DNA of 64,000 nucleotides from Pseudomonadota bacterium (GTDB taxonomy: Bacteria > Desulfobacterota > Desulfovibrionia > Desulfovibrionales > Desulfomicrobiaceae), in assembly GCA_018902545.1 (NCBI GenBank), contig JAHIQM010000020.1, positions 124,001 through 188,000 on the forward strand. The letters are read 5' to 3'. The notes under the pieces were generated by a model. The model made no database searches. It was not told where the DNA came from and saw nothing but the letters and a program-made list of their open reading frames with translations. Made by a program: the position numbers and the translations under genes. Within the stretch, counting starts at the first letter, position 1; every line of letters begins with the position of its first letter. Shown here one piece after another: positions 1 through 64,000 of this stretch.

Positions 1-278
1 AAACGGCGGCCAAGCTCAAGCAAGTGTTTGGCGACACGTCCGCCTATGCCGACGTGCCCGGCCTGTGCAAGGCGGCGACGATTCAAGAGATCGAGGCCCA
101 GGGCTGGTCCCTCAACCCCGGTCGGTACGTCGGCGTCGCGCCGGGCGAGGAGGTCAGCGACGAGGATTTCAAGGAACAGCTTGAAGCCTTGAACGAGGAA
201 TTGGAAAGCCTGAACGTCCAAGCGCGGGAATTGGAAAGCATCATCGCCAAGAATATTGCGGAGATACTGGAAGCATGA
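1..278 (+). CDS. hsdM: Type I restriction-modification methyltransferase subunit M, C-terminal part
   Basis: Only the last 92 or so codons are in the window; the frame is open from base 3 and the true start lies to the left. The segment [14 protein letters not shown] followed by an acidic, coiled-coil tail ([19 protein letters not shown]) is typical of the C-terminus of HsdM, the N6-adenine methyltransferase of type I restriction systems. Its stop overlaps the start of the next gene by four bases (ATGA), so the two are translationally coupled. Because hsdS and hsdR downstream are broken, a methyltransferase without a specificity subunit would probably be inactive unless another HsdS is supplied elsewhere. 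The identification rests on the family-typical tail only. Confidence 0.8.
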
Positions 279-1123
279 AAACCGAACTTGTGCAGAGCCT
301 TACCGAAAATTTTGAAGCGCACGCCCAGCAAACAGAGAGCGGCGTTGAATACTGGCTGGCCCGCGACCTCCAGCATCTGCTGGGCTATGGAGAGTGGCGA
401 AACTTCAAGACGACGATCACCAAGGCAAAAACTGCGTGCGAGGTTTCCGGCCACCCAGTGGGTGACCATTTTGTTGACGTCAGCAAAATGGTCGATCTTG
501 GCTCCGGCAGTCAGCGCGAAATAGAAGACCTCATGCTGACCCGCTATGCCTGTTACCTCGTCGCACAGAATGGTGACACTCGAAAACAGCAAATCGCCTT
601 CGCCCAAACCTACTTCGCTCTTCAGACCCGCCGCGCCGAATTGATCGAACAGCGTCTGCTGGAATCCGAGCGCGTCAGCGCACGCAAGAAGCTCAGTGCG
701 ACCGAGAAGGAACTCTCCGACGTCATTTTCGAGCAGACCGGCGGAAATCAAAATTTTGCGCTCATTCGCAGCAAGGGTGACCAAGCCCTGTTCAGCAAGA
801 ATACGCAGGCCATGAAAGCGCAATGGAAGGTGCCCGACAACCGTCCACTGGCCGATTTTGCGCCGACGATTGTCCTGAAGGCCAAGGACTTTGCCGCAGA
901 GATCACCATTTTCAATGCCCGCGAACACGGCATGGCCAGCGAATCCGCCATTTCGCGGGAGCACGTCACCAACAACCAGGCTGTGCGCAACACGCTGCTG
1001 GAACGCGGTATCCGGCCAGAGTCCCTGCCGCCTGCTGAAGACGTGAAGAAGGTGGAACGACGGTTGGCGTCCGAGGAAAAGAAGTCGCTCAAAAATTCCG
1101 GCGCGTTGGCGGGGGAGGAGTGA
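275..1123 (+). CDS. dinD: DNA damage-inducible protein D (DinD-like, BRO-N domain)
   Basis: 282 residues, the usual DinD length. The N-terminal part (about residues 15-115: [20 protein letters not shown] and [13 protein letters not shown]-like text) is the BRO-N fold found in phage antirepressors and DinD. The C-terminal half is basic and charged, ending in a Lys/Glu-rich tail. E. coli DinD is SOS-induced and inhibits RecA strand exchange; such genes are often lodged between hsdM and hsdS, as here. It overlaps hsdM by four bases and is followed after two bases by the hsdS stub. The gene itself looks intact although its restriction partners are not. No LexA box can be judged because the operon promoter is outside the window. 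Confidence 0.85.
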
Positions 1124-1125
1124 GG

Positions 1126-1248
1126 ATGGGTGCTTGGCAATCCATGCCGCTTGGAAAGGCCCTGACGTTTCAGCGTGGATTTGACATCACCAAGAGTGAA
1201 CAGCGTGATGGTCCGTATCCAGTTATTCAAAGAAGTCCTTGTGCTTAA
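1126..1248 (+). pseudogene. hsdS: hsdS specificity subunit, 5' stub truncated after about 35 codons
   Basis: The ATG at 1126 sits two bases after the dinD stop and begins MGAWQSMPLGKALTFQRGFD, with DITKSEQRDGPYPVI after it. This is the standard opening of an HsdS target-recognition domain, where the gene should run for about 1.2 kb. Here the frame ends with TAA at 1246-1248 after 40 codons. From about base 1226-1240 a different frame carries HsdR-like C-terminal sequence, so the stub appears fused by deletion to the remains of hsdR. The product cannot specify a target sequence. Confidence 0.75.
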
Positions 1249-1429
1249 CTGGCGGCAGAAGTCATCGGCTCGTGCTCAACTAAAGATGACCATCGAAGAC
1301 GCTCTCGATGTAGGCCTGCCACGGGCATACAATGTTGCGCTGTACAAGCATAAGTGTTCAGCAGTGTTTGAGCATGTATATGAGAGTTACCCAGAACTGA
1401 ATTCCGGCGTGTACGCGAGGTCTGCTTAA
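1236..1429 (+). pseudogene. hsdR: hsdR restriction subunit, 3' remnant
   Basis: In the second forward frame, from about base 1236 to the stop at 1429, the translation runs NWRQKSSARAQLK, then TIEDALDVGLPRAY, then KHKCSAVFEHVYESYP. I recognise this as the kind of C-terminal helix that ends some HsdR motor/nuclease subunits. No start codon or upstream helicase domain is present; the preceding bases belong to the hsdS stub in another frame. The simplest reading is a single deletion that removed most of hsdS and nearly all of hsdR. Assignment is by recall of the family's C-terminal pattern, without alignment. Confidence 0.55.
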
Positions 1430-1567
1430 TTCTCTCAATGGTTTTGAGCATCCTGGTTGGTGTCGTCGCTCTAATTGAGAGCATGAGAGAGCAAACGGTT
1501 CAACGCAAGCTTGCGGCACATCAACGCTGGAGAAGATTAAGCGCCAGACATATAGCGGACATCAAAC

Positions 1568-1593
1568 AAAAAAGCCGTCATTTCTGACGGCTT
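1568..1593 (-). terminator. Intrinsic terminator of tRNA-Ala
   Basis: Perfect 9-bp stem AAGCCGTCA/TGACGGCTT with a four-base loop that reads GAAA on the minus strand, followed on that strand by a run of T (TTTTTTGTTTG). The T run is on the minus side, so it most likely ends the tRNA-Ala transcript, though the stem could also stop transcription from the restriction locus. Confidence 0.75.
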
Positions 1594-1641
1594 CGTTGTT
1601 TCGGCATTCAAGTAAACTTTTAGTTTTTTCAAGCGTTTAAG

Positions 1642-1717
<76 letters not shown>

Positions 1718-1944
1718 ACAACGCGAAGCTGCCTTTTGATATAAACGTCAGTGGCTGTCAACAGGAAAAATTGTCATACGCTGAAGTATGGCGCTAAGGG
1801 TGCGTCCCTGATAGGGGGGCTTGACGAATCCGGTTCTCCCGGTCTTTGCCGAAACGGCATCGAAGGGCGGGACATGCGGCCGGGGCGGGCTTTTATGGTG
1901 CTCTGTGCGCCGAAGCCGTCGCAACCTCAGCGGAGAAATATTTG

Positions 1945-2556
1945 ATGCGCATGTTTTTGAGAATGCTTGTGTTTACATTTTTTTGCGTCTGTGCACCGGG
2001 ATCGCTTTCGGCTGCGGAAAAAGAACCCGGACAGTGGGAGATCGACATGGAGCATTCCACCGTCGGGTTCCGCATCCGCCATATCGTGGGCTATGTGCCC
2101 GGCGTGTTCAGCCGTTTTTCCGGGCAGGTGGAGTACGATCCGGTCCGGCCCGAGAACAGCCAGTTTTATCTGCTCATAGACAGCTCAAGCGTGCATACCG
2201 GCGTGCCAGCCCGCGACGAGCATCTGCGCAGCCCGGATTTTCTGGACGTGGAACGCTCGCCCAAGATGATCTTTTCTTCCAGGAAAGTCCTGCGCGAGGA
2301 CGGAGGCAGCCTTGTGGTGGTCGGCGATCTGACCATCCGCGACGTCACCGCCGAGGTCCTAGTTTCTCTTCAAATCCTGGGCATCGCTGATCATCCCTTC
2401 GCGGACAAGATGCCCGGAGTCAGGGTGCTCGGCCTGCATGCCTCGTTTTCCATCAATCGCCTGGATTTCCACGTCGGCTCGGAAGAGTGGACCCGCATGG
2501 GGATCATGGGCGAAACAATCGACCTGACTATCGACATGGAACTGCTGCAACGTTAG
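1945..2556 (+). CDS. YceI family periplasmic protein
   Basis: 203 residues from the ATG at 1945, chosen because GGAG lies 9 bases upstream and it begins a clear signal peptide (MRMFLRMLVFTFFCVCAPGS, cleavage near LSAAE). The mature part follows the YceI lipocalin-like pattern: WEIDMEHSTVGFRIRH at the N-terminus, a middle with ARDEHLRSPDFLDVERSP, and a C-terminal strand IDLTIDMEL. YceI proteins bind isoprenoid-type lipids in the periplasm; several are induced by base or osmotic stress. It stands alone, 51 bases before the ABC ATPase gene. No regulatory motif was recognised in front of it. Confidence 0.85.
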   Translation: MRMFLRMLVFTFFCVCAPGSLSAAEKEPGQWEIDMEHSTVGFRIRHIVGYVPGVFSRFSGQVEYDPVRPENSQFYLLIDSSSVHTGVPARDEHLRSPDFLDVERSPKMIFSSRKVLREDGGSLVVVGDLTIRDVTAEVLVSLQILGIADHPFADKMPGVRVLGLHASFSINRLDFHVGSEEWTRMGIMGETIDLTIDMELLQR

Positions 2557-2607
2557 GATTGTCCGGTCCGGGTTGTCCCGGCCATCCTGTGCGCAGCCAG
2601 AGGAAGC

Positions 2608-4110
2608 ATGGACAGTCTTGAGATTCATCTCCATCACGTCGACGTGGATCTGGGAACAGCCCGCATTCTGCACGACCTGAACCTGAGCATTGCCGGGCGC
2701 GAGCATTTCGCCGTGCTTGGTGACAACGGGGCGGGCAAGACCACCTTGCTGCGCCTGCTGGTCGGCGAGCTGTGGCCCTCGCAGCGAAGCAGCGGCCAGC
2801 GCATTTACAGGTTTTTCGGGGAGGACTCATCCTCGCCCATCGGCGTGCGTCCCCATGTACGCCTGGTCACGCCGTCCATGGCGGACTGGTACCAGCGCCA
2901 CGACCTGCGTGTGCCGATCTGGGAAGTCATCTGCGCTGGTCTGCGCAACACACCTTTTCTCTACCATGAAGCATCCGAGGCCGAGCGCGAAAAAGCCCGG
3001 ACCCTGGGGCTCGAAATGGGGCTGGGCCTCGTGCTGGACCGCCCCATGCGCTCCGTGTCCACAGGCCAGGCCAAGCGCGCCCTTCTGGCCCGGGCGCTGA
3101 TCGCCGAGCCTTTGCTTCTTGCCGTTGACGAACTGACTCAAGGACTTGATCGTCAGGGTCAGTTGCGCCTGCTTGAGGCCCTGGATCGCATCGCAGCCGC
3201 GGGCCGCACCCGTCTTCTGGTCAGCGGCCACGGCCTGCTGCCCGTGCCCGAAGAGGTCCGGGGGCGGATATATCTTGAGCATGGACGTCAGGTTGAAAGG
3301 CCGTCCCGGGTTCGTCCCGGCCAGCTGGACTTGCCGGACCAGCACACTCCGCTATCCCGGTCGGACACCGTGATGGAGCTTGAGTCCTGCTCCGTGGTCA
3401 TGGACGGCCAGGCCGCCGTGGATACGTTAAGCTGGACCGTGCGGGCCGGGGAATGCTGGGGCGTCTTCGGGCACAACGGCTCAGGAAAATCGACGCTCCT
3501 GCAGCTCATCACCGGATACCGCCGCCCCTGGCCGGGAGGCGAGACGCGGTGGTTCGGCCGCTCGGGGCTTACGCGCATGAGGCAGATCCGCAGCCGCATC
3601 GGCGTCCTTGCGCCCTGGATCGGGGAACGCATCGAACCGTCCACCGCTTGTCGCGATGTGCTGCTTTCGGGTCTTTGCGACGGCCTCGGTGTGCATCGCG
3701 GACTTTCCGCGGCGCAGATACGGCAGGTCGAAGAGATGGCCCGGGCCTGGGGCATGGAAGAATGGCTGGAGCGCCCCCTCGGTTCCCTGTCCTACGGCCA
3801 GGCGCGTCAGGTCATGCTGGCCCGGGCTGTGGCGCATGCACCGGAACTGCTGGTTCTGGACGAACCTTTTTCCGGCCTCGACGCGTCCTGGCAGGTGCGC
3901 ATGGTCGAGTTGCTGCAGCACTGGACCGCCAAGGGCCGGACTCTGGTGCTGGCCACCCATTCTCCGGAGCACATGGACGGTCTGCTGACCCACGGGCTCG
4001 TCCTTCAGCAGGGGCAGTGCGTTGCAGCGGCGCAATGGCCCGCGTTGCCGCACCATCCAGCCTTTGCCTCCCTTTTTGAAGCACCGGGACAGCTGCGAGA
4101 CGGATCATGA
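2608..4110 (+). CDS. modF: Tandem ABC ATPase, ModF/PhrA-like
   Basis: 500 residues with two complete ABC nucleotide-binding domains and no membrane segment. Domain 1 has Walker A GDNGAGKTT (about residue 39), signature STGQAKR and Walker B LLAVDELT. Domain 2 has Walker A GHNGSGKST (about residue 290), signature LSYGQARQ and Walker B LLVLDEPF. Size and tandem layout match E. coli ModF, a soluble protein of uncertain function often linked to molybdate transport. No modABC genes are nearby, so any molybdenum role is not supported by context. Its stop overlaps the start of the following glycosyltransferase gene (ATGA), which suggests the two are co-translated. Domain 1's Walker B ends DEL rather than DEP. 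Confidence 0.75.
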   Translation: MDSLEIHLHHVDVDLGTARILHDLNLSIAGREHFAVLGDNGAGKTTLLRLLVGELWPSQRSSGQRIYRFFGEDSSSPIGVRPHVRLVTPSMADWYQRHDLRVPIWEVICAGLRNTPFLYHEASEAEREKARTLGLEMGLGLVLDRPMRSVSTGQAKRALLARALIAEPLLLAVDELTQGLDRQGQLRLLEALDRIAAAGRTRLLVSGHGLLPVPEEVRGRIYLEHGRQVERPSRVRPGQLDLPDQHTPLSRSDTVMELESCSVVMDGQAAVDTLSWTVRAGECWGVFGHNGSGKSTLLQLITGYRRPWPGGETRWFGRSGLTRMRQIRSRIGVLAPWIGERIEPSTACRDVLLSGLCDGLGVHRGLSAAQIRQVEEMARAWGMEEWLERPLGSLSYGQARQVMLARAVAHAPELLVLDEPFSGLDASWQVRMVELLQHWTAKGRTLVLATHSPEHMDGLLTHGLVLQQGQCVAAAQWPALPHHPAFASLFEAPGQLRDGS

Positions 4111-5744
4111 AAATCGTCTGCGTGCACTCAAGCCTTGGCAAAGCTCTGTCCGACCTCGGACATGACGTGCTGGAGCTGCGTCCGGGACCGGGCATCGTGC
4201 GTCTTGCTCCGCTTCTGGGCGAATTTGTCCCTGACCTGCTCATTCAGCAGGAGTCCCTTGGGCCCCGGACGCTCATAATCGACCTGCCCGCGATGTCCTG
4301 CCACAAGGTGTTCTGGTCCATCGACACGCATCTGAACAGCTTCTGGCATCTCTATTATGCCCGTCTCTTCGATCTTTTCTGCACGACCCAGAAGCATTGG
4401 CAGATCTGGTTCCGGGAGCGGGGCATCCCCGGCGTCCAATGGCTGCCCTGGTACGGTTCGCAGCGTGGCCTTACCCCCTGGGATCAGCGGCGCAAGGGCA
4501 TGGGTTTCGTTGGACGGGTCACCCCGGAGCGGCCTGTGCGGGGCTGGTTCCTCGACTGGCTCGGGGAGCTTGGGACCGTGGAGCGGCGCGGGGATCTCGG
4601 CTTTGCGCCCATGCTCGATTTTTACGACCACAGCCGCATCGTGCCCAACGAATCCATTTACAATGAGGTGAACTTCCGTCTGTTCGAGGCGGCGTCCTGC
4701 GGCTGCGCGGTGGTCAACCCGGCGGTACCGGGGCTCGAAGACCTGTTCGTCCTGGGCGAGGAAGTGGCTGTGTACAGGGATGGGGCGGAGCTGGGTTACT
4801 GGGTCGGACGTCTGCAGCGTGACGACCTCCTGGCGCGCAGCATGGGGCTGAGGGCCAGGGCGCGGATCTCGCGCGAGCATCTGCCGGAGCATCGCGCTGG
4901 AGCCCTGCTGGACGCGGCTCAGGCCTCCGGCGCACTGTCCGTGCGGGGCGCTGATGCGGAAACGGCGTGGTGGCTGACCCTGTACCATCTGTGGGAGGCT
5001 GGCCGCCTGGACATGGACCGGGAGGCAGTGCTGCGGGGGTTGGGTGCGCTGCCTCTGACCGACGAGATCCTGGCCGTGCTGTTGCGTCTGCGGGCCAGTC
5101 AGGGGCAGGAGGAGTTCATGCGTCTGGCTGTGCCCGTGGCGGAAAAAGAGCAGTACGCGGCCTTTTTGGGTGTCAATCTGGCTGGCGCCATGGGGGCGCT
5201 TTTATTTGGGGAAGTGCGGCTGTCGCGCCATTTTTTCCTGCGTCACAAGCGCTATTGCGCTCCTTCAACTCCGGATCCGGGAACCACGCCGCTTTCCATT
5301 TGCCTTGCCTGGGCCAGGGAGCTACAACGCTTGGGGCAGGATTTCAGGCCGGGGTTTGTTTTCAATCCCAAAAAGCATCTGCCGGCATCGAGCCTGGAGT
5401 GCCTGGTGCAGGCCAGCGAATTCGCCCCGGACAATGCCGACGTGTACCGCGAGATGGCCAGGCTTCTCGCCCGCCACAGTGGTTGGGACGGCCTGCGGCT
5501 CAAGGCCATGTCCTACCTGTCCCTGCGCGAGCGCACGAACTGGCGGCTGACGCAGGAGCTGGGAGCGGCCGATTGCCGCGCTTTTCGAGTGCGGCAGGGT
5601 CTGGAAGAGCTGCTCTTTGCCCAGGGCGAAGCCCTGCTCCAGGGGCAGGAGGCGCGGTTCTGGCGCAGGCTGGAAGCCCATGACCGCTCCGGACGGATCA
5701 CGGACATGCTCTGTGCGCTGGCTTCGGCAACGCACGCACCATAA
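4107..5744 (+). CDS. CgeB-like glycosyltransferase with C-terminal extension
   Basis: 545 residues. Residues about 1-260 look like a GT-B glycosyltransferase of the CgeB/spore-maturation type: an N-terminal half with FWSIDTHLNSFWHLYYARLF, a central GFVGRVTPERP, and the donor-site-like segment NEVNFRLFEAASCGCAVV followed by PGLEDLF. The remaining 280 residues are helical, rich in Leu/Ala/Arg, and may form TPR-like repeats (LVQASEFAPDNADVYREMARL resembles one); I cannot name that domain. It starts inside the stop of the ModF-like gene. No polysaccharide locus is nearby, so the acceptor is unknown. No signal peptide: likely cytoplasmic. Confidence 0.65.
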   Translation: MKIVCVHSSLGKALSDLGHDVLELRPGPGIVRLAPLLGEFVPDLLIQQESLGPRTLIIDLPAMSCHKVFWSIDTHLNSFWHLYYARLFDLFCTTQKHWQIWFRERGIPGVQWLPWYGSQRGLTPWDQRRKGMGFVGRVTPERPVRGWFLDWLGELGTVERRGDLGFAPMLDFYDHSRIVPNESIYNEVNFRLFEAASCGCAVVNPAVPGLEDLFVLGEEVAVYRDGAELGYWVGRLQRDDLLARSMGLRARARISREHLPEHRAGALLDAAQASGALSVRGADAETAWWLTLYHLWEAGRLDMDREAVLRGLGALPLTDEILAVLLRLRASQGQEEFMRLAVPVAEKEQYAAFLGVNLAGAMGALLFGEVRLSRHFFLRHKRYCAPSTPDPGTTPLSICLAWARELQRLGQDFRPGFVFNPKKHLPASSLECLVQASEFAPDNADVYREMARLLARHSGWDGLRLKAMSYLSLRERTNWRLTQELGAADCRAFRVRQGLEELLFAQGEALLQGQEARFWRRLEAHDRSGRITDMLCALASATHAP

Positions 5745-5753
5745 GAGAGGGAT

Positions 5754-7355
5754 ATGCTCGAAACATTGCGCATTCGCAATCTGGCCCTCATCGACGATGT
5801 GGAGCTTGAATTCTGCCCAGGACTGAACGTGCTCACGGGCGAATCCGGGGCGGGCAAGTCCTTTATCCTGCGCGCCCTGGATTTCATTCTGGGCGAACGC
5901 ATCGCCGCCGACCTGGTCCGACCTGGTCGCGACAAGGCCCTGGTCGAGGCCGTATTCCGTCTGGACGGCGAAGAACTCTTCCTGCGGCGCGAGCTGTCGG
6001 CCAAGACCGGCCGCAGCCGTCTCTTCATCAACGACGACCTGGGCTCCCAGGAGCGCCTGGCCGAACTCCGTCCCCGGCTTCTGATGCACACCAGCCAGCA
6101 CGGACAGCAGCGCCTGCTCTCGCCCGAGCACCATGTCGAGATTCTGGACGCGTTTCTGAGCGATCCCATCGTGCTCACCGCCCAGCGGGAGGCCCGCGAT
6201 GCCCTGCACGATATCCTGGCACGCACGGCCGAGGTGCGGCGGCGCATGGCCGGGTTGCAGGAGCGGAGGGAATTTCTGGAATTTCAGCTGGCCGAGATCC
6301 GCAAGGTCGACCCCCGGCCCGGCGAGGAGGAAGAACTCCTGCGTCAGCGCGATGCGGCGCGTCTGGTTGGAAAGACGCGCGAACTGGCGGACGAGGCGCA
6401 GGGGTTGCTCCTGGGCGAGAACGGTCTGCAGGACACGCTAACGTCTCTGGAGCGGGCTCTGGCCGGGCTTGGCGAGGCGGACGAAAGTTTTGGCGAGCAT
6501 GCCAGGGAGGTCGGGCGCTTCCGCGACGGCCTGTCCGACATGGCGCGCGACCTGCGAGCCCTTGATTCCCGCCGTGGCGAGGATTTTGACGTCGAAAAGG
6601 TGGAGAAACGTCTGTGGGAGCTGCAACAGTTGCAGCGCAAATTGAAGCGCTCCCTGGATTCCATAGTGGCGCTTGGTGAGGAGATCGAGGAAAATCTCTC
6701 TTTTCTGGACGAAAGCGGACTCGCGCTCAAGCGCTTGGAAAAGGACGAGGCCCTGGCTGCGGGCGTCCTGTCCCAGACCACGGACGCCCTCAACTCGGCC
6801 CGGCAAGCAGCGGCGTCGGATCTGACCCGCGGCCTTGAAAGCGAACTGGTCAATCTGGGTTTTTCCGAGCATTTGCGGGTGCTGGTAGATTTTCGGGCCC
6901 AGACCATACACCCGGGCATTGACGAGCTCCGGCCCCGCTTTTTGTGGGTGCCAAACCCCGGCCTGGACGCCCAGCCCCTGGACCGCATCGCCTCCGGCGG
7001 CGAGCTGTCGCGTTTCCTGCTGGCCGTGGTCAGCCTGCGTACCCGGGAACAGCTACCGGCCCTGCTTTTCGACGAGGTCGATTCAGGTATCGGCGGCCAG
7101 ACTCTGATCAAGGTTGCCGAACGCATCCGCCACCTCTCCGAGCGCCAGCAGGTCATCCTCATTACCCACTGGCCGCAATTGGCCCGCATGGCCGACGAAC
7201 ATTTCGCCATCCGCAAGGAGGTCCACGACGGCGTGACCTACACCTTGTGCGCAAGCCTTTCCAAGCCCGAGCGCCAGACCGAACTGGCGCGCATGGTGGG
7301 AGAGGCCTCACCATCCATCCCTGAGCCAGGACGCATGTCCGGGAATCTGATATGA
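5754..7355 (+). CDS. recN: DNA repair protein RecN
   Basis: 533 residues, slightly short of the usual 550. RecN is an SMC-like ATPase that holds broken DNA together during recombinational repair. The N-terminus MLETLRIRNLALIDDVELEF and Walker A GESGAGKS (residues 26-33) are characteristic. A long coiled-coil middle follows, then the C-terminal ABC signature ASGGELSRFLLAV, Walker B ALLFDEVDSGIGG and switch VILITHWPQLA. It starts after GAGAGGG, ten bases past the preceding gene, and its stop overlaps the pyrK start by four bases, an unusual operon pairing of repair and pyrimidine synthesis. Confidence 0.95.
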   Translation: MLETLRIRNLALIDDVELEFCPGLNVLTGESGAGKSFILRALDFILGERIAADLVRPGRDKALVEAVFRLDGEELFLRRELSAKTGRSRLFINDDLGSQERLAELRPRLLMHTSQHGQQRLLSPEHHVEILDAFLSDPIVLTAQREARDALHDILARTAEVRRRMAGLQERREFLEFQLAEIRKVDPRPGEEEELLRQRDAARLVGKTRELADEAQGLLLGENGLQDTLTSLERALAGLGEADESFGEHAREVGRFRDGLSDMARDLRALDSRRGEDFDVEKVEKRLWELQQLQRKLKRSLDSIVALGEEIEENLSFLDESGLALKRLEKDEALAAGVLSQTTDALNSARQAAASDLTRGLESELVNLGFSEHLRVLVDFRAQTIHPGIDELRPRFLWVPNPGLDAQPLDRIASGGELSRFLLAVVSLRTREQLPALLFDEVDSGIGGQTLIKVAERIRHLSERQQVILITHWPQLARMADEHFAIRKEVHDGVTYTLCASLSKPERQTELARMVGEASPSIPEPGRMSGNLI

Positions 7356-8128
7356 TCGACAGTCAAACACCATGCCGGGATCTGGAGGTCATCTCCTGTC
7401 AGCCCGGAAGCGAACCTTCGCTTATCAACCTTGTCCTGTCCGCGCCGGGTTGGACCTGCAAGCCCGGCCAGTTTGTCATGCTGCGCCCCGCGCACTGGGG
7501 CGCGGAACTGATCTGGCCACGACCTTTTTCCGTCTGCGACGTGTCCGATGAGGGCTTGCGCATCATTTTTCAGACCGTCGGGCGCGGCACGCGCAAGCTG
7601 GCCGAGCTTGCGCCTGGGCAGAAAGTCACGGTCTGGGGGCCGCTGGGGCGCTGGTTCCGCATCGACGAGACCCGCCCCAACCTGATTCTGGCCGGAGGCG
7701 TCGGCATCGCCCCCTTTGTCATGCTGGCCAGGCGCGAGAAAACGGACAACCTGTCCATGCTCTTCGGGCATCGGCTGGATCTTGAGCATTACCCCTACGC
7801 CGAGATTGCGGCCCGCATCAAAAGCGAGGCCATGCAGCAGAAGGCCGTGGCCGACATCGCGGTCTTCGAAACGGTGCTGTCCGAGCGCATCAAGGCTCTG
7901 GCCGGAGTAGGCCAGGTGCTGGCCTGCGGACCGGAGCCCATGCTCAAGGTAGTGCGCAAATACTGTCTTCTCCATGGCACGGATGGGCAGGTTTCCCTCG
8001 AAAATCGAATGGGTTGCGGAGTGGGCGCGTGCCTTGGCTGTGTCTGCAAAACCGTGGCGGGGGACTATGTGCAAAGTTGCGTGCACGGCCCCGTCTTTGA
8101 CGTGCGCGACATCGAGTTGGGGGAATAG
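7352..8128 (+). CDS. pyrK: Dihydroorotate dehydrogenase electron transfer subunit
   Basis: 258 residues. PyrK binds FAD and a [2Fe-2S] cluster and passes electrons from dihydroorotate, via PyrD, to NAD+. The FAD-binding barrel carries RPFSVCDV, the NAD-binding part has LILAGGVGIAPFVML, and the cluster ligands are in MGCGVGACLGCVC followed by a later Cys in YVQSCVHGP near the C-terminus. It overlaps recN by four bases and is followed after two bases by pyrD, the expected partner, which makes the assignment firm. Confidence 0.93.
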   Translation: MIDSQTPCRDLEVISCQPGSEPSLINLVLSAPGWTCKPGQFVMLRPAHWGAELIWPRPFSVCDVSDEGLRIIFQTVGRGTRKLAELAPGQKVTVWGPLGRWFRIDETRPNLILAGGVGIAPFVMLARREKTDNLSMLFGHRLDLEHYPYAEIAARIKSEAMQQKAVADIAVFETVLSERIKALAGVGQVLACGPEPMLKVVRKYCLLHGTDGQVSLENRMGCGVGACLGCVCKTVAGDYVQSCVHGPVFDVRDIELGE

Positions 8129-8130
8129 TC

Positions 8131-9039
8131 ATGGATCAAACAGTACATCTTGGACCCCTGACACTTAAAAATCCGATCATCACCGCTTCAGGCACGTTTG
8201 GCTACGGACTGGAGTTCATGCGCTACGGCGACCTGTCCGCATTGGGCGGAATCTGCCTCAAAGGCATTTCCCTGGCCCCGCGTGCAGGCAACCCCATGCC
8301 ACGCATCGCCGAGACTCCCTGCGGCATGCTCAATGCCATCGGACTGCAGAACGTGGGCGTCGAGAAGTTTCTCAAAGAGAAGCTGCCCTACATCCCGGCA
8401 GGCGCGACGCTCATCGCCAACCTCTACGCGCAGACTGCAGAGGATTTCGGGGAACTGGCGGCCATTTTTTCCGGGCAGGACAAGATCGCGGCCCTGGAGG
8501 TCAACATCTCCTGCCCCAACGTGCGCGAGGGCGGGGTGCAGTTCGGGCAGGACCCGCACATGGCCGCGCAGGTTGTCAGCGCGGTCAAGAAGCGGGCCGG
8601 GACCAAGCCGGTCATGGTCAAGCTCAGCCCCAACGTGACCGACGTGCGCGTCATCGCCAAGGCGGCCGTGGATGCGGGTGCGGACATGCTGTCCCTCATC
8701 AACACGCTCGCGGGCATGGCCGTGGATATCCGCAAGCGCAATAGCCGCCTGGCCAACGTGGTTGGCGGGCTCTCGGGCCCGGCCATCAAGCCCGTGGCCC
8801 TGCGCATGGTTCATCAGGTCGTGCAGGCCGTGAACGTGCCGGTCATCGGCATGGGCGGCATCGTCAGCGCTGAGGATGTGTTGGAATTTATTCTGGTGGG
8901 GGCGCACGCGGTGCAGATAGGCACCTACAATTTCATGCGCCCCGACAACGCCTTCCGCTTGGTGGAAGAGGTGCAGGTGCTGGCCGAGTCTCTGGGCATA
9001 GAGTCATGGGACGACTACCGGGGGACGCTCAAGGTGTAG
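8131..9039 (+). CDS. pyrD: Dihydroorotate dehydrogenase, class 1B catalytic subunit
   Basis: 302 residues, the normal length for class 1B enzymes. It oxidises dihydroorotate to orotate in pyrimidine synthesis using FMN. Visible hallmarks are TASGTFGYG near the N-terminus, KGISLAPRAGNP, the active-site region VNISCPNV with the class 1B catalytic Cys, and the FMN-phosphate site GMGGIVSAEDVLEFI. It begins two bases after pyrK, its electron-transfer partner, confirming the 1B type. Confidence 0.95.
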   Translation: MDQTVHLGPLTLKNPIITASGTFGYGLEFMRYGDLSALGGICLKGISLAPRAGNPMPRIAETPCGMLNAIGLQNVGVEKFLKEKLPYIPAGATLIANLYAQTAEDFGELAAIFSGQDKIAALEVNISCPNVREGGVQFGQDPHMAAQVVSAVKKRAGTKPVMVKLSPNVTDVRVIAKAAVDAGADMLSLINTLAGMAVDIRKRNSRLANVVGGLSGPAIKPVALRMVHQVVQAVNVPVIGMGGIVSAEDVLEFILVGAHAVQIGTYNFMRPDNAFRLVEEVQVLAESLGIESWDDYRGTLKV

Positions 9040-9135
9040 GGCGCGACGCGGATATCCGGGGAGTGGAAAAGGCGGGGATCCATGTCCTTTCAGAACGCGT
9101 TGCCCACTATCGAAGCACTCCCAAGGAGGGGAAGG

Positions 9136-9384
9136 ATGATCAAAAGATTCTGCGACATCTGCGGGGTGGAGATCCAGGGCCTTAAGGACGGGATCTACGA
9201 GGAGCGCTATACGCTGGTCATCGAGGACCCGGCCAACCTGACCCGTCTGGGCGGGCAGCTGGGCAAGATGAATCCGGTCATCGAGATGAAGCTCCAGAAC
9301 AGCAACAATACCGACATCTGCCGTGAATGCCTGGAAAAAATTCTGATCAAGGAATTCCATCGCCGGGCGGCGTCAAAGGAATAG
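9136..9384 (+). CDS. Small hypothetical protein with paired CxxC motifs
   Basis: 82 residues from the ATG at 9136, which has a very strong ribosome site AAGGAGG seven bases upstream; an in-frame ATG at 9082 would add 18 residues but lacks such a site. The protein opens MIKRFCDICGVEI and later has DICRECLEKIL, giving CxxC...CxxC, a likely single zinc-binding knuckle. I do not recognise a named family. It follows pyrD and is convergent with rsmB; no terminator is obvious in the 78 bases between them. Confidence 0.7.
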   Translation: MIKRFCDICGVEIQGLKDGIYEERYTLVIEDPANLTRLGGQLGKMNPVIEMKLQNSNNTDICRECLEKILIKEFHRRAASKE

Positions 9385-9462
9385 GATCGGTGGAAGCGGT
9401 TTGCATCCTCCGGTGTTGAGGCTGCTCAGGCAAATTTCGCCAAGACGAAGCGGCCGAATGAT

Positions 9463-10737
9463 TCAGTTTTTGCGCAGCACCGCGCCGTAGAAGAATTCCC
9501 CCAGCGCTTCCGCCGGATCGCTTTGCGCTTGTCGCAAGCTGGTGAATTCGGGGTGCCTGAGCGTGAAGCGCTCGATCTGCCTTTCGTTTTCCTCGGGATT
9601 GAGGGTGCATGTCACGTAGGCCAGACAACCTCCTGACGATAGCAGGGCGGCAGTGGCTTCGAGAATCTGCTCCTGCAGGTTGACCAGCCCTGCACAGTCT
9701 CCTGCCGTGCGCTTCCATTTGATGTCCGGCCGCCGGGACAGGACTCCAAGGCCCGAGCAGGGCACATCGAGAAACACGGTGTGCGGTGTTTGCCGCAGGG
9801 ACCAGGGGCCCTGGCCCTGGGCCCGGAAAGCCGGCACATCGAAACCCAGCCTCGCGCCTTCAGCTTTGAGTTGCCTGAGGCGGAAGACATTGATGTCCGA
9901 GGCCCACACGCTCTTGCCCGCCTCCGACAGCAGGTACGTCTTCCCGCCGCGACCGGCGCAGGCGTCGAGCACAGGGGAGGGCCAATAAGCCATGCCAATG
10001 GCGTCCATGATCTTCTGGGCGGCCAGGCTCTGGCGGGTCGCCGACCCTTCGGCCACGGCCTGCGCCAGAAAATCCGGCCACTGCGGCAGCGCAAATCCCC
10101 ACTCCGACGAATTCTGGGCCAAAGGCCTTAAACTGTCCCGCACCTCTTCGGCGCGGGTATGGGCGCGGTTGACCCGCACCCCGAGCGGCGGCGTGGTGAT
10201 GCTCGCCTGCAGAAAGGCGTCGGTCCGCTCCTTGCCGTAGCCGTCCAGCCACAAGCGGACCAGCCACTGCGGGCAGGAATACCAGGCTGCCAGGTATTGA
10301 TCGTGGCCGATGGTCTTGGTCTGGTAATAATCCGGAAAGCGTGGCGCCAGACCCAGGCGCAGCAGGCTGCGTAGCACGCCGTTGGCCACCCGGCCCATGG
10401 TCGCATCCAGGCGTTCGCGCACCAGGCTCACCGCCCAGTCGAGGGTGGCGTAGTCCGGAATGCGGGTCAAAAACAGGAGCTCGTACATGGCCACGCCAAG
10501 GATCCGCTTCAGGATCGGCGAGGTCTGGTGAGGGTTTTTGAGCAGCTGGGAAAGAAGAAAGTTGATGCGTCCGCGCATGCGCAGATACCCGTAGGCCAGT
10601 TCCGTGGCCAGACCCTTGTCCGGTCCGGCAGGCACGGGGCTGAGCGCATCATCCACGGCGGCCTGCAGGTCCTGTTTGTTGTCCAGGGTGCGGCGCAGGA
10701 TGTCGAGGGCCAGGCGGCGGGCTGTTGGCGTGCTCAT
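9463..10737 (-). CDS. rsmB: 16S rRNA (cytosine-C5) methyltransferase, RsmB/NOL1-NOP2-Sun family
   Basis: 424 residues from the ATG at 10737, which overlaps the stop of the DUF116 gene. The N-terminal third (ARRLALDILRRTLDNKQ, LATELAYGYLRMRGRINFLL) is the NusB-like RNA-binding domain. The C-terminal part is a SAM-dependent methyltransferase with VLDACAGRGGKTYLL (motif I), the two catalytic Cys regions FLDVPCSGLGVLSRRPD and LAYVTCTLNPEENE. RsmB methylates C967 of 16S rRNA in E. coli. It is the last gene of a translation operon (hisS-aspS-def-fmt-DUF116-rsmB); fmt, def and rsmB are neighbours in many bacteria. Confidence 0.9.
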   Translation of the reverse strand: MSTPTARRLALDILRRTLDNKQDLQAAVDDALSPVPAGPDKGLATELAYGYLRMRGRINFLLSQLLKNPHQTSPILKRILGVAMYELLFLTRIPDYATLDWAVSLVRERLDATMGRVANGVLRSLLRLGLAPRFPDYYQTKTIGHDQYLAAWYSCPQWLVRLWLDGYGKERTDAFLQASITTPPLGVRVNRAHTRAEEVRDSLRPLAQNSSEWGFALPQWPDFLAQAVAEGSATRQSLAAQKIMDAIGMAYWPSPVLDACAGRGGKTYLLSEAGKSVWASDINVFRLRQLKAEGARLGFDVPAFRAQGQGPWSLRQTPHTVFLDVPCSGLGVLSRRPDIKWKRTAGDCAGLVNLQEQILEATAALLSSGGCLAYVTCTLNPEENERQIERFTLRHPEFTSLRQAQSDPAEALGEFFYGAVLRKN

Positions 10738-11540
10738 GTCAGGAACTCTTTGATGGCCCATTCGACCTTGTCCAGGGCCACGTCAGTGTCCAGGCAGGGC
10801 CCGAAGGGCCGGGCATTGAGGATGCCGTACACGGGCAGGGGATGGGTGTCCTGGATGCCGCTGGCCAGGTCGCGTTCGCAGGCCACGGCGATGATAAGCC
10901 CCGGCCTGTGCTGGACCACGATGCGCCGGGCGATGGTCCCGCCCGTGGCCACGGCCAGCTTGATGCCGTACTTGTCGCGCAAGTGCAAAAGGCCCGCCAG
11001 GGCGCAGTCCCCGCAACGCTTGCAATTGTCGATGTCGTAGGTCAGCCGGAATTTGCAGCGGCTGTTCTGGATGCAGTGCGGCATGAGCAGCAGGATCTTT
11101 TCCGCCGGGTAGCGGTGTCCCTCGCCACGGACCAGTTCATTGTTGACCTTGATGAAGGAGGCCCGGACCGTCTGTTTCGGGATACCGACGAAGCGGCCGA
11201 GCAGGGTCATGAGCGGCAGGAAAAGCTTGACCGTGACGCCGCGCAGACGCTTGGCGAAGAGCACCGGGCGACCGAGCAGGATATTGAGGACCAGGGCCAG
11301 GGCCGCCCAGCCGATGGCCAGGATGAGCCCTGCGGTGATGAAACCCAGAATCCAGGGGGCCAGGGGGTGGATGGTCGTCAGACCGACGAAGGGGACGATC
11401 CACAACAGGGCGATGAAAGCGCAGAGGAAGACCGACGATCCGGTGATGAGCCCGATGAAGACCCGTTTGCGGGTCTGAAAGGAGTCCCGGATTTCCTGTT
11501 CCAGGGGGCTTTTGGTCTTGGTGCTCCTGGTGCTGGGCAT
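10734..11540 (-). CDS. DUF116 family membrane protein
   Basis: 268 residues. The N-terminal 110 residues have two or three hydrophobic segments (VFLCAFIALLWIVPFVGL; ILGFITAGLILAIGWAALAL). The rest is a soluble Cys-rich domain: ILLLMPHCIQNSRCKF, NCKRCGDCAL, ATGGTIARRIV and VACERDLASGI. This is the DUF116 pattern; the Cys set suggests a metal or Fe-S site, but the biochemical role is unknown. DUF116 genes are repeatedly found beside fmt/def/rsmB, as here, which hints at a role near protein synthesis or formyl-Met processing. It lies four bases downstream of fmt. Confidence 0.8.
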   Translation of the reverse strand: MPSTRSTKTKSPLEQEIRDSFQTRKRVFIGLITGSSVFLCAFIALLWIVPFVGLTTIHPLAPWILGFITAGLILAIGWAALALVLNILLGRPVLFAKRLRGVTVKLFLPLMTLLGRFVGIPKQTVRASFIKVNNELVRGEGHRYPAEKILLLMPHCIQNSRCKFRLTYDIDNCKRCGDCALAGLLHLRDKYGIKLAVATGGTIARRIVVQHRPGLIIAVACERDLASGIQDTHPLPVYGILNARPFGPCLDTDVALDKVEWAIKEFLT

Positions 11541-11544
11541 AAGG

Positions 11545-12549
11545 TTATTCGCCGGGGCAGGACGGTTCGGGTTTGAGCAGATGATCGCCGGAGCAGCGGC
11601 TCAAGTATCCGCAATAGAATTCCCGCCCGCGCAGGGGCTTGCTGTTTGCGGGTTTGATGACCGGCACCGCGTAGAGACGGTCGCTGCAGGCGATAAGCAC
11701 GTTGTCATCGGACACACCATGGATTTCGCCGGGCTCCACGCCCGCAGGCAGCAGCCCTGCAATGGCTCCGGGGTGCACGGTCAGACGCAGGGTTTTGTCC
11801 GGCATTCCGTTCCAGTCGAACCAGGAACCGGGCCAGGGGAAAAGGCCCCGGATGCGGTTGTGCACGACCAGGGCAGGCTGGTTCCAGTCGATGCGCCCCT
11901 CTTCCTTGGACAGCTTGGCCGCATAGGTGGCCCGGGCATGGTCCTGGGGGATGCGCACCAGGCGGCCCTGATCCATCTTTTCCAGGGCTTCCACCAGCAG
12001 TTTGCCGCCCATCTCGGCCAGTTCGTCGTGCAGGGTCTGGGCGGTGTCGTTTATGCCGATGGCCCGGCTGCGCTGCAGCAGGATGTCGCCGGTGTCCAGG
12101 CCCGCCTCCATCTGCATGATGGTGATGCCGGTCACGGGTCGCCCGTCCATGATGGCGCGCTGGATGGGGGCCGCGCCCCGGTATTCGGGCAAAAGCGAGG
12201 CGTGGACGTTGATGGAGCCAAGCCTGGGGATGGCCAGCACCGATTTGGGCAGGATGAGCCCATACGCCGCGACGAGGAGCAGGTCGGGCGAGAGCGCTGC
12301 CAGTTGGTCCACATCGGCCTGGTCCTTGAAGTTCAAGGGCTGGAACACGGGCAGTCGCGATTCCATGGCCAGCAGCTTGACCGGCGGCGGGGTGCAGACC
12401 TGCCCCCGGCCGCAGGGGCGGTCGGGCTGGCTGTAGACGCCGACGATATCGCATTCGCCCCAGTCCAGCAGGTGTCTCAAGGACGCGGCCGCAAAATCCG
12501 GCGTGCCCATGAACACGACTTTTAATCTTCGTTTTTCTCTTTCAGCCAT
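11545..12549 (-). CDS. fmt: Methionyl-tRNA formyltransferase
   Basis: 334 residues. Formylates initiator Met-tRNA using 10-formyl-THF. The N-terminus has KVVFMGTPDFAA, the formyl-THF site contains INVHASLLPEYRGAAPI, and TGITIMQMEAGLDTGDIL follows; the C-terminal barrel ends with FYCGYL. The start overlaps the def coding region by 28 bases, and def-fmt is the classic pair that adds and removes the N-formyl group. Confidence 0.95.
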   Translation of the reverse strand: MAEREKRRLKVVFMGTPDFAAASLRHLLDWGECDIVGVYSQPDRPCGRGQVCTPPPVKLLAMESRLPVFQPLNFKDQADVDQLAALSPDLLLVAAYGLILPKSVLAIPRLGSINVHASLLPEYRGAAPIQRAIMDGRPVTGITIMQMEAGLDTGDILLQRSRAIGINDTAQTLHDELAEMGGKLLVEALEKMDQGRLVRIPQDHARATYAAKLSKEEGRIDWNQPALVVHNRIRGLFPWPGSWFDWNGMPDKTLRLTVHPGAIAGLLPAGVEPGEIHGVSDDNVLIACSDRLYAVPVIKPANSKPLRGREFYCGYLSRCSGDHLLKPEPSCPGE

Positions 12550-13034
12550 TTTTTGAGCTTTCTTTCATACAGGGTGCGCTTCAATTTGCTGATCTTGTCG
12601 ATGAACAGCACGCCGTCAAGGTGATCAACCTCGTGCTGCAGACAGATGGCCATAAGGTCGTCCGCATCCATTTCCACAGGATTCCCGTCCAGATCAAGGG
12701 CGGAAAGGCGCAACCGCTCGGCGCGTTTCACCGTGGTGCGGTAGCCGACGACGGACAGGCAGCCTTCCTCGGAGTCCACTTCGCCCTCAAGGTCCGACAG
12801 CACGGGATTGACGAAGACGTGCGGGTCTTCGCGCTTGTCCGGGCCGCTAAGGTCCACGGTGATGAGGCGGATGCTCTCCGACACTTGCGGTGCGGCAAGG
12901 CCAATGCCCTTGTCCTTGTACATGAGCTCGAGCATCTCGGCGGCCAGGGCTCGTATTTCGTCCGAGATCTCTAGCACCGGCGCGGCCTTTTTGGCCAGTA
13001 CCGGGTTGGGATAGGTGATGATCGTTCTCGACAT
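12522..13034 (-). CDS. def: Peptide deformylase
   Basis: 170 residues. Removes the N-formyl group from nascent proteins with an active-site Fe2+. All three motifs are present: GIGLAAPQV (motif I), EEGCLSV (motif II, metal-binding Cys) and QHEVDHLDG (motif III, two His and the catalytic Glu). The gene starts four bases after aspS ends and overlaps fmt, consistent with one transcript. Confidence 0.96.
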   Translation of the reverse strand: MSRTIITYPNPVLAKKAAPVLEISDEIRALAAEMLELMYKDKGIGLAAPQVSESIRLITVDLSGPDKREDPHVFVNPVLSDLEGEVDSEEGCLSVVGYRTTVKRAERLRLSALDLDGNPVEMDADDLMAICLQHEVDHLDGVLFIDKISKLKRTLYERKLKKWLKEKNED

Positions 13035-13038
13035 AATA

Positions 13039-14835
13039 TTACTCTTTGGGCTTTTCCCGCAGGCGCAGGCCCAGATCGCGCAGCTGCGTGTTTTCCACCG
13101 CCGACGGGGCCTCGGTCATGAGGCAGGTCGCTTTCTGGGTCTTGGGGAAGGCGATGACGTCGCGGATGGAGCGGGCTCCGGTCAAAAGCATGATCAGACG
13201 GTCCAGGCCGAAGGCGATGCCGCCGTGGGGCGGTGCGCCAAATACCAGGGCATCGAGCAGGAATCCGAACTTGGCCTGCGCTTCTTCTTCATTGATCCCC
13301 AGGGCGGAAAACATCTGCTGCTGCGTTTCGGGATTGTGGATGCGGATGGACCCGCCGCCGACTTCGGTGCCGTTCAGCACGAGGTCATAGGCGCGGGCCA
13401 CGGCCTTGCCCGGATCGGCCGTCAGGGAGGCCAGATCCTTGGGCGCGGTGAAGGGGTGGTGCATGGCCACCCAGCGCTTGGCCTCGGGATCCCATTCCAG
13501 GAGCGGGAAGTCCGTGACCCACAGGGGCGCGAAGGTGCCTTCGGGGATCAGACCGAAGCGTTCGCCGAGCCTCAGGCGCAGGTTGCCGAGCGCGCTGTTG
13601 ACCATTTCCGGCGCTCCGGCCTGGAAAAAGACGATGTCGCCGGGCTTTAAGTTCAAGGCATCGGTCAGTCCAGCGCGTTCGGCGTCGCTCAGGAATTTGG
13701 CGATGGGGGACTGCCAGCCGTCCTCCTTGATCTTGATCCAGGCCAGGCCCTGGGCACCGTAGATTTTGACGAACTCGGTGTAGTCGTCGATCTCCTTGCG
13801 CGAGAGCTCCGCCCCACCGGGCACGGGCAGGGCCTTGACCAGGGCGGCCGTGGCGAAGAGCTTGAACTCGGAGCCGCGCACGATCTCGGTCACTTCCGTG
13901 AGTTTCAAGTCAAAGCGGATGTCCGGCTTGTCCACGCCGTATTCGGCCATGGCCTGCGCGTATCCCATGCGCGGGATGGGCAGGGAGAGCTCCTGGCCCA
14001 GGGATTCGTGCAGCACGCGGGCAATCATGCCCTCGGCCATGTCCATGACCTGCTCTTCGTCCACGAAGGACATCTCGATGTCGATCTGGGTGAATTCGGG
14101 CTGGCGGTCGGCGCGCAGGTCCTCGTCGCGGAAGCATTTGACGATCTGAAAATAGCGGTCCATGCCGCCGCACATAAGGAGCTGCTTGAAGAGCTGGGGC
14201 GACTGCGGCAGGGCATAGAACTGGCCCTGGTTGACGCGGCTTGGCACCAGGAAGTCGCGTGCGCCTTCGGGGGTGGACTTGGTCAGCACCGGGGTCTCGA
14301 TCTCCAGGAACCCAAGCTCGTCGAGGTAGCGGCGCACGGACTGGGAGACGCGGCTCCTTAAGATCAGGTTGTCGGCCATGGCCTTGCGGCGCAGGTCCAG
14401 AAAACGGTATTTGAGGCGCAGGTTCTCGGACACGTCGACCCTGTCCTCGATGGGGAAGGGCGGGGTCTTGGCCGTGTTCAGAAGCTTGAACTCGGTCACG
14501 TAGACTTCGATGGCACCCGTGGCCAGTTTGGTGTTGACCATGTCATCGGGGCGCGCGCGGACCATGCCCTTGATGGCCAGCACGAATTCCGTACGCAACA
14601 CGTGGGCGCGGGCGTGGGCCTCGGGAGCGACCTCGGGGGAGAAGACGACCTGGGTCAGGCCGTGGCGGTCGCGCAGGTCGATGAAAATCAGTCCGCCGTG
14701 GTCGCGGCGGTACTGCACCCAGCCCATGAGGCAGGCTTCCTGTCCCAGTTGCTGTGGTCCGAGGCCTGCGCAGGTGTGGGTTCTGCGCCATCCGTCGAGG
14801 GAGTCCATCCCGAGTTCCGTGTTTCTGTCATCCAT
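13039..14835 (-). CDS. aspS: Aspartyl-tRNA synthetase
   Basis: 598 residues from the ATG at 14835, which has GAGG about eight bases upstream; an in-frame start 11 codons earlier lacks this. Class II synthetase of bacterial size. It shows the N-terminal OB fold ([18 protein letters not shown]), motif 2 around [20 protein letters not shown], the large bacterial GAD insertion ([15 protein letters not shown]), and motif 3 [12 protein letters not shown]. Whether it is discriminating or non-discriminating for tRNA-Asn cannot be told reliably from sequence alone. Second gene of the hisS operon, 50 bases after hisS. Confidence 0.95.
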
Positions 14836-14885
14836 ATATGTTCCTCGCTTGGGTACGATAAGCTGCAAATTCGCGGTGTAAAGAC

Positions 14886-16139
14886 TTACGGCTTGCGAAA
14901 GCCCAGGGCCTGTTCCAGGTCATCCTGGCCGATATTCTTCTGCACACCCGTGGCCATGTCCTTGACCACGATCTGGCCCTTCTCCATTTCGTCCTGGCCC
15001 AGGATCAGGCAGGTCTTGACGCCGAGCTTGTTGGCCTGGCGCATCTGCGCCTTGATGCTGCGGGCTTCGAAGGAGACCTCTCCGGCAAAGCCCCGCTCGC
15101 GCAGGCGCTGGGCCAGGAGCAGGGCCGTGTTCAGGGCACGGGAGTCGAGCACGGCCAGATAGAAGTCCGGAGCCGGAACATGGGCTTCTCCGTACAGGAG
15201 GGCCAGGCGTTCCATGCCACAGGCGAATCCGATGCCCGGTAGATCCGGTCCGCCGAGCTGCTTGATGAGCCCGTCGTAGCGCCCTCCGCCGGCCACGGCG
15301 GTCTGGGCACCGATCTCACCGGAAACGACTTCGAAGGTGGTGCGCTGGTAATAGTCCAAGCCTCGCACGAGGCGGTCGTTGAGGCGGTACGGCAGGCCCG
15401 CGCTGTCCAGGATGTCGCGCACCTGGACGAAATGCTCGGCACACCCCGTACACAGGGATCCGGCGATGCTCGGCGCGTTCTCAACCAGCGCCTTGCAGGC
15501 CGGAACCTTGCAGTCAAGCACGCGCAGGGGGTTGGTTTCCGATCTGCGCTTGCAGTCCTCGCAGAGCTCGGTGTGGTCGATGGTTGAGAGGAAGTCGCGC
15601 AGTCGCTGGTGAAAGACCGGCCGGCACTCGGGGCAGCCCAGGGAGTTCAGCTCCAGGGACAGGTTTTTGAGGCCCAGCTTGTTTAAAAAGGTCCAGAGCA
15701 TGAGCACGACCTCGGCGTCGGCCTGGGGCGCGTCTGTGCCCAGGACCTCTACATCGAGCTGATGAAACTGGCGTAACCGGCCTTTCTGCGGCCGTTCGTA
15801 GCGGAACATGGGGCCGCAGGCGAAAAGCTTGGTAGTGCCCTCAGCGCTGCCCTGGCCCGACTCGATGAAGGCGCGCAGCACCCCGGCTGTTGCTTCGGGG
15901 CGCATGGTCAGCGAGCGGCCTTTGCGGTCGGCGAAAGTGTACATTTCTTTTTGTACGACATCGGTTTCTTCGCCGATGGAACGGGCGAAGAGCTCTGTTT
16001 TTTCCAGGATGGGCACGCGGACCTCCTGGCATCCGTACGCGCCGAAAACCTGGCGGGCCAGGTTTTCCATCAGAGTGTGAACCGTGCTCTCCGGGCTGAA
16101 GAGGTCAGAAAAGCCTTTAATTTTCTGAATTTTAGACAT
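14886..16139 (-). CDS. hisS: Histidyl-tRNA synthetase
   Basis: 417 residues. Class II synthetase with the N-terminal [12 protein letters not shown], motif 2 region [20 protein letters not shown], the HisA signatures [15 protein letters not shown] and [10 protein letters not shown], and motif 3 [15 protein letters not shown] Cys cluster ([23 protein letters not shown]) between motifs 2 and 3 looks like a zinc-binding insertion, common in this subgroup. It is the first gene of the six-gene minus-strand operon and is divergent from mobB. Confidence 0.95.
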
Positions 16140-16244
16140 AGAAAATAAGCGTCCTTGACGAATGGGATGGATGGTGCGCGCCTTTGGTCAGGCTCCGTTT
16201 GCGACGGGGCGGGACTTGCGGCACTGTGCATGGGGAAACTGAAT

Positions 16245-16273
16245 TGGTTAATTGATGAGTTCATGATTGTCAA
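16245..16273 (-). promoter_or_regulatory. Candidate sigma70 promoter of the hisS operon
   Basis: On the minus strand a perfect -35 box TTGACA (16273-16268) is separated by 17 bases from TAACCA (16250-16245), a weak -10 box. It would give a 5' leader of about 100 bases before hisS. It lies just upstream of the mobB start on the other strand. Confidence 0.35.
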
Positions 16274-16286
16274 AGATGGAGGTCCA

Positions 16287-16991
16287 ATGTTCAAGGCAGT
16301 GTCGGTTGTGGGGTTTAAAAAATCGGGCAAGACGACGCTGGTGCTCGAACTCGCCAGGGAATTGACCGCCAGGGGCCGGAAAGTGGCGGCGGTCAAGTTT
16401 ACGCACCATGGGCTGGATCTGGATGGCACGGATACCGCCCGTTTCGCACAGGAGTGCGTCAGCGTGGCCGGCATCGGCCCCAGAACCACGACCCTGCTCT
16501 GGAATTCGGCCCGCCAGCTGCAAGACATCCTGCCTCTCCTGGGCGCGGACATAGTTCTCGTCGAAGGGGGCAAGTCCCTGACCTGGCTGCCTCGGTTCGT
16601 GGTCCTTGGCTCCGGTGAGGACGAGACCACGCTGGCAAACGGGCTGGCCCTGGCAACGTGGGGAGCAGGAGAGCTGGACGGGGTGCGCAAGGCCGGGTCC
16701 GTGGCGGAGCTTGCCACGTTGGCCGAAAGTCGGGCTTTTTCCCTGCCCGGTCTTGATTGCGGCGCGTGCGGGCGCGACTCCTGTCTTGCACTGGCCCGCG
16801 AGGTCGTGGCTGGCGTGGCGGAGCCAGAGGCCTGCACGGCCATGAACGCCAAGCTCGTGGTGCGGGTCGATGGTCGGCGTTTGGCCCTCAATCCGTTTGT
16901 GGATCGCCTGGTCACAGGGACCATTCGTGGCCTGCTGACGGAACTCAAGGGCAACGTTCCGGGGCAGAAGGTCGAGATCGTCCTTGAGTGA
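16287..16991 (+). CDS. mobB: Molybdopterin-guanine dinucleotide biosynthesis protein MobB with C-terminal Cys domain
   Basis: 234 residues from the ATG at 16287, chosen for GGAGG five bases upstream and because the Walker A motif GFKKSGKTTL then sits at the N-terminus as usual for MobB. MobB is a P-loop GTPase that assists MobA in making the MGD form of the molybdenum/tungsten cofactor used by formate dehydrogenases. After the MobB-like part (VAAVKFTHHGLDLDGTDTARF, ADIVLVEGGKS) comes a second region with GLDCGACGRDSCLALAREVV and EPEACTA: four Cys that could bind an Fe-S cluster or zinc. The fusion is known in anaerobes; its purpose is not. Confidence 0.82.
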   Translation: MFKAVSVVGFKKSGKTTLVLELARELTARGRKVAAVKFTHHGLDLDGTDTARFAQECVSVAGIGPRTTTLLWNSARQLQDILPLLGADIVLVEGGKSLTWLPRFVVLGSGEDETTLANGLALATWGAGELDGVRKAGSVAELATLAESRAFSLPGLDCGACGRDSCLALAREVVAGVAEPEACTAMNAKLVVRVDGRRLALNPFVDRLVTGTIRGLLTELKGNVPGQKVEIVLE

Positions 16992-17027
16992 GGAACGTCT
17001 TTTTGGCCTTTCATGGGTGTAAATATG

Positions 17028-17055
17028 TTGACTCCGGGGGCTTGCGTCATAAAGG
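17028..17055 (+). promoter_or_regulatory. Possible promoter before the moaD-like gene
   Basis: TTGACT at 17028-17033 is followed after 16 bases by TAAAGG (17050-17055). The -35 box is good and the -10 box poor. It would start transcription about 50 bases before the MoaD-like start codon. Confidence 0.25.
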
Positions 17056-17113
17056 ATGCTGACTGAAGAGGGGCCGGATTCCGTGTTTAAGACCGTCTGC
17101 CAGAGGGATGACT

Positions 17114-17338
17114 ATGCGTGTGCGCGTGAAATGTTTTGCCACCCTTGCCGACCATACCCCGTCGCAAGGTTTTCTCGACCTTGAAGACGGGGCTGCAGTG
17201 GAGGCCATGCTTCCAATTCTCGGCCTTGAAGTTGCGGACATCAAGCTTGTTTTCGTGAACAGCAGGAACAGCGGCCTGGAGACGGTGCTTGCTGACGGGG
17301 ACCAGGTGGGCATTTTCCCGGCGGTGGGCGGCGGATGA
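17114..17338 (+). CDS. MoaD/ThiS family sulfur carrier protein
   Basis: 74 residues from the ATG at 17114 (GAGGG lies seven bases upstream; the ATG at 17108 is too close to it). The small beta-grasp pattern MRVRVKCFATLAD... ends PAVGGG, giving the exposed C-terminal Gly-Gly that is adenylated and thiocarboxylated in MoaD and ThiS. The stop overlaps the start of a ThiF/MoeB-type activating enzyme (ATGA), its expected partner. With mobB just upstream, a role in molybdopterin or tungstopterin synthesis is likelier than thiamine, but this is inference. Confidence 0.85.
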   Translation: MRVRVKCFATLADHTPSQGFLDLEDGAAVEAMLPILGLEVADIKLVFVNSRNSGLETVLADGDQVGIFPAVGGG

Positions 17339-18171
17339 CGGATTTTCGCGCCGCGCTGAACTCCCTGGCTTCGGAAAATGTCGAACGCCGGGTCCGCACC
17401 GTCGGTCTGGGCGAGCTTCGGCGGCTGTGCGGTGACCATGGCCTGACCCTTCCGCAGGGCGCCCGGGGCGCTCTTGAGCAGGAAATAGTGCCCTTGCCGT
17501 TTCTGAAGAACCTGCACTCCTTCTCCATCCCCGAGCAGGCCCGGCTGATGAACGCCACGGTCCTGCTGGCCGGGGCGGGAGGCCTTGGGGGCTACGTCCT
17601 TGAGCTGCTGGCCCGTTTTGGAGTTGGCCGGATCATGGTCGCGGATGGGGACGGATTCGAGGACAGCAACCTCAATCGTCAGCTGCTCTCCTCCGCCGGG
17701 AATCTTGGGCTCAACAAGGCTCGCGCAGGTGCCGAGCGGGCGCGGGAGACTTGTCCGCTGGTGACTGTCGAGCCTCTTGAATATTTTCTGGATGCCTCCA
17801 ATCTGGGCGGCGTGCTGTCCGGTGTGGACGTTGTCGTCGATGCTCTGGGCGGCATCGCGCCGCGTCTGGCCCTGCACGAAGCCGCAAGCCGCGCCGGCAT
17901 CGCGGTGGTGAGCGCGGCTGTGGCCGGATGGACGGCCCTGGTCGGCAGCGAACTGCCCGGACAGGTGGGCATTTCGCGTATGTGGACCGACCCTGAGGAC
18001 AAGGACGCCGAGCATGTTCTGGGCAGTCTGGCACCGGCCGCATGCCTGGCGGCTTCGCTGCAGGCCGCCGAGACAGTGCAGTACCTGGCCACAGGCTCCC
18101 TGCGTCTGGCCGGGCGCATGCTGCACGCGGACCTGTCCGAATTTCGTTTTGAAATCTATGACCTTTTGTGA
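17335..18171 (+). CDS. ThiF/MoeB/HesA family E1-like adenylyltransferase
   Basis: 278 residues. The nucleotide-binding signature LLAGAGGLGGYVLELLARFGVGRIMVADGD is a classic E1-like motif (shortened here: GAGGLGG then VADGD), followed by the Arg finger region NLNRQLL and the conserved Asp in VVVDALGG. It would adenylate the C-terminus of the MoaD/ThiS-like protein encoded just before it, with which it overlaps by four bases. I see no CxxC zinc pairs, unlike canonical MoeB, so this is a HesA-type member. An N-terminal extension of about 75 residues precedes the domain. Confidence 0.85.
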   Translation: MTDFRAALNSLASENVERRVRTVGLGELRRLCGDHGLTLPQGARGALEQEIVPLPFLKNLHSFSIPEQARLMNATVLLAGAGGLGGYVLELLARFGVGRIMVADGDGFEDSNLNRQLLSSAGNLGLNKARAGAERARETCPLVTVEPLEYFLDASNLGGVLSGVDVVVDALGGIAPRLALHEAASRAGIAVVSAAVAGWTALVGSELPGQVGISRMWTDPEDKDAEHVLGSLAPAACLAASLQAAETVQYLATGSLRLAGRMLHADLSEFRFEIYDLL

Positions 18172-18180
18172 CGGATACAG

Positions 18181-18807
18181 ATGGACACCATTGTGCTCGC
18201 CACCGGCAATGCCGGCAAGATACGTGAACTTTCGGCCATGCTGGCCGAATTGAATCCGGACGTCCGGGTGCTCGGCCTCAAAGACTTTCCGCACATCGGC
18301 GAAATCCCCGAGACCGGCGCGACCTTCGAGGACAACGCCCGCATCAAGGCCCTGGCCGTGGCCCGGGCCACGGGGCTGGTGGCCGTGGCCGACGATTCGG
18401 GTCTGGCCGTGGACGCTCTGAACGGAGCTCCGGGCGTCTATTCGGCCCGCTACAGCGGTGATGACGCCACGGATGAGAAAAATGTAGCCAAGCTCCTGGA
18501 CGCCATGAAGGACGTCGTGGACCCATGGCGCGGTTGCCATTTCGCCTGCGTTATGCTGGCGGCCACCCCCGGGGGGCGCGAGCTGATCGGTCGCGGTGCC
18601 TGGCATGGCCGGGTGATCCATGCCCCGCAAGGCGACGGGGGGTTCGGATATGATCCCGTTTTCTTCGACGAAGAATTGTCCCTGACCGCCGCGCAGATGG
18701 ATGCGCAGATCAAGAACGGCCGCAGTCATCGCGGTCTGGCCCTGCGGGATATGCTGCGCGGCTGGCCCGAATTCCTGAAACAAGCCCGGATGGAACTGGA
18801 GAAATAA
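18181..18807 (+). CDS. rdgB: XTP/dITP diphosphatase (RdgB/HAM1)
   Basis: 208 residues. Hydrolyses non-canonical purine nucleotides (dITP, XTP) to monophosphates. Hallmarks: VLATGNAGKIRE at the N-terminus, the metal-binding VAVADDSGLAVDALNGAPGV and the C-terminal GDGGFGYDPVFF and RSHRGLAL. Starts nine bases after the E1-like gene and ends two bases before glmS. Confidence 0.95.
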   Translation: MDTIVLATGNAGKIRELSAMLAELNPDVRVLGLKDFPHIGEIPETGATFEDNARIKALAVARATGLVAVADDSGLAVDALNGAPGVYSARYSGDDATDEKNVAKLLDAMKDVVDPWRGCHFACVMLAATPGGRELIGRGAWHGRVIHAPQGDGGFGYDPVFFDEELSLTAAQMDAQIKNGRSHRGLALRDMLRGWPEFLKQARMELEK

Positions 18808-18809
18808 GC

Positions 18810-20627
18810 ATGTGCGGAATCATCGGATACACGGGGCACCGACCGGCCATACCGGCCATTGTCGAGGGTTTGCGGCGTCTGGAATATCGGGGCTACGATT
18901 CGGCTGGCGTGGCCTATGAAGAGGCGCAGGGGCTTCGCGTCATTCGCGCCGAGGGCAAGCTCGGGGCTTTGGATCAGAAAATCGCGGGCCTGGACACGGT
19001 ATCCTCCGTCTGCGGCGTCGGACACACCCGCTGGGCCACCCACGGTCTGCCCGTGGAACGCAACGCCCATCCGCACATGGACGGGGACGGGAAGTTCGCC
19101 CTGGTGCACAACGGGATCATCGAGAACTACGCCGAGCTCAAGGCCGAGCTCATGGCCGAAGGACACGTCTTTCTGTCCGAGACGGACACAGAGGTGCTGG
19201 TCCACGTCATCGCCAAGGGCGTGCAGCTGACAGGCGATGTGCGCAAGGGCATCTCCTGGGCTCTGTCACAGGTTGACGGGGCCTACGCATTTGCCCTGCT
19301 TTCCCGTGATCATCCCGGAAAGATCTGGGCCAGCCGCAAGGCCAGCCCGCTCCTCATGGGCATCGGCACGGGAGAGAATTTTCTGGCATCAGACATCCCG
19401 GCCTTCCTGCCCTACACGCGCGAAGTGGTTTTTCTCGACAACGGCGACCTGGTGGAGATGGACGCGGGCTCCTGGCAGGTTTTTGATTCCCTGACCCTTA
19501 TGCCCAAGGCCAAGGAAGTGAAGCACATCTCCTGGGATGTGCAGGCCGCCCAGAAAGACGGGTTCAAGCATTTCATGCTCAAAGAGATCTTCGAGCAGCC
19601 TAAAGTCATCCGCGACTGTCTGACCGGTCGCATCCAGAAGGGGCGCGTCGTGCTGCCGGAGCTCGACGCCCTGGACATACCGCAGCGCCTGACGGTTGTG
19701 GCCTGCGGCACGTCTTTTCATGCCGGGCTGTGGGCCAAGTATCTGCTTGAGTCCTGGGCGCGCATTCCCGTGCAGGTCGAGATTGCCTCGGAGTTCCGCT
19801 ACCGCGACAGCGTCTTCCTGCCCGGCGACCTGGTGCTGACCATCAGCCAGTCCGGCGAGACCGCCGACACCCTGGCCGCCATCCGCATCGCCCGCGAGGC
19901 CGGAGTGCCCATTCTCGGCCTGTGCAACGTGGTCGGGTCGTCCATTGCCCGCGAGTCCGATCAGGTCGTCTACACCCAGGCCGGACCCGAGATCAGCGTG
20001 GCCTCGACCAAGGCCATGTGCAGTCAGATGGTTCTCCTGCTGCTTATGACCCTGTCCTGGGGGGGGCGCAAAGGCGTGCTGCCTGCCGAAATTCTGAAGA
20101 ATTGCCTGCGCGACCTGCCCCTGCTCCCCGACCAGTTGGAGGCGGAGCTGCCCACCATCCGCGACAAGGCCAAGGCCCTGAGTCAGGAATACGCCGATGC
20201 CAAGAGCTTCTTTTTCCTGGGACGCGGACAGAATTTTCCCCTAGCTCTCGAAGGGGCGCTAAAGCTCAAGGAGATCTCCTACATCCACGCCGAGGGCTAC
20301 GCCGCTGGCGAGATGAAGCACGGACCCATCGCGCTCATTGATCAGCATTTCCCGACCTTTGCCATGGCCCTTGGGGACGAGCTCTTGCAAAAGGTCGCCT
20401 CGAACCTGCAGGAAGTCCAGGCCCGAGGCGGGCGGATCATCGCCCTGGTCAATCCCGGCGCTGCGCCTGTGGTGGAGGATCCCTGGATTCTGCCGGACGC
20501 ATGGGGGCCGCTGAAGAGTTTTCTGGTGCTGCCCGCAGTGCAGCTTTTCGCCTATGAAATGGCCGTATACCTGGGCAAGGACGTGGATCAACCCAGGAAT
20601 CTGGCTAAATCCGTGACCGTGGAATGA
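18810..20627 (+). CDS. glmS: Glutamine-fructose-6-phosphate aminotransferase (isomerizing)
   Basis: 605 residues, normal length. Makes glucosamine-6-phosphate, the first step to UDP-GlcNAc for peptidoglycan and LPS. The N-terminal Cys nucleophile is in MCGIIGYTG, with glutaminase motifs GHTRWATHG and SETDTEVL. Two SIS sugar-isomerase domains follow (TISQSGETADT; FLGRGQNFPLALEGALKLKEIS) and the C-terminus ends RNLAKSVTVE as expected. No glmS ribozyme is present: there is no room, as rdgB ends two bases upstream. The stop overlaps the amidase start. Confidence 0.97.
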   Translation: MCGIIGYTGHRPAIPAIVEGLRRLEYRGYDSAGVAYEEAQGLRVIRAEGKLGALDQKIAGLDTVSSVCGVGHTRWATHGLPVERNAHPHMDGDGKFALVHNGIIENYAELKAELMAEGHVFLSETDTEVLVHVIAKGVQLTGDVRKGISWALSQVDGAYAFALLSRDHPGKIWASRKASPLLMGIGTGENFLASDIPAFLPYTREVVFLDNGDLVEMDAGSWQVFDSLTLMPKAKEVKHISWDVQAAQKDGFKHFMLKEIFEQPKVIRDCLTGRIQKGRVVLPELDALDIPQRLTVVACGTSFHAGLWAKYLLESWARIPVQVEIASEFRYRDSVFLPGDLVLTISQSGETADTLAAIRIAREAGVPILGLCNVVGSSIARESDQVVYTQAGPEISVASTKAMCSQMVLLLLMTLSWGGRKGVLPAEILKNCLRDLPLLPDQLEAELPTIRDKAKALSQEYADAKSFFFLGRGQNFPLALEGALKLKEISYIHAEGYAAGEMKHGPIALIDQHFPTFAMALGDELLQKVASNLQEVQARGGRIIALVNPGAAPVVEDPWILPDAWGPLKSFLVLPAVQLFAYEMAVYLGKDVDQPRNLAKSVTVE

Positions 20628-22597
20628 GGATGAACGTACGAGCTTTGCTGAAAATCGTTCTTGTGCTGGCCCTGGTGCTGGGCTTTTCCGCTGTTGCCTT
20701 CGCTTCGGCCAAGAACGAGTACGCACGAGGCGTGAGCGCCTTCAATTCCCTGCTTGCCAACGAGAAAAGGGCTGGGCTGCGGGCGGAATGGGAATCGGTC
20801 ATGAAGCCGTTCCTGCGCTCCCTGGGCGCTGACCCCAAAAGCGAGTATGCGCCCCGGAGCATGTTTTTTCTTGGCCGGTGCTACGAGGAACTGGCCCGGC
20901 GTTCCTTTTCCCGGGCCGACCGACTCAAAGCCCTGGAAGCGTACGACCGCATGCTGGCCACCTACCCCAAGCACGGGTGGTCTGATGACGCGCTGTATCG
21001 CATGGGTCTTATCTGGCAGGAACAGTTCAATGACCCCGCAAAAGCCGCGCAGATGTTCAAAACCCTTGTCGACACCTATCCAAAGGGTGACAAGGTGCCC
21101 GAGGCCCTAGAGCGATTGGCGAAGATCCAGGGTCCCGGGTCGGTGAAGACCGAAACGGCCGCAAAAGCGCAGCCAACTGCAGTGAAGCCTGCGCAGTCGA
21201 CTGCGGCTGCGGATCCGAAAAAGGCCGCGCCGGAATCGGCAAAGCTCAAGGAAGGGCTGACCCTGCTCGGCATTCGCCACTGGTCAAGCCCCGACTACAC
21301 CCGCGTGGTCATGGACGTGACCCAGAATGTGCATTACGAGCGCACCCTTGTGGAGAAGACCGCTGGTGGCAACAAGCAGTTGCAGATCACCTTGCAGCAG
21401 GCCGGAATCCACGCCGATGTCATGCCTTCGCGCACGATCCAGGACGGGATCTTGTCCCATATCGAGGTCGGTCGCGATCCTGTCGGGGGGGCGCGAGTCA
21501 CCCTCGATCTGATATCGATGGATAATTATCGGGTCTTTACCTTGCCCGATCCCTACCGCGTGGTCATCGACATATACGGCGCGGGCGGAGGGAAGTCTCT
21601 GCAGCCTGACACGGGCGCGGCGGCCTCGGCTCCTGCGCCGACCCCGCCGTCCGGTGGGGAGCTGGACCATGTGCAGGCGGCGCTGGCCGAGTTGCAGGCC
21701 AAGCAGGCTGCCGAACCGAAAAAAGAGGTGGCGGTCAAACAGGCCGCCCAGGCCCCGGCGGCCAAGACCCCGGCCGTGCAGCCCAAGCCTCCGGCGCAGA
21801 CCGCGGCCAAGGGATCCAAGCCTTCCGAGGCCAAGACTCCGGAAATCAAAGTCAGCTCCACACAGAAGAAATATACCGGTTCCCTGGTCGAGCAGCTGGG
21901 CCTCAAGGTGCGAACGGTCATGATCGACCCCGGGCACGGCGGCAAGGATCCCGGCGCAGTGGCCAACGGACTGCGGGAAAAAGACATCAATTTGCGCATG
22001 GCCAGGATACTTGGCACGATGCTCAAGGAGCAGGGGTTCGAGGTGCACTATACCCGCACCACCGACAAATTCATTCCCCTGGAAGAACGCACCGCCATGG
22101 CCAACGCCAGGAATGCGGACCTCTTCATCTCCGTGCACTGCAATGCATATAAAGATACGAGCGCCAAAGGTTTCGAGGTCTATTACCTCAACCTCGCCAC
22201 CGATGCCCAGGCCGTGCGCGTCGCCGCCCGTGAGAACGGCGTGTCTGCCAAGAAGATCAGCGATATGCAGTTTATTCTCTCGGACCTGATGCTCAACTCG
22301 AAGATCAACGAGTCAAGGCAGATGGCCTCGATGGTGGAGGAAGAGACTCTGCGGGTCATGCGCCCGAAATACGCCCTCGCCAGCCACGGCTCCAAGGGCG
22401 CGTTTTTCTATGTTCTGACCGGGGCGCGCATGCCGTCGATTCTGGTTGAACTGGGTTACCTCACCAATCCGGCGGAGGCCAAGAGGCTCAATACGGACGC
22501 CTATCTCACGACCATGGCCCAGGGGTTGACCCGGGGCGTGCTGGCCTACAAAAAGAAACTTGAGCGGTTTGCCCTGAACGAATCCGGCAACTCCTGA
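20624..22597 (+). CDS. N-acetylmuramoyl-L-alanine amidase, AmiC type with AMIN domain
   Basis: 657 residues. A signal peptide (residues 1-27, ending AVAFA) exports it to the periplasm. Residues 30-170 look like TPR-type repeats (FFLGRCYEELARRSF, YPKHGWSDDALYRMGLIW). An AMIN domain, which localises such enzymes to the septum, starts near residue 210. A linker rich in Ala, Pro and Lys (330-420) leads to a zinc amidase_3 domain from about residue 428: MIDPGHGGKDPGA, SVHCNAYKD, and ILVELGYLTNP with the catalytic Glu. It cleaves peptidoglycan stem peptides during cell separation. It overlaps glmS by four bases, so precursor synthesis and wall turnover genes are co-transcribed. The TPR-like N-terminus is an extra relative to E. 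coli AmiC. Confidence 0.9.
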   Translation: MRMNVRALLKIVLVLALVLGFSAVAFASAKNEYARGVSAFNSLLANEKRAGLRAEWESVMKPFLRSLGADPKSEYAPRSMFFLGRCYEELARRSFSRADRLKALEAYDRMLATYPKHGWSDDALYRMGLIWQEQFNDPAKAAQMFKTLVDTYPKGDKVPEALERLAKIQGPGSVKTETAAKAQPTAVKPAQSTAAADPKKAAPESAKLKEGLTLLGIRHWSSPDYTRVVMDVTQNVHYERTLVEKTAGGNKQLQITLQQAGIHADVMPSRTIQDGILSHIEVGRDPVGGARVTLDLISMDNYRVFTLPDPYRVVIDIYGAGGGKSLQPDTGAAASAPAPTPPSGGELDHVQAALAELQAKQAAEPKKEVAVKQAAQAPAAKTPAVQPKPPAQTAAKGSKPSEAKTPEIKVSSTQKKYTGSLVEQLGLKVRTVMIDPGHGGKDPGAVANGLREKDINLRMARILGTMLKEQGFEVHYTRTTDKFIPLEERTAMANARNADLFISVHCNAYKDTSAKGFEVYYLNLATDAQAVRVAARENGVSAKKISDMQFILSDLMLNSKINESRQMASMVEEETLRVMRPKYALASHGSKGAFFYVLTGARMPSILVELGYLTNPAEAKRLNTDAYLTTMAQGLTRGVLAYKKKLERFALNESGNS

Positions 22598-22619
22598 CCA
22601 GAGGTTTCGGCAGCCTTGT

Positions 22620-22658
22620 ACCGCCATGCTCCGAGCAAGGAGCTGGGCGGTCTTTTTT
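22620..22658 (+). terminator. Intrinsic terminator after the amidase gene
   Basis: ACCGCC (22620-22625) pairs with GGCGGT (22646-22651), with an inner GCTCC/GGAGC stem, followed by C and a run of seven T. It closes the moaD-thiF-rdgB-glmS-amidase transcript. Confidence 0.8.
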
Positions 22659-22685
22659 TAACATTTCGAGACGGAGTCAAGCTTC

Positions 22686-23372
22686 ATGGTCTTTCCCCTC
22701 GGATCGGTGATCAACGCCCTGGCCATTCTGGCTGGAGGCGCCTTGGGTTTGCTTCTGCATGGGCGGTTGCCGGAAAAAATGCGCCAGGTCGTTTTTCAGG
22801 GTCTGGGACTCTGCGTTCTGGTTATCGGCATGCAGATGGCCATGCAGGGCCAGAACGGACTGCTCGTGGTCTTAAGCGTGCTTATCGGCGGAGTGCTGGG
22901 CGAGGCCTTGAGACTCGAAGACCGTTTCGCGGGTCTGGCCGGAAAACTCAAGGGCCTGGTGCGCTCGTCCAACACCCGCTTCGTGGACGGCATGGTCAAT
23001 GCGTCCCTGATCTACTGCATCGGCGCCATGGCGATTCTTGGCTCTTTCGATGAAGGCATCCGCGGTGATCATTCCATTCTGTTCACCAAGGCCTTGCTCG
23101 ATGGATTCGCATCCATTGCCCTGGCTTCAACCTACGGTTCGGGAGTGCTTTTTTCCGCTTTGCCGGTCCTTCTTTACCAGGGACTGCTGACCATTTTCGC
23201 CGGGGCATTTCAGTCCTATTTTTCGGAGTACCTCATTGCCCAGCTTACGGCCACTGGCGGGACCCTGATCCTGGGCATCGGCATCAATCTCCTGGGCCTT
23301 GCGGTCATCCGCCTTTCAAGCCTGTTGCCGTCCCTGATCATTATCGTCATCCTGTCTCTGCTCTTCCCCTAG
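22686..23372 (+). CDS. DUF554 family integral membrane protein
   Basis: 228 residues, almost entirely hydrophobic, with six or seven predicted membrane segments (for example INALAILAGGALGLLLHG, LLVVLSVLIGGVLGEAL, LIIIVILSLLFP). The order and the motif NASLIYCIGAMAILGSF fit DUF554, a putative transporter family of unknown substrate. It follows a terminator and precedes a two-component cluster by 130 bases; no functional link is visible. Confidence 0.82.
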   Translation: MVFPLGSVINALAILAGGALGLLLHGRLPEKMRQVVFQGLGLCVLVIGMQMAMQGQNGLLVVLSVLIGGVLGEALRLEDRFAGLAGKLKGLVRSSNTRFVDGMVNASLIYCIGAMAILGSFDEGIRGDHSILFTKALLDGFASIALASTYGSGVLFSALPVLLYQGLLTIFAGAFQSYFSEYLIAQLTATGGTLILGIGINLLGLAVIRLSSLLPSLIIIVILSLLFP

Positions 23373-23502
23373 AAACGTTCAAACTGGAGTGGCGCAGAAG
23401 AGTTTTGCTTTTCAAAGCCTTGCCGTTGTGTATAAAGTTCAGGGGACATAGCCTGGACTTTTCGCCCGGCATGTGCGGAGTCAAATCCTTAGCGGTGGAC
23501 AG

Positions 23503-25401
23503 ATGACGACCTCCTCCAGAATTCTCAGAACCGACGTCAGTGGACGCCTTGGGCGTAAACTGCTGCTCTGGGTCCTGCTTGGCAGCACCCTGTTCACGGT
23601 GCTTGGAACAATGGTTCAGCTCACCATCGACTACCGCAAAGACAAGGACGAGATGCTGTCCCAGCTGGAGCAGATTCGCACCTCGCGCGTGTCCAGTCTG
23701 ACCAGCGCCTTGTGGCACCTCGATGAGGTGCAGATCCTGGTGCAGCTTGAGGGGGTCCTGGAGTTGCGCGACATGCGGTTCGCCGAGGTGATCACTCCGG
23801 AGGGAATACGATTTTTCAGGGGTGAGCGGGCTGATGAGGCGACCTTGATGGTGCGGAAATTCCCGCTCCAGTACAGGACCCTCGACCGCATCGATCATAT
23901 CGGCACCCTGATCGTAGGCGCCGATGAAGGGGCGTTGCAGCGCCGGCTGCTGGACAAGATTCTGATCATCGTCATCACTCAGGGCGTGCAGATTTTCCTG
24001 GTGGCCGTGCTGATCGTTTTTATTTTTTACATGCTGGTCACCCGCCATCTGCGTCGCATGGCGCTTTATACCTCCGGGTTGACCATCGACAGGCTGCAGG
24101 AGACGCTGACTCTGGACAAATCCTCGTCCAAGCCGGACGAGATCGACATCGTGGTGCGCGCCTTCAACGACATGCGCGAAAACCTGCTCCGGGACATCAA
24201 GCAGCGGGAGGCCGCCGAGAAAAAGCTCAAGGATGCCGAGGGGTATATCCGTAACATCCTTGACTCCATGCCCTCGATCCTGGTCTCCGTCGATGTGGAT
24301 GGGCGCATCACCCAGTGGAATCAGCAGGCGGTGCTCAAGACCGGGATGCCCCCCGAAATGGTTCAAGGACGTCCGCTCGCGGAAGTATTTCCACAGGCTC
24401 CGGTCAGCATGGATCAGATATGGGCCGCCATCGACTCCAACCTTCCGGTCAAGATCGCCAAAGCCCCCAGGGCGCGAGGGGATCTGCTCGAATATTCCGA
24501 CGTGACAGTCTACCCCCTGACGACCAACGATGTCGTGCAAGGGGCGGTGATCCGCATAGATGATGCGACAGAGAGGGTGCGCATCGAAGAGGTGCTCATC
24601 CAGTCCGAAAAGATGGCCTCCGTAGGCGGCCTGGCGGCGGGAATGGCCCACGAAATCAACAACCCTCTGGCCGGGATCCTTCAGAACGGGCAGGTCATCC
24701 GCAACAGGATTTCCCCGGATTTGCCTGCCAACAGAAAGTTGGCGGAAGAACTTGGAGTTGATATGAATCTGGTGCACGCCTACTTCGAGCGGCGTGGCCT
24801 TTTGCGCATGATGGACTCCATCATGGAATCGGGGATCCGGGCCGCCAGAATCGTGGAAAACATGCTTTCCTTCAGCCGCAAGAACAGCCTCTCTCTGGGC
24901 GAGGTGGATATCCCCGCCCTGCTTGATCGTACTCTCGAACTGGCGGCCAATGATTACGATCTCAAGAAGAAGTATGATTTCCGTAAGATCAGAATCGTGC
25001 GTGAATACGAACCGGGCCTGCCTCTTGTGCTTTGCGAGGAGAGCAAGATCCAGCAGGTTTTCTTCAACCTGATCCGCAACGGGGCTCAGGCCATGGCGAG
25101 CCAGGACCTTCCGCCCTGTTTCACCCTCAGGGTCATGGGCGGCGACGGCGAGGTGCGGATCGAGATCGAGGACAACGGTCCGGGTATGACCGAGGAGTTG
25201 CGTAAACGGGTTTTCGAACCCTTCTTCACCACCAAACGCGTGGGCGAGGGCACCGGACTCGGCCTTTCGGTGTCATATTTTCTGGTAGTTGAAAATCACG
25301 GCGGCAGGATCGAAGTGGAATCCACCCCCGGCAAGGGTTCGGTTTTCATTATCCATCTGCCACTCATCCCGGCGGTACAAAGCGTCGGCGGAGCAGAATA
25401 A
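23503..25401 (+). CDS. Membrane sensor histidine kinase with HAMP and PAS domains
   Basis: 632 residues from the ATG at 23503. A first membrane helix lies near residues 15-37, a periplasmic domain of about 110 residues follows, then a second helix (IFLVAVLIVFIFYMLV) and a HAMP linker. A PAS domain starts near residue 245 (NILDSMPSILVSVDVDGRI). The kinase core has the phosphorylated His in MAHEINNPLAGIL, the N box NLIRNGAQAM, DNGPGMTEEL and GEGTGLGLSVSYF. The ligand is unknown. It shares one base with the next gene's start (TAATG), so it forms a unit with the two downstream receiver genes. Confidence 0.88.
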   Translation: MTTSSRILRTDVSGRLGRKLLLWVLLGSTLFTVLGTMVQLTIDYRKDKDEMLSQLEQIRTSRVSSLTSALWHLDEVQILVQLEGVLELRDMRFAEVITPEGIRFFRGERADEATLMVRKFPLQYRTLDRIDHIGTLIVGADEGALQRRLLDKILIIVITQGVQIFLVAVLIVFIFYMLVTRHLRRMALYTSGLTIDRLQETLTLDKSSSKPDEIDIVVRAFNDMRENLLRDIKQREAAEKKLKDAEGYIRNILDSMPSILVSVDVDGRITQWNQQAVLKTGMPPEMVQGRPLAEVFPQAPVSMDQIWAAIDSNLPVKIAKAPRARGDLLEYSDVTVYPLTTNDVVQGAVIRIDDATERVRIEEVLIQSEKMASVGGLAAGMAHEINNPLAGILQNGQVIRNRISPDLPANRKLAEELGVDMNLVHAYFERRGLLRMMDSIMESGIRAARIVENMLSFSRKNSLSLGEVDIPALLDRTLELAANDYDLKKKYDFRKIRIVREYEPGLPLVLCEESKIQQVFFNLIRNGAQAMASQDLPPCFTLRVMGGDGEVRIEIEDNGPGMTEELRKRVFEPFFTTKRVGEGTGLGLSVSYFLVVENHGGRIEVESTPGKGSVFIIHLPLIPAVQSVGGAE

Positions 25402-25805
25402 TGGCTCAGCATGCGATGGCGGGAAACGAGACACAGGTGCTCGTCCTGGACGACGAACCGAACATTCGGGACAGCCTGGCCGAATATCTGATGGACTGCG
25501 GTTTCACCACCCTGACGGCCGAGAGCGCCGAGGATGCCCTGGCCTTGCCAGGGCTGGGCGAGATCGCGGTGGCCGTTGTGGATATCCGTCTGGGGGGCAT
25601 CGACGGGCTGGAGTTCATCAAACGACTGCACGCGCTCCATCCGGCTGTGTACTGCCTGATCCACACCGGTTCCACGGATTTTCAACTGGACAGGGAACTT
25701 CGGGATATCGGCCTGACGGACCGCGAAGTGCTTTACAAACCGGTCCTGGACATGGGCATTTTCGAGACCCTTATTCGAGAAAAAACGGCGGAGGACCGCA
25801 CATGA
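25401..25805 (+). CDS. Single-domain response regulator (CheY-like receiver)
   Basis: 134 residues, receiver domain only. The acidic pair is in VLVLDDEPNIRDS, the phospho-acceptor Asp in VAVVDIRLGGIDG, the conserved Thr/Ser in HTGSTDF, and the Lys in VLYKPV. With no output domain it probably acts as a phosphate relay or sink between the kinase upstream and the receiver-kinase downstream; both gene borders overlap (TAATG and ATGA). Confidence 0.88.
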   Translation: MAQHAMAGNETQVLVLDDEPNIRDSLAEYLMDCGFTTLTAESAEDALALPGLGEIAVAVVDIRLGGIDGLEFIKRLHALHPAVYCLIHTGSTDFQLDRELRDIGLTDREVLYKPVLDMGIFETLIREKTAEDRT

Positions 25806-27034
25806 GTCATGGCAAGCTTCCCGTGGTCCTGACCATAGACGACGATCAGGCCGTGCGCGAAAGTCTGGCCAATTTTCTGGAGGATTTCGGATACTCTGTG
25901 CTGCAAGCCGGAGACGGAGAGCAGGGGCTGGAGGTGTTTGCGGCGGGCAACCCCGACCTGATTCTGGTCGATCTGCGCATGCCGCGTATGGACGGGCTGC
26001 AGGTGCTGGCCAAAGTTCGGGAAATTTCTCCGCAGACACCCATCATGGTGATTTCCGGTGCGGGCGACATTCGGGACGTGGTGGAGGCCCTGCGCCGGGG
26101 CGCCTGGGATTATCTGGTCAAGCCCATTCAGGACATGAACATCTTGCTGCATTCGGTGGAGACGTGCCTGGAACGGGCCCGCTTGCAGCGGCAGAATCGC
26201 GAGTACCAGCAAAGTCTCGAAGAATCCCTCGACAAGTTGCACCGTACCCAGAAGGAGATGATCCAGTCTGCCAAGATGGCGGCGTTGGGGGATCTTGTGG
26301 CGGGGGTGGCCCATGAGGTCAACACGCCCATCGGGGTCAGCGTCACGGCGGCCTCATTTCTGTCCGAGCGGACGCGGCAGTTGCGGGAATTGTACGAGAA
26401 TGGGGAGATGAAACGCTCGGACCTGGAAAAATACCTGTCCCTGGCGGAGGAGTCTTCCGGCTCTGTACTCTCCAATCTGGAACGGGCCGCGGAGCTGGTG
26501 CAGAGCTTCAAAAAAGTCGCGGCGGATCAGAGCTCCGAGGAAAAACGCATCTTTGAGATGAAGAATTATCTGGAGCAGATTCTTCTTAGCCTGCGACCGC
26601 AGTTCAAACGCACCCCCCATCAGGTGCGCATGGACTGCCCGGACGATCTGACCCTTGATTCCTATCCCGGGGCCATCATGCAGATCATGACCAACCTGAT
26701 CATGAATTCCCTGATCCACGGGTTCTCGGACGGCCGTCCCGGGGAGATCTCCGTCACGGTGGAAGCGGCCGGGGAAAATGTCGTGCTGATCTACCGCGAC
26801 ACAGGCATCGGCATGGATCGCGAACAGAAGGAGCGGATCTACGATCCTTTCTATACCACGACGCGCGGTTCCGGGGGCACGGGTCTTGGCATGAACATTG
26901 TCTACAATCTGGTCACCCAGACCCTCAAAGGGTCGATCATGCTGGAAACCAGCCCCGGGCAGGGCGCGGTGTTTTTTCTGACCCTGCCCAGAAATCCTGA
27001 CCGAGTCGCCGATGTCTCCGGGAATCCCTCATAG
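25802..27034 (+). CDS. Receiver-histidine kinase hybrid (REC-HisKA-HATPase)
   Basis: 410 residues from the ATG at 25802, which overlaps the preceding stop. The N-terminal receiver has LTIDDDQAVRES, the Asp in LILVDLRMPRMDG, and Lys in DYLVKPI. A coiled coil (about 130-165) joins it to a kinase core with H box LVAGVAHEVNTPIGV, N box NLIMNSLIHGF, DTGIGMDREQ and GGTGLGMNIVYNL. There is no membrane helix, so it is a cytoplasmic kinase that probably takes its signal through its own receiver. It completes a three-protein cascade whose output regulator is not in the window. Confidence 0.88.
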   Translation: MSHGKLPVVLTIDDDQAVRESLANFLEDFGYSVLQAGDGEQGLEVFAAGNPDLILVDLRMPRMDGLQVLAKVREISPQTPIMVISGAGDIRDVVEALRRGAWDYLVKPIQDMNILLHSVETCLERARLQRQNREYQQSLEESLDKLHRTQKEMIQSAKMAALGDLVAGVAHEVNTPIGVSVTAASFLSERTRQLRELYENGEMKRSDLEKYLSLAEESSGSVLSNLERAAELVQSFKKVAADQSSEEKRIFEMKNYLEQILLSLRPQFKRTPHQVRMDCPDDLTLDSYPGAIMQIMTNLIMNSLIHGFSDGRPGEISVTVEAAGENVVLIYRDTGIGMDREQKERIYDPFYTTTRGSGGTGLGMNIVYNLVTQTLKGSIMLETSPGQGAVFFLTLPRNPDRVADVSGNPS

Positions 27035-27040
27035 GTTGGG

Positions 27041-27150
27041 TTTTTCGGCGCATCGTCGACGCCCCGGCGCATCCGTTTGGCCTGGCTCCCTTCGGCCATC
27101 CGGCTGCGACAGGAATTGCCCGTGCACAAAAGAGAACGCTTATGGTCGGC
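27041..27150 (-). pseudogene. Frameshifted fragment of a low-molecular-weight phosphatase/arsenate reductase-like gene
   Basis: Read on the minus strand this gap encodes ISVLF in one frame and then, after an apparent one-base loss, LCTGNSCRSRMAEG in the next. Joined, they give the N-terminal P-loop VLFLCTGNSCRSRMAEG of arsenate reductase/LMW phosphatases. The sequence then passes directly into RRGVDDAPKNPT, which resembles the late part of such proteins, so the middle seems deleted. It lies directly downstream of the intact arsC and is not the same as it (that gene reads VLFVCIHNSARSQMAEA). Too short and broken to work. Confidence 0.55.
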
Positions 27151-27615
27151 TCAAGGCGTCTTGATTGTCCATGTCTCGCCAAGAGGCGTGTCGTTGCGGG
27201 CCCAGGCGATGAATTCCTGGACCGCGTCCCTGATGGTGTTGCGGATTTCCCGGGTTTGTTCCAGCCTCGCTTCGCGGCTGCCAGTCAATTGACCCGGGTC
27301 GGGGAATGGCAGGTGCAGGCGGTGGGTCATGCCGGGATAGATGGGGCACTTGCTTTCCTGTGTGTCGTCGCAGACGGTGACCACATGCGTGAAGACCCGG
27401 CCTGTCTTGAAAAGCTCGAAAACGGACTGCGTGCCCTTGGAGGAAAGATCGATGCCTTCCTCTCCCATGACCTCCACCACCAGGGGATTGATGCTGGTCG
27501 GTTCAAAGCCTGCGCTTTCGGCCACGAATTCTCCGCGGCCGAATGTGTTCAGGTAGGCTTCGGCCATCTGGCTGCGGGCGCTGTTGTGGATACAGACAAA
27601 GAGTACTTTGTGCAT
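27151..27615 (-). CDS. arsC: Arsenate reductase, thioredoxin-coupled LMW phosphatase type
   Basis: 154 residues from the ATG at 27615. Reduces As(V) to As(III). The nucleophile loop CIHNSARS (Cys, five residues, Arg-Ser pattern) is at the N-terminus and the resolving Cys pair is in VTVCDDTQESKCPIYPG, the three-Cys arrangement of thioredoxin-dependent ArsC. A longer in-frame start at 27717 would add 34 residues without family resemblance. It follows arsR by 143 bases on the same strand. No arsenite pump (arsB/acr3) is in the window. Confidence 0.9.
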   Translation of the reverse strand: MHKVLFVCIHNSARSQMAEAYLNTFGRGEFVAESAGFEPTSINPLVVEVMGEEGIDLSSKGTQSVFELFKTGRVFTHVVTVCDDTQESKCPIYPGMTHRLHLPFPDPGQLTGSREARLEQTREIRNTIRDAVQEFIAWARNDTPLGETWTIKTP

Positions 27616-27758
27616 GTGTGACCTTCGGATGATTGGTGATTGTGGAAAATCACTGCTTCGGCCCGATGCCCGGGCTCTTGATGGATCCGATAGTCGGAGC
27701 CCCAAAACGGTCCGCAAGTGATCTCCTGCGCTTTGCGCATTATGACGACTATGCCGGG

Positions 27759-28106
27759 TCAGTCACAGGAGTGTGACGGTTTGGTGGCAAGATAGTCGAA
27801 ATATCTCCTCTCATCCTCGATGCAGACAGGATGCTTTGAAACGTGTTTTGTCAGCGCCTCGACGACCGAGGCCTGTAAGGACGGCTCCGAGTCAAGGAGC
27901 AGATAATGAACCCACTTGCCGCTGCGGCGGGCCCGAACCCAACCGGCATTCTTCAGGAATGCCAGATGCCGGGAGACCTTGGATTGCGGGGTTTGCAGGG
28001 CTTCGGTCAGGTCGCACACACAGAGTTCGCCGAGGCGGAGCAGGTTGACGATGCGCAGGCGGGTGGGGTCGGACAGGGCTTTGAGTGTTTCAGCGATTTT
28101 TTCCAT
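27759..28106 (-). CDS. arsR: ArsR/SmtB family transcriptional repressor
   Basis: 115 residues. A winged-helix repressor: EKIAETLKALSDPTRLRIVNLL, recognition helix TPQSKVSRHLAFLKNAGWV and wing RSGKWVHYLL. The segment GELCVCDLTE carries the CVC pair that binds arsenite in ArsR proteins, so As(III) is the likely inducer. A further C-terminal Cys pair (HPVCIEDE, SHSCD) may help. A dyad matching an ArsR operator lies just upstream, pointing to autoregulation of arsR and arsC. Confidence 0.92.
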   Translation of the reverse strand: MEKIAETLKALSDPTRLRIVNLLRLGELCVCDLTEALQTPQSKVSRHLAFLKNAGWVRARRSGKWVHYLLLDSEPSLQASVVEALTKHVSKHPVCIEDERRYFDYLATKPSHSCD

Positions 28107-28112
28107 GGCCAG

Positions 28113-28138
28113 AACATATCTGCTTTGGCGGATGTGTC
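28113..28138 (-). promoter_or_regulatory. Candidate ArsR operator
   Basis: Imperfect inverted repeat AACATATCTGC (28113-28123), spacer TTTG, GCGGATGTGTC (28128-28138); 8 of 11 positions match between arms. It ends seven bases before the arsR start codon, where a repressor would block initiation. Confidence 0.55.
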
Positions 28139-28299
28139 AAGGCTGCAAAAAATCTTGTGTCTCTCGGATGTCCCGGAGTAGAGGAATGCGCGATGGATTG
28201 ATGCGTAATTCAGACTTACGGGGACGGAGTTCCGAATTTTCGGTAGCGTGATGTGGCGGTTAAAGTTTTTTTTTCGATAATTTACATAAGGAGGAGTGC

Positions 28300-28413
28300 T
28301 TGTTTCCCTGCCGTGTTTGGCGATTAGTGACTTTGTCCATGGGATGGGCGTTTCTTGCGTATCCACTGTTGCCGCAGCCAATTTTCCAGGAGTTGAGGGA
28401 GCCCGTATCATGA
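28300..28413 (+). CDS. Possible small hydrophobic protein or leader ORF (TTG start)
   Basis: A TTG at 28300 follows the excellent ribosome site AAGGAGGAG (28288-28296) at good spacing and opens a 37-codon frame. The product contains a hydrophobic stretch (VTLSMGWAFLAYPLLPQPIF) and ends with TGA at 28411-28413, overlapping the ATG of the next gene (ATGA). That overlap suggests either a genuine small membrane protein co-translated with the CNNM-type gene or an upstream ORF that couples translation. No homolog is known to me, and the rare start codon keeps confidence low. Confidence 0.4.
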   Translation: MFPCRVWRLVTLSMGWAFLAYPLLPQPIFQELREPVS

Positions 28414-29513
28414 ACGCCGATCTTCTGGTGCTTCTCATTATTGTGTTTCTGGCTTTGGGGCTTTCTTTCCTGTGTTCCGTGGCCGAGGCAGTGCTCCTGA
28501 GCATCACTCCATCCTATATTGAAAGCCTGCGTGAAAAGAATCCCCGGCGGGCGGACGTGCTCAGAAAGTTGCGCCTAGAGAAAGTGGACCAATCTCTGGC
28601 CGCAATTCTGACGCTGAACACCATCGCTCACACCGTGGGGGCCATAGTTGCCGGAGCCCAGGCGCTGATCGTGTTCGGCAGCGCATGGATAGGTCTTTTT
28701 TCGGCGGTGATGACGGCGCTCATCCTCTTTCTCTCGGAGATTGTGCCCAAAACCATCGGAGCCGTTTACTGGCAGGCTTTCACGGGCGTGACTGCGCTCT
28801 TCGTCAACGTGCTGATCAAGCTTCTCTATCCCTTGGTCTGGGTGTCGAACGGGCTGACGCGCCTTATTTCCCGCGGAAAAAAGCAGCACACCTTCTGCCG
28901 CGACGAATTCATCGCCATGGCCGGGATAGGAGAGCGGTCAGGCTATCTGGAAGAGCATGAATCCCGGATCATCCGCAACATATTCCGCTTCGGATCCGTA
29001 ACCATCACCGCCGTGATGACGCCGCGCACGGTCCTGTCGGCCCTGCAACAGGACATGACCATCTCCGAATCCCTGCCTTTTGTGGTCAAGACCCCTTTTT
29101 CCCGGCTGCCCGTTTACGGCATGGACCTGGATGACATCACCGGGGTGGTGCTCAAGGATGAGGTGCTCATCTGCATGTCTCGTGGTCGTTGCGAAGGCAC
29201 GCTGGAATCGATCAAGCGGCAGATCCTGTCCGTGCCCGACAGCTTGTCCCTTTCGGACCTGCTGGAATTTTTTCTCGATAAGCGCCAGCATCTGGCCATC
29301 GTGCTGGATGAATACGGAGGCACCAGGGGCCTGGTCACCCTTGAGGATGTGGTGGAGACCTTGTTTGGGATGGAAATCATGGATGAAATGGACAGCGTGG
29401 CCGATATGCAGGCCCTGGCCCGGCAGCAATGGGAAAAACGGGCCCGGTCGCTCGGCATTATTGATTCATCAAACGGCAAGGAAGGATCTCCGGGAGAGCA
29501 AATCGCCTCGTGA
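28410..29513 (+). CDS. CNNM/CorC-HlyC family transporter (DUF21 plus CBS pair)
   Basis: 367 residues from the ATG at 28410. The N-terminal 190 residues form a DUF21/CNNM membrane domain with about four hydrophobic segments (LVLLIIVFLALGLSFLCSVAEA; ALILFLSEIVPKTIGAVYW contains the family's SE-x-x-PK motif). A pair of CBS domains follows (ITAVMTPRTVLSAL; HLAIVLDEYGGTRGLVTLEDV). The C-terminal CorC_HlyC domain is absent and is replaced by a short charged tail. Relatives move or sense Mg2+/Co2+. The gene may be co-translated with a small upstream frame and is followed after 31 bases by zupT, another divalent-metal transporter. Confidence 0.88.
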   Translation: MNADLLVLLIIVFLALGLSFLCSVAEAVLLSITPSYIESLREKNPRRADVLRKLRLEKVDQSLAAILTLNTIAHTVGAIVAGAQALIVFGSAWIGLFSAVMTALILFLSEIVPKTIGAVYWQAFTGVTALFVNVLIKLLYPLVWVSNGLTRLISRGKKQHTFCRDEFIAMAGIGERSGYLEEHESRIIRNIFRFGSVTITAVMTPRTVLSALQQDMTISESLPFVVKTPFSRLPVYGMDLDDITGVVLKDEVLICMSRGRCEGTLESIKRQILSVPDSLSLSDLLEFFLDKRQHLAIVLDEYGGTRGLVTLEDVVETLFGMEIMDEMDSVADMQALARQQWEKRARSLGIIDSSNGKEGSPGEQIAS

Positions 29514-29544
29514 CGCTTTGTGACACATCAAGGAGTGTACGCCT

Positions 29545-30435
29545 ATGAATGATGTCTGGTTTGCCCTGGGTCTGACCACCTTTGCCGGATTGGCTACGGG
29601 GATCGGCAGCATCATCGCCTTCTCGGCCAAGCTTTCGAGCTACCGCTTCCTGTCCGTGGCCACGGGTTTTTCCGCCGGGGTGATGCTGTACGTTTCCTTT
29701 GTGGAGATCTTCTTCAAGGGGCAGGAATCCCTGGTGGCGCATTACGGAGACCCTGTGGGATACTGGGTCAACGTGGGCGCGTTTTTCGGGGGCATGCTCA
29801 TTATCGGCCTCATCGACAACCTCATTCCCCAGGAAACCAACCCCCACGAGATCCCTGCCGAATCCGAGGTCGATCAATTGCACGGCAAGGGGTCCATCTG
29901 GAATATTGCCAAGAGCCGCAACGCATCCTCGGGTCCGAAGAAGCCGCAGCCCGGGCATGACAAAAAGCTCATGCGCATGGGGCTCTTCACCGCTCTGGCC
30001 ATCGGCATCCACAATCTGCCCGAGGGGCTGGCCACCTTCCTGGCCGCCCTGGAGGATCCGAGCCTCGGCATCGCCATCGCCATCGCCATCGCCCTGCACA
30101 ACATTCCCGAGGGGATAAGCGTCTCCGTGCCCATCTATTACGCGACAGGCAAGCGCAGTACGGCCTTTTTCTACTCCTTTTTGAGCGGTCTGGCAGAGCC
30201 CGTCGGCGCGATCATCGCCTACATGGGCATCCTCTTTTTTGCCGGAGGGCCGGACGGAGTGCTGCCGCCACAACTCATAGGCATCCTTTTTTCGGGAGTG
30301 GCCGGGATCATGGTCTACATCAGCCTGGACGAGCTCCTGCCTACCAGCCAAGCTTACGGGGAAGGCCACGACAGCCTCTTCGGCCTGGTGAGCGGCATGG
30401 CGGTCATGGCGCTCAGTCTGCTTTTGATGCGCTGA
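29545..30435 (+). CDS. zupT: Zinc transporter ZupT (ZIP family)
   Basis: 296 residues with about eight membrane segments. The two metal-path motifs are present: [12 protein letters not shown] in helix IV and [12 protein letters not shown] in helix V. A cytoplasmic loop (about 90-145) carries scattered His. ZupT imports Zn2+ and other divalent cations. AAGGAG lies nine bases before the ATG. It is adjacent to the CNNM-type gene and convergent with the choline-binding protein gene; no Zur or Fur box was recognised. Confidence 0.93.
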
Positions 30436-30524
30436 ATTCTGAATGGAAAAATGACTCCCTCAAAGAGGGCGCAGATGAGTATTTGTGGGGCGGGCCGTAC
30501 ATGCGCGACCCGCTGCGTTTGCGT

Positions 30525-31478
30525 TTATTTGCGGGATTCAAGCAGCTTTAGGAAAGCGGGCAGGCCTGGCTTGCCGTCTTTTGTGGCCACACCTTCAAGC
30601 CATGTGCTGGCCAAGTCCGGATGCGCGGCCACCCAGTCCAGGGCCGCGTCGCCGGCCCTCATATCAGGCTTTTCATGCATGGTGACCATGATGGAGTTCA
30701 TCATGGTTACGGGTACGACGTAGTTCTTCAGAAAGCGGGTTACGTTCGGCATGTCTTCGGGAAGTCCTTTGCGCACGTTGGTGTAGACCGTGGCCGTGCC
30801 GTCATTGGGGCCGAAGGTTTCGTCCGTGCTCCCTGTGAGGTACGTCATGTCGATCTTTTCGTTCATGCTGTGCGGGGACCAGCCCAGAAAGACGATCCAC
30901 TTCTGCTCACGCATGAAGGACTGCACCTGAGCGAGCATGCCAGATTCGCTGGAAGCGACCAGCTCGAATTTCCCCAGGCCGAACATGTTTGAGTTGATCA
31001 TGGCTTCGATGATGTCGTTGCCGTCGTTTCCTTCCTCGATGCCGTAGATCTTCCACTCCAGCTTGTCGCCGTACTTGGCGATATCCTTGAAATCTTTGAG
31101 GCCGCCCGCAGCCACGTAGCTCGGCACAGCCAGAGTGTATTTCGCTCCGGTCATGTTCGGCACGAGCTGGATGACATTGCCGGAATCGAAATGCGGCCGC
31201 GCCACACTCTCCATGGATGGCATCCAGTTGCCCAGGAACACGTCGGCCTCGTTCGTGGCCAGGGCCTGGTAGCAGATGGGCAGGGAGGTCATCATGTTGG
31301 AAGAAGAATAGCCAAGGCTCTGCAGGATGGCCACGGCCAGCTCGCTGGTCACGGTAACGTCGGTCCATCCGACGCTGGTGATGCGTACGTCGTCGCGGCT
31401 CGCCTGGGCCGGGGCGGTGAAGAGGGCCAGCAGCAGGACTAGGACCGGGATGGTTTTTTTCAGTGTGGCAATGGTCAT
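30525..31478 (-). CDS. choX: Choline/glycine betaine ABC transporter substrate-binding protein (ChoX/ProX type)
   Basis: 317 residues from the ATG at 31478 (AGGGAG five to six bases upstream). Signal peptide KTIPVLVLLLALFTAPAQA. The mature protein has the OpuAC/ChoX pattern: ITSVGWTDVTVTSELA, EADVFLGNWMPSME with the aromatic box residues, and IVFLGWSPHSMN. It binds choline or betaine in the periplasm. The position downstream of betB and betA suggests choline. No permease or ATPase gene accompanies it, so it must serve components encoded elsewhere. A GC-rich stem-loop separates it from betB. Confidence 0.85.
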   Translation of the reverse strand: MTIATLKKTIPVLVLLLALFTAPAQASRDDVRITSVGWTDVTVTSELAVAILQSLGYSSSNMMTSLPICYQALATNEADVFLGNWMPSMESVARPHFDSGNVIQLVPNMTGAKYTLAVPSYVAAGGLKDFKDIAKYGDKLEWKIYGIEEGNDGNDIIEAMINSNMFGLGKFELVASSESGMLAQVQSFMREQKWIVFLGWSPHSMNEKIDMTYLTGSTDETFGPNDGTATVYTNVRKGLPEDMPNVTRFLKNYVVPVTMMNSIMVTMHEKPDMRAGDAALDWVAAHPDLASTWLEGVATKDGKPGLPAFLKLLESRK

Positions 31479-31516
31479 GGGTACTCCCTTGTTGAGATGA
31501 AAGGCGGAGTGGATAA

Positions 31517-31538
31517 GGGGCCGGAACATCCCGGCCCC
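31517..31538 (-). other. GC-rich stem-loop between betB and choX
   Basis: GGGGCCGG (31517-31524) and CCGGCCCC (31531-31538) form a perfect 8-bp stem with a six-base loop. No T run follows on the minus strand, so it is more likely an mRNA stabiliser or processing hairpin that sets choX level apart from betBA than a terminator. Confidence 0.5.
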
Positions 31539-31543
31539 GCATG

Positions 31544-33019
31544 CTACACGCCGAACCAGTGAATTGGTCGGGCGTTGTGGTTCTGGAAAATGTGTTTGAC
31601 TTCCGTGTATTCCTCCAGGCCTATGCGACCGAGTTCACGGCCCAGGCCGGACTGCTTGTACCCGCCCCAGGGCGCCTGGGTGAAATAGACGTTGAAGTCG
31701 TTGACCCAGACCGTGCCGAAACGCAGGCCTGTGGACATGCGGCGGATACGGTCCGGGTCGCGGGTCCAGAAGCCAGCCGACAGGCCGTAGATCGTGCTGT
31801 TGGCCCGGGTGAGGGCTTCGTCTTCGGTGGTGAAGCGCTCTATGGAAATGACCGGTCCGAAGACTTCTTCCTGCACGATGCGCATGTCGTTTGTGCAGTC
31901 CGTGAACAGGGTCGGCTCCACGAAAAAGCCATTGGCAAGGGCCGGATCCGTCGGGCGCTTGCCTCCCAGCAGCAGCCTCGCCCCTTCTTCACTGGCAATG
32001 CGGATGTAGCTTTCCACCTTGTCGCGGTGCGCGGCGGAGATGAGGGGGCCCATCTGGGTGCCATCCGTCATTCCGTCTCCGAGGCGGATTTTGGCCATGC
32101 GGTCTTTGAGCGCATCGACCATGCGATCGTGGATTCCATCCTGCAGCAGGACGCGGGCTCCGGCGGAGCAGATCTGTCCGGCGTGGAAGAAGACGCCGTT
32201 CAGGATGTAGTCCAGGGCCGTGTCGAAATCGGCGTCGTCGAAGATGATGTTCGGGTTCTTGCCGCCCAGTTCAAGGGCGACCTTCTTCACGTTGGCGGCC
32301 GCCGCACGCATGATGGTCTTGCCCGTCTCGATGCCGCCGGTGAAGGAGATGAGATCAACGTTTGGGTTTTCAGCCAGTTCCGCGCCAACGGTGGCACCGG
32401 GGCCAAGGACCAGGTTGACCACGCCTTCGGGGAATCCGGCCTGCTGGCACAGTTCGGTGACCTTGATGGTGGTCAGCGGGGTGATCTCGCTTGGCTTAAT
32501 GACCACAGTGCACCCGGCGGCCAGGGCCGGAGCCAGTTTCCAGGCGGCCTGCAGCAGGGGATAGTTCCAGGGCGAGATCTGGCCGCAGACGCCCACCGGC
32601 TCGCGTACCACGATGCTCGTGGAGTCCGGGACCGGGGAGGCGATGACCTCGCCTGCGTCCTTGTCCGCAAGCCCCGCGTAGTAACGGAAGATGCCCGCGA
32701 TGTCGGCCATGTCCCAGCGGCTCTCTTCCAGGGTTTTGCCTGTATTCAATGTTTCAAGCCGGGCCAGTTCCTCCGCGTCGCGTTCGATCAGATCCGCCAG
32801 AAGCAGCAGCTTGCGTCCGCGTTCCGGGCCCGTGGTTCTGGACCACGGACCCTTGTCGAAGGCGCACCGTGCCGCGTCAATGGCGTCACGGGCGTCCTCG
32901 CGGCTGCCTTCCGTAACTGTCGCGATGACGCCTTGATCGAAGGGATTGATGATGTCCCGCGTGGCCGATGACTGGGCGCGGGTCCAGCGGCCGTCAAAGT
33001 GCATCATTTTTTCCGTCAT
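31544..33019 (-). CDS. betB: Betaine aldehyde dehydrogenase
   Basis: 491 residues. NAD(P)+-dependent oxidation of betaine aldehyde to glycine betaine. ALDH hallmarks: SPWNYPLLQAAWKLAPALAAG, VALELGGKNPNIIFDDAD with the general-base Glu, FHAGQICSAGARVLL with the catalytic Cys, and EEVFGPVISIERF. The C-terminal APWGGYKQSGLGRELG fits BetB. Its start overlaps the betA stop by four bases. Confidence 0.93.
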   Translation of the reverse strand: MTEKMMHFDGRWTRAQSSATRDIINPFDQGVIATVTEGSREDARDAIDAARCAFDKGPWSRTTGPERGRKLLLLADLIERDAEELARLETLNTGKTLEESRWDMADIAGIFRYYAGLADKDAGEVIASPVPDSTSIVVREPVGVCGQISPWNYPLLQAAWKLAPALAAGCTVVIKPSEITPLTTIKVTELCQQAGFPEGVVNLVLGPGATVGAELAENPNVDLISFTGGIETGKTIMRAAAANVKKVALELGGKNPNIIFDDADFDTALDYILNGVFFHAGQICSAGARVLLQDGIHDRMVDALKDRMAKIRLGDGMTDGTQMGPLISAAHRDKVESYIRIASEEGARLLLGGKRPTDPALANGFFVEPTLFTDCTNDMRIVQEEVFGPVISIERFTTEDEALTRANSTIYGLSAGFWTRDPDRIRRMSTGLRFGTVWVNDFNVYFTQAPWGGYKQSGLGRELGRIGLEEYTEVKHIFQNHNARPIHWFGV

Positions 33020-34674
33020 TTCTTCTCCTTGGCCGAAGCCTTGTCTCCGTGGCGGTAGAAGGGGGCGGTGTCGGGCGCCAGAGGCGTGTTGCCGAGGATC
33101 ATGTCCGCCGCCTTCTCGGCGATCATCATGACCGGGGCGTAAATGTTGCCGTTGGTCACGTAGGGCATGATCGAGGCGTCGACTACGCGCAGTCCCTGCA
33201 CTCCATGCACACGCAGTTCGTTGTCGACCACGGCCATGTCGTCGTAGCCCATCTTGCAGGTGCAGCTCGGGTGGTAAGCGCTCTCGCCCTCACGGGCCAC
33301 GAAATCGAGGATCTCCTCGTCGGTCTGCACATCTTTGCCCGGAGCCAGTTCCCGGCCGCGCAAGCTATCGAAGGCGGGCTGGGTCATGATCTTGCGGGTC
33401 AGGCGGATGGCCTCGACCCAGTCTTTGCGTTCCTGCTCCGTGGACAGATAGTTGAACTGGATGGACGGGTATTCCTTGGGGTCGGAACTCTTGATCTTCA
33501 CGTGACCGCGCACGTCGGTGTTCATGGGTCCGACATGAACCTGATAGCCATGTCCCTCGTTGGGCGAGGACCCGTCGTAGCGGATGGCGATGGGCAGGAA
33601 GTGATACTGGATGTTCGGGTATTCGACCTGATCATTGCCGCGGATGAAGCCGCCGGCTTCGAAATGGTTGGTGGCCGCCTCGCCGGTCTGGCCGAAGAGC
33701 CATTTGAGGCCGATCCAGGGCTGATTCCACCACTGGAGGGCCGGGAACATGCTGACGGGCTTGGTGCAGGCGTACTGCACGTAAAGTTCCAGATGATCCT
33801 GCAGGTTCTCGCCCACGCCGGGCAGGTCGTGGACCACGGGAATGCCCAGTTCGCGAAGCTCCGCCCCGTTGCCGATGCCCGAGAGCTGCAGCAGTTGCGG
33901 GGAATTGATGGCTCCGCCGCAGCTGATGACCTCCCCGCCGTTGACGCGGTGCATGCGGCCCAGGCGTTCGTATTCGACGCCCACGGCACGGGTGCCTTCA
34001 AAAAGGATTCGATGGGCCGTGGCCTTGCACTTGACGGTCAGGTTGCGCCGGTTCTTGACGGGGTGGACGTAGGCCCGGGCCGCGTTCCAGCGTCGGCCGC
34101 GATAGGTGGTACGGTCGAATTTGCCGAACCCTTCCTGCTGGTAGCCGTTGACGTCGGTCAGGGGATATCCGGCCTCCTGTACGGCCTGGAAAAAGGCATC
34201 GAAGAGCGGGTTGTCGCAATCCGGGCTGGTCAGATACAGCGGGCCTGCGCCGCCCTGGTATTCGTCCGTACCTTTGAGCCGGTATTCGAAGCGCTTGAAG
34301 TAGGGCAGGCAGCGGGCGTAATCCCAGTTCTCAAGGCCGTCTTCCCTGGCCCATTTTTCAAAATCCATGGCGTTGCCGCGGATGTGGATCATGCCGTTGA
34401 TGCAGCTCGATCCGCCGAGCACCTTGCCGCGCGGCTGGTAGATGCGCCGGTTGTGCATGTGCGGTTCGGGTTCGGATTCGTACCACCAGTTGTAGGTCTT
34501 TCCAGCCAGGGGGTAGGTCAGGGCTGCGGGCATGTGGATGCGGAAATCGAGGCGGAAGTCGGGCAGGCCCGCTTCGAGGACCAGAACGCTGGTTTTGGGA
34601 TTGGCGCTTAAGCGGTTGGCCAGGACGCTGCCGGCGGAGCCGCCGCCGACAATGATGTAGTCATAAAATTTCAT
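33016..34674 (-). CDS. betA: Choline dehydrogenase
   Basis: 552 residues from the ATG at 34674, directly at the FAD motif MKFYDYIIVGGGSAGSVLA. GMC oxidoreductase that oxidises choline to betaine aldehyde and hands electrons to the membrane chain. Further marks: GKVLGGSSCINGMIHIRG, GGAINSPQLLQLSGIG, and the C-terminal active-site His in YHPSCTCKMG. Its relation to a strict anaerobe's electron chain is of interest, since BetA is best known from aerobes. Co-transcribed with betB and preceded by a GntR-type regulator 31 bases upstream. Confidence 0.93.
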   Translation of the reverse strand: MKFYDYIIVGGGSAGSVLANRLSANPKTSVLVLEAGLPDFRLDFRIHMPAALTYPLAGKTYNWWYESEPEPHMHNRRIYQPRGKVLGGSSCINGMIHIRGNAMDFEKWAREDGLENWDYARCLPYFKRFEYRLKGTDEYQGGAGPLYLTSPDCDNPLFDAFFQAVQEAGYPLTDVNGYQQEGFGKFDRTTYRGRRWNAARAYVHPVKNRRNLTVKCKATAHRILFEGTRAVGVEYERLGRMHRVNGGEVISCGGAINSPQLLQLSGIGNGAELRELGIPVVHDLPGVGENLQDHLELYVQYACTKPVSMFPALQWWNQPWIGLKWLFGQTGEAATNHFEAGGFIRGNDQVEYPNIQYHFLPIAIRYDGSSPNEGHGYQVHVGPMNTDVRGHVKIKSSDPKEYPSIQFNYLSTEQERKDWVEAIRLTRKIMTQPAFDSLRGRELAPGKDVQTDEEILDFVAREGESAYHPSCTCKMGYDDMAVVDNELRVHGVQGLRVVDASIMPYVTNGNIYAPVMMIAEKAADMILGNTPLAPDTAPFYRHGDKASAKEKK

Positions 34675-34705
34675 GGAGTATCCTTGGAGATTAGGGTTGC
34701 CCCGT

Positions 34706-35470
34706 TCATGAATCGTCGGGCGAAACACGGGGGGAAGAGGACGCCGCTGCACGCTCGCTCAGGCAGGATCTGAGTATGGCGTAATGGTAACCGATGAGGC
34801 TTCGGGCACGCAGGGGGTCGTTTTCGGCGATGGCGCGGGCGGTCTCGGCCCAGTTGGCGGCAGTGCGCTCGCGGTACACCGGGGTATCGTACAGGGTGTA
34901 ATCATGGGAGCTGAAGCCGCGTTGCAGCGCCTGCATGATCCACTCGAAAATCGGGTTGGCGGCCATGCCAGCCAGGGCCAGATTCAGGTCCCGGTCCAGA
35001 TGTCCGATCCTGTCGACGTCGTGGTCATCCTGCCGCAGGCAGGCTTCGAACTCTTCGGCCATGGAGACCAGAGCCTGCTTGGCTTCGGCGGAGCCGCGGG
35101 CAATGGCCAGGACGACCAGCGTCTGGTCCACGCTCTCGCGAAATTCAATGAGGGCCGAAGGCGCGACATCGTGCTGCTTGAGAAAAAGGGCCAAAGACTC
35201 CCCAATGCTGACCATGCCGACCTTGCACGCGTATGCCCCGCCCTTGACGCCCTTGCGGATGTCCAGGAGCCCTTTTTGCTTCAGGGCGCGCAAGGCCTCG
35301 CGGATTGCGCCGCGTCCGGTGCCGAACTGCTGCTGCATCTCGCGTTCACTGGGCAGGCGCTCTTCGGGCGCTAAGCGCCCGGCCATGATGGCCGCCTCGA
35401 TCTGCAAGGCGACATCTTCGCTGGCGCGTCCAGCCTTGGCCGGAAAAAAGAGAGGTTCGGAGGTTATCAT
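34706..35470 (-). CDS. FadR-type GntR family transcriptional regulator of the bet genes
   Basis: 254 residues. N-terminal winged helix (RLAPEERLPSEREMQQQFGTGRGAIREALRALKQKGLLDIRKG) shortened here to LPSEREMQQQFGTGRGAIRE, followed by an all-helical FCD ligand domain with metal-type residues (HLDRDLNLALAGMAANP, LIGYHYAIL). It heads the bet transcript and is probably autoregulated: three TGGT-N3-ACC dyads of the kind bound by FadR-type proteins lie in the 150 bases before its start. The bet pathway is usually controlled by the TetR-type BetI, so this is an alternative design. The ligand may be choline or betaine (inference). Confidence 0.88.
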   Translation of the reverse strand: MITSEPLFFPAKAGRASEDVALQIEAAIMAGRLAPEERLPSEREMQQQFGTGRGAIREALRALKQKGLLDIRKGVKGGAYACKVGMVSIGESLALFLKQHDVAPSALIEFRESVDQTLVVLAIARGSAEAKQALVSMAEEFEACLRQDDHDVDRIGHLDRDLNLALAGMAANPIFEWIMQALQRGFSSHDYTLYDTPVYRERTAANWAETARAIAENDPLRARSLIGYHYAILRSCLSERAAASSSPRVSPDDS

Positions 35471-35481
35471 TGGTAGTACCT
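35471..35481. promoter_or_regulatory. GntR/FadR-type operator, copy 1
   Basis: TGGTAGTACCT abuts the start codon of the GntR-type regulator. It matches TGGT-N3-ACC(A/T). Binding here would block initiation of the regulator-betA-betB transcript. Confidence 0.6.
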
Positions 35482-35544
35482 TTTTGTGTTATTTTGCGCA
35501 AAAAGCGGTTAAAAATGAGCGCACAGGTGCTTTTTTGCCGCAAA

Positions 35545-35555
35545 TGGTAGGACCT
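35545..35555. promoter_or_regulatory. GntR/FadR-type operator, copy 2
   Basis: TGGTAGGACCT, same dyad as copy 1, 74 bases (about seven helical turns) upstream of it. Suggests looping or promoter occlusion. Confidence 0.6.
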
Positions 35556-35608
35556 TTCTGCCTAAATATGACCCAGGTGTCAACCCGGTTGGCGGAAAAA
35601 GAGGGAAA

Positions 35609-35619
35609 TGGTCGGACCA
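35609..35619. promoter_or_regulatory. GntR/FadR-type operator, copy 3 (perfect dyad)
   Basis: TGGTCGGACCA is a perfect dyad, 64 bases (about six turns) upstream of copy 2, followed by a further half site TTGGTCC. It is the strongest of the three. Confidence 0.65.
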
Positions 35620-35637
35620 TTTGGTCCGCAGGCGGGT

Positions 35638-36207
35638 TCAGGAAGCGTCTGCGGCGCGGCCCTTGCGTCTGTTCAGGCGGGCGCGGGTCATGCGTTCGGA
35701 GAGGCCACCGTGTTCTAGGAAGGCCTGCTCAAGTTGCCGAATCTGGCGGTCAAGGAGGTAGTTGGTCTGGTGAATGAGGCAGATGAGGATGTTGGCGACG
35801 GTTTCGGGCGGGCGGGTTTGAATATAGGTCCTATAGGTCTCATAGGACGTATTTTTTTGGCTGCCGAGTTTGCGGACGAACATGGCCTGTTCGCTAGACT
35901 TATGCCAGAGCGTGTGCCCGAGCACCCGCAGGTAGTCGCGGTAGTCTTCGAGCAGTTCTTCCAGGCTGGCGCGGGCAACATTGACCAGCTTGATTTCGCT
36001 TTTCTTGGAAGTCGCCGAGGCCATGCAGCCTTCGATGATGTTTTGCTTACCCGACCGCGCCGCCTGAACCATCTGGTCCACGGTGCGGTCACGCCTGTGC
36101 ATGAAGCGGTCGCAAAAACACACCGTGCCGTCATAGACAATGACGGCCTTGCGGTAGGAAAGAAGCTCTTCGTAGGCGCCGTGTTTGGGGATGAAGTGCT
36201 GCGTCAT
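35638..36207 (-). CDS. Four-helix-bundle (S23-like) protein
   Basis: 189 residues. The pattern VQAARSGKQNIIEGCMA, followed by VARASLEELLEDYRDYLR and ICLIHQTNYLLDRQI, is that of the four-helix-bundle family related to rRNA intervening-sequence S23 proteins and, distantly, to the Avd accessory proteins of diversity-generating retroelements. Function unknown. Two odd features: a palindromic repeat element lies inside the coding sequence (it encodes SYETYRTYIQT, between helices 3 and 4), and a second copy lies just upstream of the start. No reverse transcriptase or variable repeat is nearby. The end of the gene is 18 bases from the bet operator region. Confidence 0.8.
   Translation of the reverse strand: MTQHFIPKHGAYEELLSYRKAVIVYDGTVCFCDRFMHRRDRTVDQMVQAARSGKQNIIEGCMASATSKKSEIKLVNVARASLEELLEDYRDYLRVLGHTLWHKSSEQAMFVRKLGSQKNTSYETYRTYIQTRPPETVANILICLIHQTNYLLDRQIRQLEQAFLEHGGLSERMTRARLNRRKGRAADAS
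35824..35852. repeat. Palindromic TATAGGTCC element inside the four-helix gene
   Basis: ATAGGTCCTAT (35824-35834) and ATAGGACGTAT (35842-35852) form an inverted repeat with one mismatch, followed by a run of T. It stays in frame within the coding sequence, so the protein tolerates it as an inter-helix linker. Confidence 0.6.
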
Positions 36208-36224
36208 GGCGCAACTTTCTTACT

Positions 36225-36262
36225 ATAGGTCCTATAGGTCGTATATGACTTATAGGACCTAT
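36225..36262. repeat. Palindromic TATAGGTCC element between glnA and the four-helix gene
   Basis: Perfect 12-bp arms ATAGGTCCTATA (36225-36236) and TATAGGACCTAT (36251-36262) around a nearly palindromic centre, followed by seven T on the plus strand. It abuts the glnA stop codon. The T run faces the wrong way to terminate glnA, which favours a repeat element over a simple terminator. Confidence 0.65.
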
Positions 36263-36267
36263 TTTTT

Positions 36268-37614
36268 TCACAGTCGGGGTAAGTACCTTTCCAGCTCGTA
36301 ATTTGTCACTTGCGAGCGGTACTGCTCCCATTCAACGTGTTTGTTGGCCAGGAATTTGGTGAAGATGTGGTCGCCGAGGGCTTCGCGGATCAGGGTGCTG
36401 CCCTCCATGGCTTCAAGGGCTGTCTCCAGGCTGCCCGGCAGGCTCTCGATGCCGCGAGCCCGGCGCTCTACTGCGGTCATGTTGTAGATGTCTTCTTCCA
36501 CGGGCGCGGACAGGACGTAGTTTTCTTCGATGCCCTTGAGACCCGCTGCGAGCATGCAGGCAAAGGTCAGGTACGGGTTGCAGGCCGGGTCCGGGGAGCG
36601 CAGTTCCACGCGGGTGGCAGCCTCCTTGCCGGGCTTGTACATGGGCACGCGGACCAGGGTGGAGCGGTTGCGCCGCGCCCAGGCAATGTTCGTCGGAGCC
36701 TCGAAGCCGGGCACGAGGCGCTTGTAGGAGTTGACCCACTGGTTGGTGATGGCCGTGAATTCCTTGCAGTGCGTAAGCAGCCCCGCGATATAGGATTTGG
36801 CCTCGCGGCTTAAGTGATGGTCTCCGTCGGCATCATAGAAGAGATTGCGGCCGTTCTTGAACAGGGACTGGTGCACATGCATGCCACTGCCGTTTTCCCC
36901 GTAAAGCGGCTTGGGCATAAAGGTCGCGTAGCAGCCGTTTTGCCGCGCGATCTCCTTGACCACCACGCGGTAGGTGATGGCCGTGTCCGCCATCTTGAGG
37001 GCGTCGGTATAGCGCAGGGCGAGTTCATGCTGGCTGGGTGCGACCTCATGGTGCCCGTACTCCACGGGGATGCTCATGGAGCGCAGGCAGGAGATGATTT
37101 CGCGGCGGATGTCCCCGGCCAGATCCAGCGGCGGCGCGTCGAAATAGCCGCCCGAGTCGAGCGGTTTGGGAGACGTTGAGCTTTCAAACAGGAAAAATTC
37201 GAGTTCAGGGCCGACATAGAAGGAATAGCCCTTGCTCGCCGCAGCCTGCAGGTTTCTTTTCAGGCAATGGCGGCTGTCCCCGGCAAAGGGGGTGCCGTTT
37301 GGTTCCAGAATGTCGCAGAACATGCGCGCGATGGGTGCGGCGGTCTGCCGCCAGGTGACCAGTTGAAAGGTGGCCGGATCCGGGATGGCGATCATGTCGC
37401 TTTCTTCAATTCTGCAAAAACCTTCCAGGGAAGAGCCGTCAAAACCCATGCCCTCCTCGAAGGCGGCCTCAAGTTCGCCGGGCAGGACCTGAAAGCTTTT
37501 CAGGGTTCCAAGCACATCAACGAACCAGAACTGGACCAGCTCGATCTTGTGTTCACGCACGGCTTTGACGACATCGTCAGAATTTTTGCAATTAAATATC
37601 GGATATTCAGGCAT
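36268..37614 (-). CDS. glnA: Glutamine synthetase, type I-alpha
   Basis: 448 residues from the ATG at 37614 (GGAGG eight bases upstream). Condenses glutamate and ammonia. Signatures: MGFDGSSLEGFCRIEESDM, VGPELEFFLFE, the Glu/His metal site in GENGSGMHVHQSLFKNG, and NRSTLVRVP. The length and lack of the 25-residue insertion fit the Bacillus/Thermotoga-like alpha subtype, which is not controlled by adenylylation at a Tyr in an NLYDLPPEE loop; here the region reads DIYNMTAVERRARG. It lies just downstream of the trp operon but is separated from trpA by a palindromic repeat and 149 bases. Confidence 0.93.
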   Translation of the reverse strand: MPEYPIFNCKNSDDVVKAVREHKIELVQFWFVDVLGTLKSFQVLPGELEAAFEEGMGFDGSSLEGFCRIEESDMIAIPDPATFQLVTWRQTAAPIARMFCDILEPNGTPFAGDSRHCLKRNLQAAASKGYSFYVGPELEFFLFESSTSPKPLDSGGYFDAPPLDLAGDIRREIISCLRSMSIPVEYGHHEVAPSQHELALRYTDALKMADTAITYRVVVKEIARQNGCYATFMPKPLYGENGSGMHVHQSLFKNGRNLFYDADGDHHLSREAKSYIAGLLTHCKEFTAITNQWVNSYKRLVPGFEAPTNIAWARRNRSTLVRVPMYKPGKEAATRVELRSPDPACNPYLTFACMLAAGLKGIEENYVLSAPVEEDIYNMTAVERRARGIESLPGSLETALEAMEGSTLIREALGDHIFTKFLANKHVEWEQYRSQVTNYELERYLPRL

Positions 37615-37624
37615 GGGTTTCCTC

Positions 37625-37641
37625 CGCAACAGGGTGTTGCG
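37625..37641 (-). other. Hairpin in the glnA leader next to the ribosome site
   Basis: CGCAACA and TGTTGCG flank a three-base loop; on the minus strand the GGAGG of glnA immediately follows the stem. It could modulate translation or be a protein-binding dyad; the sequence does not decide. Confidence 0.35.
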
Positions 37642-37709
37642 CAGAACCTAGCAAAGAGCGAAAGGCTTGTCTTGTTTTAGAGGGCGATTTGCAAAATTGG
37701 AAAATTGTT

Positions 37710-37737
37710 GTAGGGGCGAAAAATTTTTCGCCCCTAC
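37710..37737. repeat. Perfect 28-bp palindrome between trpA and glnA
   Basis: Half site GTAGGGGCGAAAAA followed directly by its exact complement. Such GTAGGGGCGA...TCGCCCCTAC palindromes recur as dispersed intergenic repeats in many bacterial genomes. It has no T run beyond its centre, so it is better viewed as a repeat than as the trp terminator. Confidence 0.65.
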
Positions 37738-37763
37738 GGATTGCGCGCATATCCACGGTGGGT

Positions 37764-38534
37764 TCATTCCCCGCACGCCGCCAAAAATTCATCCACGGCC
37801 CCCAGGCCGCTGGTGTCCATCAGATTGATGATGTGGCTACCGATTACGGCCACGTCGGCCAGACCATCGAGCATGCGTACATGCTCGGGGCTCGATATGC
37901 CGAAACCGGCGGCAATGGGCAGGCCGGCTTTTTTCTTCAGGTTTCGGACATAATCAACGCCCGTCTGATCAAGGCTGGCTCCGGCTCCGGTGATGCCGAC
38001 CTTGAGCGTTGTGTACAACAGGCCCGAGGCGCGACTGAGGATGGCGTCCAGGCGTGGGCTTTGCGTGTCCGGCGAAATGACCATGACCGGGTGCAGCCCG
38101 TGTTCGCGCGCGGCCCCGGCGTAGTCGCCATCGCTCTCATCCCAGGACAGGTCGGGCAGGATCAGGCCGCTGGCCCCGCTTTGCCTGGCCTTAGCCATGA
38201 ACGCGCCTTGCCCCATGGCGAAGGGAATGTTGGCGTAGGTCATGAACAGGAACGCTACTTCCGGCAGTTCCCTGGAAAGGGCCGCGCACAGCTCGAAGCA
38301 GTGACGGGGCGTGACGCCCTGATCCAGGGCCGCCTGATTGGCGCGCATGATGGTCGGGCCATCGGCCAGCGGATCGGTAAAGGGGATCTGGATTTCAATA
38401 AGCTTCACCCCCCGCAGGGCCATGAGCCGGATGAGATCTGCGTTCACGTCCAGATTCGGGTACCCGGCCACTACATGGGTCATGAGCTGGATGCCTGCCG
38501 CGTCTGCCAGCGCCCGGTCGATATTATTTTCCAT
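37764..38534 (-). CDS. trpA: Tryptophan synthase alpha chain
   Basis: 256 residues. Cleaves indole-3-glycerol phosphate and passes indole to TrpB. The catalytic Glu is in [17 protein letters not shown] and the Asp in [13 protein letters not shown]; the phosphate site is in [10 protein letters not shown] and [12 protein letters not shown]. The usual GVTG loop reads GITGAGA. Last gene of the aromatic operon, overlapping trpB by 11 bases. Confidence 0.94.
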
Positions 38535-39762
38535 GACGCACCTCGTTTTCCAAAAAAGCGATCCAGTTTTCGCGGTCCAGTTCCATGGCCGTGATGAAGA
38601 TGTCCTTGTCTCCGCGCCCGGAGATGTTGACGATCATGATCTCGTCCTTGGGCAGTGTCGGCGCCAGCTCGATGGCTCTGGCCACGGCGTGGGAGGATTC
38701 AAGGGCCGGGATGATCCCCTCCAACCGCGTCATGCGTTTGAAGGCGTCCAGGGCTTTCACGTCGGTGATGGGCGAAAATTCCACGATATTCTGGTCATAA
38801 AGCCAGGCCAGTTCCGGCCCGACACCGGCGTAGTCAAGCCCGGCCGAGACCGAATGGGTGTTCTGCAGCTGTCCGCTTTCGTCCTGCAAAAAGTAACTCT
38901 TGTAGCCCTGCACGATGCCGATCTTGGGGCTGCCTCCGAAGCGGGCCGCATTGTCGCCGATCGCCGGTCCGCGTCCGCCCGCCTCTGCGCCGTGGAAGCG
39001 GATGCCCGGATCATTCAGGAAGGGATGAAACAGACCGATGGAATTGGAGCCGCCGCCCACGCAGGCCACCAGATGGCTTGGCAGGCGGCCTTCGCGTTCC
39101 ATGATCTGGGCGCGCGCTTCGCGGCCGATGACGGACTGGAAGTCGCGCACCATGACCGGGTAGGGGAATGGCCCCAGGGCCGAGCCCAGAATGTAGTGCG
39201 TGTTTTTTAAGTTCTGAATCCAGTATTTGAGGGTGGCGTTGACCGCGTCTTTGAGGGTTCTGGTGCCGTCGGTGACCGGGACGACTTCGGCTCCAAGGAG
39301 TTTCATGGCGTAGACGTTGGGATACTGGCGGCGCACGTCCACCTCGCCCATGAAGACCTTGCATTCAAGGCCAAACCGCGCGGCCACCGTGGCCGAGGCC
39401 AGGCCGTGCTGCCCCGCGCCCGTCTCGGCGATGACCTTGGTCTTGCCCAGCCGCTTGGCCAGCAGGGCCTGGCCGAGGGCGTTGTTGATCTTGTGCGCGC
39501 CGGTGTGCGCCAGCCCTTCGAGTTTCAGGTAGATTTTGCAGCCGCCCAGTTCTCGGGTCAGATTCTCGGCATAGTAGAGCGGCGTGGGACGGCCGCAGTA
39601 GTTTTGATACAGATCCGTCAGTTCGGCCGTGAACTCGGGATCGTCCTTGTATTTCAGGTAGCCCTGTTCGAGTTCCTCAAGGGCCGGAACAAGCATCTCC
39701 GGCACGTAGCGCCCCCCGTAAGGGCCGAAATGGCGCGGGAGCATGTCCGATATTCTGCTCAT
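38524..39762 (-). CDS. trpB: Tryptophan synthase beta chain
   Basis: 412 residues from the ATG at 39762, which overlaps the trpF stop. PLP enzyme that joins indole and serine. [12 protein letters not shown], the PLP Lys in [38 protein letters not shown] and the phosphate-binding [13 protein letters not shown] are all intact. It is a standard TrpB1 type. A much longer upstream extension is open but overlaps trpF and lacks family resemblance. Confidence 0.96.
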
Positions 39763-40373
39763 GATTTTCCTCGCAGTAGTTGTAAGGCGGTGCGTATTTT
39801 TTCGTGATCCTTGATCCCGGGGGCGCTTTCCACTCCGGAGTTGAGATCGAATCCGGCCGCGCCGGTGGTTTTCATGACCGTCAGATTGTGCGGCCCAAGG
39901 CCCCCGGCCAGATACCAGGGGTGGGGGCATTGCAGTTTTTGCAGGTCTTTGGGGGCGAGGCTCTTGCCGTGTCCGCCGCCGCTTGTGCCGCTGTCCAGCA
40001 GAATGGCCCGGCAGGCCGGAGCGAAGAGGAGCATGTCCGTGACCAGACGCTCCACCGTTGGATAACGCTCGGGCCACATGGTCTTGATGACGCGCTCAGG
40101 GCCAAGGGCAAGGCACTGCTCCACGGTGTGTCCGCCGTGAAGCTGGAGCAGATCGAGGCCCGCCCCGGCGGCAATGGCCTGGATTTCCTCCACGCCCTGG
40201 CGCACAAAGACTCCGGTCTTGAGGGCGCGGCTGGGCTTTTGGGCGCAGGCCCATTCCTGGGCGACGTTTCGGGGGCTCTCGGGATGAAAGATGAAACCCA
40301 GGAGATCGATGCCGAGCGCGTCGCAAAATTCGACATCCTCCGCCCTGGTCATGCCGCAGACCTTGATGATCAT
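39759..40373 (-). CDS. trpF: Phosphoribosylanthranilate isomerase
   Basis: 204 residues. Amadori rearrangement in the Trp pathway. Starts [20 protein letters not shown], with the catalytic Cys in KVCGM and the Asp in [16 protein letters not shown], and ends [12 protein letters not shown]...[16 protein letters not shown]. Free-standing rather than fused to TrpC. Overlaps both neighbours by four bases. Confidence 0.94.
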
Positions 40374-41143
40374 GACTGGCCTCCGGTAAGCGCGGCAAGG
40401 CCCTGACCTGGATCGCCGTGCTGCATGAGCGCCGTGCCGATGAGCAGCGCGTCCAGACCGGCGGCCTTGAGTTCCCTGACCTGCTCTGGCGTATTGATGC
40501 CGCTGGCCCCGATCCAGATTTCACCGGTCTGCTTGCGCCGCACCATGTCCAGGCAGCGGCCAAGGTCCGTGGTCAGCGTGTCCAGGTCGCGGTTGTTGAC
40601 CTGGATGATGGTGCTCCCGATCTCCTTGGCCCGGTCCAGATCGCGCTCATCGAAGACCTCAACCACCGGCTCAAGGCCGTTTGTCAGGCACAGGGCGTGC
40701 AGCTGGGCCAGTTCGTCAAGCTCATCGAACATGCGCACGATGAGCAGGATGGCCGAGGCAGCAGTGGCCATGGTCGCCTCCACCTGCAGGGGGTGGATGA
40801 TGAAATCTTTGCGTAGCAAGGGCAGCCCCAGCGGCGCGACCTCGGCCAAGAAGGAGAGGTCGCCCTTGAAATAGGTCGATTCCGTGAGAATCGAGAGGGC
40901 GCAGGCTCCGGCCTCTGCGTATCCCCGGCAGGCTTGCAGGGGCAGAACGTCCAGATTGATGTCGCCCCTGGACGGGGAGGCGCGCTTGTATTCGGCGATG
41001 ATCCCCGATGTCCCTGGCCGGGTCAGGGCCGCACCGAATTCCGGGCGCAGGCCGTCATGGGGAGCGTGCCTGTGTCCCGCGTCGCGCAGACGGATGAGCT
41101 CGTCGACTTCAGCTTGCTTGGCCCGGCGGAATTTCTCAAGCAT
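40370..41143 (-). CDS. trpC: Indole-3-glycerol phosphate synthase
   Basis: 257 residues. TIM-barrel enzyme. Recognisable are IIAEYKRASPSRGDI (catalytic Lys), LLRKDFIIHPLQVEATMA, the Asn motif IIQVNNRDLDTL and IGASGINTPEQV. Overlaps trpD by eight bases and trpF by four. Confidence 0.94.
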   Translation of the reverse strand: MLEKFRRAKQAEVDELIRLRDAGHRHAPHDGLRPEFGAALTRPGTSGIIAEYKRASPSRGDINLDVLPLQACRGYAEAGACALSILTESTYFKGDLSFLAEVAPLGLPLLRKDFIIHPLQVEATMATAASAILLIVRMFDELDELAQLHALCLTNGLEPVVEVFDERDLDRAKEIGSTIIQVNNRDLDTLTTDLGRCLDMVRRKQTGEIWIGASGINTPEQVRELKAAGLDALLIGTALMQHGDPGQGLAALTGGQS

Positions 41144-42137
41144 GGAGCGCTCCGCTCAGGAGCCCTTGCTCCACTTTAGCCTTGGCCATCTCCATGGCCA
41201 GTTCCAGCGACAGATCGTCCTCCAGCAGAAAAAGGGCCACGCCCAGGTTCAGGGTGACCATGTCTTTAAGGGATTTTGGTCCCTGTCCGGCCAGGACCTG
41301 GCGCTGGAGTTTCAGGGCCTCTTCCTTGCTGTCGCAGGCCAGATCTCTGGGGATGCAGGTCGTGAGGCCAAAATCCGCCGGGTCGATGACCGCCTCGCGG
41401 ATTTTGCCGTGCTCAACGAAGATGACCTGGCCAGGACCACAGGGGGTTAGCTCGTCGAATCCGCCTGCGCCATGCAAGATGGCCGCGCGTTCAAGGCCTT
41501 TTCTGGCCGCCAGCACCTGGGCGATCATGGGCGCGAAGCGAAAATCCGGCACGCCGAGGATTTGGTGCGTGGGCAAGGCCGGATTCAAAAGCGGGCCCAT
41601 GAGGTTGAAGATGGTGCGCACGCCCAGCTGCTGCCGCACCGGGCCGACATGCTTGAAGGCCGGATGAAAATGCGGGGCGAAGAGGAAGACGAAGTTGCGC
41701 TTGGCCAGCTCCGCCCGCGCTTCCTCGGGTTCCGTGACCAGGGGGTAGCCCAGATCCTCGACCACATCGGCGCTGCCGCATTTGCTTGATACGGCGCGGT
41801 TGCCGTGCTTGACGACCTGATAGCCCATGTCGGCCAGGAAAAAGGACACGGCTGTTGAGCAATTGAAGCTCTGTTGGCCGTCTCCGCCCGTGCCGCAGGT
41901 GTCGATGCGCTTGCCCGAGAGCCCGGGGATGAGCCGGGCCTGGCCAAGTGCCGCATCCACCGCAGCCGAGAGCTCGGCGGCGGTTTCGCCCTTGGCCCGC
42001 AGGCCCATCAGAAAGGCGCCGGCCTGCACCGGGGAGACCGCGCCGGTCAGCAGAAGGTCGAAAGCCTCCTTGGCCTGGACGCCGGAAAGATCAGCGCCGG
42101 TGGCCAGATATTCAAGAATATGGCTGATGGTGTTCAT
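41136..42137 (-). CDS. trpD: Anthranilate phosphoribosyltransferase
   Basis: 333 residues. Transfers the phosphoribosyl group to anthranilate. The PRPP site is in DTCGTGGDGQQSFNCSTAVSF (DTCGTGGDG then NCSTAVSF), with VKHGNRAVSSKCGSAD and IFNLMGPLLNPA following. It begins three bases after trpG and is not fused to it. Confidence 0.95.
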   Translation of the reverse strand: MNTISHILEYLATGADLSGVQAKEAFDLLLTGAVSPVQAGAFLMGLRAKGETAAELSAAVDAALGQARLIPGLSGKRIDTCGTGGDGQQSFNCSTAVSFFLADMGYQVVKHGNRAVSSKCGSADVVEDLGYPLVTEPEEARAELAKRNFVFLFAPHFHPAFKHVGPVRQQLGVRTIFNLMGPLLNPALPTHQILGVPDFRFAPMIAQVLAARKGLERAAILHGAGGFDELTPCGPGQVIFVEHGKIREAVIDPADFGLTTCIPRDLACDSKEEALKLQRQVLAGQGPKSLKDMVTLNLGVALFLLEDDLSLELAMEMAKAKVEQGLLSGALHA

Positions 42138-42140
42138 GGC

Positions 42141-42722
42141 TTACTCCACGCGGATGTTGCACATTTTCAGGAAGTTATTGAGGAGCTTCGGCCCTTCCGG
42201 CGTGAGCACGGATTCAGGATGGAACTGCACGCCGACCCAGGGGCGGTCCTTGAAGGCCAGGGCCATGACCTCATTGTCTTCGGTGCGGGCGGTGACGGTG
42301 AAAGGCAGGTCCCCCTCTTCATGCACGGCCAGGGAATGGTAGCGACCGATCTGCATGGGGTTTGGCAGCCCGTCAAAAAGGCCTGTCCCGTCGTGCCGGA
42401 TGCTCGAGGTCTTGCCGTGCATGATCCGCTGGGCCGAGCCCACGGTCACGCCGCTGTGGTGCGACAGGGTCTGATGTCCGAGGCATACCCCCAGGACCGG
42501 CACGCTGCGTGGCACCAGATCCAGAAACTTTAAGCACAGCCCCGTGTTGCGCGGATGGCTCGGGCCGGGGGAGATGATCGCCCCCTGAAGGCGCGGATCC
42601 GTGGCCAGGGTCAGGATTTTCTGCTCGTTATTACGAAGCACCAAGGGGTTTGCGCCCAAAGATTGGAAAACCTGAACCAGGTTGAAAGTAAACGAGTCAA
42701 AGTTGTCTATCAGTAAAATCAT
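42141..42722 (-). CDS. trpG: Anthranilate synthase component II (glutamine amidotransferase)
   Basis: 193 residues. Supplies ammonia to TrpE. Class I amidotransferase triad: Cys in GVCLGHQTL, His and Glu in FHPESVLT. Starts MILLIDNFDSFTFNLVQ. The start lies 26 bases inside trpE and has a GGAGG ribosome site. Confidence 0.95.
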   Translation of the reverse strand: MILLIDNFDSFTFNLVQVFQSLGANPLVLRNNEQKILTLATDPRLQGAIISPGPSHPRNTGLCLKFLDLVPRSVPVLGVCLGHQTLSHHSGVTVGSAQRIMHGKTSSIRHDGTGLFDGLPNPMQIGRYHSLAVHEEGDLPFTVTARTEDNEVMALAFKDRPWVGVQFHPESVLTPEGPKLLNNFLKMCNIRVE

Positions 42723-44109
42723 CTCCGCCTCCGGTGCTGGTGATGGCCTTTAAAATCGCTCTGGCCTTGTTGTGACACTCCTGCCATTCCTTTTCGGGGT
42801 CCGAATCAAAGACCAGTCCCGCGCCCGCCTGCCAGTTGATCTGGCCGTTTTCCACCCACAGGGAGCGGATGGTGATGCCGGTATCAAGGTTGACCTGTCC
42901 CTGGTCCAGGCCGATCCAGCCGATGCCGCCGGCATAGGGGCCGCGATCGAGCTTTTCCTCTTCCGCGATGATCTGCATGGCCCTGATCTTGGGCGCCCCG
43001 GAGACAGTCCCGGCCGGGAATCCGGCCTTCAGGACGTCGATGGCGTCAAGGCCCTCGGCCAGGTGCGCCGAGAGGTAGGAGGTCAGGTGCATGACATGGG
43101 AAAAACGTTCGACCTGCATGTATTTGTCGACGTGTACGGTGCCGGGGGCGGCGATGCGCCCGAGGTCGTTGCGGCCCAGGTCCACGAGCATGACGTGTTC
43201 GGCCCGCTCCTTTTCATCGCCCAGCAGTTCCTCGGCCAGGGCCTGATCCTCGGCCTCGGTGTGTCCGCGCACGCGGGTTCCGGCTATCGGGCGCAATTGC
43301 AAGAGGCCGTCCTCGCAGCGGATGAGCAGTTCCGGAGATGAACCCATGATGGTCAGCTCTCCAAAGGACATGAAGAAGGTGTAAGGGGACGGGTTGATCT
43401 GGCGCAGCCTTCTGTAAAGCTCGAAGGCGGAGCCGGAAAACGAGGCCGAGAAGCGGGTCGAGAGGACGATCTGGATGGCTTCGCCCTGGGTGATCAGGTC
43501 CTTTGCCCGGCCCACCCGGCGCAGGAATTCATCCTGGTTCGGAGTGGTGGTGATGGCTCCGACGACCGGCGGGGCCGGAGTGCTCGGCCGCTGGCAGCCG
43601 TTCAGATTCGTCGAGGAATCCAGCGTCAGATAGCAGCAGCGGTGGTGCAGATGGTCGAAAAGGATGACCTTGCCCGGCAGGACCATGATGGAGCGCGCTC
43701 CCTCGGGGGGCAGCTTGTCGGCCAGGGCTGGCTCGAATATGCCGCCCATGTTGTAGGCCATGTAGCCGCACACGCTTCTGGTCACCGCCGGAAGTGGGCC
43801 CAGATTTTCGGGTCCGGTGACGGTCAGTTCGGCCAGGCACGCGCGCAGCCCGGACACGTAATCCTGGCCGCTGAATTCTTTGAGGCCGTGCAGGCGCGGG
43901 TCATAGCTCTGCACGTCGAGTTTGCCGCCGGCGCAGGACAGGATCAGACGAAAATCCCAGCCGATGAGGCTGTACCGGCCCAGCCGCCCGTCAACTTCGG
44001 TGCTCTCAAGGAGAAACCCCTGTTTTTCGCGCACCAGCGTCAGGTACAGAGAGATGGGCGTCTGTGTGTCCGCCGGGAGCCAGGTCCCCTGTTGGGGTAG
44101 GGTGATCAT
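42697..44109 (-). CDS. trpE: Anthranilate synthase component I
   Basis: 470 residues. Converts chorismate to anthranilate. The feedback site LLES is present near residue 33 (GFLLESTEVDGRLGRYS), so inhibition by Trp is expected. The catalytic part has EAIQIVLSTRFSASF, PELLIRCEDGLLQLRPIAGTR, MLVDLGRNDLGRIA and GTVSGAPKIRAMQII. GGAG lies six bases before the ATG. It is the first trp gene and lies 33 bases after an intrinsic terminator, too close for an independent promoter, which is part of the case for an attenuator here. Confidence 0.96.
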   Translation of the reverse strand: MITLPQQGTWLPADTQTPISLYLTLVREKQGFLLESTEVDGRLGRYSLIGWDFRLILSCAGGKLDVQSYDPRLHGLKEFSGQDYVSGLRACLAELTVTGPENLGPLPAVTRSVCGYMAYNMGGIFEPALADKLPPEGARSIMVLPGKVILFDHLHHRCCYLTLDSSTNLNGCQRPSTPAPPVVGAITTTPNQDEFLRRVGRAKDLITQGEAIQIVLSTRFSASFSGSAFELYRRLRQINPSPYTFFMSFGELTIMGSSPELLIRCEDGLLQLRPIAGTRVRGHTEAEDQALAEELLGDEKERAEHVMLVDLGRNDLGRIAAPGTVHVDKYMQVERFSHVMHLTSYLSAHLAEGLDAIDVLKAGFPAGTVSGAPKIRAMQIIAEEEKLDRGPYAGGIGWIGLDQGQVNLDTGITIRSLWVENGQINWQAGAGLVFDSDPEKEWQECHNKARAILKAITSTGGGDDFTDRQL

Positions 44110-44141
44110 GGTGCCTCCATAATCGACTGTTGAATTTGGAT

Positions 44142-44173
44142 AAAAAAAAGCCGGATCCTGGAGGATCCGGCTT
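44142..44173 (-). terminator. Intrinsic terminator between tyrA and trpE (attenuator)
   Basis: On the minus strand an 11-bp perfect stem AAGCCGGATCC/GGATCCGGCTT with loop TCCA is followed by a run of eight T counting the stem end (44149-44142). It lies within an otherwise tightly packed operon, 42 bases after the tyrA stop and 33 before the trpE ATG. Confidence 0.85.
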
Positions 44174-44259
44174 CTAATGCCTTTTATGCCTGAACTAACG
44201 GCACTGCGTTGCCGTCAGGAAGCGGGTCCCCCTGCGTCATGCTGCTTGCGCCACCACCA
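44160..44259 (-). promoter_or_regulatory. Putative Trp attenuator formed by the 3' end of tyrA
   Basis: Three consecutive Trp codons (44259-44251) lie 11 codons before the tyrA stop. The last 15 coding bases, GGGGGACCCGCTTCC (44232-44218), can pair with GAAGCCGGATCCTCC (44174-44160), which includes the whole 5' arm of the terminator: about 13 pairs with one mismatch and one bulge. A ribosome stalled at the Trp codons would leave the first segment free to form this antiterminator; a ribosome reaching the stop codon would cover it and let the terminator form. A separate hairpin (CCTGA/TCAGG and CGGCA/TGCCG, 44188-44219) lies between. Inference from complementarity, not demonstrated. Confidence 0.6.
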
Positions 44260-44994
44260 AAGAGCCTTCTGGCTGAGCAGTTCCAGATCGCCGCCGGCGG
44301 CGACGTTCAGGTATGAACGGAACATGCGCACGGCCTCAAGACTGTGCGGATTTGCTTCGAACATGGTGGAGAAGAGGGGAGCGTCCTCGGTGATCATTTT
44401 CGTGGCCGCTTCAACGCGTCGTCCGAACGAGGGCGTGAAGAAACGCTCGATTCCGTTTTCCAGAGGGGAAGCACAGAGGTAAGCGACGGTGGTCACGAAG
44501 TTGAGTCCTTGGATGTAGGCCATGGCTTGGTCATGCTCATCGGCCGTTGTGATGAATGGGGAGAATCCCAGTGCGCGGAAGCAGTCTGATAGATTATCGC
44601 TTGCCGCTTGGTCACGTCCGAGAGTTACGGCAATACGCAACTCCGCGTCAAGTGTCTGGGGGCCGAAAAGTGGATGCGTGCCGACGACAGGCGTGGTGGT
44701 CAGCGCCAGCATCTCGCGCAGGGGTTGGACCTTGACCGAGCAGATGTCGGCCAGGATGCAGTCCTGCGTCAGATGCGGCGCTAGCGCCTGAGTGACGTCT
44801 TTCACTGCCGTGATAGGTACGCACAGTAAGACCAGGGCTGCTTTGCGCACGGCCTCGGGCAGGGCGGTCAGGTCCAGCGGGTGGTCGAATTCCGTCACGG
44901 GATTGCCTGCCTCGCGAAAGCTCCGCACGAACCGCGCCCCCATCTGGCCCTTGGCGCCGATGACCACGATGGCCGATGTCTGGCTAAGACTCAT
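44215..44994 (-). CDS. tyrA: Prephenate dehydrogenase family protein
   Basis: 259 residues from the ATG at 44994, which has GGGAG six bases upstream; the in-frame TTG at 45018 is weaker. NAD(P)-binding N-terminus AIVVIGAKGQMGARFVRSF, then the conserved VLLCVPITAVKDV, ILADICSVKVQPL and VGTHPLFGPQ. It leads to Tyr from prephenate. It is short: neither a chorismate mutase nor an ACT domain is fused, so allosteric control by Tyr is not obvious. The C-terminus contains ALWWWRKQHD; the three Trp codons are also part of a likely attenuator for trpE. Overlaps aroA by 11 bases. Confidence 0.88.
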   Translation of the reverse strand: MSLSQTSAIVVIGAKGQMGARFVRSFREAGNPVTEFDHPLDLTALPEAVRKAALVLLCVPITAVKDVTQALAPHLTQDCILADICSVKVQPLREMLALTTTPVVGTHPLFGPQTLDAELRIAVTLGRDQAASDNLSDCFRALGFSPFITTADEHDQAMAYIQGLNFVTTVAYLCASPLENGIERFFTPSFGRRVEAATKMITEDAPLFSTMFEANPHSLEAVRMFRSYLNVAAGGDLELLSQKALWWWRKQHDAGGPAS

Positions 44995-46330
44995 GCGCTG
45001 CTCCCAGGCCGTTGCCAAGACGGATCAGGCTCCAGACGTCCCAAAACCCTGGAAAGGATTTGGCCACACAGGCGGGGTTGTCGAGATTTACGTGTATGCC
45101 CCCCAGTTCCAGCAGGGAAAAGCTCATGGCCATGCGGTGGTCGCCGTAAGTGCACATTTCTATGCTGCGCGGCAAGAGCCCGCCATTGCCGCGTATGATC
45201 ATGCCATCGGGCCTTGCCTCGATATTCACCCCGGCCTTGGACAACTCCGTGACCGGCCCCTGGATGCGGTCGCATTCCTTCAGGGCCAGGTGCGCGGCTC
45301 CGGAAATGACCGTCTCGCCAGAGGCGAAGGCGGCCATGGCCGCCACCGTGGGTACGATATCCGGGCAGGCGTTCATGTCGACCTGCGTGCCGCGCAGCGC
45401 GGACGGGAAAACCGTGACTGAGTCATCGGTCCATTCGATGCGCGCTCCCATGCGGGTCAGGATCTCAAGCATGAAACGGTCGCCCTGGGCCGAGGACCGG
45501 TTCAACCCGGAAATGCGCACCGGTGCGGCGCCGACGGCCCCGGCCGCCAGAAAGTAGGAGGCATTGGACCAGTCCCCCTCCACGCGCATGGCCCCGGCGC
45601 GGTAGGACGCCGGATGGACGATGAGGCGGATGTCCGTGGGGGGAAGACCCGCTGCCTCGGCGTGGGTGCAGGACTGCCAATCGTCAAGGATTCTGCGCTC
45701 CAGGATCACGGGCACGCCGAAGCGGGCCATGGTGTCGAGCGTCAGGGCGACATAGGGCCAGGAGGCCACGGACTTGCCGATCAGCCGGATGGTCGTCGTC
45801 CCGGTCGCCAGCGGCGCGGCCAGGAGTAGGCCCGAGAGGTACTGGCTGCTCTGTTCCAGATTGATGGTCACTTCGCCGCCGGAAAGGCCCGGACTGGACA
45901 TGACCAGGGGCGGGTAGCCGTTCTTTTCTTCGAAGGTGACGCGCACCCCCTGCTGCGTAAGGGCGTCGGTCAGGTGCGAGACGGGCCGGTCGTGCATGCG
46001 TCCTTCGCCGAAAATGCGGTAAATGCCGGGGATGGCCGTGACCACGGCGGCCATGAGCCGACAGGTGGTGCCGGACTCGCCGACGTTCATGGCGACGGGC
46101 TCGGATGCCTCTGCCCGCGTCGTCCCGCCGATGCCGTGCACAAAGAGCTTGCCTTCACGGGGCTCGATCGTCGCGCCGAGAAGGCGCAGGCATTGGGCCG
46201 TACGGGTCAGGTCCTGGCTGTCGAGCACGCCTTCGAGGAGCGACTCGCCTTCGGCCAGGGCCGCGCAGATGAGCGCCCGGTGCGACAGGGATTTGGATGA
46301 AGGCGCGGTGATGTCGATGGCGGGTTTCAT
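44984..46330 (-). CDS. aroA: 3-phosphoshikimate 1-carboxyvinyltransferase (EPSP synthase)
   Basis: 448 residues. Sixth step of the shikimate pathway. PSSKSLSHRALICAALAEG at the N-terminus, GESGTTCRLMAAVV (the usual GNAGT loop replaced by GESGT), and LALKECDRIQGPVTELSKAG near the C-terminus. The GESGT variant loop departs from the textbook class I motif and could affect glyphosate sensitivity (inference). Overlaps pheA by four bases. Confidence 0.93.
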   Translation of the reverse strand: MKPAIDITAPSSKSLSHRALICAALAEGESLLEGVLDSQDLTRTAQCLRLLGATIEPREGKLFVHGIGGTTRAEASEPVAMNVGESGTTCRLMAAVVTAIPGIYRIFGEGRMHDRPVSHLTDALTQQGVRVTFEEKNGYPPLVMSSPGLSGGEVTINLEQSSQYLSGLLLAAPLATGTTTIRLIGKSVASWPYVALTLDTMARFGVPVILERRILDDWQSCTHAEAAGLPPTDIRLIVHPASYRAGAMRVEGDWSNASYFLAAGAVGAAPVRISGLNRSSAQGDRFMLEILTRMGARIEWTDDSVTVFPSALRGTQVDMNACPDIVPTVAAMAAFASGETVISGAAHLALKECDRIQGPVTELSKAGVNIEARPDGMIIRGNGGLLPRSIEMCTYGDHRMAMSFSLLELGGIHVNLDNPACVAKSFPGFWDVWSLIRLGNGLGAAHES

Positions 46331-47445
46331 GCCTGCTCCTGGACCATGCCCGCGCCGTAGAGGTGCGGACCCGTAGGATAGCTGCCGAGCACGCGCATGG
46401 TGTGGCAGAGGCTGGTCAGGTTGTTCATGGTGTTTTCATACTGTTCCTGGGACAGATCGCACTCCACGTCCATGAAGAAGACGTATTTCCATTTTTCGCC
46501 CTTGAGCGGCCGCGACTCCAGCTTGGTCAGGTTGAGCCCCTGGTCGGCCAGCAGGTTCAGGATGGCGGCCAGGGCGCCGGGTCGGTCCGGTGTGGTGAAC
46601 AGGAGCGAGGTCTTGTCGCGGCTGCTGCCGACCGTCGGCGTGGGCCCGATGACCAGAAAGCGCGTCCAGTTGTCGGGCAGATCCTGGATGTCGAGGGCCA
46701 CGGCCTTGAGGCCATAGCGCTCCACCAGACGCGGATGCCCGATGGCGGCGAAGCCGTCGCCCTCGCGTTCGGCCTGGGCCGCCGCTGCTGCGGTGCTCTC
46801 GGTGGGGACGACGACGGCCTGGGGCACGTTGGTGCGCAGCCAGCCCGAGCATTGAGCCAGGGCCTGGGGGTGGGAATATACCGTGCGTACCGAGGCCAGA
46901 TCGGCGTTTGTGGCCAGCAGCGCGTGGCTTATGCGGCTGAAAAGTTCGGCATGGATATAGACATTGTATTGCAGGAAGAGGTCCAGGCTCTGGCCGACGC
47001 TGCCCTGCAGGGAGTTTTCGAGCGGGATCACGCCAAGGTCGGCCTTGCGCGAGGCCACGGTCAAAAAGACGTCGTGCAGGGTCGGGCAGGGGGTGAAGTC
47101 CATGGAGCGGCCAAGGTACTCAAGGCCCGCCAGGTGCGTGAAGGTCCCCTCGGGGCCGAGATAGGCCACGGCCTGAGGTTGCTGCAGACGGCGCGAGGAA
47201 GACAGGATCTCGCGGTAGATGGCGCGCAGATGATCCTCGGGCAGGATGCCGGGGCTCAAGGCGTTCAGGCGGCTTAAGACTTCCTTTTCGCGAAAGGGCT
47301 TGAAGACGATGTCCAGGGAATCGGACTTGAGTTGCCCCACCTCGCGGCTTAAGGAGGCGCGCTTGTTGAGCAGTCCCAGAAGCTGTTCATCCAGACTGTC
47401 GATCTGGGTCCGAATCTCGGTCAGGCGCTGCGTGGTCGCACTCAT
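46327..47445 (-). CDS. pheA: Chorismate mutase-prephenate dehydratase (P-protein)
   Basis: 372 residues. An AroQ-type chorismate mutase (residues 1-90: IRTQIDSLDEQLLGLLNKRA) is fused to prephenate dehydratase (VAYLGPEGTFTHLAGLEYLG; GVIPLENSLQGSVGQSLDLF) and an ACT domain (RPGALAAILNLLADQGLNL, then LESRPLKGEKWKYVFFMD), where Phe should bind and inhibit. The fused mutase can also supply prephenate to the mutase-less TyrA. Overlaps its neighbours by four bases on each side. Confidence 0.95.
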   Translation of the reverse strand: MSATTQRLTEIRTQIDSLDEQLLGLLNKRASLSREVGQLKSDSLDIVFKPFREKEVLSRLNALSPGILPEDHLRAIYREILSSSRRLQQPQAVAYLGPEGTFTHLAGLEYLGRSMDFTPCPTLHDVFLTVASRKADLGVIPLENSLQGSVGQSLDLFLQYNVYIHAELFSRISHALLATNADLASVRTVYSHPQALAQCSGWLRTNVPQAVVVPTESTAAAAAQAEREGDGFAAIGHPRLVERYGLKAVALDIQDLPDNWTRFLVIGPTPTVGSSRDKTSLLFTTPDRPGALAAILNLLADQGLNLTKLESRPLKGEKWKYVFFMDVECDLSQEQYENTMNNLTSLCHTMRVLGSYPTGPHLYGAGMVQEQA

Positions 47446-48410
47446 TCCTTGATCTCCTCGGTGATGCGCATGCCGAAATGCCGACCCGCCTGATCCGTGC
47501 GGCAGAGCACCTTGTCACCGATCTTGAGGTCGACCACGCTGACCGGGCGGCCGTCGGTTCGAACCATGCGGATGGTTTCGGCGTTCTGCAGGAAGAGGGT
47601 CCCCTTTTTCCCGCCCGCCTCGGCCTCGATGAGCAGCATGGGCCGGATTTCGACCTTGCAGCGCCCGACCGTGGCCAGGGTGGTCGATCCGTCGGCGCCG
47701 ACAATGAGCACCTCTGTTCCGGTTTTCAGTTCATCGAGATACGTGGTCCGGTCCCCAGGCATGGCCGCGTAGGCGTGCACGGCCCCGGCGTTGATGCGGA
47801 AGGGGCGGGGGGCCACGTAGGGGTTGGATTCGGTCTCGGCGTTGATGAGGAATGTAAAAGCACTCGAATTGCCGACCAGCATTCCCTGGCCGGATTTCAA
47901 AAGACTCATGGTGTCCACGCAGACGCGGTGGCCGAGCCCGGCGGAGGTGACGGCGGTGACCGTCGCGGTTTCCAGTTCCATGGTTCCCTGGCTCAGTTTG
48001 AGTTCACGCACGATGGTCTTGAGCTCCGCGGCCGCCGCGGGCAGGACGACTATTGTCTCAACCCCCCGTTCCAGGATGCCGGCGGCGAGGCGCGCCCGGT
48101 CCAGGCTGGCGGCTTCCACGGCCAGGCGGCCCGACTGGGCCAGGATGTTTTCCACGGGAATGATTTCCCAGCCTTCCCTCAGGATGACGTCCTTACCCTG
48201 GCCCAGGAGCCGCACGGCTTCTTCCTCGTCGGCCTTGGAGGACAAGAGGACATAGGGCTGGTCTTCGGCGGCCAGGACCGGGATCTTGCTGAGGGCCTGT
48301 ACCGAGGCGACATGTTCGCGTTCGACGATGACCGCGTCCACGCCGGACTCCAGGGCCAGGGTGATCTCCCCCTTGTCAAAGGGGACGCCGGAAAAGAGTA
48401 CTTTTTTCAT
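47442..48410 (-). CDS. 3-dehydroquinate synthase II (archaeal-type, AroB')
   Basis: 322 residues. NAD+-dependent enzyme that deaminates and cyclises ADTH to 3-dehydroquinate; unrelated to classical AroB. The C-terminal region matches the family: VCVDTMSLLKSGQGMLVGNSS, ESNPYVAPRPFRINAGAVHAY and GDRTTYLDELKTGTEVLIV. Known from methanogens and from Desulfovibrio, where it sits in the same operon. It lies nine bases after the ADTH synthase gene. Shikimate entry here therefore does not use DAHP (inference from the gene pair). Confidence 0.92.
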   Translation of the reverse strand: MKKVLFSGVPFDKGEITLALESGVDAVIVEREHVASVQALSKIPVLAAEDQPYVLLSSKADEEEAVRLLGQGKDVILREGWEIIPVENILAQSGRLAVEAASLDRARLAAGILERGVETIVVLPAAAAELKTIVRELKLSQGTMELETATVTAVTSAGLGHRVCVDTMSLLKSGQGMLVGNSSAFTFLINAETESNPYVAPRPFRINAGAVHAYAAMPGDRTTYLDELKTGTEVLIVGADGSTTLATVGRCKVEIRPMLLIEAEAGGKKGTLFLQNAETIRMVRTDGRPVSVVDLKIGDKVLCRTDQAGRHFGMRITEEIKE

Positions 48411-48419
48411 GACACGGAC

Positions 48420-49226
48420 CTAGAGTTTGGGTTCTTCGAGTAGCGCCAGGGCCTGCTCGACGGAGTAGTCCATGTGTACCACGGCATGCAGGGCTTGCAC
48501 CAGACGGGTCGGGTCTTCGGCCTGGAAGATGTTGCGTCCCATGGACAGGCCTGCGCCGCCGGCAGCGACGGAGTCGTGAGCCATCTGGATGATGTCGCGC
48601 GGGGATTCCATGCGCGGGCCACCGGCAATGACGATGGGGATGCAGCAGCCTTCGGTCACCCTGGAAAAGGACTCGGGATCGCCGGTGTACACGACCTTGA
48701 TCACGTCGGCGCCAAGCTCTTCGGCCAGACGAGCGCAGTGCGCCACGGTGGCTGGATCCCATTCGGATTTGATCTTGGGGCCGCGGGCGTAAACCATGGC
48801 CAGAAGCGGCATGCCCCATTCGGCGCACTTGGAGGCGACCTGGCCCATGTCGCGCAGCATGTCGCGTTCGGACTCGTCACCGAGGTTCAGGTGAACGGAT
48901 ACGGCATCCGCGCCGAGCTTGATCCCGTCTTCCACCGTGCCGACCAGGATCTTGGCGTTGGGGAAAGGGGACAGCGTGGTGCTGGCCGAAAGATGGATGA
49001 TGAGACCCACGTCGCGGCCATGACCCCGGTGCGAGCAGCGCGGCAGGCCTTTGTGCATGAGCACCGCGTTGGCTCCGCCCTCGGCCACCTTGTTCACTGT
49101 GGAGCGCAGGTCCACCAGTCCCTGGATGGGGCCGACGGTGGTCCCATGGTCCAGGGGCACGATGATGCTGCGGCCCGTGTTGCGGTTGAAGATTCGCTCC
49201 AGTCGTACGCTTTTTCCCATGTTCAT
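48420..49226 (-). CDS. ADTH synthase (2-amino-3,7-dideoxy-D-threo-hept-6-ulosonate synthase), class I aldolase family
   Basis: 268 residues. Fructose-bisphosphate aldolase-like barrel that makes ADTH from aspartate semialdehyde and a C6 sugar-derived donor, the first step of the alternative route to dehydroquinate. Visible: [46 protein letters not shown], the Schiff-base Lys region [11 protein letters not shown], and IVIAGGPRM. It is the first structural gene of the aromatic operon; GGAGG lies five bases before the ATG. The 190-base leader ahead of it holds an attenuator. Confidence 0.92.
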
Positions 49227-49269
49227 GATTTCCTCCGGTTTCGGCCGGGCGCCCGGGGCCTTAAAATGT

Positions 49270-49303
49270 AAAAAAGGGCCGCCGGCGTATCGCCTGCGGC
49301 CCT
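49270..49303 (-). terminator. Intrinsic terminator in the leader of the aromatic operon (attenuator)
   Basis: On the minus strand AGGGCCGC (49303-49296) pairs with GCGGCCCT (49282-49275), with an inner GGCG/CGCC stem and ATA loop, followed by a run of six T counting the stem end. It lies between the leader peptide and the first gene, with no gene upstream to terminate other than the leader peptide. Confidence 0.85.
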
Positions 49304-49358
49304 AAGGTTGGTTTGCTTCTGTCAAAAAAGGCTAAAGCAGTCCCCTCAGACCACAGGC
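49292..49358 (-). promoter_or_regulatory. Antiterminator segments of the aromatic attenuator
   Basis: GCCTGTGGTCT (49358-49348), inside leader codons 21-24, can pair without a break for 11 bases (three G-U) with AGGGCCGCAGGC (49303-49292), the 5' arm of the terminator. Competing with it, AGCAG (49364-49360) and CTGCT (49340-49336) can enclose the first segment in its own hairpin. This is the standard three-way switch of amino acid attenuators. Inferred by hand from complementarity. Confidence 0.6.
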
Positions 49359-49418
49359 TCTGCTAAAATAAAAGTACCAAAAAAAGTACAGGCTGTTATT
49401 GAGGGAGATGTTTGTCAT
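49332..49418 (-). CDS. Aromatic-rich leader peptide (28 residues)
   Basis: ATG at 49418 opens 28 codons ending with TAG at 49334-49332. Codons 11-18 read YFFWYFYF: three Phe-rich clusters with three Tyr and one Trp and no interruption. Such a run is very unlikely by chance and is the signature of a leader peptide whose translation senses charged tRNA-Phe, -Tyr and -Trp. It lies directly ahead of a terminator and of the operon that makes all three amino acids. The ribosome site is weak (CAGG about 10 bases upstream) and a perfect -35 box lies 35 bases upstream, so the 5' end may be very short. No protein function is expected. Confidence 0.8.
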   Translation of the reverse strand: MTNISLNNSLYFFWYFYFSRACGLRGLL

Positions 49419-49429
49419 AACGATTGCCT

Positions 49430-49458
49430 GACTACTCAGTTTGCCGGGAGGCTGTCAA
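49430..49458 (-). promoter_or_regulatory. Candidate promoter of the aromatic operon
   Basis: Perfect -35 box TTGACA (49458-49453) with GTAGTC/TAGTCA about 17-18 bases downstream as a poor -10. Transcription would start only a few bases before the leader peptide ATG; a promoter further upstream (for example TAAATA near 49496-49501) cannot be excluded. Confidence 0.4.
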
Positions 49459-49466
49459 GAACTTTT

Positions 49467-49481
49467 ATGACCGACGGTCAT
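49467..49481. promoter_or_regulatory. Perfect 15-bp dyad upstream of the aromatic promoter
   Basis: ATGACCG-A-CGGTCAT, a perfect palindrome about one helical turn upstream of the TTGACA box. Dyads of the TGACCG-N-CGGTCA form are commonly bound by TetR-type regulators. The protein is not identifiable from this window. Confidence 0.45.
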
Positions 49482-49609
49482 TTTTTTCGTCAGGAATATT
49501 TAGGGCTCCTGCGAGGAGCTGAGGAATCCCCATTTTTGGCATTGATGCACACCAATTTCATGCGTAGGGTGAGGCCATTCCATTCCGCCAGGACCAAGGA
49601 GAGGGTTAC

Positions 49610-50089
49610 ATGGCCTCCAGGAACGCGATGCCCGGTGTGATCCGGAAAATTTGCTTGTGGTGTCAGGGAGGAAGTCCGAAATTCGTCAGGGAGTGCGAAC
49701 ACGTCCTCTGTCCGCTGCATGCGTGCCGACTCGTCGAGGAAGGCGAAGACGCTGCGGTGCAGGAATGTATCGCGGTTTTTTGCCTGGCCTGTGCGGGCAG
49801 CCCGGAAGCGGTGGCCGATTGCAGCGCGGATGTTCCCATCGGCGCGCAGCCGCCATGTCCGGCCCATGCCTTTCGCATCCCCGAGGCAACTCCCCCGGCG
49901 CAGCAGGTAGGCTTTCTTCCGGGGCTCGGCGAAGTGCGGGGGCGATCTGCGGCATCCTCGTCCGAAGCCCATGCCGTTGAACCGGGTCCCCAGGTCGCGC
50001 AGATGGTTCCGGCCGTACTGAACCCTTCCCGGCAGGAGGATCTGGCGAACATGTATTCCGGGCGTGCGCCCGAAGCGCTGGATATCTGA
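49610..50089 (+). CDS. Hypothetical protein with duplicated Cys-rich motif
   Basis: 159 residues with a good ribosome site (AGGAGAGGG). The first 90 residues hold two copies of one pattern: CLWCQGGSPKFVRECEHVLC then CPLHACR, and CLACAGSPEAVADCSAD then CPAHAFR, that is CxxCxGSP..V..C....CPxHxxR twice. Each copy could bind one zinc. The C-terminal half is low in structure (Ala/Pro/Gln rich). I recognise the CxxC-GxS-C-CPxxxxR pattern from small proteobacterial and phage-associated proteins of unknown function. It is divergent from the aromatic operon and is followed one base later by another small gene. Confidence 0.6.
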   Translation: MASRNAMPGVIRKICLWCQGGSPKFVRECEHVLCPLHACRLVEEGEDAAVQECIAVFCLACAGSPEAVADCSADVPIGAQPPCPAHAFRIPEATPPAQQVGFLPGLGEVRGRSAASSSEAHAVEPGPQVAQMVPAVLNPSRQEDLANMYSGRAPEALDI

Positions 50090-50090
50090 A

Positions 50091-50279
50091 ATGACAGATA
50101 AAATCGAGAAGGTGGATGGGATTCTGGGGAACTTCGAGCGTCGCCGGGAAATTGAGCGGGAAGTGGCCGAGTCCAAGCCGGTGGGCAGAACTAGGCCCCG
50201 TCATAGAGAGACAACTCCGGGTTCACCGACCTGGAATGATCTTCACTCTGATGAGAGGATCGTGGATGAGAAAGGGTGA
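50091..50279 (+). CDS. Small charged hypothetical protein
   Basis: 62 residues starting one base after the preceding stop. The N-terminal half is a charged helix (DKIEKVDGILGNFERRREIE), the rest is polar and probably unstructured. No family recognised. A bulged bidirectional terminator follows about 50 bases downstream, consistent with a two-gene transcript starting at 49610. Confidence 0.45.
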   Translation: MTDKIEKVDGILGNFERRREIEREVAESKPVGRTRPRHRETTPGSPTWNDLHSDERIVDEKG

Positions 50280-50331
50280 GGCCTGGCAGGCGGCTCCAAA
50301 ACGGCGATCTGCTTCGTCACTGTAAAAAAAT

Positions 50332-50374
50332 CCAGACCCGCGCCTGAAATAACAGGGATCGGCTCTGGTTTTTT
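50332..50374. terminator. Bidirectional intrinsic terminator
   Basis: CCAGA/TCTGG (50332-50336, 50364-50368) with inner CCG/CGG and CCTG/CAGG pairs, A-rich on the left and six T on the right. It separates the plus-strand pair 49610-50279 from the minus-strand membrane protein pair. Confidence 0.65.
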
Positions 50375-50433
50375 GTTGATTCGCACAGCTTGCCAGTTTT
50401 TAAGCAACCTGGACATTTGTAATTTTCAGTCAG

Positions 50434-50622
50434 CTAACGGCGGATCAGGTCCACTCCGGTGAGGATCCAGCCTTCCAGTGCATGGTAGCTGGCGGCGATG
50501 GTTTCCCACCAGTGGTTGCCAAGGGCCAGCACTGACAGGACAGTCAGGAAGAACAGAACAGTCCAGAGCCTGTGGATGATGGCCTGGAGAATGCGCATGA
50601 TAAGGGATGAGTTGGAAGCCAT
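50434..50622 (-). CDS. Small single-span membrane protein
   Basis: 62 residues with AGAGGAG four bases before the ATG. One hydrophobic segment (LWTVLFFLTVLSVLALG) follows a short basic N-terminus (MRILQAIIHR). No family recognised. It lies 28 bases downstream of another small membrane protein gene on the same strand, and the two may act together. Confidence 0.55.
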   Translation of the reverse strand: MASNSSLIMRILQAIIHRLWTVLFFLTVLSVLALGNHWWETIAASYHALEGWILTGVDLIRR

Positions 50623-50650
50623 GGAACTCCTCTCGTCAGATTGAATCAGG

Positions 50651-50866
50651 CTACTTTCTTTCTTTGTCTTTGCGCCCGTTCCGGCCTCGGGGGGGGAATC
50701 CTATGTTTTTGATCACCCAAAAGACGGCGTATGCAAATGCCGCCAGCAGGAAAAAGCGCGGAAAAAACAGGCAGAACAGAATCCCCAGAGCCAGAATCAG
50801 GGGATGGATGCCGAGTCGCCGAACGGCATTTTGCACTTGGCGCAGTAAATTTTCAGCTTGTCTCAT
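50651..50866 (-). CDS. Small membrane protein with basic tail
   Basis: 71 residues. Amphipathic N-terminus (MRQAENLLRQVQNAVRRLG), one or two membrane segments (PLILALGILFCLFFPRFFLLAAFAYAVFWVI, about residues 22-52) and a strongly basic tail (RGRNGRKDKERK). Ribosome site weak. No family recognised. Divergent from the HD-HAD gene. Confidence 0.5.
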   Translation of the reverse strand: MRQAENLLRQVQNAVRRLGIHPLILALGILFCLFFPRFFLLAAFAYAVFWVIKNIGFPPRGRNGRKDKERK

Positions 50867-51001
50867 AGCCGCAATCCTATATGGTTAAGTCCGATTTGTT
50901 AAGCCGAATCATCTTGAAAGTAAACGGAAAACACCTTTTTTTAACGAGTCTTCGGCCCTGGGCCGCTCCTCCCTCTACCCATATTTTGCATAGGAAATTA
51001 C

Positions 51002-52384
51002 ATGTCCTGCGTTTCTTGCCGTCCCGAGTCGGGGTTCGACATCCGAGCTCTGGAGCCCCTTTTTGTTGATCACCTGCCCCGTCTTGCGCATATGTGCGAC
51101 TCCGCATCCTTTGCCGGTGATCTGGCGCGCAGTTTTTTTCTGACCGAGGAGCGCGAGAAGCTGCTGACCAGGGCAGCCCTGCTGCACGATATCGGATATG
51201 CGCCGACCCTGCGCCGGTTCGGGTATCACCCTCTGGACGGGGCCTTGTTTCTGGAGGAACAGGGCGAACATCCGTGGGTAGTGGAAGGGGTACTGCGTCA
51301 TTCCTGGGCGGGCAGAAAGGCTGGCCTCGATCCGGACGTGAGCGCGAGCTACGCGCGGCGTCCGCTTTTGCCCGAGGCGGACTGGCTGGTGCGGGCCGTG
51401 ACTGTGGCCGACTGGCGCGCAGCCGGAGTGGGCGGGCGCGTCTCTTTTGCGCGCCGCTTCCAGGACATAGCCACCCGCAACCCGCACAACCCGGACAAGG
51501 TCCGCCGGGCAGGGATCATGGTCAACGAAGTGCGCGACTGGTTTTTCGATTTGGCCCGGGATATGCCCGCTGATCGTCCCCTGCCGTGGGTCTTCTGCGA
51601 TGTGGACAACACGCTCATCCGTCCCGGGGACAGGCTTTCGGCCCCCAACAAGGCTGCGATCAGGGCCTACGTGGATGCGGGCGGAGCCTTTTCTCTGGCC
51701 ACGGGCAAGCATCCCTTAAGCATTGCGCCCTTGGCCCGGGAACTGGGCCTGTCCACGATTCAGGTGGCGGGCAACGGCTCCTGCCTGCTGGAGAATGGCG
51801 AGATCAAGGTCCTGGCCGAGTTGGGCGAGGCGGCGGAAGCGCTGGCCCTGGCCCTTGAGAGCCGGGGGCTGCCCATTGCCGTGTATCGCCCCGAAGGTAT
51901 TGAGACTGGTGCCCGGTGGCCGCAGTCTCTGGACGAGATTTTTGAGCATTACGGGGAAATCCGGCCCACACGGGTGCGTCAGTCTGGGGCCGCGCTTAAA
52001 ATTCTGTGCATCGTGGACGGGGATGACCTGCGGCGCGAGGAGGAGTTGCGCCTTCTGGCCGCGGAACACGGGGTCGACTGTTGTCGCAGCGACCGCCATT
52101 TTCTGGAATTTCTGCCCAAAGGGGGGAACAAGGGGCAGGCGGCCCGAGTCGTCATGGCGCAGGCCGGGTGGCCGGTGCTGCATTCCCTGGCCATCGGGGA
52201 TACGGAAAACGACGAACCACTTTTTGCCCTCTGCGGTGCCTGCGCGGCCATAGGCAACGCCAGCGAGTGGGCGCGTCAGGGCACGGACTGGACCGTGGGT
52301 CCATGCACGCAGGACGGAGTGGGAGGATTCCTGGACCAGGTGCGCGAGGGCCGGGGATGGGAGGGTCTGCGTTCTGAAAGATAG
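51002..52384 (+). CDS. HD-domain and HAD-superfamily hydrolase fusion
   Basis: 460 residues with two catalytic halves. The first (about 20-180) resembles an HD metal phosphohydrolase: TRAALLHDIGYAPTLRRFGYH carries the HD pair. The second (from about 198) is a Cof-type HAD phosphatase: FCDVDNTLI (motif I, nucleophile Asp), FSLATGKHPLSIAPLA, PKGGNKGQAA (motif III Lys) and AIGDTENDEPLF (motif IV). Such HAD enzymes act on sugar or nucleotide phosphates, so the fusion may process one substrate in two steps. Substrate unknown. AGGA lies seven bases before the ATG. The stop codon lies inside a palindromic TATAGGTCC repeat. Confidence 0.72.
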   Translation: MSCVSCRPESGFDIRALEPLFVDHLPRLAHMCDSASFAGDLARSFFLTEEREKLLTRAALLHDIGYAPTLRRFGYHPLDGALFLEEQGEHPWVVEGVLRHSWAGRKAGLDPDVSASYARRPLLPEADWLVRAVTVADWRAAGVGGRVSFARRFQDIATRNPHNPDKVRRAGIMVNEVRDWFFDLARDMPADRPLPWVFCDVDNTLIRPGDRLSAPNKAAIRAYVDAGGAFSLATGKHPLSIAPLARELGLSTIQVAGNGSCLLENGEIKVLAELGEAAEALALALESRGLPIAVYRPEGIETGARWPQSLDEIFEHYGEIRPTRVRQSGAALKILCIVDGDDLRREEELRLLAAEHGVDCCRSDRHFLEFLPKGGNKGQAARVVMAQAGWPVLHSLAIGDTENDEPLFALCGACAAIGNASEWARQGTDWTVGPCTQDGVGGFLDQVREGRGWEGLRSER

Positions 52385-52409
52385 GTCCTATAGGACCCAT
52401 GGGACCTAT
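52381..52409. repeat. Palindromic TATAGGTCC element between convergent genes
   Basis: ATAGGTCC (52381-52388) and GGACCTAT (52402-52409) with a partly paired centre containing TATAGGACC. Third copy of the element in the window. It contains the stop codon of the HD-HAD gene and ends two bases before the stop of the next, convergent gene. Confidence 0.6.
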
Positions 52410-52411
52410 TA

Positions 52412-52999
52412 CTACTGCTTCGGGGGCAGAAGCTCTTCGTACCTGCCCTGATCATCCGTGTCCGCGTTGCGGATGGTCGTGACGATCTGTTCGAGCTGCC
52501 CTTCGCTGATCAGGTGCTGGGAATGGAGCCAATGAAATTTGCGGATTTCCTCTTCGGGATCGTTGGCAAAGTTGATGTTACCATACCAGTCGAGGAGCTG
52601 CTTTTTTCTGCGGTCCCGGATTGCGTCCATGATGAGTTCGTAATTTTTATCGTGCAGCAGGGCGATTTCGCCCGCGTCGGAGCTCAGTGAAGTGAGTTCG
52701 ATTTTGGCCAGGGCATGGAAGAGAAGACAGGCCAGGCCAGGGATGAGAAAAATGACCCCGAGAAGATCGCCGTGAGCCAGAGCGTATCCCGTCTGAGCCA
52801 GTCCCCACGCCGAAAGCAGGATACCCCCGTTGAACAGCGTGCCGTTTCTTTCAGTGGTCTGGCGCGGGTCCATGCCAATGGACCCGTATGGGAGTTGGAA
52901 GGAGTGCGAGCCGTAGGCGTCGGACCTGGTGTAGGTCAGTGTCTCGGGTTCGAACTCGAAGGAAATGGTATGTGAAAAACGTTGCTGGGTGATGAGCAT
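52412..52999 (-). CDS. Hypothetical membrane protein
   Basis: 195 residues from the ATG at 52999. Residues about 50-90 hold two hydrophobic segments (LFNGGILLSAWGLAQTGYAL; LLGVIFLIPGLACLLFHALA) between soluble ends. The N-terminal 45 residues look like beta strands (SHTISFEFEPETLTYTRS). The C-terminal half is charged and helical, ending QLEQIVTTIRNADTDD. I do not recognise a family. It lies downstream of tRNA-Phe on the same strand, after its terminator. Confidence 0.6.
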   Translation of the reverse strand: MLITQQRFSHTISFEFEPETLTYTRSDAYGSHSFQLPYGSIGMDPRQTTERNGTLFNGGILLSAWGLAQTGYALAHGDLLGVIFLIPGLACLLFHALAKIELTSLSSDAGEIALLHDKNYELIMDAIRDRRKKQLLDWYGNINFANDPEEEIRKFHWLHSQHLISEGQLEQIVTTIRNADTDDQGRYEELLPPKQ

Positions 53000-53155
53000 G
53001 GACAAGACTCTCCTCATTCAAGACCGGTGCGTCAGTTCATGGGTAGGTGCTGTAAGGCTGTTTCGTCAAGATTTGCCGGACGCGGGCAAGGACGTTTGCG
53101 TGGTCGGCGGATGTCGTGGATCCGTCGGTGCCAGCCAAAGAGAAGCCCGGAAAAG

Positions 53156-53180
53156 AAAAAAGGCCGCATAACGCGACCTT
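53156..53180 (-). terminator. Terminator of tRNA-Phe
   Basis: On the minus strand AAGGTCGC and GCGGCCTT form an 8-bp stem (one U-G) with loop GTTAT, followed by TTTTTTC. It lies just past the tRNA 3' end. Confidence 0.75.
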
Positions 53181-53187
53181 GATTTCA

Positions 53188-53263
53188 TGGTGCCGGGGGA
53201 CAGAGTTGAACTGCCGACACGGGGATTTTCAGTCCCCTGCTCTACCGACTGAGCTACCCCGGC
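53188..53263 (-). tRNA. tRNA-Phe (anticodon GAA)
   Basis: 76 nt on the minus strand with encoded CCA. Acceptor GCCGGGG pairs with CCCCGGC. The anticodon stem GGGGA/TCCCC encloses CTGAAAA, giving anticodon GAA. The T arm reads GACAGAGTTGAACTC on the plus strand, an intact 5-bp stem. Confidence 0.95.
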
Positions 53264-53371
53264 TCAACGGAAGACCGTTAGTATGTAAATCGAAGTCCGT
53301 TGGCAACAAAAAAATGAACTCCCGGCGAGACGTTGCAGGTCCCATCCCATGCGGGGTTCTCCTGCACTTTT

Positions 53372-55273
53372 TCATCGGGGAATCCAGATGCGGAAAACGC
53401 TGCCTTGCTCAAGTTCGGAAACAGCCCCGATGCGTCCTCCGTGCTGGTCCACGGCCTTCTTGGCGATGAAGAGCCCAAGGCCAGTGCCGCGCGAACCTTT
53501 GGTGGAGAAGAAGACCGTGAAGAGCCGTGAAAGGGTCTCTTCCGTCATGCCGGACCCGTTATCCTCCACTTCGAAAAAAACACCGCTGGCGTCGGGGCGA
53601 GCCCGAAATTCCACGAAACAGCCCTGCTTTTTGGATTCTTTGCAGGCATCCACCGCGTTATCCAGGATATTGACCACTGCCGCGGCGAGGACGACTTCGT
53701 CGACCCTGAAATTGCCCAGGGACGGCGATATTTCAGTCCGGAAGTCGACGCCACATTCCTCGGCCTTGGGGCGCACAGCCTCGACAACGTGTTCCACAAG
53801 CTGACTGGCCGGGATTTCGCGCAATTGCAGCTCGCGCTTCTTGGCGTAGAAGAGGATATCAAGGACCATGGTCCGGATGCGGGCCACAAGTTCCGTGACC
53901 TTGCTCCACCCGGCCTGGACTTTCTCTTGGTCGCCAGTGTTGAAGCCGGAATTCATCTTGTACACGCCTGCGTCCAGGGCCGTGAGCAGTCCTTTGATCC
54001 CGTGGGAGAGGGATGCGATGAGCATGCCCAGAGAGGCGAGATGGTCCTGCATGCGGATGAATTCGGTGATGTCCGTGGCCATCTCCATGACCGCCTCGAT
54101 TTCCCCTGCGGCGTTGCGGATGGGGGCGGTCCAGACCACGACGTTGACGGGGTCGCCGGTCTTGCCGCGGACAGTCAGTTCCGAGCGGTGGGATTGCCCG
54201 TCCTCGAAGGTCTTGAGTGTCGGGCAACCGAAGCAGGGGCGTGCATTGTTCGAGTATGCCTGGTAGCACATTTTCCCAGGCTCGAAGGCGAACTCCTGTC
54301 TGTAGCGACGATTGGCGGCCTGGAGTCGCAGGTGACGGTCAACAACGGTGATGTAACAGGGGGCGTCGTCGAAAAGCTGCTGGTAGCGATGCCGGGAAGT
54401 TCTTAGTTCGTCCTGTAGACGCTGAATTTCGCTGGATTCGACGATAAGTTCCAGTACGAGATCGATCTGGCCCGTTGCACTGCGAATGGGAGCGGTGTGG
54501 ACAGTTACGGCGCACAGGGCGTCATCTGGCCCGAAAACACCCTCCTGGCTTCTGACGCCCCGGCCGGTCAGCAAAGTTCTGGCCACGGGGCTGTCCTGTC
54601 CGCCTCGGGAGTGTATGGGATAAATGGAGTATCCCGGATCGCCGACGCTTAATTCCATGCGTTCGAGATACGCCGAGTTGGCCGAGATGATCCGCTGCTC
54701 CGGATCTTGAATGGAGATCATGCAGGGCAGGGCGTTGAGGAGTCCAAGGTCACCCTCGACTTCTCCGGACAGGCCGCCGATGAGTTGCGACATGCCGTCT
54801 ACGGCCTGCTGGGCGATGTTCCGGCGTTCGATGTTCACCAGCTTGTCGGCCTGTTCGCGGACCAGGACCTCCAGGTTCTCGGTGTATTCGCGCATGCGCT
54901 CCCGTAGCGTGATTTTTTCCTCGGCGCGTTTCAGTGAGATTTCAAGGAGTTCCGGACCGACCGGTTTGGAGATGAAATCGCAGGCATCGAGCCGCAATCC
55001 CTCGATGGCCACGTCCATGTCCCCGTGACCGGTGACAAGGATGACTTCGGTCTCAGGGCTCTCTGTTTTGATGGCGCGCAGCAGCTCGAGTCCGTCCATG
55101 CCAGGCATGCGGATGTCGGTGATGACGATGGGTGGCTTCTCACGGCGGAAAAGATCCAGCCCTTCATCGCCGTTGGCGGCCTCTAGCACCTCATAGCCAC
55201 AATCTTTGAGCGTGATTCCAACGACCTTGCGAATGCCCGGTTCGTCGTCCACAAAAAGTATTTTTTTCTGCAT
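53372..55273 (-). CDS. Receiver-PAS-PAS-histidine kinase
   Basis: 633 residues, cytoplasmic. Receiver domain 1-120 (phospho-Asp 53 in VITDIRMPGMDG, Lys 103). A coiled coil leads to two PAS domains (about 175-285 and 295-405). The second has CYQAY...PCFGCP: Cys 336, 347 and 350, spaced C-x10-C-x2-C. The kinase core has His 424 in SLSHGIKGLL, an unusual H box, and DNGSGMTEE and GSRGTGLGLFIAKK. Gene order around it (hypothetical-usp-REC-REC-kinase downstream of tmc genes) recalls the D. vulgaris DVU0258-0266 region. Last gene of the cluster; 298 bases separate it from the receiver gene upstream, so it may have its own promoter. Confidence 0.85.
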   Translation of the reverse strand: MQKKILFVDDEPGIRKVVGITLKDCGYEVLEAANGDEGLDLFRREKPPIVITDIRMPGMDGLELLRAIKTESPETEVILVTGHGDMDVAIEGLRLDACDFISKPVGPELLEISLKRAEEKITLRERMREYTENLEVLVREQADKLVNIERRNIAQQAVDGMSQLIGGLSGEVEGDLGLLNALPCMISIQDPEQRIISANSAYLERMELSVGDPGYSIYPIHSRGGQDSPVARTLLTGRGVRSQEGVFGPDDALCAVTVHTAPIRSATGQIDLVLELIVESSEIQRLQDELRTSRHRYQQLFDDAPCYITVVDRHLRLQAANRRYRQEFAFEPGKMCYQAYSNNARPCFGCPTLKTFEDGQSHRSELTVRGKTGDPVNVVVWTAPIRNAAGEIEAVMEMATDITEFIRMQDHLASLGMLIASLSHGIKGLLTALDAGVYKMNSGFNTGDQEKVQAGWSKVTELVARIRTMVLDILFYAKKRELQLREIPASQLVEHVVEAVRPKAEECGVDFRTEISPSLGNFRVDEVVLAAAVVNILDNAVDACKESKKQGCFVEFRARPDASGVFFEVEDNGSGMTEETLSRLFTVFFSTKGSRGTGLGLFIAKKAVDQHGGRIGAVSELEQGSVFRIWIPR

Positions 55274-55571
55274 CAGTCAAAGTCCCGGGGTGAGGTGTCT
55301 GTTGTTACGCACGGGCCTTCCGCCAGTTGCGGTTATCCGGAACTGGTATCCTCCGCGCGCCCAAAACGAGGGCCACCAAGGCCCCGTTGGGTTGCTAACG
55401 AGGGTTCGGTTTCGGCTCGTCGCAGACAGGCTCTGCTTCGAGGTTGCCCCAGGCGTCGTGAATTGAGCGCCTGCGCTCTTGCGTTGCGTTTGTCCTGCGC
55501 AACGGTCCGATGCCGGGTTTCGTCTCGCCGGGGCGATTATTGAGCAGCCTCCGAGAAAAGACAATCCAATC
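55274..55571. other. 298-base gap without a recognised gene
   Basis: Lies between a receiver gene and the receiver-PAS-kinase gene, both on the minus strand. GC-rich, no convincing ORF with a ribosome site, no clear terminator. It may hold a promoter for the kinase gene; I see no consensus box. Confidence 0.4.
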
Positions 55572-55931
55572 CTATGGTTTTCCGATGGTTTTTTCCACGA
55601 TGTCGATGACCTGCTCAGGATTGAAAGGCTTGTTCACCGTCGCAACGGCCTTGCGGATAGCCAGATGGATGCCGGACAAGCCGCTGATGACCACTACCGG
55701 CAGATCCTTGAATTCGGCCTTCTGGCTGAATTTGCGGTAGAAGCGCGGGCCCCATTCTTCGGGCATCTCCAGATCCAGGGTCACCAGATCGGGCTTTTCG
55801 TTTTCCATGACGGTCATGGCGTGTTCCCCGCCTTCGGCGGAGCATGTCGCGTAGCCGTGCTCCTGGAAAATGGAGACCAAATATTCAACAATAACGGGGT
55901 CGTCATCAACGACCATGATCTTCTTGGGCAT
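55572..55931 (-). CDS. Single-domain response regulator
   Basis: 119 residues from the ATG at 55931 (GAGGAGG eight bases upstream). Receiver only: KIMVVDDDPVIVEYL, phospho-Asp in LVTLDLEMPEEWG, Ser in VVISGLSG and Lys in TVNKPFNP. The phosphorylation-site loop DLEMPEE departs from the usual DxxMPxMDG. It starts 26 bases before the previous receiver gene ends, so the two are coupled. Confidence 0.87.
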   Translation of the reverse strand: MPKKIMVVDDDPVIVEYLVSIFQEHGYATCSAEGGEHAMTVMENEKPDLVTLDLEMPEEWGPRFYRKFSQKAEFKDLPVVVISGLSGIHLAIRKAVATVNKPFNPEQVIDIVEKTIGKP

Positions 55932-56391
55932 GGGAGTCCTCCTCGTGGTTCTGAGTGTCGCCCTGGTGACGGGCGTCTGTTTGGTCAAGGATTCTGTTGG
56001 CTTCGCGCAGGATTGCCTCCGCCGTTGGCGGTTTCTCTACGTATCCGTCGGCCGAGGCGATGTTTTCGTAACTCCCTGCCTGGACGGTAGTCATGGCGTG
56101 GGCGAACGTCGCGTCGTCGATGGCTGAGACGATCATGACTTTGGTCTTCGCCAGGTCAGGATCGCTCCGCAATTGTTGCAGCAATCGAATTCCGCCTTGT
56201 TCCGGCATCATAAGGTCGAGGCTCACCAGGTCGGGCCTGTTGGTCCGGATCCAGGCGAGCCCCTCCTTGCCGTTTTTCGCCGTGCCCACGGTGAACCCGT
56301 TGGATTCAAAGATGGCCTTGATGAACAGACGCAGATGCATTTCGTCATCAACGACCAGAATCAAAGGGCGGCGGGCGTTAGCGGCGGGCAT
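55906..56391 (-). CDS. Single-domain response regulator with charged tail
   Basis: 161 residues. Receiver: ILVVDDEMHLRLFI, phospho-Asp in LVSLDLMMPEQGG, Ser in MIVSAIDD, Lys in GYVEKPPT. The last 25 residues are rich in His, Asp and Glu (DARHQGDTQNHEEDSH), an odd hydrophilic tail whose coding bases overlap the next gene. No output domain. Starts six bases after the universal stress protein gene. Confidence 0.85.
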   Translation of the reverse strand: MPAANARRPLILVVDDEMHLRLFIKAIFESNGFTVGTAKNGKEGLAWIRTNRPDLVSLDLMMPEQGGIRLLQQLRSDPDLAKTKVMIVSAIDDATFAHAMTTVQAGSYENIASADGYVEKPPTAEAILREANRILDQTDARHQGDTQNHEEDSHAQEDHGR

Positions 56392-56397
56392 GGCCGT

Positions 56398-57339
56398 CTA
56401 CTCGTGAGCTCTGGACGAACCGTAGGGGCTCACGTCCACCTTGTCGGGGTGGTTGACGCTCAGGACCGGGCATGCCGAGCGCAGGATGACCTGTTCGATG
56501 GTGGTGCCGAGCATGGACTGTTCCGGGTCCACGTCACGGGTGTGGTGGGCCATGACGATCAGGTCGGCCTTGTTCTCGCGGGCGTACTTCAGAACCTCGA
56601 CATGCGGCGCGCCTTCACGCAAGGCAATGACATAGTTGTCGAAGTCACCCATGTTGGCGATGTACTTCTCCTCCACCTTTTCCTGCGCCGCCGCCAATTG
56701 CTTTTCGATGTAGGCCTGTCCTGTCTCCGTGTCGCCGCCCAGGTCCACGCAGTGGAAGATGTGCAGTTTGCAGCCGATATCATTGGCCACGTTGCGGGCG
56801 AACTGGAAGGCATAATTAGCGGGCTTGCTGAAGTCCGTGGCGATCACGATGTTGGCGAAATACGACCAGCAGGTCACGCAGGGACGACTGACCACAAGCA
56901 CGGGGCAGCGGGCGCTCTTGGCCACCTTCTGCATGGTGCTGCCGGCGATGACGCGGTGCCGCATGGCACCGACATCCTCGGGTCGGGTGTGCGCACCCAT
57001 GATGATGAGGCTGACGTCCTCCTTTCTTGCCTTGCGCAGGATTTCCGTGTGCGGCACGCCCGTGGCCGTCTCGTAGACGCAGGACGGGTGGTCCTTGGCC
57101 TGCTTTTCGTAATACTGCGTCATTTCCTCCTTTACGAGGCTGACGAGATTATCATCGACCTCGGTTTCCTCGCCGGTCCGCACGTCGCGGTAGGTCAACC
57201 CGAAGCCGCGGGTCGGCAGACCGAAGACATGAAAAACGTTGAGACGGGACTTGTTCTTGCGCGACAATTCAAATGCTACGCGCGCCGCATCGTCGCACGT
57301 TGCAGAAGCCGAGGTTGCGAATAAAATCTTCTCGAACAT
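56398..57339 (-). CDS. Tandem universal stress protein (UspA family)
   Basis: 313 residues with two Usp domains. The first begins MFEKILFATSASATCDDAAR and has SLIIMGAHTRPEDVG...GSTMQKVAKSARCPVLVV; the second begins NIVIATDFSKPANYAFQFAR and ends ADLIVMAHHTRD...GTTIEQVILRSACPVLSV. The second keeps a partial ATP-binding pattern; whether it binds nucleotide is unclear. AAGGAGG lies six bases before the ATG. Its place in a tmc/two-component cluster suggests a role in energy or redox stress (inference). Confidence 0.9.
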   Translation of the reverse strand: MFEKILFATSASATCDDAARVAFELSRKNKSRLNVFHVFGLPTRGFGLTYRDVRTGEETEVDDNLVSLVKEEMTQYYEKQAKDHPSCVYETATGVPHTEILRKARKEDVSLIIMGAHTRPEDVGAMRHRVIAGSTMQKVAKSARCPVLVVSRPCVTCWSYFANIVIATDFSKPANYAFQFARNVANDIGCKLHIFHCVDLGGDTETGQAYIEKQLAAAQEKVEEKYIANMGDFDNYVIALREGAPHVEVLKYARENKADLIVMAHHTRDVDPEQSMLGTTIEQVILRSACPVLSVNHPDKVDVSPYGSSRAHE

Positions 57340-57342
57340 AAA

Positions 57343-57822
57343 CTACCTCCTTAGCGCACATTCCTGTGGTGCGCCATGAAATGCGAGTTGCCAAATAACG
57401 CCATCGATAAAGTCAAAAAGTGTGCATACTGTTTCGAATCGGAACGAGTGCACGTTGTCCCCGAAGACCACGTGCCTGAGTTCTCCGAGGCGCAGCGGGA
57501 TATCCAGCAGGTTTTCCACCTGCCAGCCGCGGATCTCTTCATCGTCGTTCTCTCCCATGCATCCGCGCAGGATGTGGTAGACTTCGAGTCTGGGAGGTTC
57601 GGGTGCGCCGATAATTTCTACCACCCGGGAAAATTCCAGCCGGTCGAGTCCCATCGCGGCCCCTTCCTCCGAGTCGGTGCACGGGAAGGCCGCCAGATTG
57701 GGTGCGAAGCCGGAAAGCCGCTGCAAGTCGGGGTAGCGGTTCAGCAGACGGATGAGCCCTCGCAAAGTGAATCCGTCTTCCAGTCTGAGTCGGGAGGCGA
57801 GCACCGCAAGAGCATCGGTCAT
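57343..57822 (-). CDS. Hypothetical protein of the tmc-linked cluster
   Basis: 159 residues from the ATG at 57822, preferred because GGGAGG lies six bases upstream. An earlier in-frame ATG at 57879 would add 19 residues but lacks a ribosome site. Soluble, no signal peptide. Recognisable text includes LRGLIRLLNRYPDLQRLSGF, PRLEVYHILRGCMGE and the aromatic C-terminal part FDFIDGVIWQLAFHG. No family name known to me. Its position before the stress-protein gene, three bases away, matches a conserved gene order near tmc genes in Desulfovibrio (from memory). Confidence 0.7.
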   Translation of the reverse strand: MTDALAVLASRLRLEDGFTLRGLIRLLNRYPDLQRLSGFAPNLAAFPCTDSEEGAAMGLDRLEFSRVVEIIGAPEPPRLEVYHILRGCMGENDDEEIRGWQVENLLDIPLRLGELRHVVFGDNVHSFRFETVCTLFDFIDGVIWQLAFHGAPQECALRR

Positions 57823-57879
57823 TAATTCCTCCCGATGGCTTACAAGTTCTCCCGACTTTTTCAGTATGACTTTATTCAT

Positions 57880-57998
57880 GTGGGCTACTTTTGAATATTG
57901 AATGATTATTAATTATGCACAACTTTATAAATTCCATATGTTTTAATATGCTTCAGGTCAATGCCTACTGCAAAATAAACAGGCTAAATTAAATCATA
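57880..57998 (-). promoter_or_regulatory. AT-rich gap, likely promoter for the hypothetical-usp-receiver genes
   Basis: These 119 bases are strikingly AT-rich compared with the GC-rich surroundings. On the minus strand TTGACC is followed after 17 bases by TATGGA. The composition suggests a promoter region separating the kinase genes from the stress-protein transcript. Confidence 0.35.
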
Positions 57999-59156
57999 CT
58001 ATGTAAATTTATTATCATACTGACGTGGTATGGTAATTTTGAATTCACTGCCTGCTCCCTGCGAACTTTGCACATCGATGAAGCCGCCGTGAGCCTGTAC
58101 TGTTTTTTTCACGGCCACCAGGCCAAGCCCGGATCCATTGTTGCCTTTCGTGCTGAAAAATGCGTTGAAAAGTTGGGGAAGAGTGTTTTCGTCAATGCCG
58201 CAGCCGTTGTCCTTGACCAGGTAAGAAATCCCATCCGAAGATTTCCCAACCTGAACAAGCACGGACCCACCCGGCGTTTCCGGGCTGAACCCGGCGGCGC
58301 TGCAGGCGTCAAGGGCATTGCTTACCAGATCCATCAGGCAGCGGTGTACGGCCTCGGCGTCGAGATCGACCAGGGGAAGCTTGTCGTGCGTCTCAAGGCG
58401 CAGTTCGACGCCTCGCTCTGCAGCTTTGACCTGAAAGAGTTCAACAACCTGGCGAGCCGGAAGGGCGGGGTCGGTGGGACAGGGGTGCAGCTCTTCGACC
58501 CGGGCGAAGCGAAGCATGTCCAGGGACAGATTCTTGAGTTTGTGCACATTGGCTTCGAGCATTTCCCACCCCTGTTCCAGGTAATCCCGGTGGTCGGTGT
58601 CGAGGCCCTGGCGCAAAAGAAACAGGCTGCCCTCAAGTCCGCTGGCCATGTTCTTGATGGAGTGCGAAAGGCCGGCCACGGTCTGGCCGATGGTTGCCAG
58701 TCTTTCTGCGGTCAGGAGTTCGCGCGTCTTCTGCTCGACCAACTCCTGGAGGTGTTCCGTGTGCTCGCGGATGGCCCGGCGCATGGTCCAGCGTTCCTTG
58801 GCCCTGGCCAGGGCGATGTCCAGGGCGTCGTCATGGATGGGCTTTGTAACGAAATCCGCGGCGTCGAGTTTGATGCCCTGAATGGCCAGGTCCAGATCGC
58901 CGTGGCCGGTCATGAGCACCACTTCGGTCTCGGGTTTGATTTCCTTCAAGACTTTCAACAGTTCCAGCCCATCCATTCCGGGCATCTTGATATCTGTCAG
59001 GACAATGGGAAAATCGCTTTGGCGAAACAAGCCCAGGGCTTCCTCCGCGCTCGCGGCCGCGCACACGTTCCAGCCTGCGTCCGCAAGCGTCAGGCCGAGG
59101 ATCTTGCGGATGCCTTCCTCGTCGTCGATGAGCAGCAGCGAGAAGTGTGCATTCAT
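57999..59156 (-). CDS. Receiver-histidine kinase hybrid
   Basis: 385 residues from the ATG at 59156 (GAGGAGGGG upstream; overlaps the preceding stop). Receiver with LLLIDDEEGIRKIL, phospho-Asp 55 in VLTDIKMPGMDG and Lys in DFVTKPI. After a coiled coil (115-150) the kinase core has His 165 in AGLSHSIKNMASG, N box DLVSNALDACSAAGF, DNGCGIDENT and NGSGLGLVAVKK. The SH-x-IK H box is the same type as in the receiver-PAS-kinase at the end of the cluster. Probably the phosphorelay partner of the haem-motif kinase encoded just upstream. Confidence 0.87.
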   Translation of the reverse strand: MNAHFSLLLIDDEEGIRKILGLTLADAGWNVCAAASAEEALGLFRQSDFPIVLTDIKMPGMDGLELLKVLKEIKPETEVVLMTGHGDLDLAIQGIKLDAADFVTKPIHDDALDIALARAKERWTMRRAIREHTEHLQELVEQKTRELLTAERLATIGQTVAGLSHSIKNMASGLEGSLFLLRQGLDTDHRDYLEQGWEMLEANVHKLKNLSLDMLRFARVEELHPCPTDPALPARQVVELFQVKAAERGVELRLETHDKLPLVDLDAEAVHRCLMDLVSNALDACSAAGFSPETPGGSVLVQVGKSSDGISYLVKDNGCGIDENTLPQLFNAFFSTKGNNGSGLGLVAVKKTVQAHGGFIDVQSSQGAGSEFKITIPRQYDNKFT

Positions 59157-61459
59157 AAGTGCCCCTCCTCCTCGTGTGTAGCTATGGGCAGCGAGATGAC
59201 GAATCGCGTGCCCTTGCCAGGTTCCGAATCCACAGTGATGGTGCCCCCGCAATCCTGGATGATGCCGTAGCTGATGGAGAGGCCAAGGCCCGTGCCCTTG
59301 CCTACGCGTTTGGTGGTGAAAAAGGGTTCGAAAATCTTATTGCGCACACCCGTAGGGATGCCGCAACCCGTGTCGATGATTTCCACCACGACGTTGCCGT
59401 TGTTCACATAGGTCTTGAGGGTGATGTGCTTTGGGGCAGACTGGGGGGCGTCGGTTTCCGCAGCTTTGGCCGCTGTCCACTTCTCTTCGATGGCGTCGCG
59501 GGCGTTGATGAGCATGTTGATGAAGACCTGCTCTAGCCTGCTCGCGTCGGCCTGGACCAGAGGCAGGTCGGGTGTGAAGTACTGCAGCACTTCGATCTCG
59601 CGCAGTTTCAATTGCTGGATGAAAATATCAAGGGCGCGCTTGAGGATCTCTGTCATGTCCACAGGCTCGAGCTTCATGTCCGGCTTGCGCCCGAATTCGC
59701 GCAAGTGATTGATGATTTTGGACGCGCGGTCCACATGGCTCTCGATTTCAGAACTCAGCGTGTTCAGGATGTCCCGGTCGAGATCCTCTTCGCGGGTGAT
59801 TTTTCGCCGAATGAAGCTAGCGGCCGTCTTGATGACGGACAGAGGCTGGTTCAGTTCGTGGGCCATGCCGGTGGCCATTTCGCCCAGGGTGGCCATTTTC
59901 GAGGCCTGGATGAGATGCTGTTCGGCTTCAAGGCGCTTGGTCATGTCACTGGTAGTCACGAGCAGAACTTTTTGGCCGCTGAACTCCGAGGGCGAAACGC
60001 GTACGGTGACGAAAAGTCGCCTGCCGTCCTTGGTCACATGGATGACTCGGTTGTGCAGGCTTTTGCTGGAAATCATCAGCCGAAACGCCTCCTGGTCGTC
60101 CTCGCGGTAAAGGTCCATGAAGTTGCGACCGACGATCTCGTCCTTGTCAAAACCGTAGACGGTTTTGACGGACTCGTTGCAGTCCAGGATGAGCAGATCG
60201 CTTGCCTGCAACACGAAGACCGGATTGGGAATGTTGCGGAAGATTGCCTGGTATTTTTTCTCGCTTCTTTCGAGATCGGCTTCGAGTTGCTTGCGGCTGG
60301 TAATATCCAGGCACATCTCCATGGCCGCCACGATCTCCCCTTCGGAGTTCTTGATGGGTGAACTGGTCACCAGCCAATGGCGGATTTCCCCGTTGGCGTC
60401 GAAACCGGACTCCTCGCTGGTGTAGGATTTTCCGGTTTTGAAAGTGTTTTCCACAGGGCATTGCGGACATTTGCTCATCCTGCCCTTGTAGGCGTGGTAG
60501 CAGGTGTCGCCAGGGGTCGGACGGAACTTGTTCCAGAACTCCTGATTGTACCGCAGCAGCCTGAAATCGCGGTCCTGGACGGTAATGATGCAGGGCACCA
60601 GGGAGAAAAGAGTCTGGTACTCGTCGCGTTGTCGGTTCATTTCAACCTGATTTTCGCTGATATTTCTCCCCATGCGTTCGATGGTGTGTACCAGGGTGCC
60701 CATCTCGTCGGGCTGATCGATATCGATGCGCGTGCAGTGGCCGCCTTCCGCGATAAGCTGCGCGCCAGCAATGAGCTTGCGGATTGGGCGCAGCACGAAG
60801 CGGCGCATGAATATGAAGATGGCCAGCCCCGTGAGGGCGAGCACGATGAGGGTGAAGGCGATGCTGCGGTTTCTGAAGGCGATGGTCTCGCGCTCCGTCG
60901 ATTCCAGGGACAGGACTACGTCGATGGCGCCCAGAACCCTGTCCTCTACGGGGTGGAAATGGCATCCGGCTTCGCAGCCGGGTTCATTGAGAACCGGAGT
61001 GATGATGCCGAGCATTTTCTGCCCGTCCTGCCCGGTGAAGATGCGCGTGCGCGCTTCGAGGGTGACCTCCTCTGGTGGCGGGGTGTGCTGGTGGCAGGCC
61101 TGACAGGCCTGGCTCTCGATATCCGCCTTTGATTCCAGTTCCTGATGGTTGTTGGAAAACTTGATCGTACCGCCGCCGTCATAAATGCGCAGGATCCGGA
61201 TGCCTTCCTGCATGCCGATATTGGTGATGATGTGGTCCAGGTCGTCGCGGGAATTGAGCATCATCGCATAGCGGGTGCCGAGCTTTATGGTCGTGCCCAG
61301 ACGGTCCACCTCTTCCACCGCGTAGCGCATGAGGACGGATTCCTGGTGGATGATGGCGAAGTAGGACAGGGCCGCCACGCTCGACACCAGGGACAGCCCG
61401 GCGGTCAGGATGAGCTTCAGGCTCAGGCTTTTATTGATGAAGGCCCACGGATTATTCAT
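59153..61459 (-). CDS. Membrane sensor kinase with putative c-type haem periplasmic domain
   Basis: 768 residues. Membrane helix near 15-36, periplasmic domain to about 199, second helix 200-219 ([17 protein letters not shown]), HAMP, then two PAS domains and a kinase core with His 534 ([13 protein letters not shown]), N box [21 protein letters not shown] and [13 protein letters not shown]. The periplasmic part has CQACH (119-123), a canonical haem c motif, and CEAGCH (162-167), a CxxxCH variant. The first PAS has Cys 320, 331 and 334 (C-x10-C-x2-C). Lies directly after tmcA, so it may sense periplasmic redox state. A strong stem-loop separates them. Confidence 0.85.
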
Positions 61460-61478
61460 GAAAGTCCCTTGAAGGCTA

Positions 61479-61525
61479 TGCGCCCGGCCACGGACGGCCT
61501 TTTCCGCGAAGACCGTCCGGGCGCA
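61479..61525 (-). other. Long GC-rich stem-loop between tmcA and the sensor kinase gene
   Basis: TGCGCCCGG (61525-61517) and CCGGGCGCA (61487-61479) pair perfectly, with further ACGG/CCGT pairing inside. No T run follows. It probably stabilises the tmc mRNA 3' end or partly stops transcription, letting the cytochrome be made in excess of the kinase. Confidence 0.55.
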
Positions 61526-61532
61526 GGGGTAG

Positions 61533-61907
61533 TTACCTCACGTGACACTGGCCGCAGGCCAGGGGCCCTTTGCCGCTTTGCTCATGACAGCTTATGCATT
61601 GCAGGTGATAGGCTTTGCTCAGACCTGTCGTGCCTTTGTCGGGTTGCACCGCGTGGCAGTCTGCGCAAGGGATTCCCTCGGTGGAGGACTCGGGGTCCTG
61701 GACACCGTCGGAGCCGCCATGGTGGCAGAGCACGCAATCCTCCACGCCAGCCTTTTCATTGTGCTGGTCGTGGACGAAGGTGGCGGCGGGCCTGGTCAGT
61801 TTTCCGAACGCGTCGGGGGCGATGACCGTCATGTCCTCTTGCGAGGAAGCCAGTTGCGAGAAGGCCAGGATGACCGCCACGATCAGAATGGGAAGACAGC
61901 GTTTCAT
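61533..61907 (-). CDS. tmcA: Tetraheme type II cytochrome c3 (TmcA)
   Basis: 124 residues from the ATG at 61907, with GAGGAGA before it. Signal peptide RCLPILIVAVILAFSQLASS exports it. Four CxxCH haem sites: CVLCH, CADCH, CISCH and CGQCH, with further His ligands (FVHDQHN, YHLQC). In Desulfovibrio, TmcA takes electrons from periplasmic hydrogenase-reduced type I cytochrome c3 and passes them to the Tmc membrane complex. It lies 11 bases after tmcB. Confidence 0.9.
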   Translation of the reverse strand: MKRCLPILIVAVILAFSQLASSQEDMTVIAPDAFGKLTRPAATFVHDQHNEKAGVEDCVLCHHGGSDGVQDPESSTEGIPCADCHAVQPDKGTTGLSKAYHLQCISCHEQSGKGPLACGQCHVR

Positions 61908-61918
61908 TGTTCTCTCCT

Positions 61919-63238
61919 CTAAGCCTCTGGCTTTTCCATGCATTCATAGATGATGTCGCCGAGGAATTTGATCTCCATACCAAGATGGTAGGCATGCACC
62001 GTGTCTTCAAGCCCGCCGTGGCAGTTGTGGCATGGGGCCACGATAGTTTTCACGCCGGTCGCCTTCAGTTCTTCAGCCTTGGACTTGCTGCCCGCCACGC
62101 GTACGTTTTTAAAAGGCGGGCCGCAGTTGATGACGCCGCCTCCGGCCGTGCAACAGATGTTGTGCTCGCCGTGGGAGGCCATCTCGACGATGTCGCCATC
62201 AATGAGAAAGCGGACCAGTTCGCGCAGCTTTTCGTGCAGGCCCCGTCCGCGGACCACGTTGCACGGGTCGTGCACGGTCACGGGTCCCGGATACTTCTTG
62301 GCCAGCTTGATCTTGCCGTCACGCATGAGTTCCCAGAAGAATTCGATGGAGTGAACGACGGGGATCGGATGCCACATCCAGCCGTCCCACCGGTTGCCCA
62401 CGTCGTAGATGGATCGGAACGCATGGCCGCATTCGCCCATGACGATGCGTTTGACTTTGAGTTTCTGGGCGCTCTCGAAGTGTCTGCGCTTGAGCCGGCC
62501 CATCATCTCGAAGTCGCCGGTGAACATGCACATGTCCGAATTGTCCCAGCCTGGTTCGGCCGGCATGGTCCAATCCACCCCGGCCGCGTGCATGATGGCT
62601 GCAGCCTGATAGATGAGCTGGGTCCGGAATTTGGGTTCGGGGGCGATGACCGAGTAATAGATGTCTGCGCCTTCTTTGTCCAAAGGGATGCGCATGTTCG
62701 GGAACTCCTCGCGGGCCTCTTCTTCCTGCCACTGCAACGTGTCTGCCCATTCGTCATCCTTGACCCACATCTGGTTGAATGTGGCCGAATGACTATGGGC
62801 CGTATCCTGGATGTACTGCGGGGTGACGCCCAGTTTATGACAAATGCGGCGTATGACGGTCATGATGTAACCCGTGTCGATGCCGATTGGGCAGTAGTGC
62901 ACGCAGCGACGGCACAGGTTGCATTCCGTATAGGCGAGCTGCGCCATCCCGTAGATGAAGTCAGGTTCGACCTTGCCGCCTTTGTCCAGCAGGACGTCCA
63001 GCGTCTGGCGCACCTTGCCTGCCGGGGTATAGCTCGGGTCGTCGGGGTGTGACTGCGCGTAATGACAGGCTGTTGCGCACATGCCGCAGCGCATGCAGGT
63101 TTCGGAATAGACCTTCAGGCGCGCCCCGGTCTCGTTTTTGAGGACGGCATTGACCGTTTTTTCAATTTTTTCCGGAGTGAGCCGGGAGACCCCGCGCCGT
63201 AAGCCCACATCCTCAATGAGTCTATCGTGAATTCCCAT
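61919..63238 (-). CDS. tmcB: HdrD-like Fe-S subunit of the Tmc complex (TmcB)
   Basis: 439 residues. Two [4Fe-4S] ferredoxin motifs: Cys 48, 51, 54, 58 (CMRCGMCATAC) and Cys 106, 109, 112, 116 (CNLCRRCVHYCP). The C-terminal half has the Cys-rich CCG-type pattern of heterodisulfide reductase subunit D: MGECGHAFRS, VHDPCNVVRGRG, ICCTAGGGVINCG and APCHNCHGG. In the Tmc complex it faces the cytoplasm and receives electrons from the haem b subunit. The cytoplasmic acceptor in sulfate reduction is still debated (family knowledge). Confidence 0.9.
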   Translation of the reverse strand: MGIHDRLIEDVGLRRGVSRLTPEKIEKTVNAVLKNETGARLKVYSETCMRCGMCATACHYAQSHPDDPSYTPAGKVRQTLDVLLDKGGKVEPDFIYGMAQLAYTECNLCRRCVHYCPIGIDTGYIMTVIRRICHKLGVTPQYIQDTAHSHSATFNQMWVKDDEWADTLQWQEEEAREEFPNMRIPLDKEGADIYYSVIAPEPKFRTQLIYQAAAIMHAAGVDWTMPAEPGWDNSDMCMFTGDFEMMGRLKRRHFESAQKLKVKRIVMGECGHAFRSIYDVGNRWDGWMWHPIPVVHSIEFFWELMRDGKIKLAKKYPGPVTVHDPCNVVRGRGLHEKLRELVRFLIDGDIVEMASHGEHNICCTAGGGVINCGPPFKNVRVAGSKSKAEELKATGVKTIVAPCHNCHGGLEDTVHAYHLGMEIKFLGDIIYECMEKPEA

Positions 63239-63259
63239 GTCTTGATCCTCCTCGGGATG

Positions 63260-63919
63260 TTACCAGTCGCGGGCGTGCCGCACTCCGCCGAATTCCGAAC
63301 CCATGTACGACCTCGTGAACACCGCGAAGACCATGTGCGAGAGGCGCGTCCAGGGAATGGCCACCAACATGATCTCTCCGGCGAGAATGTGCAGGATGAT
63401 CATCGTGTCGTAGTCGAGGATCTGGCGGAAAGCCAGAAAGCCCGTCATAAACGGGGCGAAAACGATGGCCAGCGCGATCCAGTCCGCCTTTTTCGTGATA
63501 TAGCGGACGTTGGGATCCTGCAGACGACGGACGGCGAAGAAGACGCACAGGGCGATGACCACGATGGTCAGATAGTCGCCGATGGGGTCGGGGATGGCCG
63601 GAAAGGAGATGCCGAAGAACTGGTCCCACAGCATCACGTGCGCCGTGAGGAAGATCGGCACGGCGAAGATCAGCACGTGAAAGAGGAAGGTGGCTACGGT
63701 CAGGGCCGGGTTCTTGCGCCAGCCCAGGGTCGCGAAAGGGGTCACCCAGTGGGCGATGGAGCGCAGGGAGTACTTCCAGCTCATGAAAGCTATGGACGAA
63801 GTGTCCTTGGATTTGGCCAGTTTGTACATGCTTGCCAGGCGCCATGCGCATCCGGCGAAAAAGGCCGTCCAGGTCAGCCAGGCCAGGGGGCCGGTCACAA
63901 ATTCGTAAATGGTGTTCAT
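63260..63919 (-). CDS. tmcC: Membrane cytochrome b subunit of the Tmc complex (TmcC)
   Basis: 219 residues with about five or six membrane segments (LAWLTWTAFFAGCAW; LFHVLIFAVPIFLTAHVML; YLTIVVIALCVFFAV; WIALAIVFAPFMTGFLA; TMIILHILAGEIMLVAIPW). His residues in helices (LFHV, TAHVML, ILHILAGE, RLSHMV) can ligate two b haems, as in HmcE/NarI-like proteins. It would carry electrons from periplasmic TmcA to TmcB. 21 bases before tmcB. Confidence 0.88.
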   Translation of the reverse strand: MNTIYEFVTGPLAWLTWTAFFAGCAWRLASMYKLAKSKDTSSIAFMSWKYSLRSIAHWVTPFATLGWRKNPALTVATFLFHVLIFAVPIFLTAHVMLWDQFFGISFPAIPDPIGDYLTIVVIALCVFFAVRRLQDPNVRYITKKADWIALAIVFAPFMTGFLAFRQILDYDTMIILHILAGEIMLVAIPWTRLSHMVFAVFTRSYMGSEFGGVRHARDW

Positions 63920-63938
63920 GCGTACATTCTCCTTGGGG

Positions 63939-64000
63939 TCAGGCCACCGGGGTTACGACGCGGAAATAGGCGCCCATGTTCATGGCCTTGATGAGCAGCT
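63939..64000 (-). CDS. C-terminal end of an upstream gene, possibly tmcD
   Basis: A minus-strand frame open to the window edge ends at 63939 with the residues LLIKAMNMGAYFRVVTPVA, 19 bases before tmcC. In Desulfovibrio the fourth tmc gene adjoins tmcC, so TmcD is the first guess. The fragment is too short to confirm. Confidence 0.4.
   Translation of the reverse strand, partial: LLIKAMNMGAYFRVVTPVA

Follow-up and report, generated by a model that had tools for sequence, protein, structure and literature searches.

A leader peptide gene with a run of aromatic codons appears to gauge supply for a whole aromatic amino-acid operon in Desulfovibrionales

We identified a short leader peptide gene ahead of an aromatic amino-acid operon in a Desulfovibrionales genome, within a 64-kb stretch of DNA that was analysed as a whole (hereafter, the window). 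From its architecture, we infer that the gene gauges amino-acid supply and turns the whole operon on or off accordingly. We put the probability at roughly 0.92 that the element works as a ribosome-mediated transcription attenuator in which charged tRNA-Tyr, tRNA-Phe and tRNA-Trp are sensed as a pool. A reading made earlier from the sequence alone (the sequence-only reading) had arrived at the same type of attenuator, and both the conservation of the element and a codon content that follows the downstream genes support it. The leader comprises the following features:

49332-49418, minus strand: leader peptide ORF of 28 codons, MTNISLNNSLYFFWYFYFSRACGLRGLL followed by a stop, kept in relatives
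49365-49388, minus strand: control codons Tyr Phe Phe Trp Tyr Phe Tyr Phe, whose identities follow the downstream genes in relatives
49391-49408, minus strand: segment 1, UCUCCCUCAAUAACAGCC, which forms protector 1:2 by pairing with segment 2 plus the extension on its 3′ side
49348-49358, minus strand: segment 2, GCCUGUGGUCU, the 5′ half of the antiterminator, within the ORF
49292-49302, minus strand: segment 3, GGGCCGCAGGC, common to antiterminator and terminator
49270-49303, minus strand: intrinsic terminator 3:4 with a U6 tract, −24 kcal/mol by folding

The leader ORF contains eight aromatic codons in a row (TAC TTT TTT TGG TAC TTT TAT TTT; 3 Tyr, 4 Phe and 1 Trp). A search pattern in which seven Phe/Tyr codons surround a single Trp matched once in the 64-kb window and in 0 of 100 shuffles, and its 7-codon version matched once in the whole 3.7-Mb genome, with 0 matches for a reversed control pattern. 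The run is not due to chance, and the ORF translation together with these counts bears out the 28-codon ORF with eight consecutive aromatic codons described previously. A short leader ORF carrying a codon run for the product or products of the operon is the arrangement of trp-, phe- and his-type attenuators.

Between this ORF and the first gene lies a GC-rich hairpin, GGGCCGCAGGC-GATAC-GCCGGCGGCCC plus U6, which starts 28–29 nt past the leader stop codon and ends 43 nt ahead of the ATG at 49226. A simple terminator scan does not list it; the fold does show it, confirming the intrinsic terminator that the sequence-only reading had placed here. The same reading had paired an in-ORF segment, GCCTGTGGTCT (49358-49348), with the terminator 5′ arm (49302-49292), and the 11 unbroken pairs, three of them G-U, hold with a computed 2:3 duplex energy of −19.6 kcal/mol in the window. 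The segment 2–terminator pattern matched once in the window and never in shuffles. Antiterminator and terminator, computed from the shared 5′ arm, are mutually exclusive. When the bases covered by a ribosome stalled in the run were masked, computation gave an antiterminator of −31.8 kcal/mol before segment 4 is made; with the ribosome masked at the stop codon, the terminator alone remained, at −24 kcal/mol. Only 6 nt separate the last aromatic codon from segment 2, so a stall at that codon may partly mask segment 2.

The leader is followed by a 12-gene operon:

48420-49226, minus strand: 2-amino-3,7-dideoxy-D-threo-hept-6-ulosonate (ADTH) synthase (TIGR01949, 385 bits, cut-off 299)
47442-48410, minus strand: 3-dehydroquinate (DHQ) synthase II (NF002628, 590 bits, cut-off 508; PF01959)
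46327-47445, minus strand: pheA, chorismate mutase with prephenate dehydratase and ACT
44984-46330, minus strand: aroA (EPSP synthase)
44215-45018, minus strand: tyrA (prephenate dehydrogenase)
42697-44109, minus strand: trpE, from the ORF list and orthologues at the same operon position
39759-42722, minus strand: trpG, trpD, trpC and trpF, from the ORF list and the gene order in relatives
38524-39738, minus strand: trpB, from the ORF list and the gene order in relatives
about 37700-38520, minus strand: trpA, after trpB

The genes from ADTH synthase to tyrA are those previously assigned to the leader, but the operon does not end at tyrA, as had been supposed, and runs on through trpEGDCFBA. 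Attenuator control should extend over the whole trp operon, and the units involved probably form a regulon.

Given these features, we hypothesize that RNA polymerase starts just 5′ of the leader ORF, with a ribosome following on MTNISLNNSLYFFWYFYF... If any of the three tRNAs were poorly charged, the ribosome would stall in the aromatic run and cover or disrupt segment 1, leaving segment 2 (49358-49348) free to pair with segment 3 (49302-49292) while segment 4 has yet to be transcribed. No terminator would then form, and polymerase would read through ADTHS-DHQS2-pheA-aroA-tyrA-trpEGDCFBA. With all three tRNAs plentiful, the ribosome would reach UAG and mask segment 2, and the 3:4 terminator would release the polymerase; with no ribosome present, the 1:2 pairing could also sequester segment 2. 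Relatives would re-tune the same chassis through codon changes.

Sixty relatives were searched with ADTH synthase. Upstream of operon-type ADTH synthase genes, these relatives have an ORF with a Tyr/Phe/Trp-rich run, then the conserved segment GCCTGTGGTC, then the terminator GGGCCGCAGGC...GCCGGCGGCCC-U. The sequence-only reading would have been refuted by a lack of conservation in relatives; instead, the leader ORF, the terminator and the alternative pairing are all kept across the order. A covariance model (R1), run on 247 genomes of the order that were each at least 90% complete, found matches in 236 of them. Most ADTHS-like paralogues in the same genomes have no leader (L002, L044, L046-L048, L050, L052-L054), which provides an internal negative control. 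When 84,980 species genomes were scanned with a pattern, there were 76 matches, 43 of them with an aromatic ORF and a terminator and all of these in Desulfovibrionales-type genomes; the operon follows in 42 of the 43, and in the remaining one (L155) a contig end truncates a genuine leader. The 33 other matches have neither a terminator nor an aromatic ORF nor the operon, and were set aside as chance. Apparent stop codons inside ADTHS matches proved to be merely the natural stop.

An alignment of 54 leaders shows 95.5% of cells paired for the 2:3 helix, compared with 33–47% when the helix is slid by 1–3 columns, and 99.8% for the 3:4 terminator helix. Covarying stems had also been anticipated: a single compensatory change occurs in the 2:3 helix, where CG replaces UA in 4 sequences, and covariation is slight overall. 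Little is found in 2:3 and 3:4 because segment 3 is very conserved and serves two partners. On other leaders, an automated segment 2:3 test is crude where the cut of the aromatic run, or the end of the terminator, is wrongly placed. The previously proposed hairpin that hides segment 2 is supported family-wide: segment 1 pairs with its own segment 2 at −21.5 kcal/mol versus −18.3 kcal/mol with that of other species (Wilcoxon p = 2.3e-6 over 32 non-redundant leaders). Taken by itself, the window sequence shows weak sequestration, its 1:2 pairing being among the weaker ones, with 37% of shuffles as good.

The control codons follow the regulated pathway. Leaders contain a Trp codon in 73 of 75 cases in trp-containing genomes versus 0 of 8 in trp-less ones (Fisher 1e-9; 3e-7 when four fragmented-assembly exceptions are included), values inflated by phylogenetic non-independence, with at least six genera involved. 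The eight trp-less genomes are G005, G011, G131, G160, G200, G261, G275 and G276, the last with a weak trpE-like match alone; G201 was left out of this set because trpC is present. The exceptions with a Trp codon (G003, G016, G080, G156) are fragmented assemblies in which trpE/trpC are undetected or partial, while in G095 and G198 trp genes are present yet the aro leader lacks the codon. In the same-genus genomes G005 and G011, the operon ends at tyrA, with no full trpE and no trpC, and their leaders, MKSFVSTQNPRVFAYGYYQHGSCGPEALP and MRSSMFTQNSYVFVYDYYCRNSCGPEALP, have no Trp codon; every other leader of the genus has one. Detached trp operons, found in genera g12 and g3, have their own leader with WWW and a different terminator.

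We consider it likely that a single RNA attenuator chassis governs aromatic amino-acid metabolism across Desulfovibrionales, and probably in much of the phylum, with leader codons rewritten for each target. The main operon would have the pooled Tyr/Phe/Trp code, and first-step isozymes a code of Phe or of Tyr alone; an SSF symporter and a PaaK-like ligase would have Phe alone, and TRAP transporters and detached trp operons Trp. Together these units would form a regulon acting in cis on several targets. Within the ten densest codons, F/Y/W counts come to 211/150/63 in leaders of the main operon, 97/33/0 in those of lone ADTHS, 154/13/0 in those of SSF, 14/0/23 in those of detached trp and 2/0/13 in those of TRAP. 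Stand-alone ADTH synthase genes have Phe-only leaders (L296, L298, L301, L315 and others) or Tyr-only leaders (L303, L310, L311, L325, L058, L059). The codon content of the latter suggests a Tyr-specific first-step isozyme, a parallel to E. coli AroF/AroG/AroH in which specificity is here predicted to be set by attenuation. An SSF-family symporter (PF00474), which scores below the PanF and PutP cut-offs, forms a two-gene unit with the same attenuator core and mostly Phe-only leaders, located as follows:

Phe-only SSF symporter leaders: L245 (104-193 onward), L246-L249, L252-L254, L256-L259, L295, L297, L300, L304

From its codons, this symporter is predicted to be a Phe-linked transporter, and TRAP DctP receptor genes with Trp-rich leaders (L321, L330, L334) are predicted to take part in Trp- or indole-linked uptake. 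Phe-only leaders also precede a phenylacetate-CoA ligase-like (PaaK-like) gene with a paired-ACT protein neighbour (L299, L324, L331), which suggests Phe salvage from phenylacetate instead of catabolism. In other parts of the phylum the model gave weaker matches, among them pooled leaders, L345 VYYFWFYFY and L355 FFWFYF, before DAHP synthase-like genes, whose identity as conventional DAHP synthases is a reading of the translated sequence, and L354, ahead of an ADTHS-DHQS2-pheA cluster. L352 and L344, from a different family of the phylum, have a tandem pair of Tyr-rich leader ORFs before an acyl-CoA synthetase-like gene. G004 has a second leader copy, MNKIIPNHSSLYFFWCFYCNGSCGLGELL, directly 5′ of its tyrA-trp segment (L130, contig 73), its other copy heading ADTHS.

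These swaps also bear on whether the ORF encodes a small functional peptide, for example a membrane peptide, with the terminator separating its mRNA from the operon. The aromatic run is very hydrophobic and the peptide is similar within the order, as such a function would have it. Against this, the make-up of the peptide changes completely (YFW, F, Y, W) from one downstream gene to another over an unchanged RNA core, and the aromatic runs favour UUU (226:35), contrary to the codon preference of the operon itself (38:81). In L043 and L051, moreover, the conserved segment-2 bases are read in a different frame; it is therefore the RNA base sequence, and not the peptide, that is constrained there. 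We regard a functional peptide as highly improbable.

It is just as improbable, in our judgement, that the ORF is incidental to a constitutive terminator, a small RNA or a protein- or metabolite-binding attenuator such as a riboswitch or T-box. A strong terminator and a structured leader would suit these, but gene content is predicted by codon content, the computed ribosome masking accounts for the switch, and Rfam riboswitch and T-box models gave no match in the window or in 13 related loci. Nor does the element belong to Rfam Phe_leader (RF01859), which scored 20 bits over the full model against a gathering score of 55; the 13 related loci likewise gave no gathering-level match to it.

The promoter of the attenuator is marked by one conserved element:

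49453-49458, minus strand: −35 element TTGACA of the leader promoter, conserved in position; −10 degenerate

Among the 22 relatives listed, 21 have TTGACA at the same place 5′ of the leader ATG and the remaining one has TTGACG, a fixed position that would give an RNA of about 160 nt. A sigma-70 scan found no promoter at the leader because the −10 is degenerate, despite the conserved −35. A perfect palindrome, ATGACCGTCGGTCAT (49467-49481), lies 8 nt upstream of the −35 and occurs in most of the genus with a varying centre; L014 and L017 have a related GACC..GGTC site, and the palindrome is missing from two trp-less species (L015, L016) and from L012 and L067. It is a possible operator for a regulator. 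A DNA-binding repressor or activator at this site could even be the main control, with the attenuator secondary, as its place next to the −35 in most of the genus might suggest. We consider this unlikely, if a little less so than the two alternatives above, as other families and some species of the same genus lack the site, while the attenuator occurs almost everywhere.

Ribosome-mediated attenuation of the operon gives a specific model of how sulfate reducers may regulate the archaeal-type (ADTH) route to shikimate, and the loss or relocation of trp genes amounts to a natural experiment in which leader codons are rewritten. It also yields predictions for individual genes: a Phe-linked SSF symporter, a Trp-linked TRAP receptor, ADTH synthase isozymes specific for Phe and for Tyr, and a PaaK-like ligase that serves biosynthesis (salvage). 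If the chassis is indeed shared, leader codons could predict transporter and isozyme specificity.

The enterobacterial pheA, pheST, trp and his leaders likewise combine a short ORF with a cognate codon run, 1:2/2:3/3:4 logic and a terminator before biosynthetic genes; the Desulfovibrionales element differs in its predicted sensing of three amino acids in one run, in its sequence and in being order-wide. Leader-peptide attenuation and multivalent sensing are textbook mechanisms, exemplified by the ilvGMEDA leader with its Ile/Val/Leu attenuation. As in ilvGMEDA, a single leader would respond jointly to several products at the ends of a branched pathway; here the pathway is aromatic, and the leader codons are re-tuned in relatives for single amino acids. 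A putative attenuator ahead of the homologous D. vulgaris operon, aroA′-aroB′-pheA-aroF-tyrA-[trp], had been listed from the Merino database by 2005 (PMC1173090, Table 7) and is almost certainly the same attenuator; the table entry gives a predicted terminator/antiterminator alone, without leader peptide, codon logic or re-tuning. In Acholeplasma, uORFC-13-1 ahead of aroF is a candidate attenuator with a Phe-codon run (PMC8632094), also a uORF before the first shikimate enzyme, but in an unrelated lineage, with Phe codons and a conventional DAHP synthase. A literature search of partial coverage returned no description of a leader peptide, three-way code or re-tuning in this group, and, within that literature, the leader peptide, its three-amino-acid code, the order-wide conservation and the codon-swap re-tuning across target genes appear to be new.
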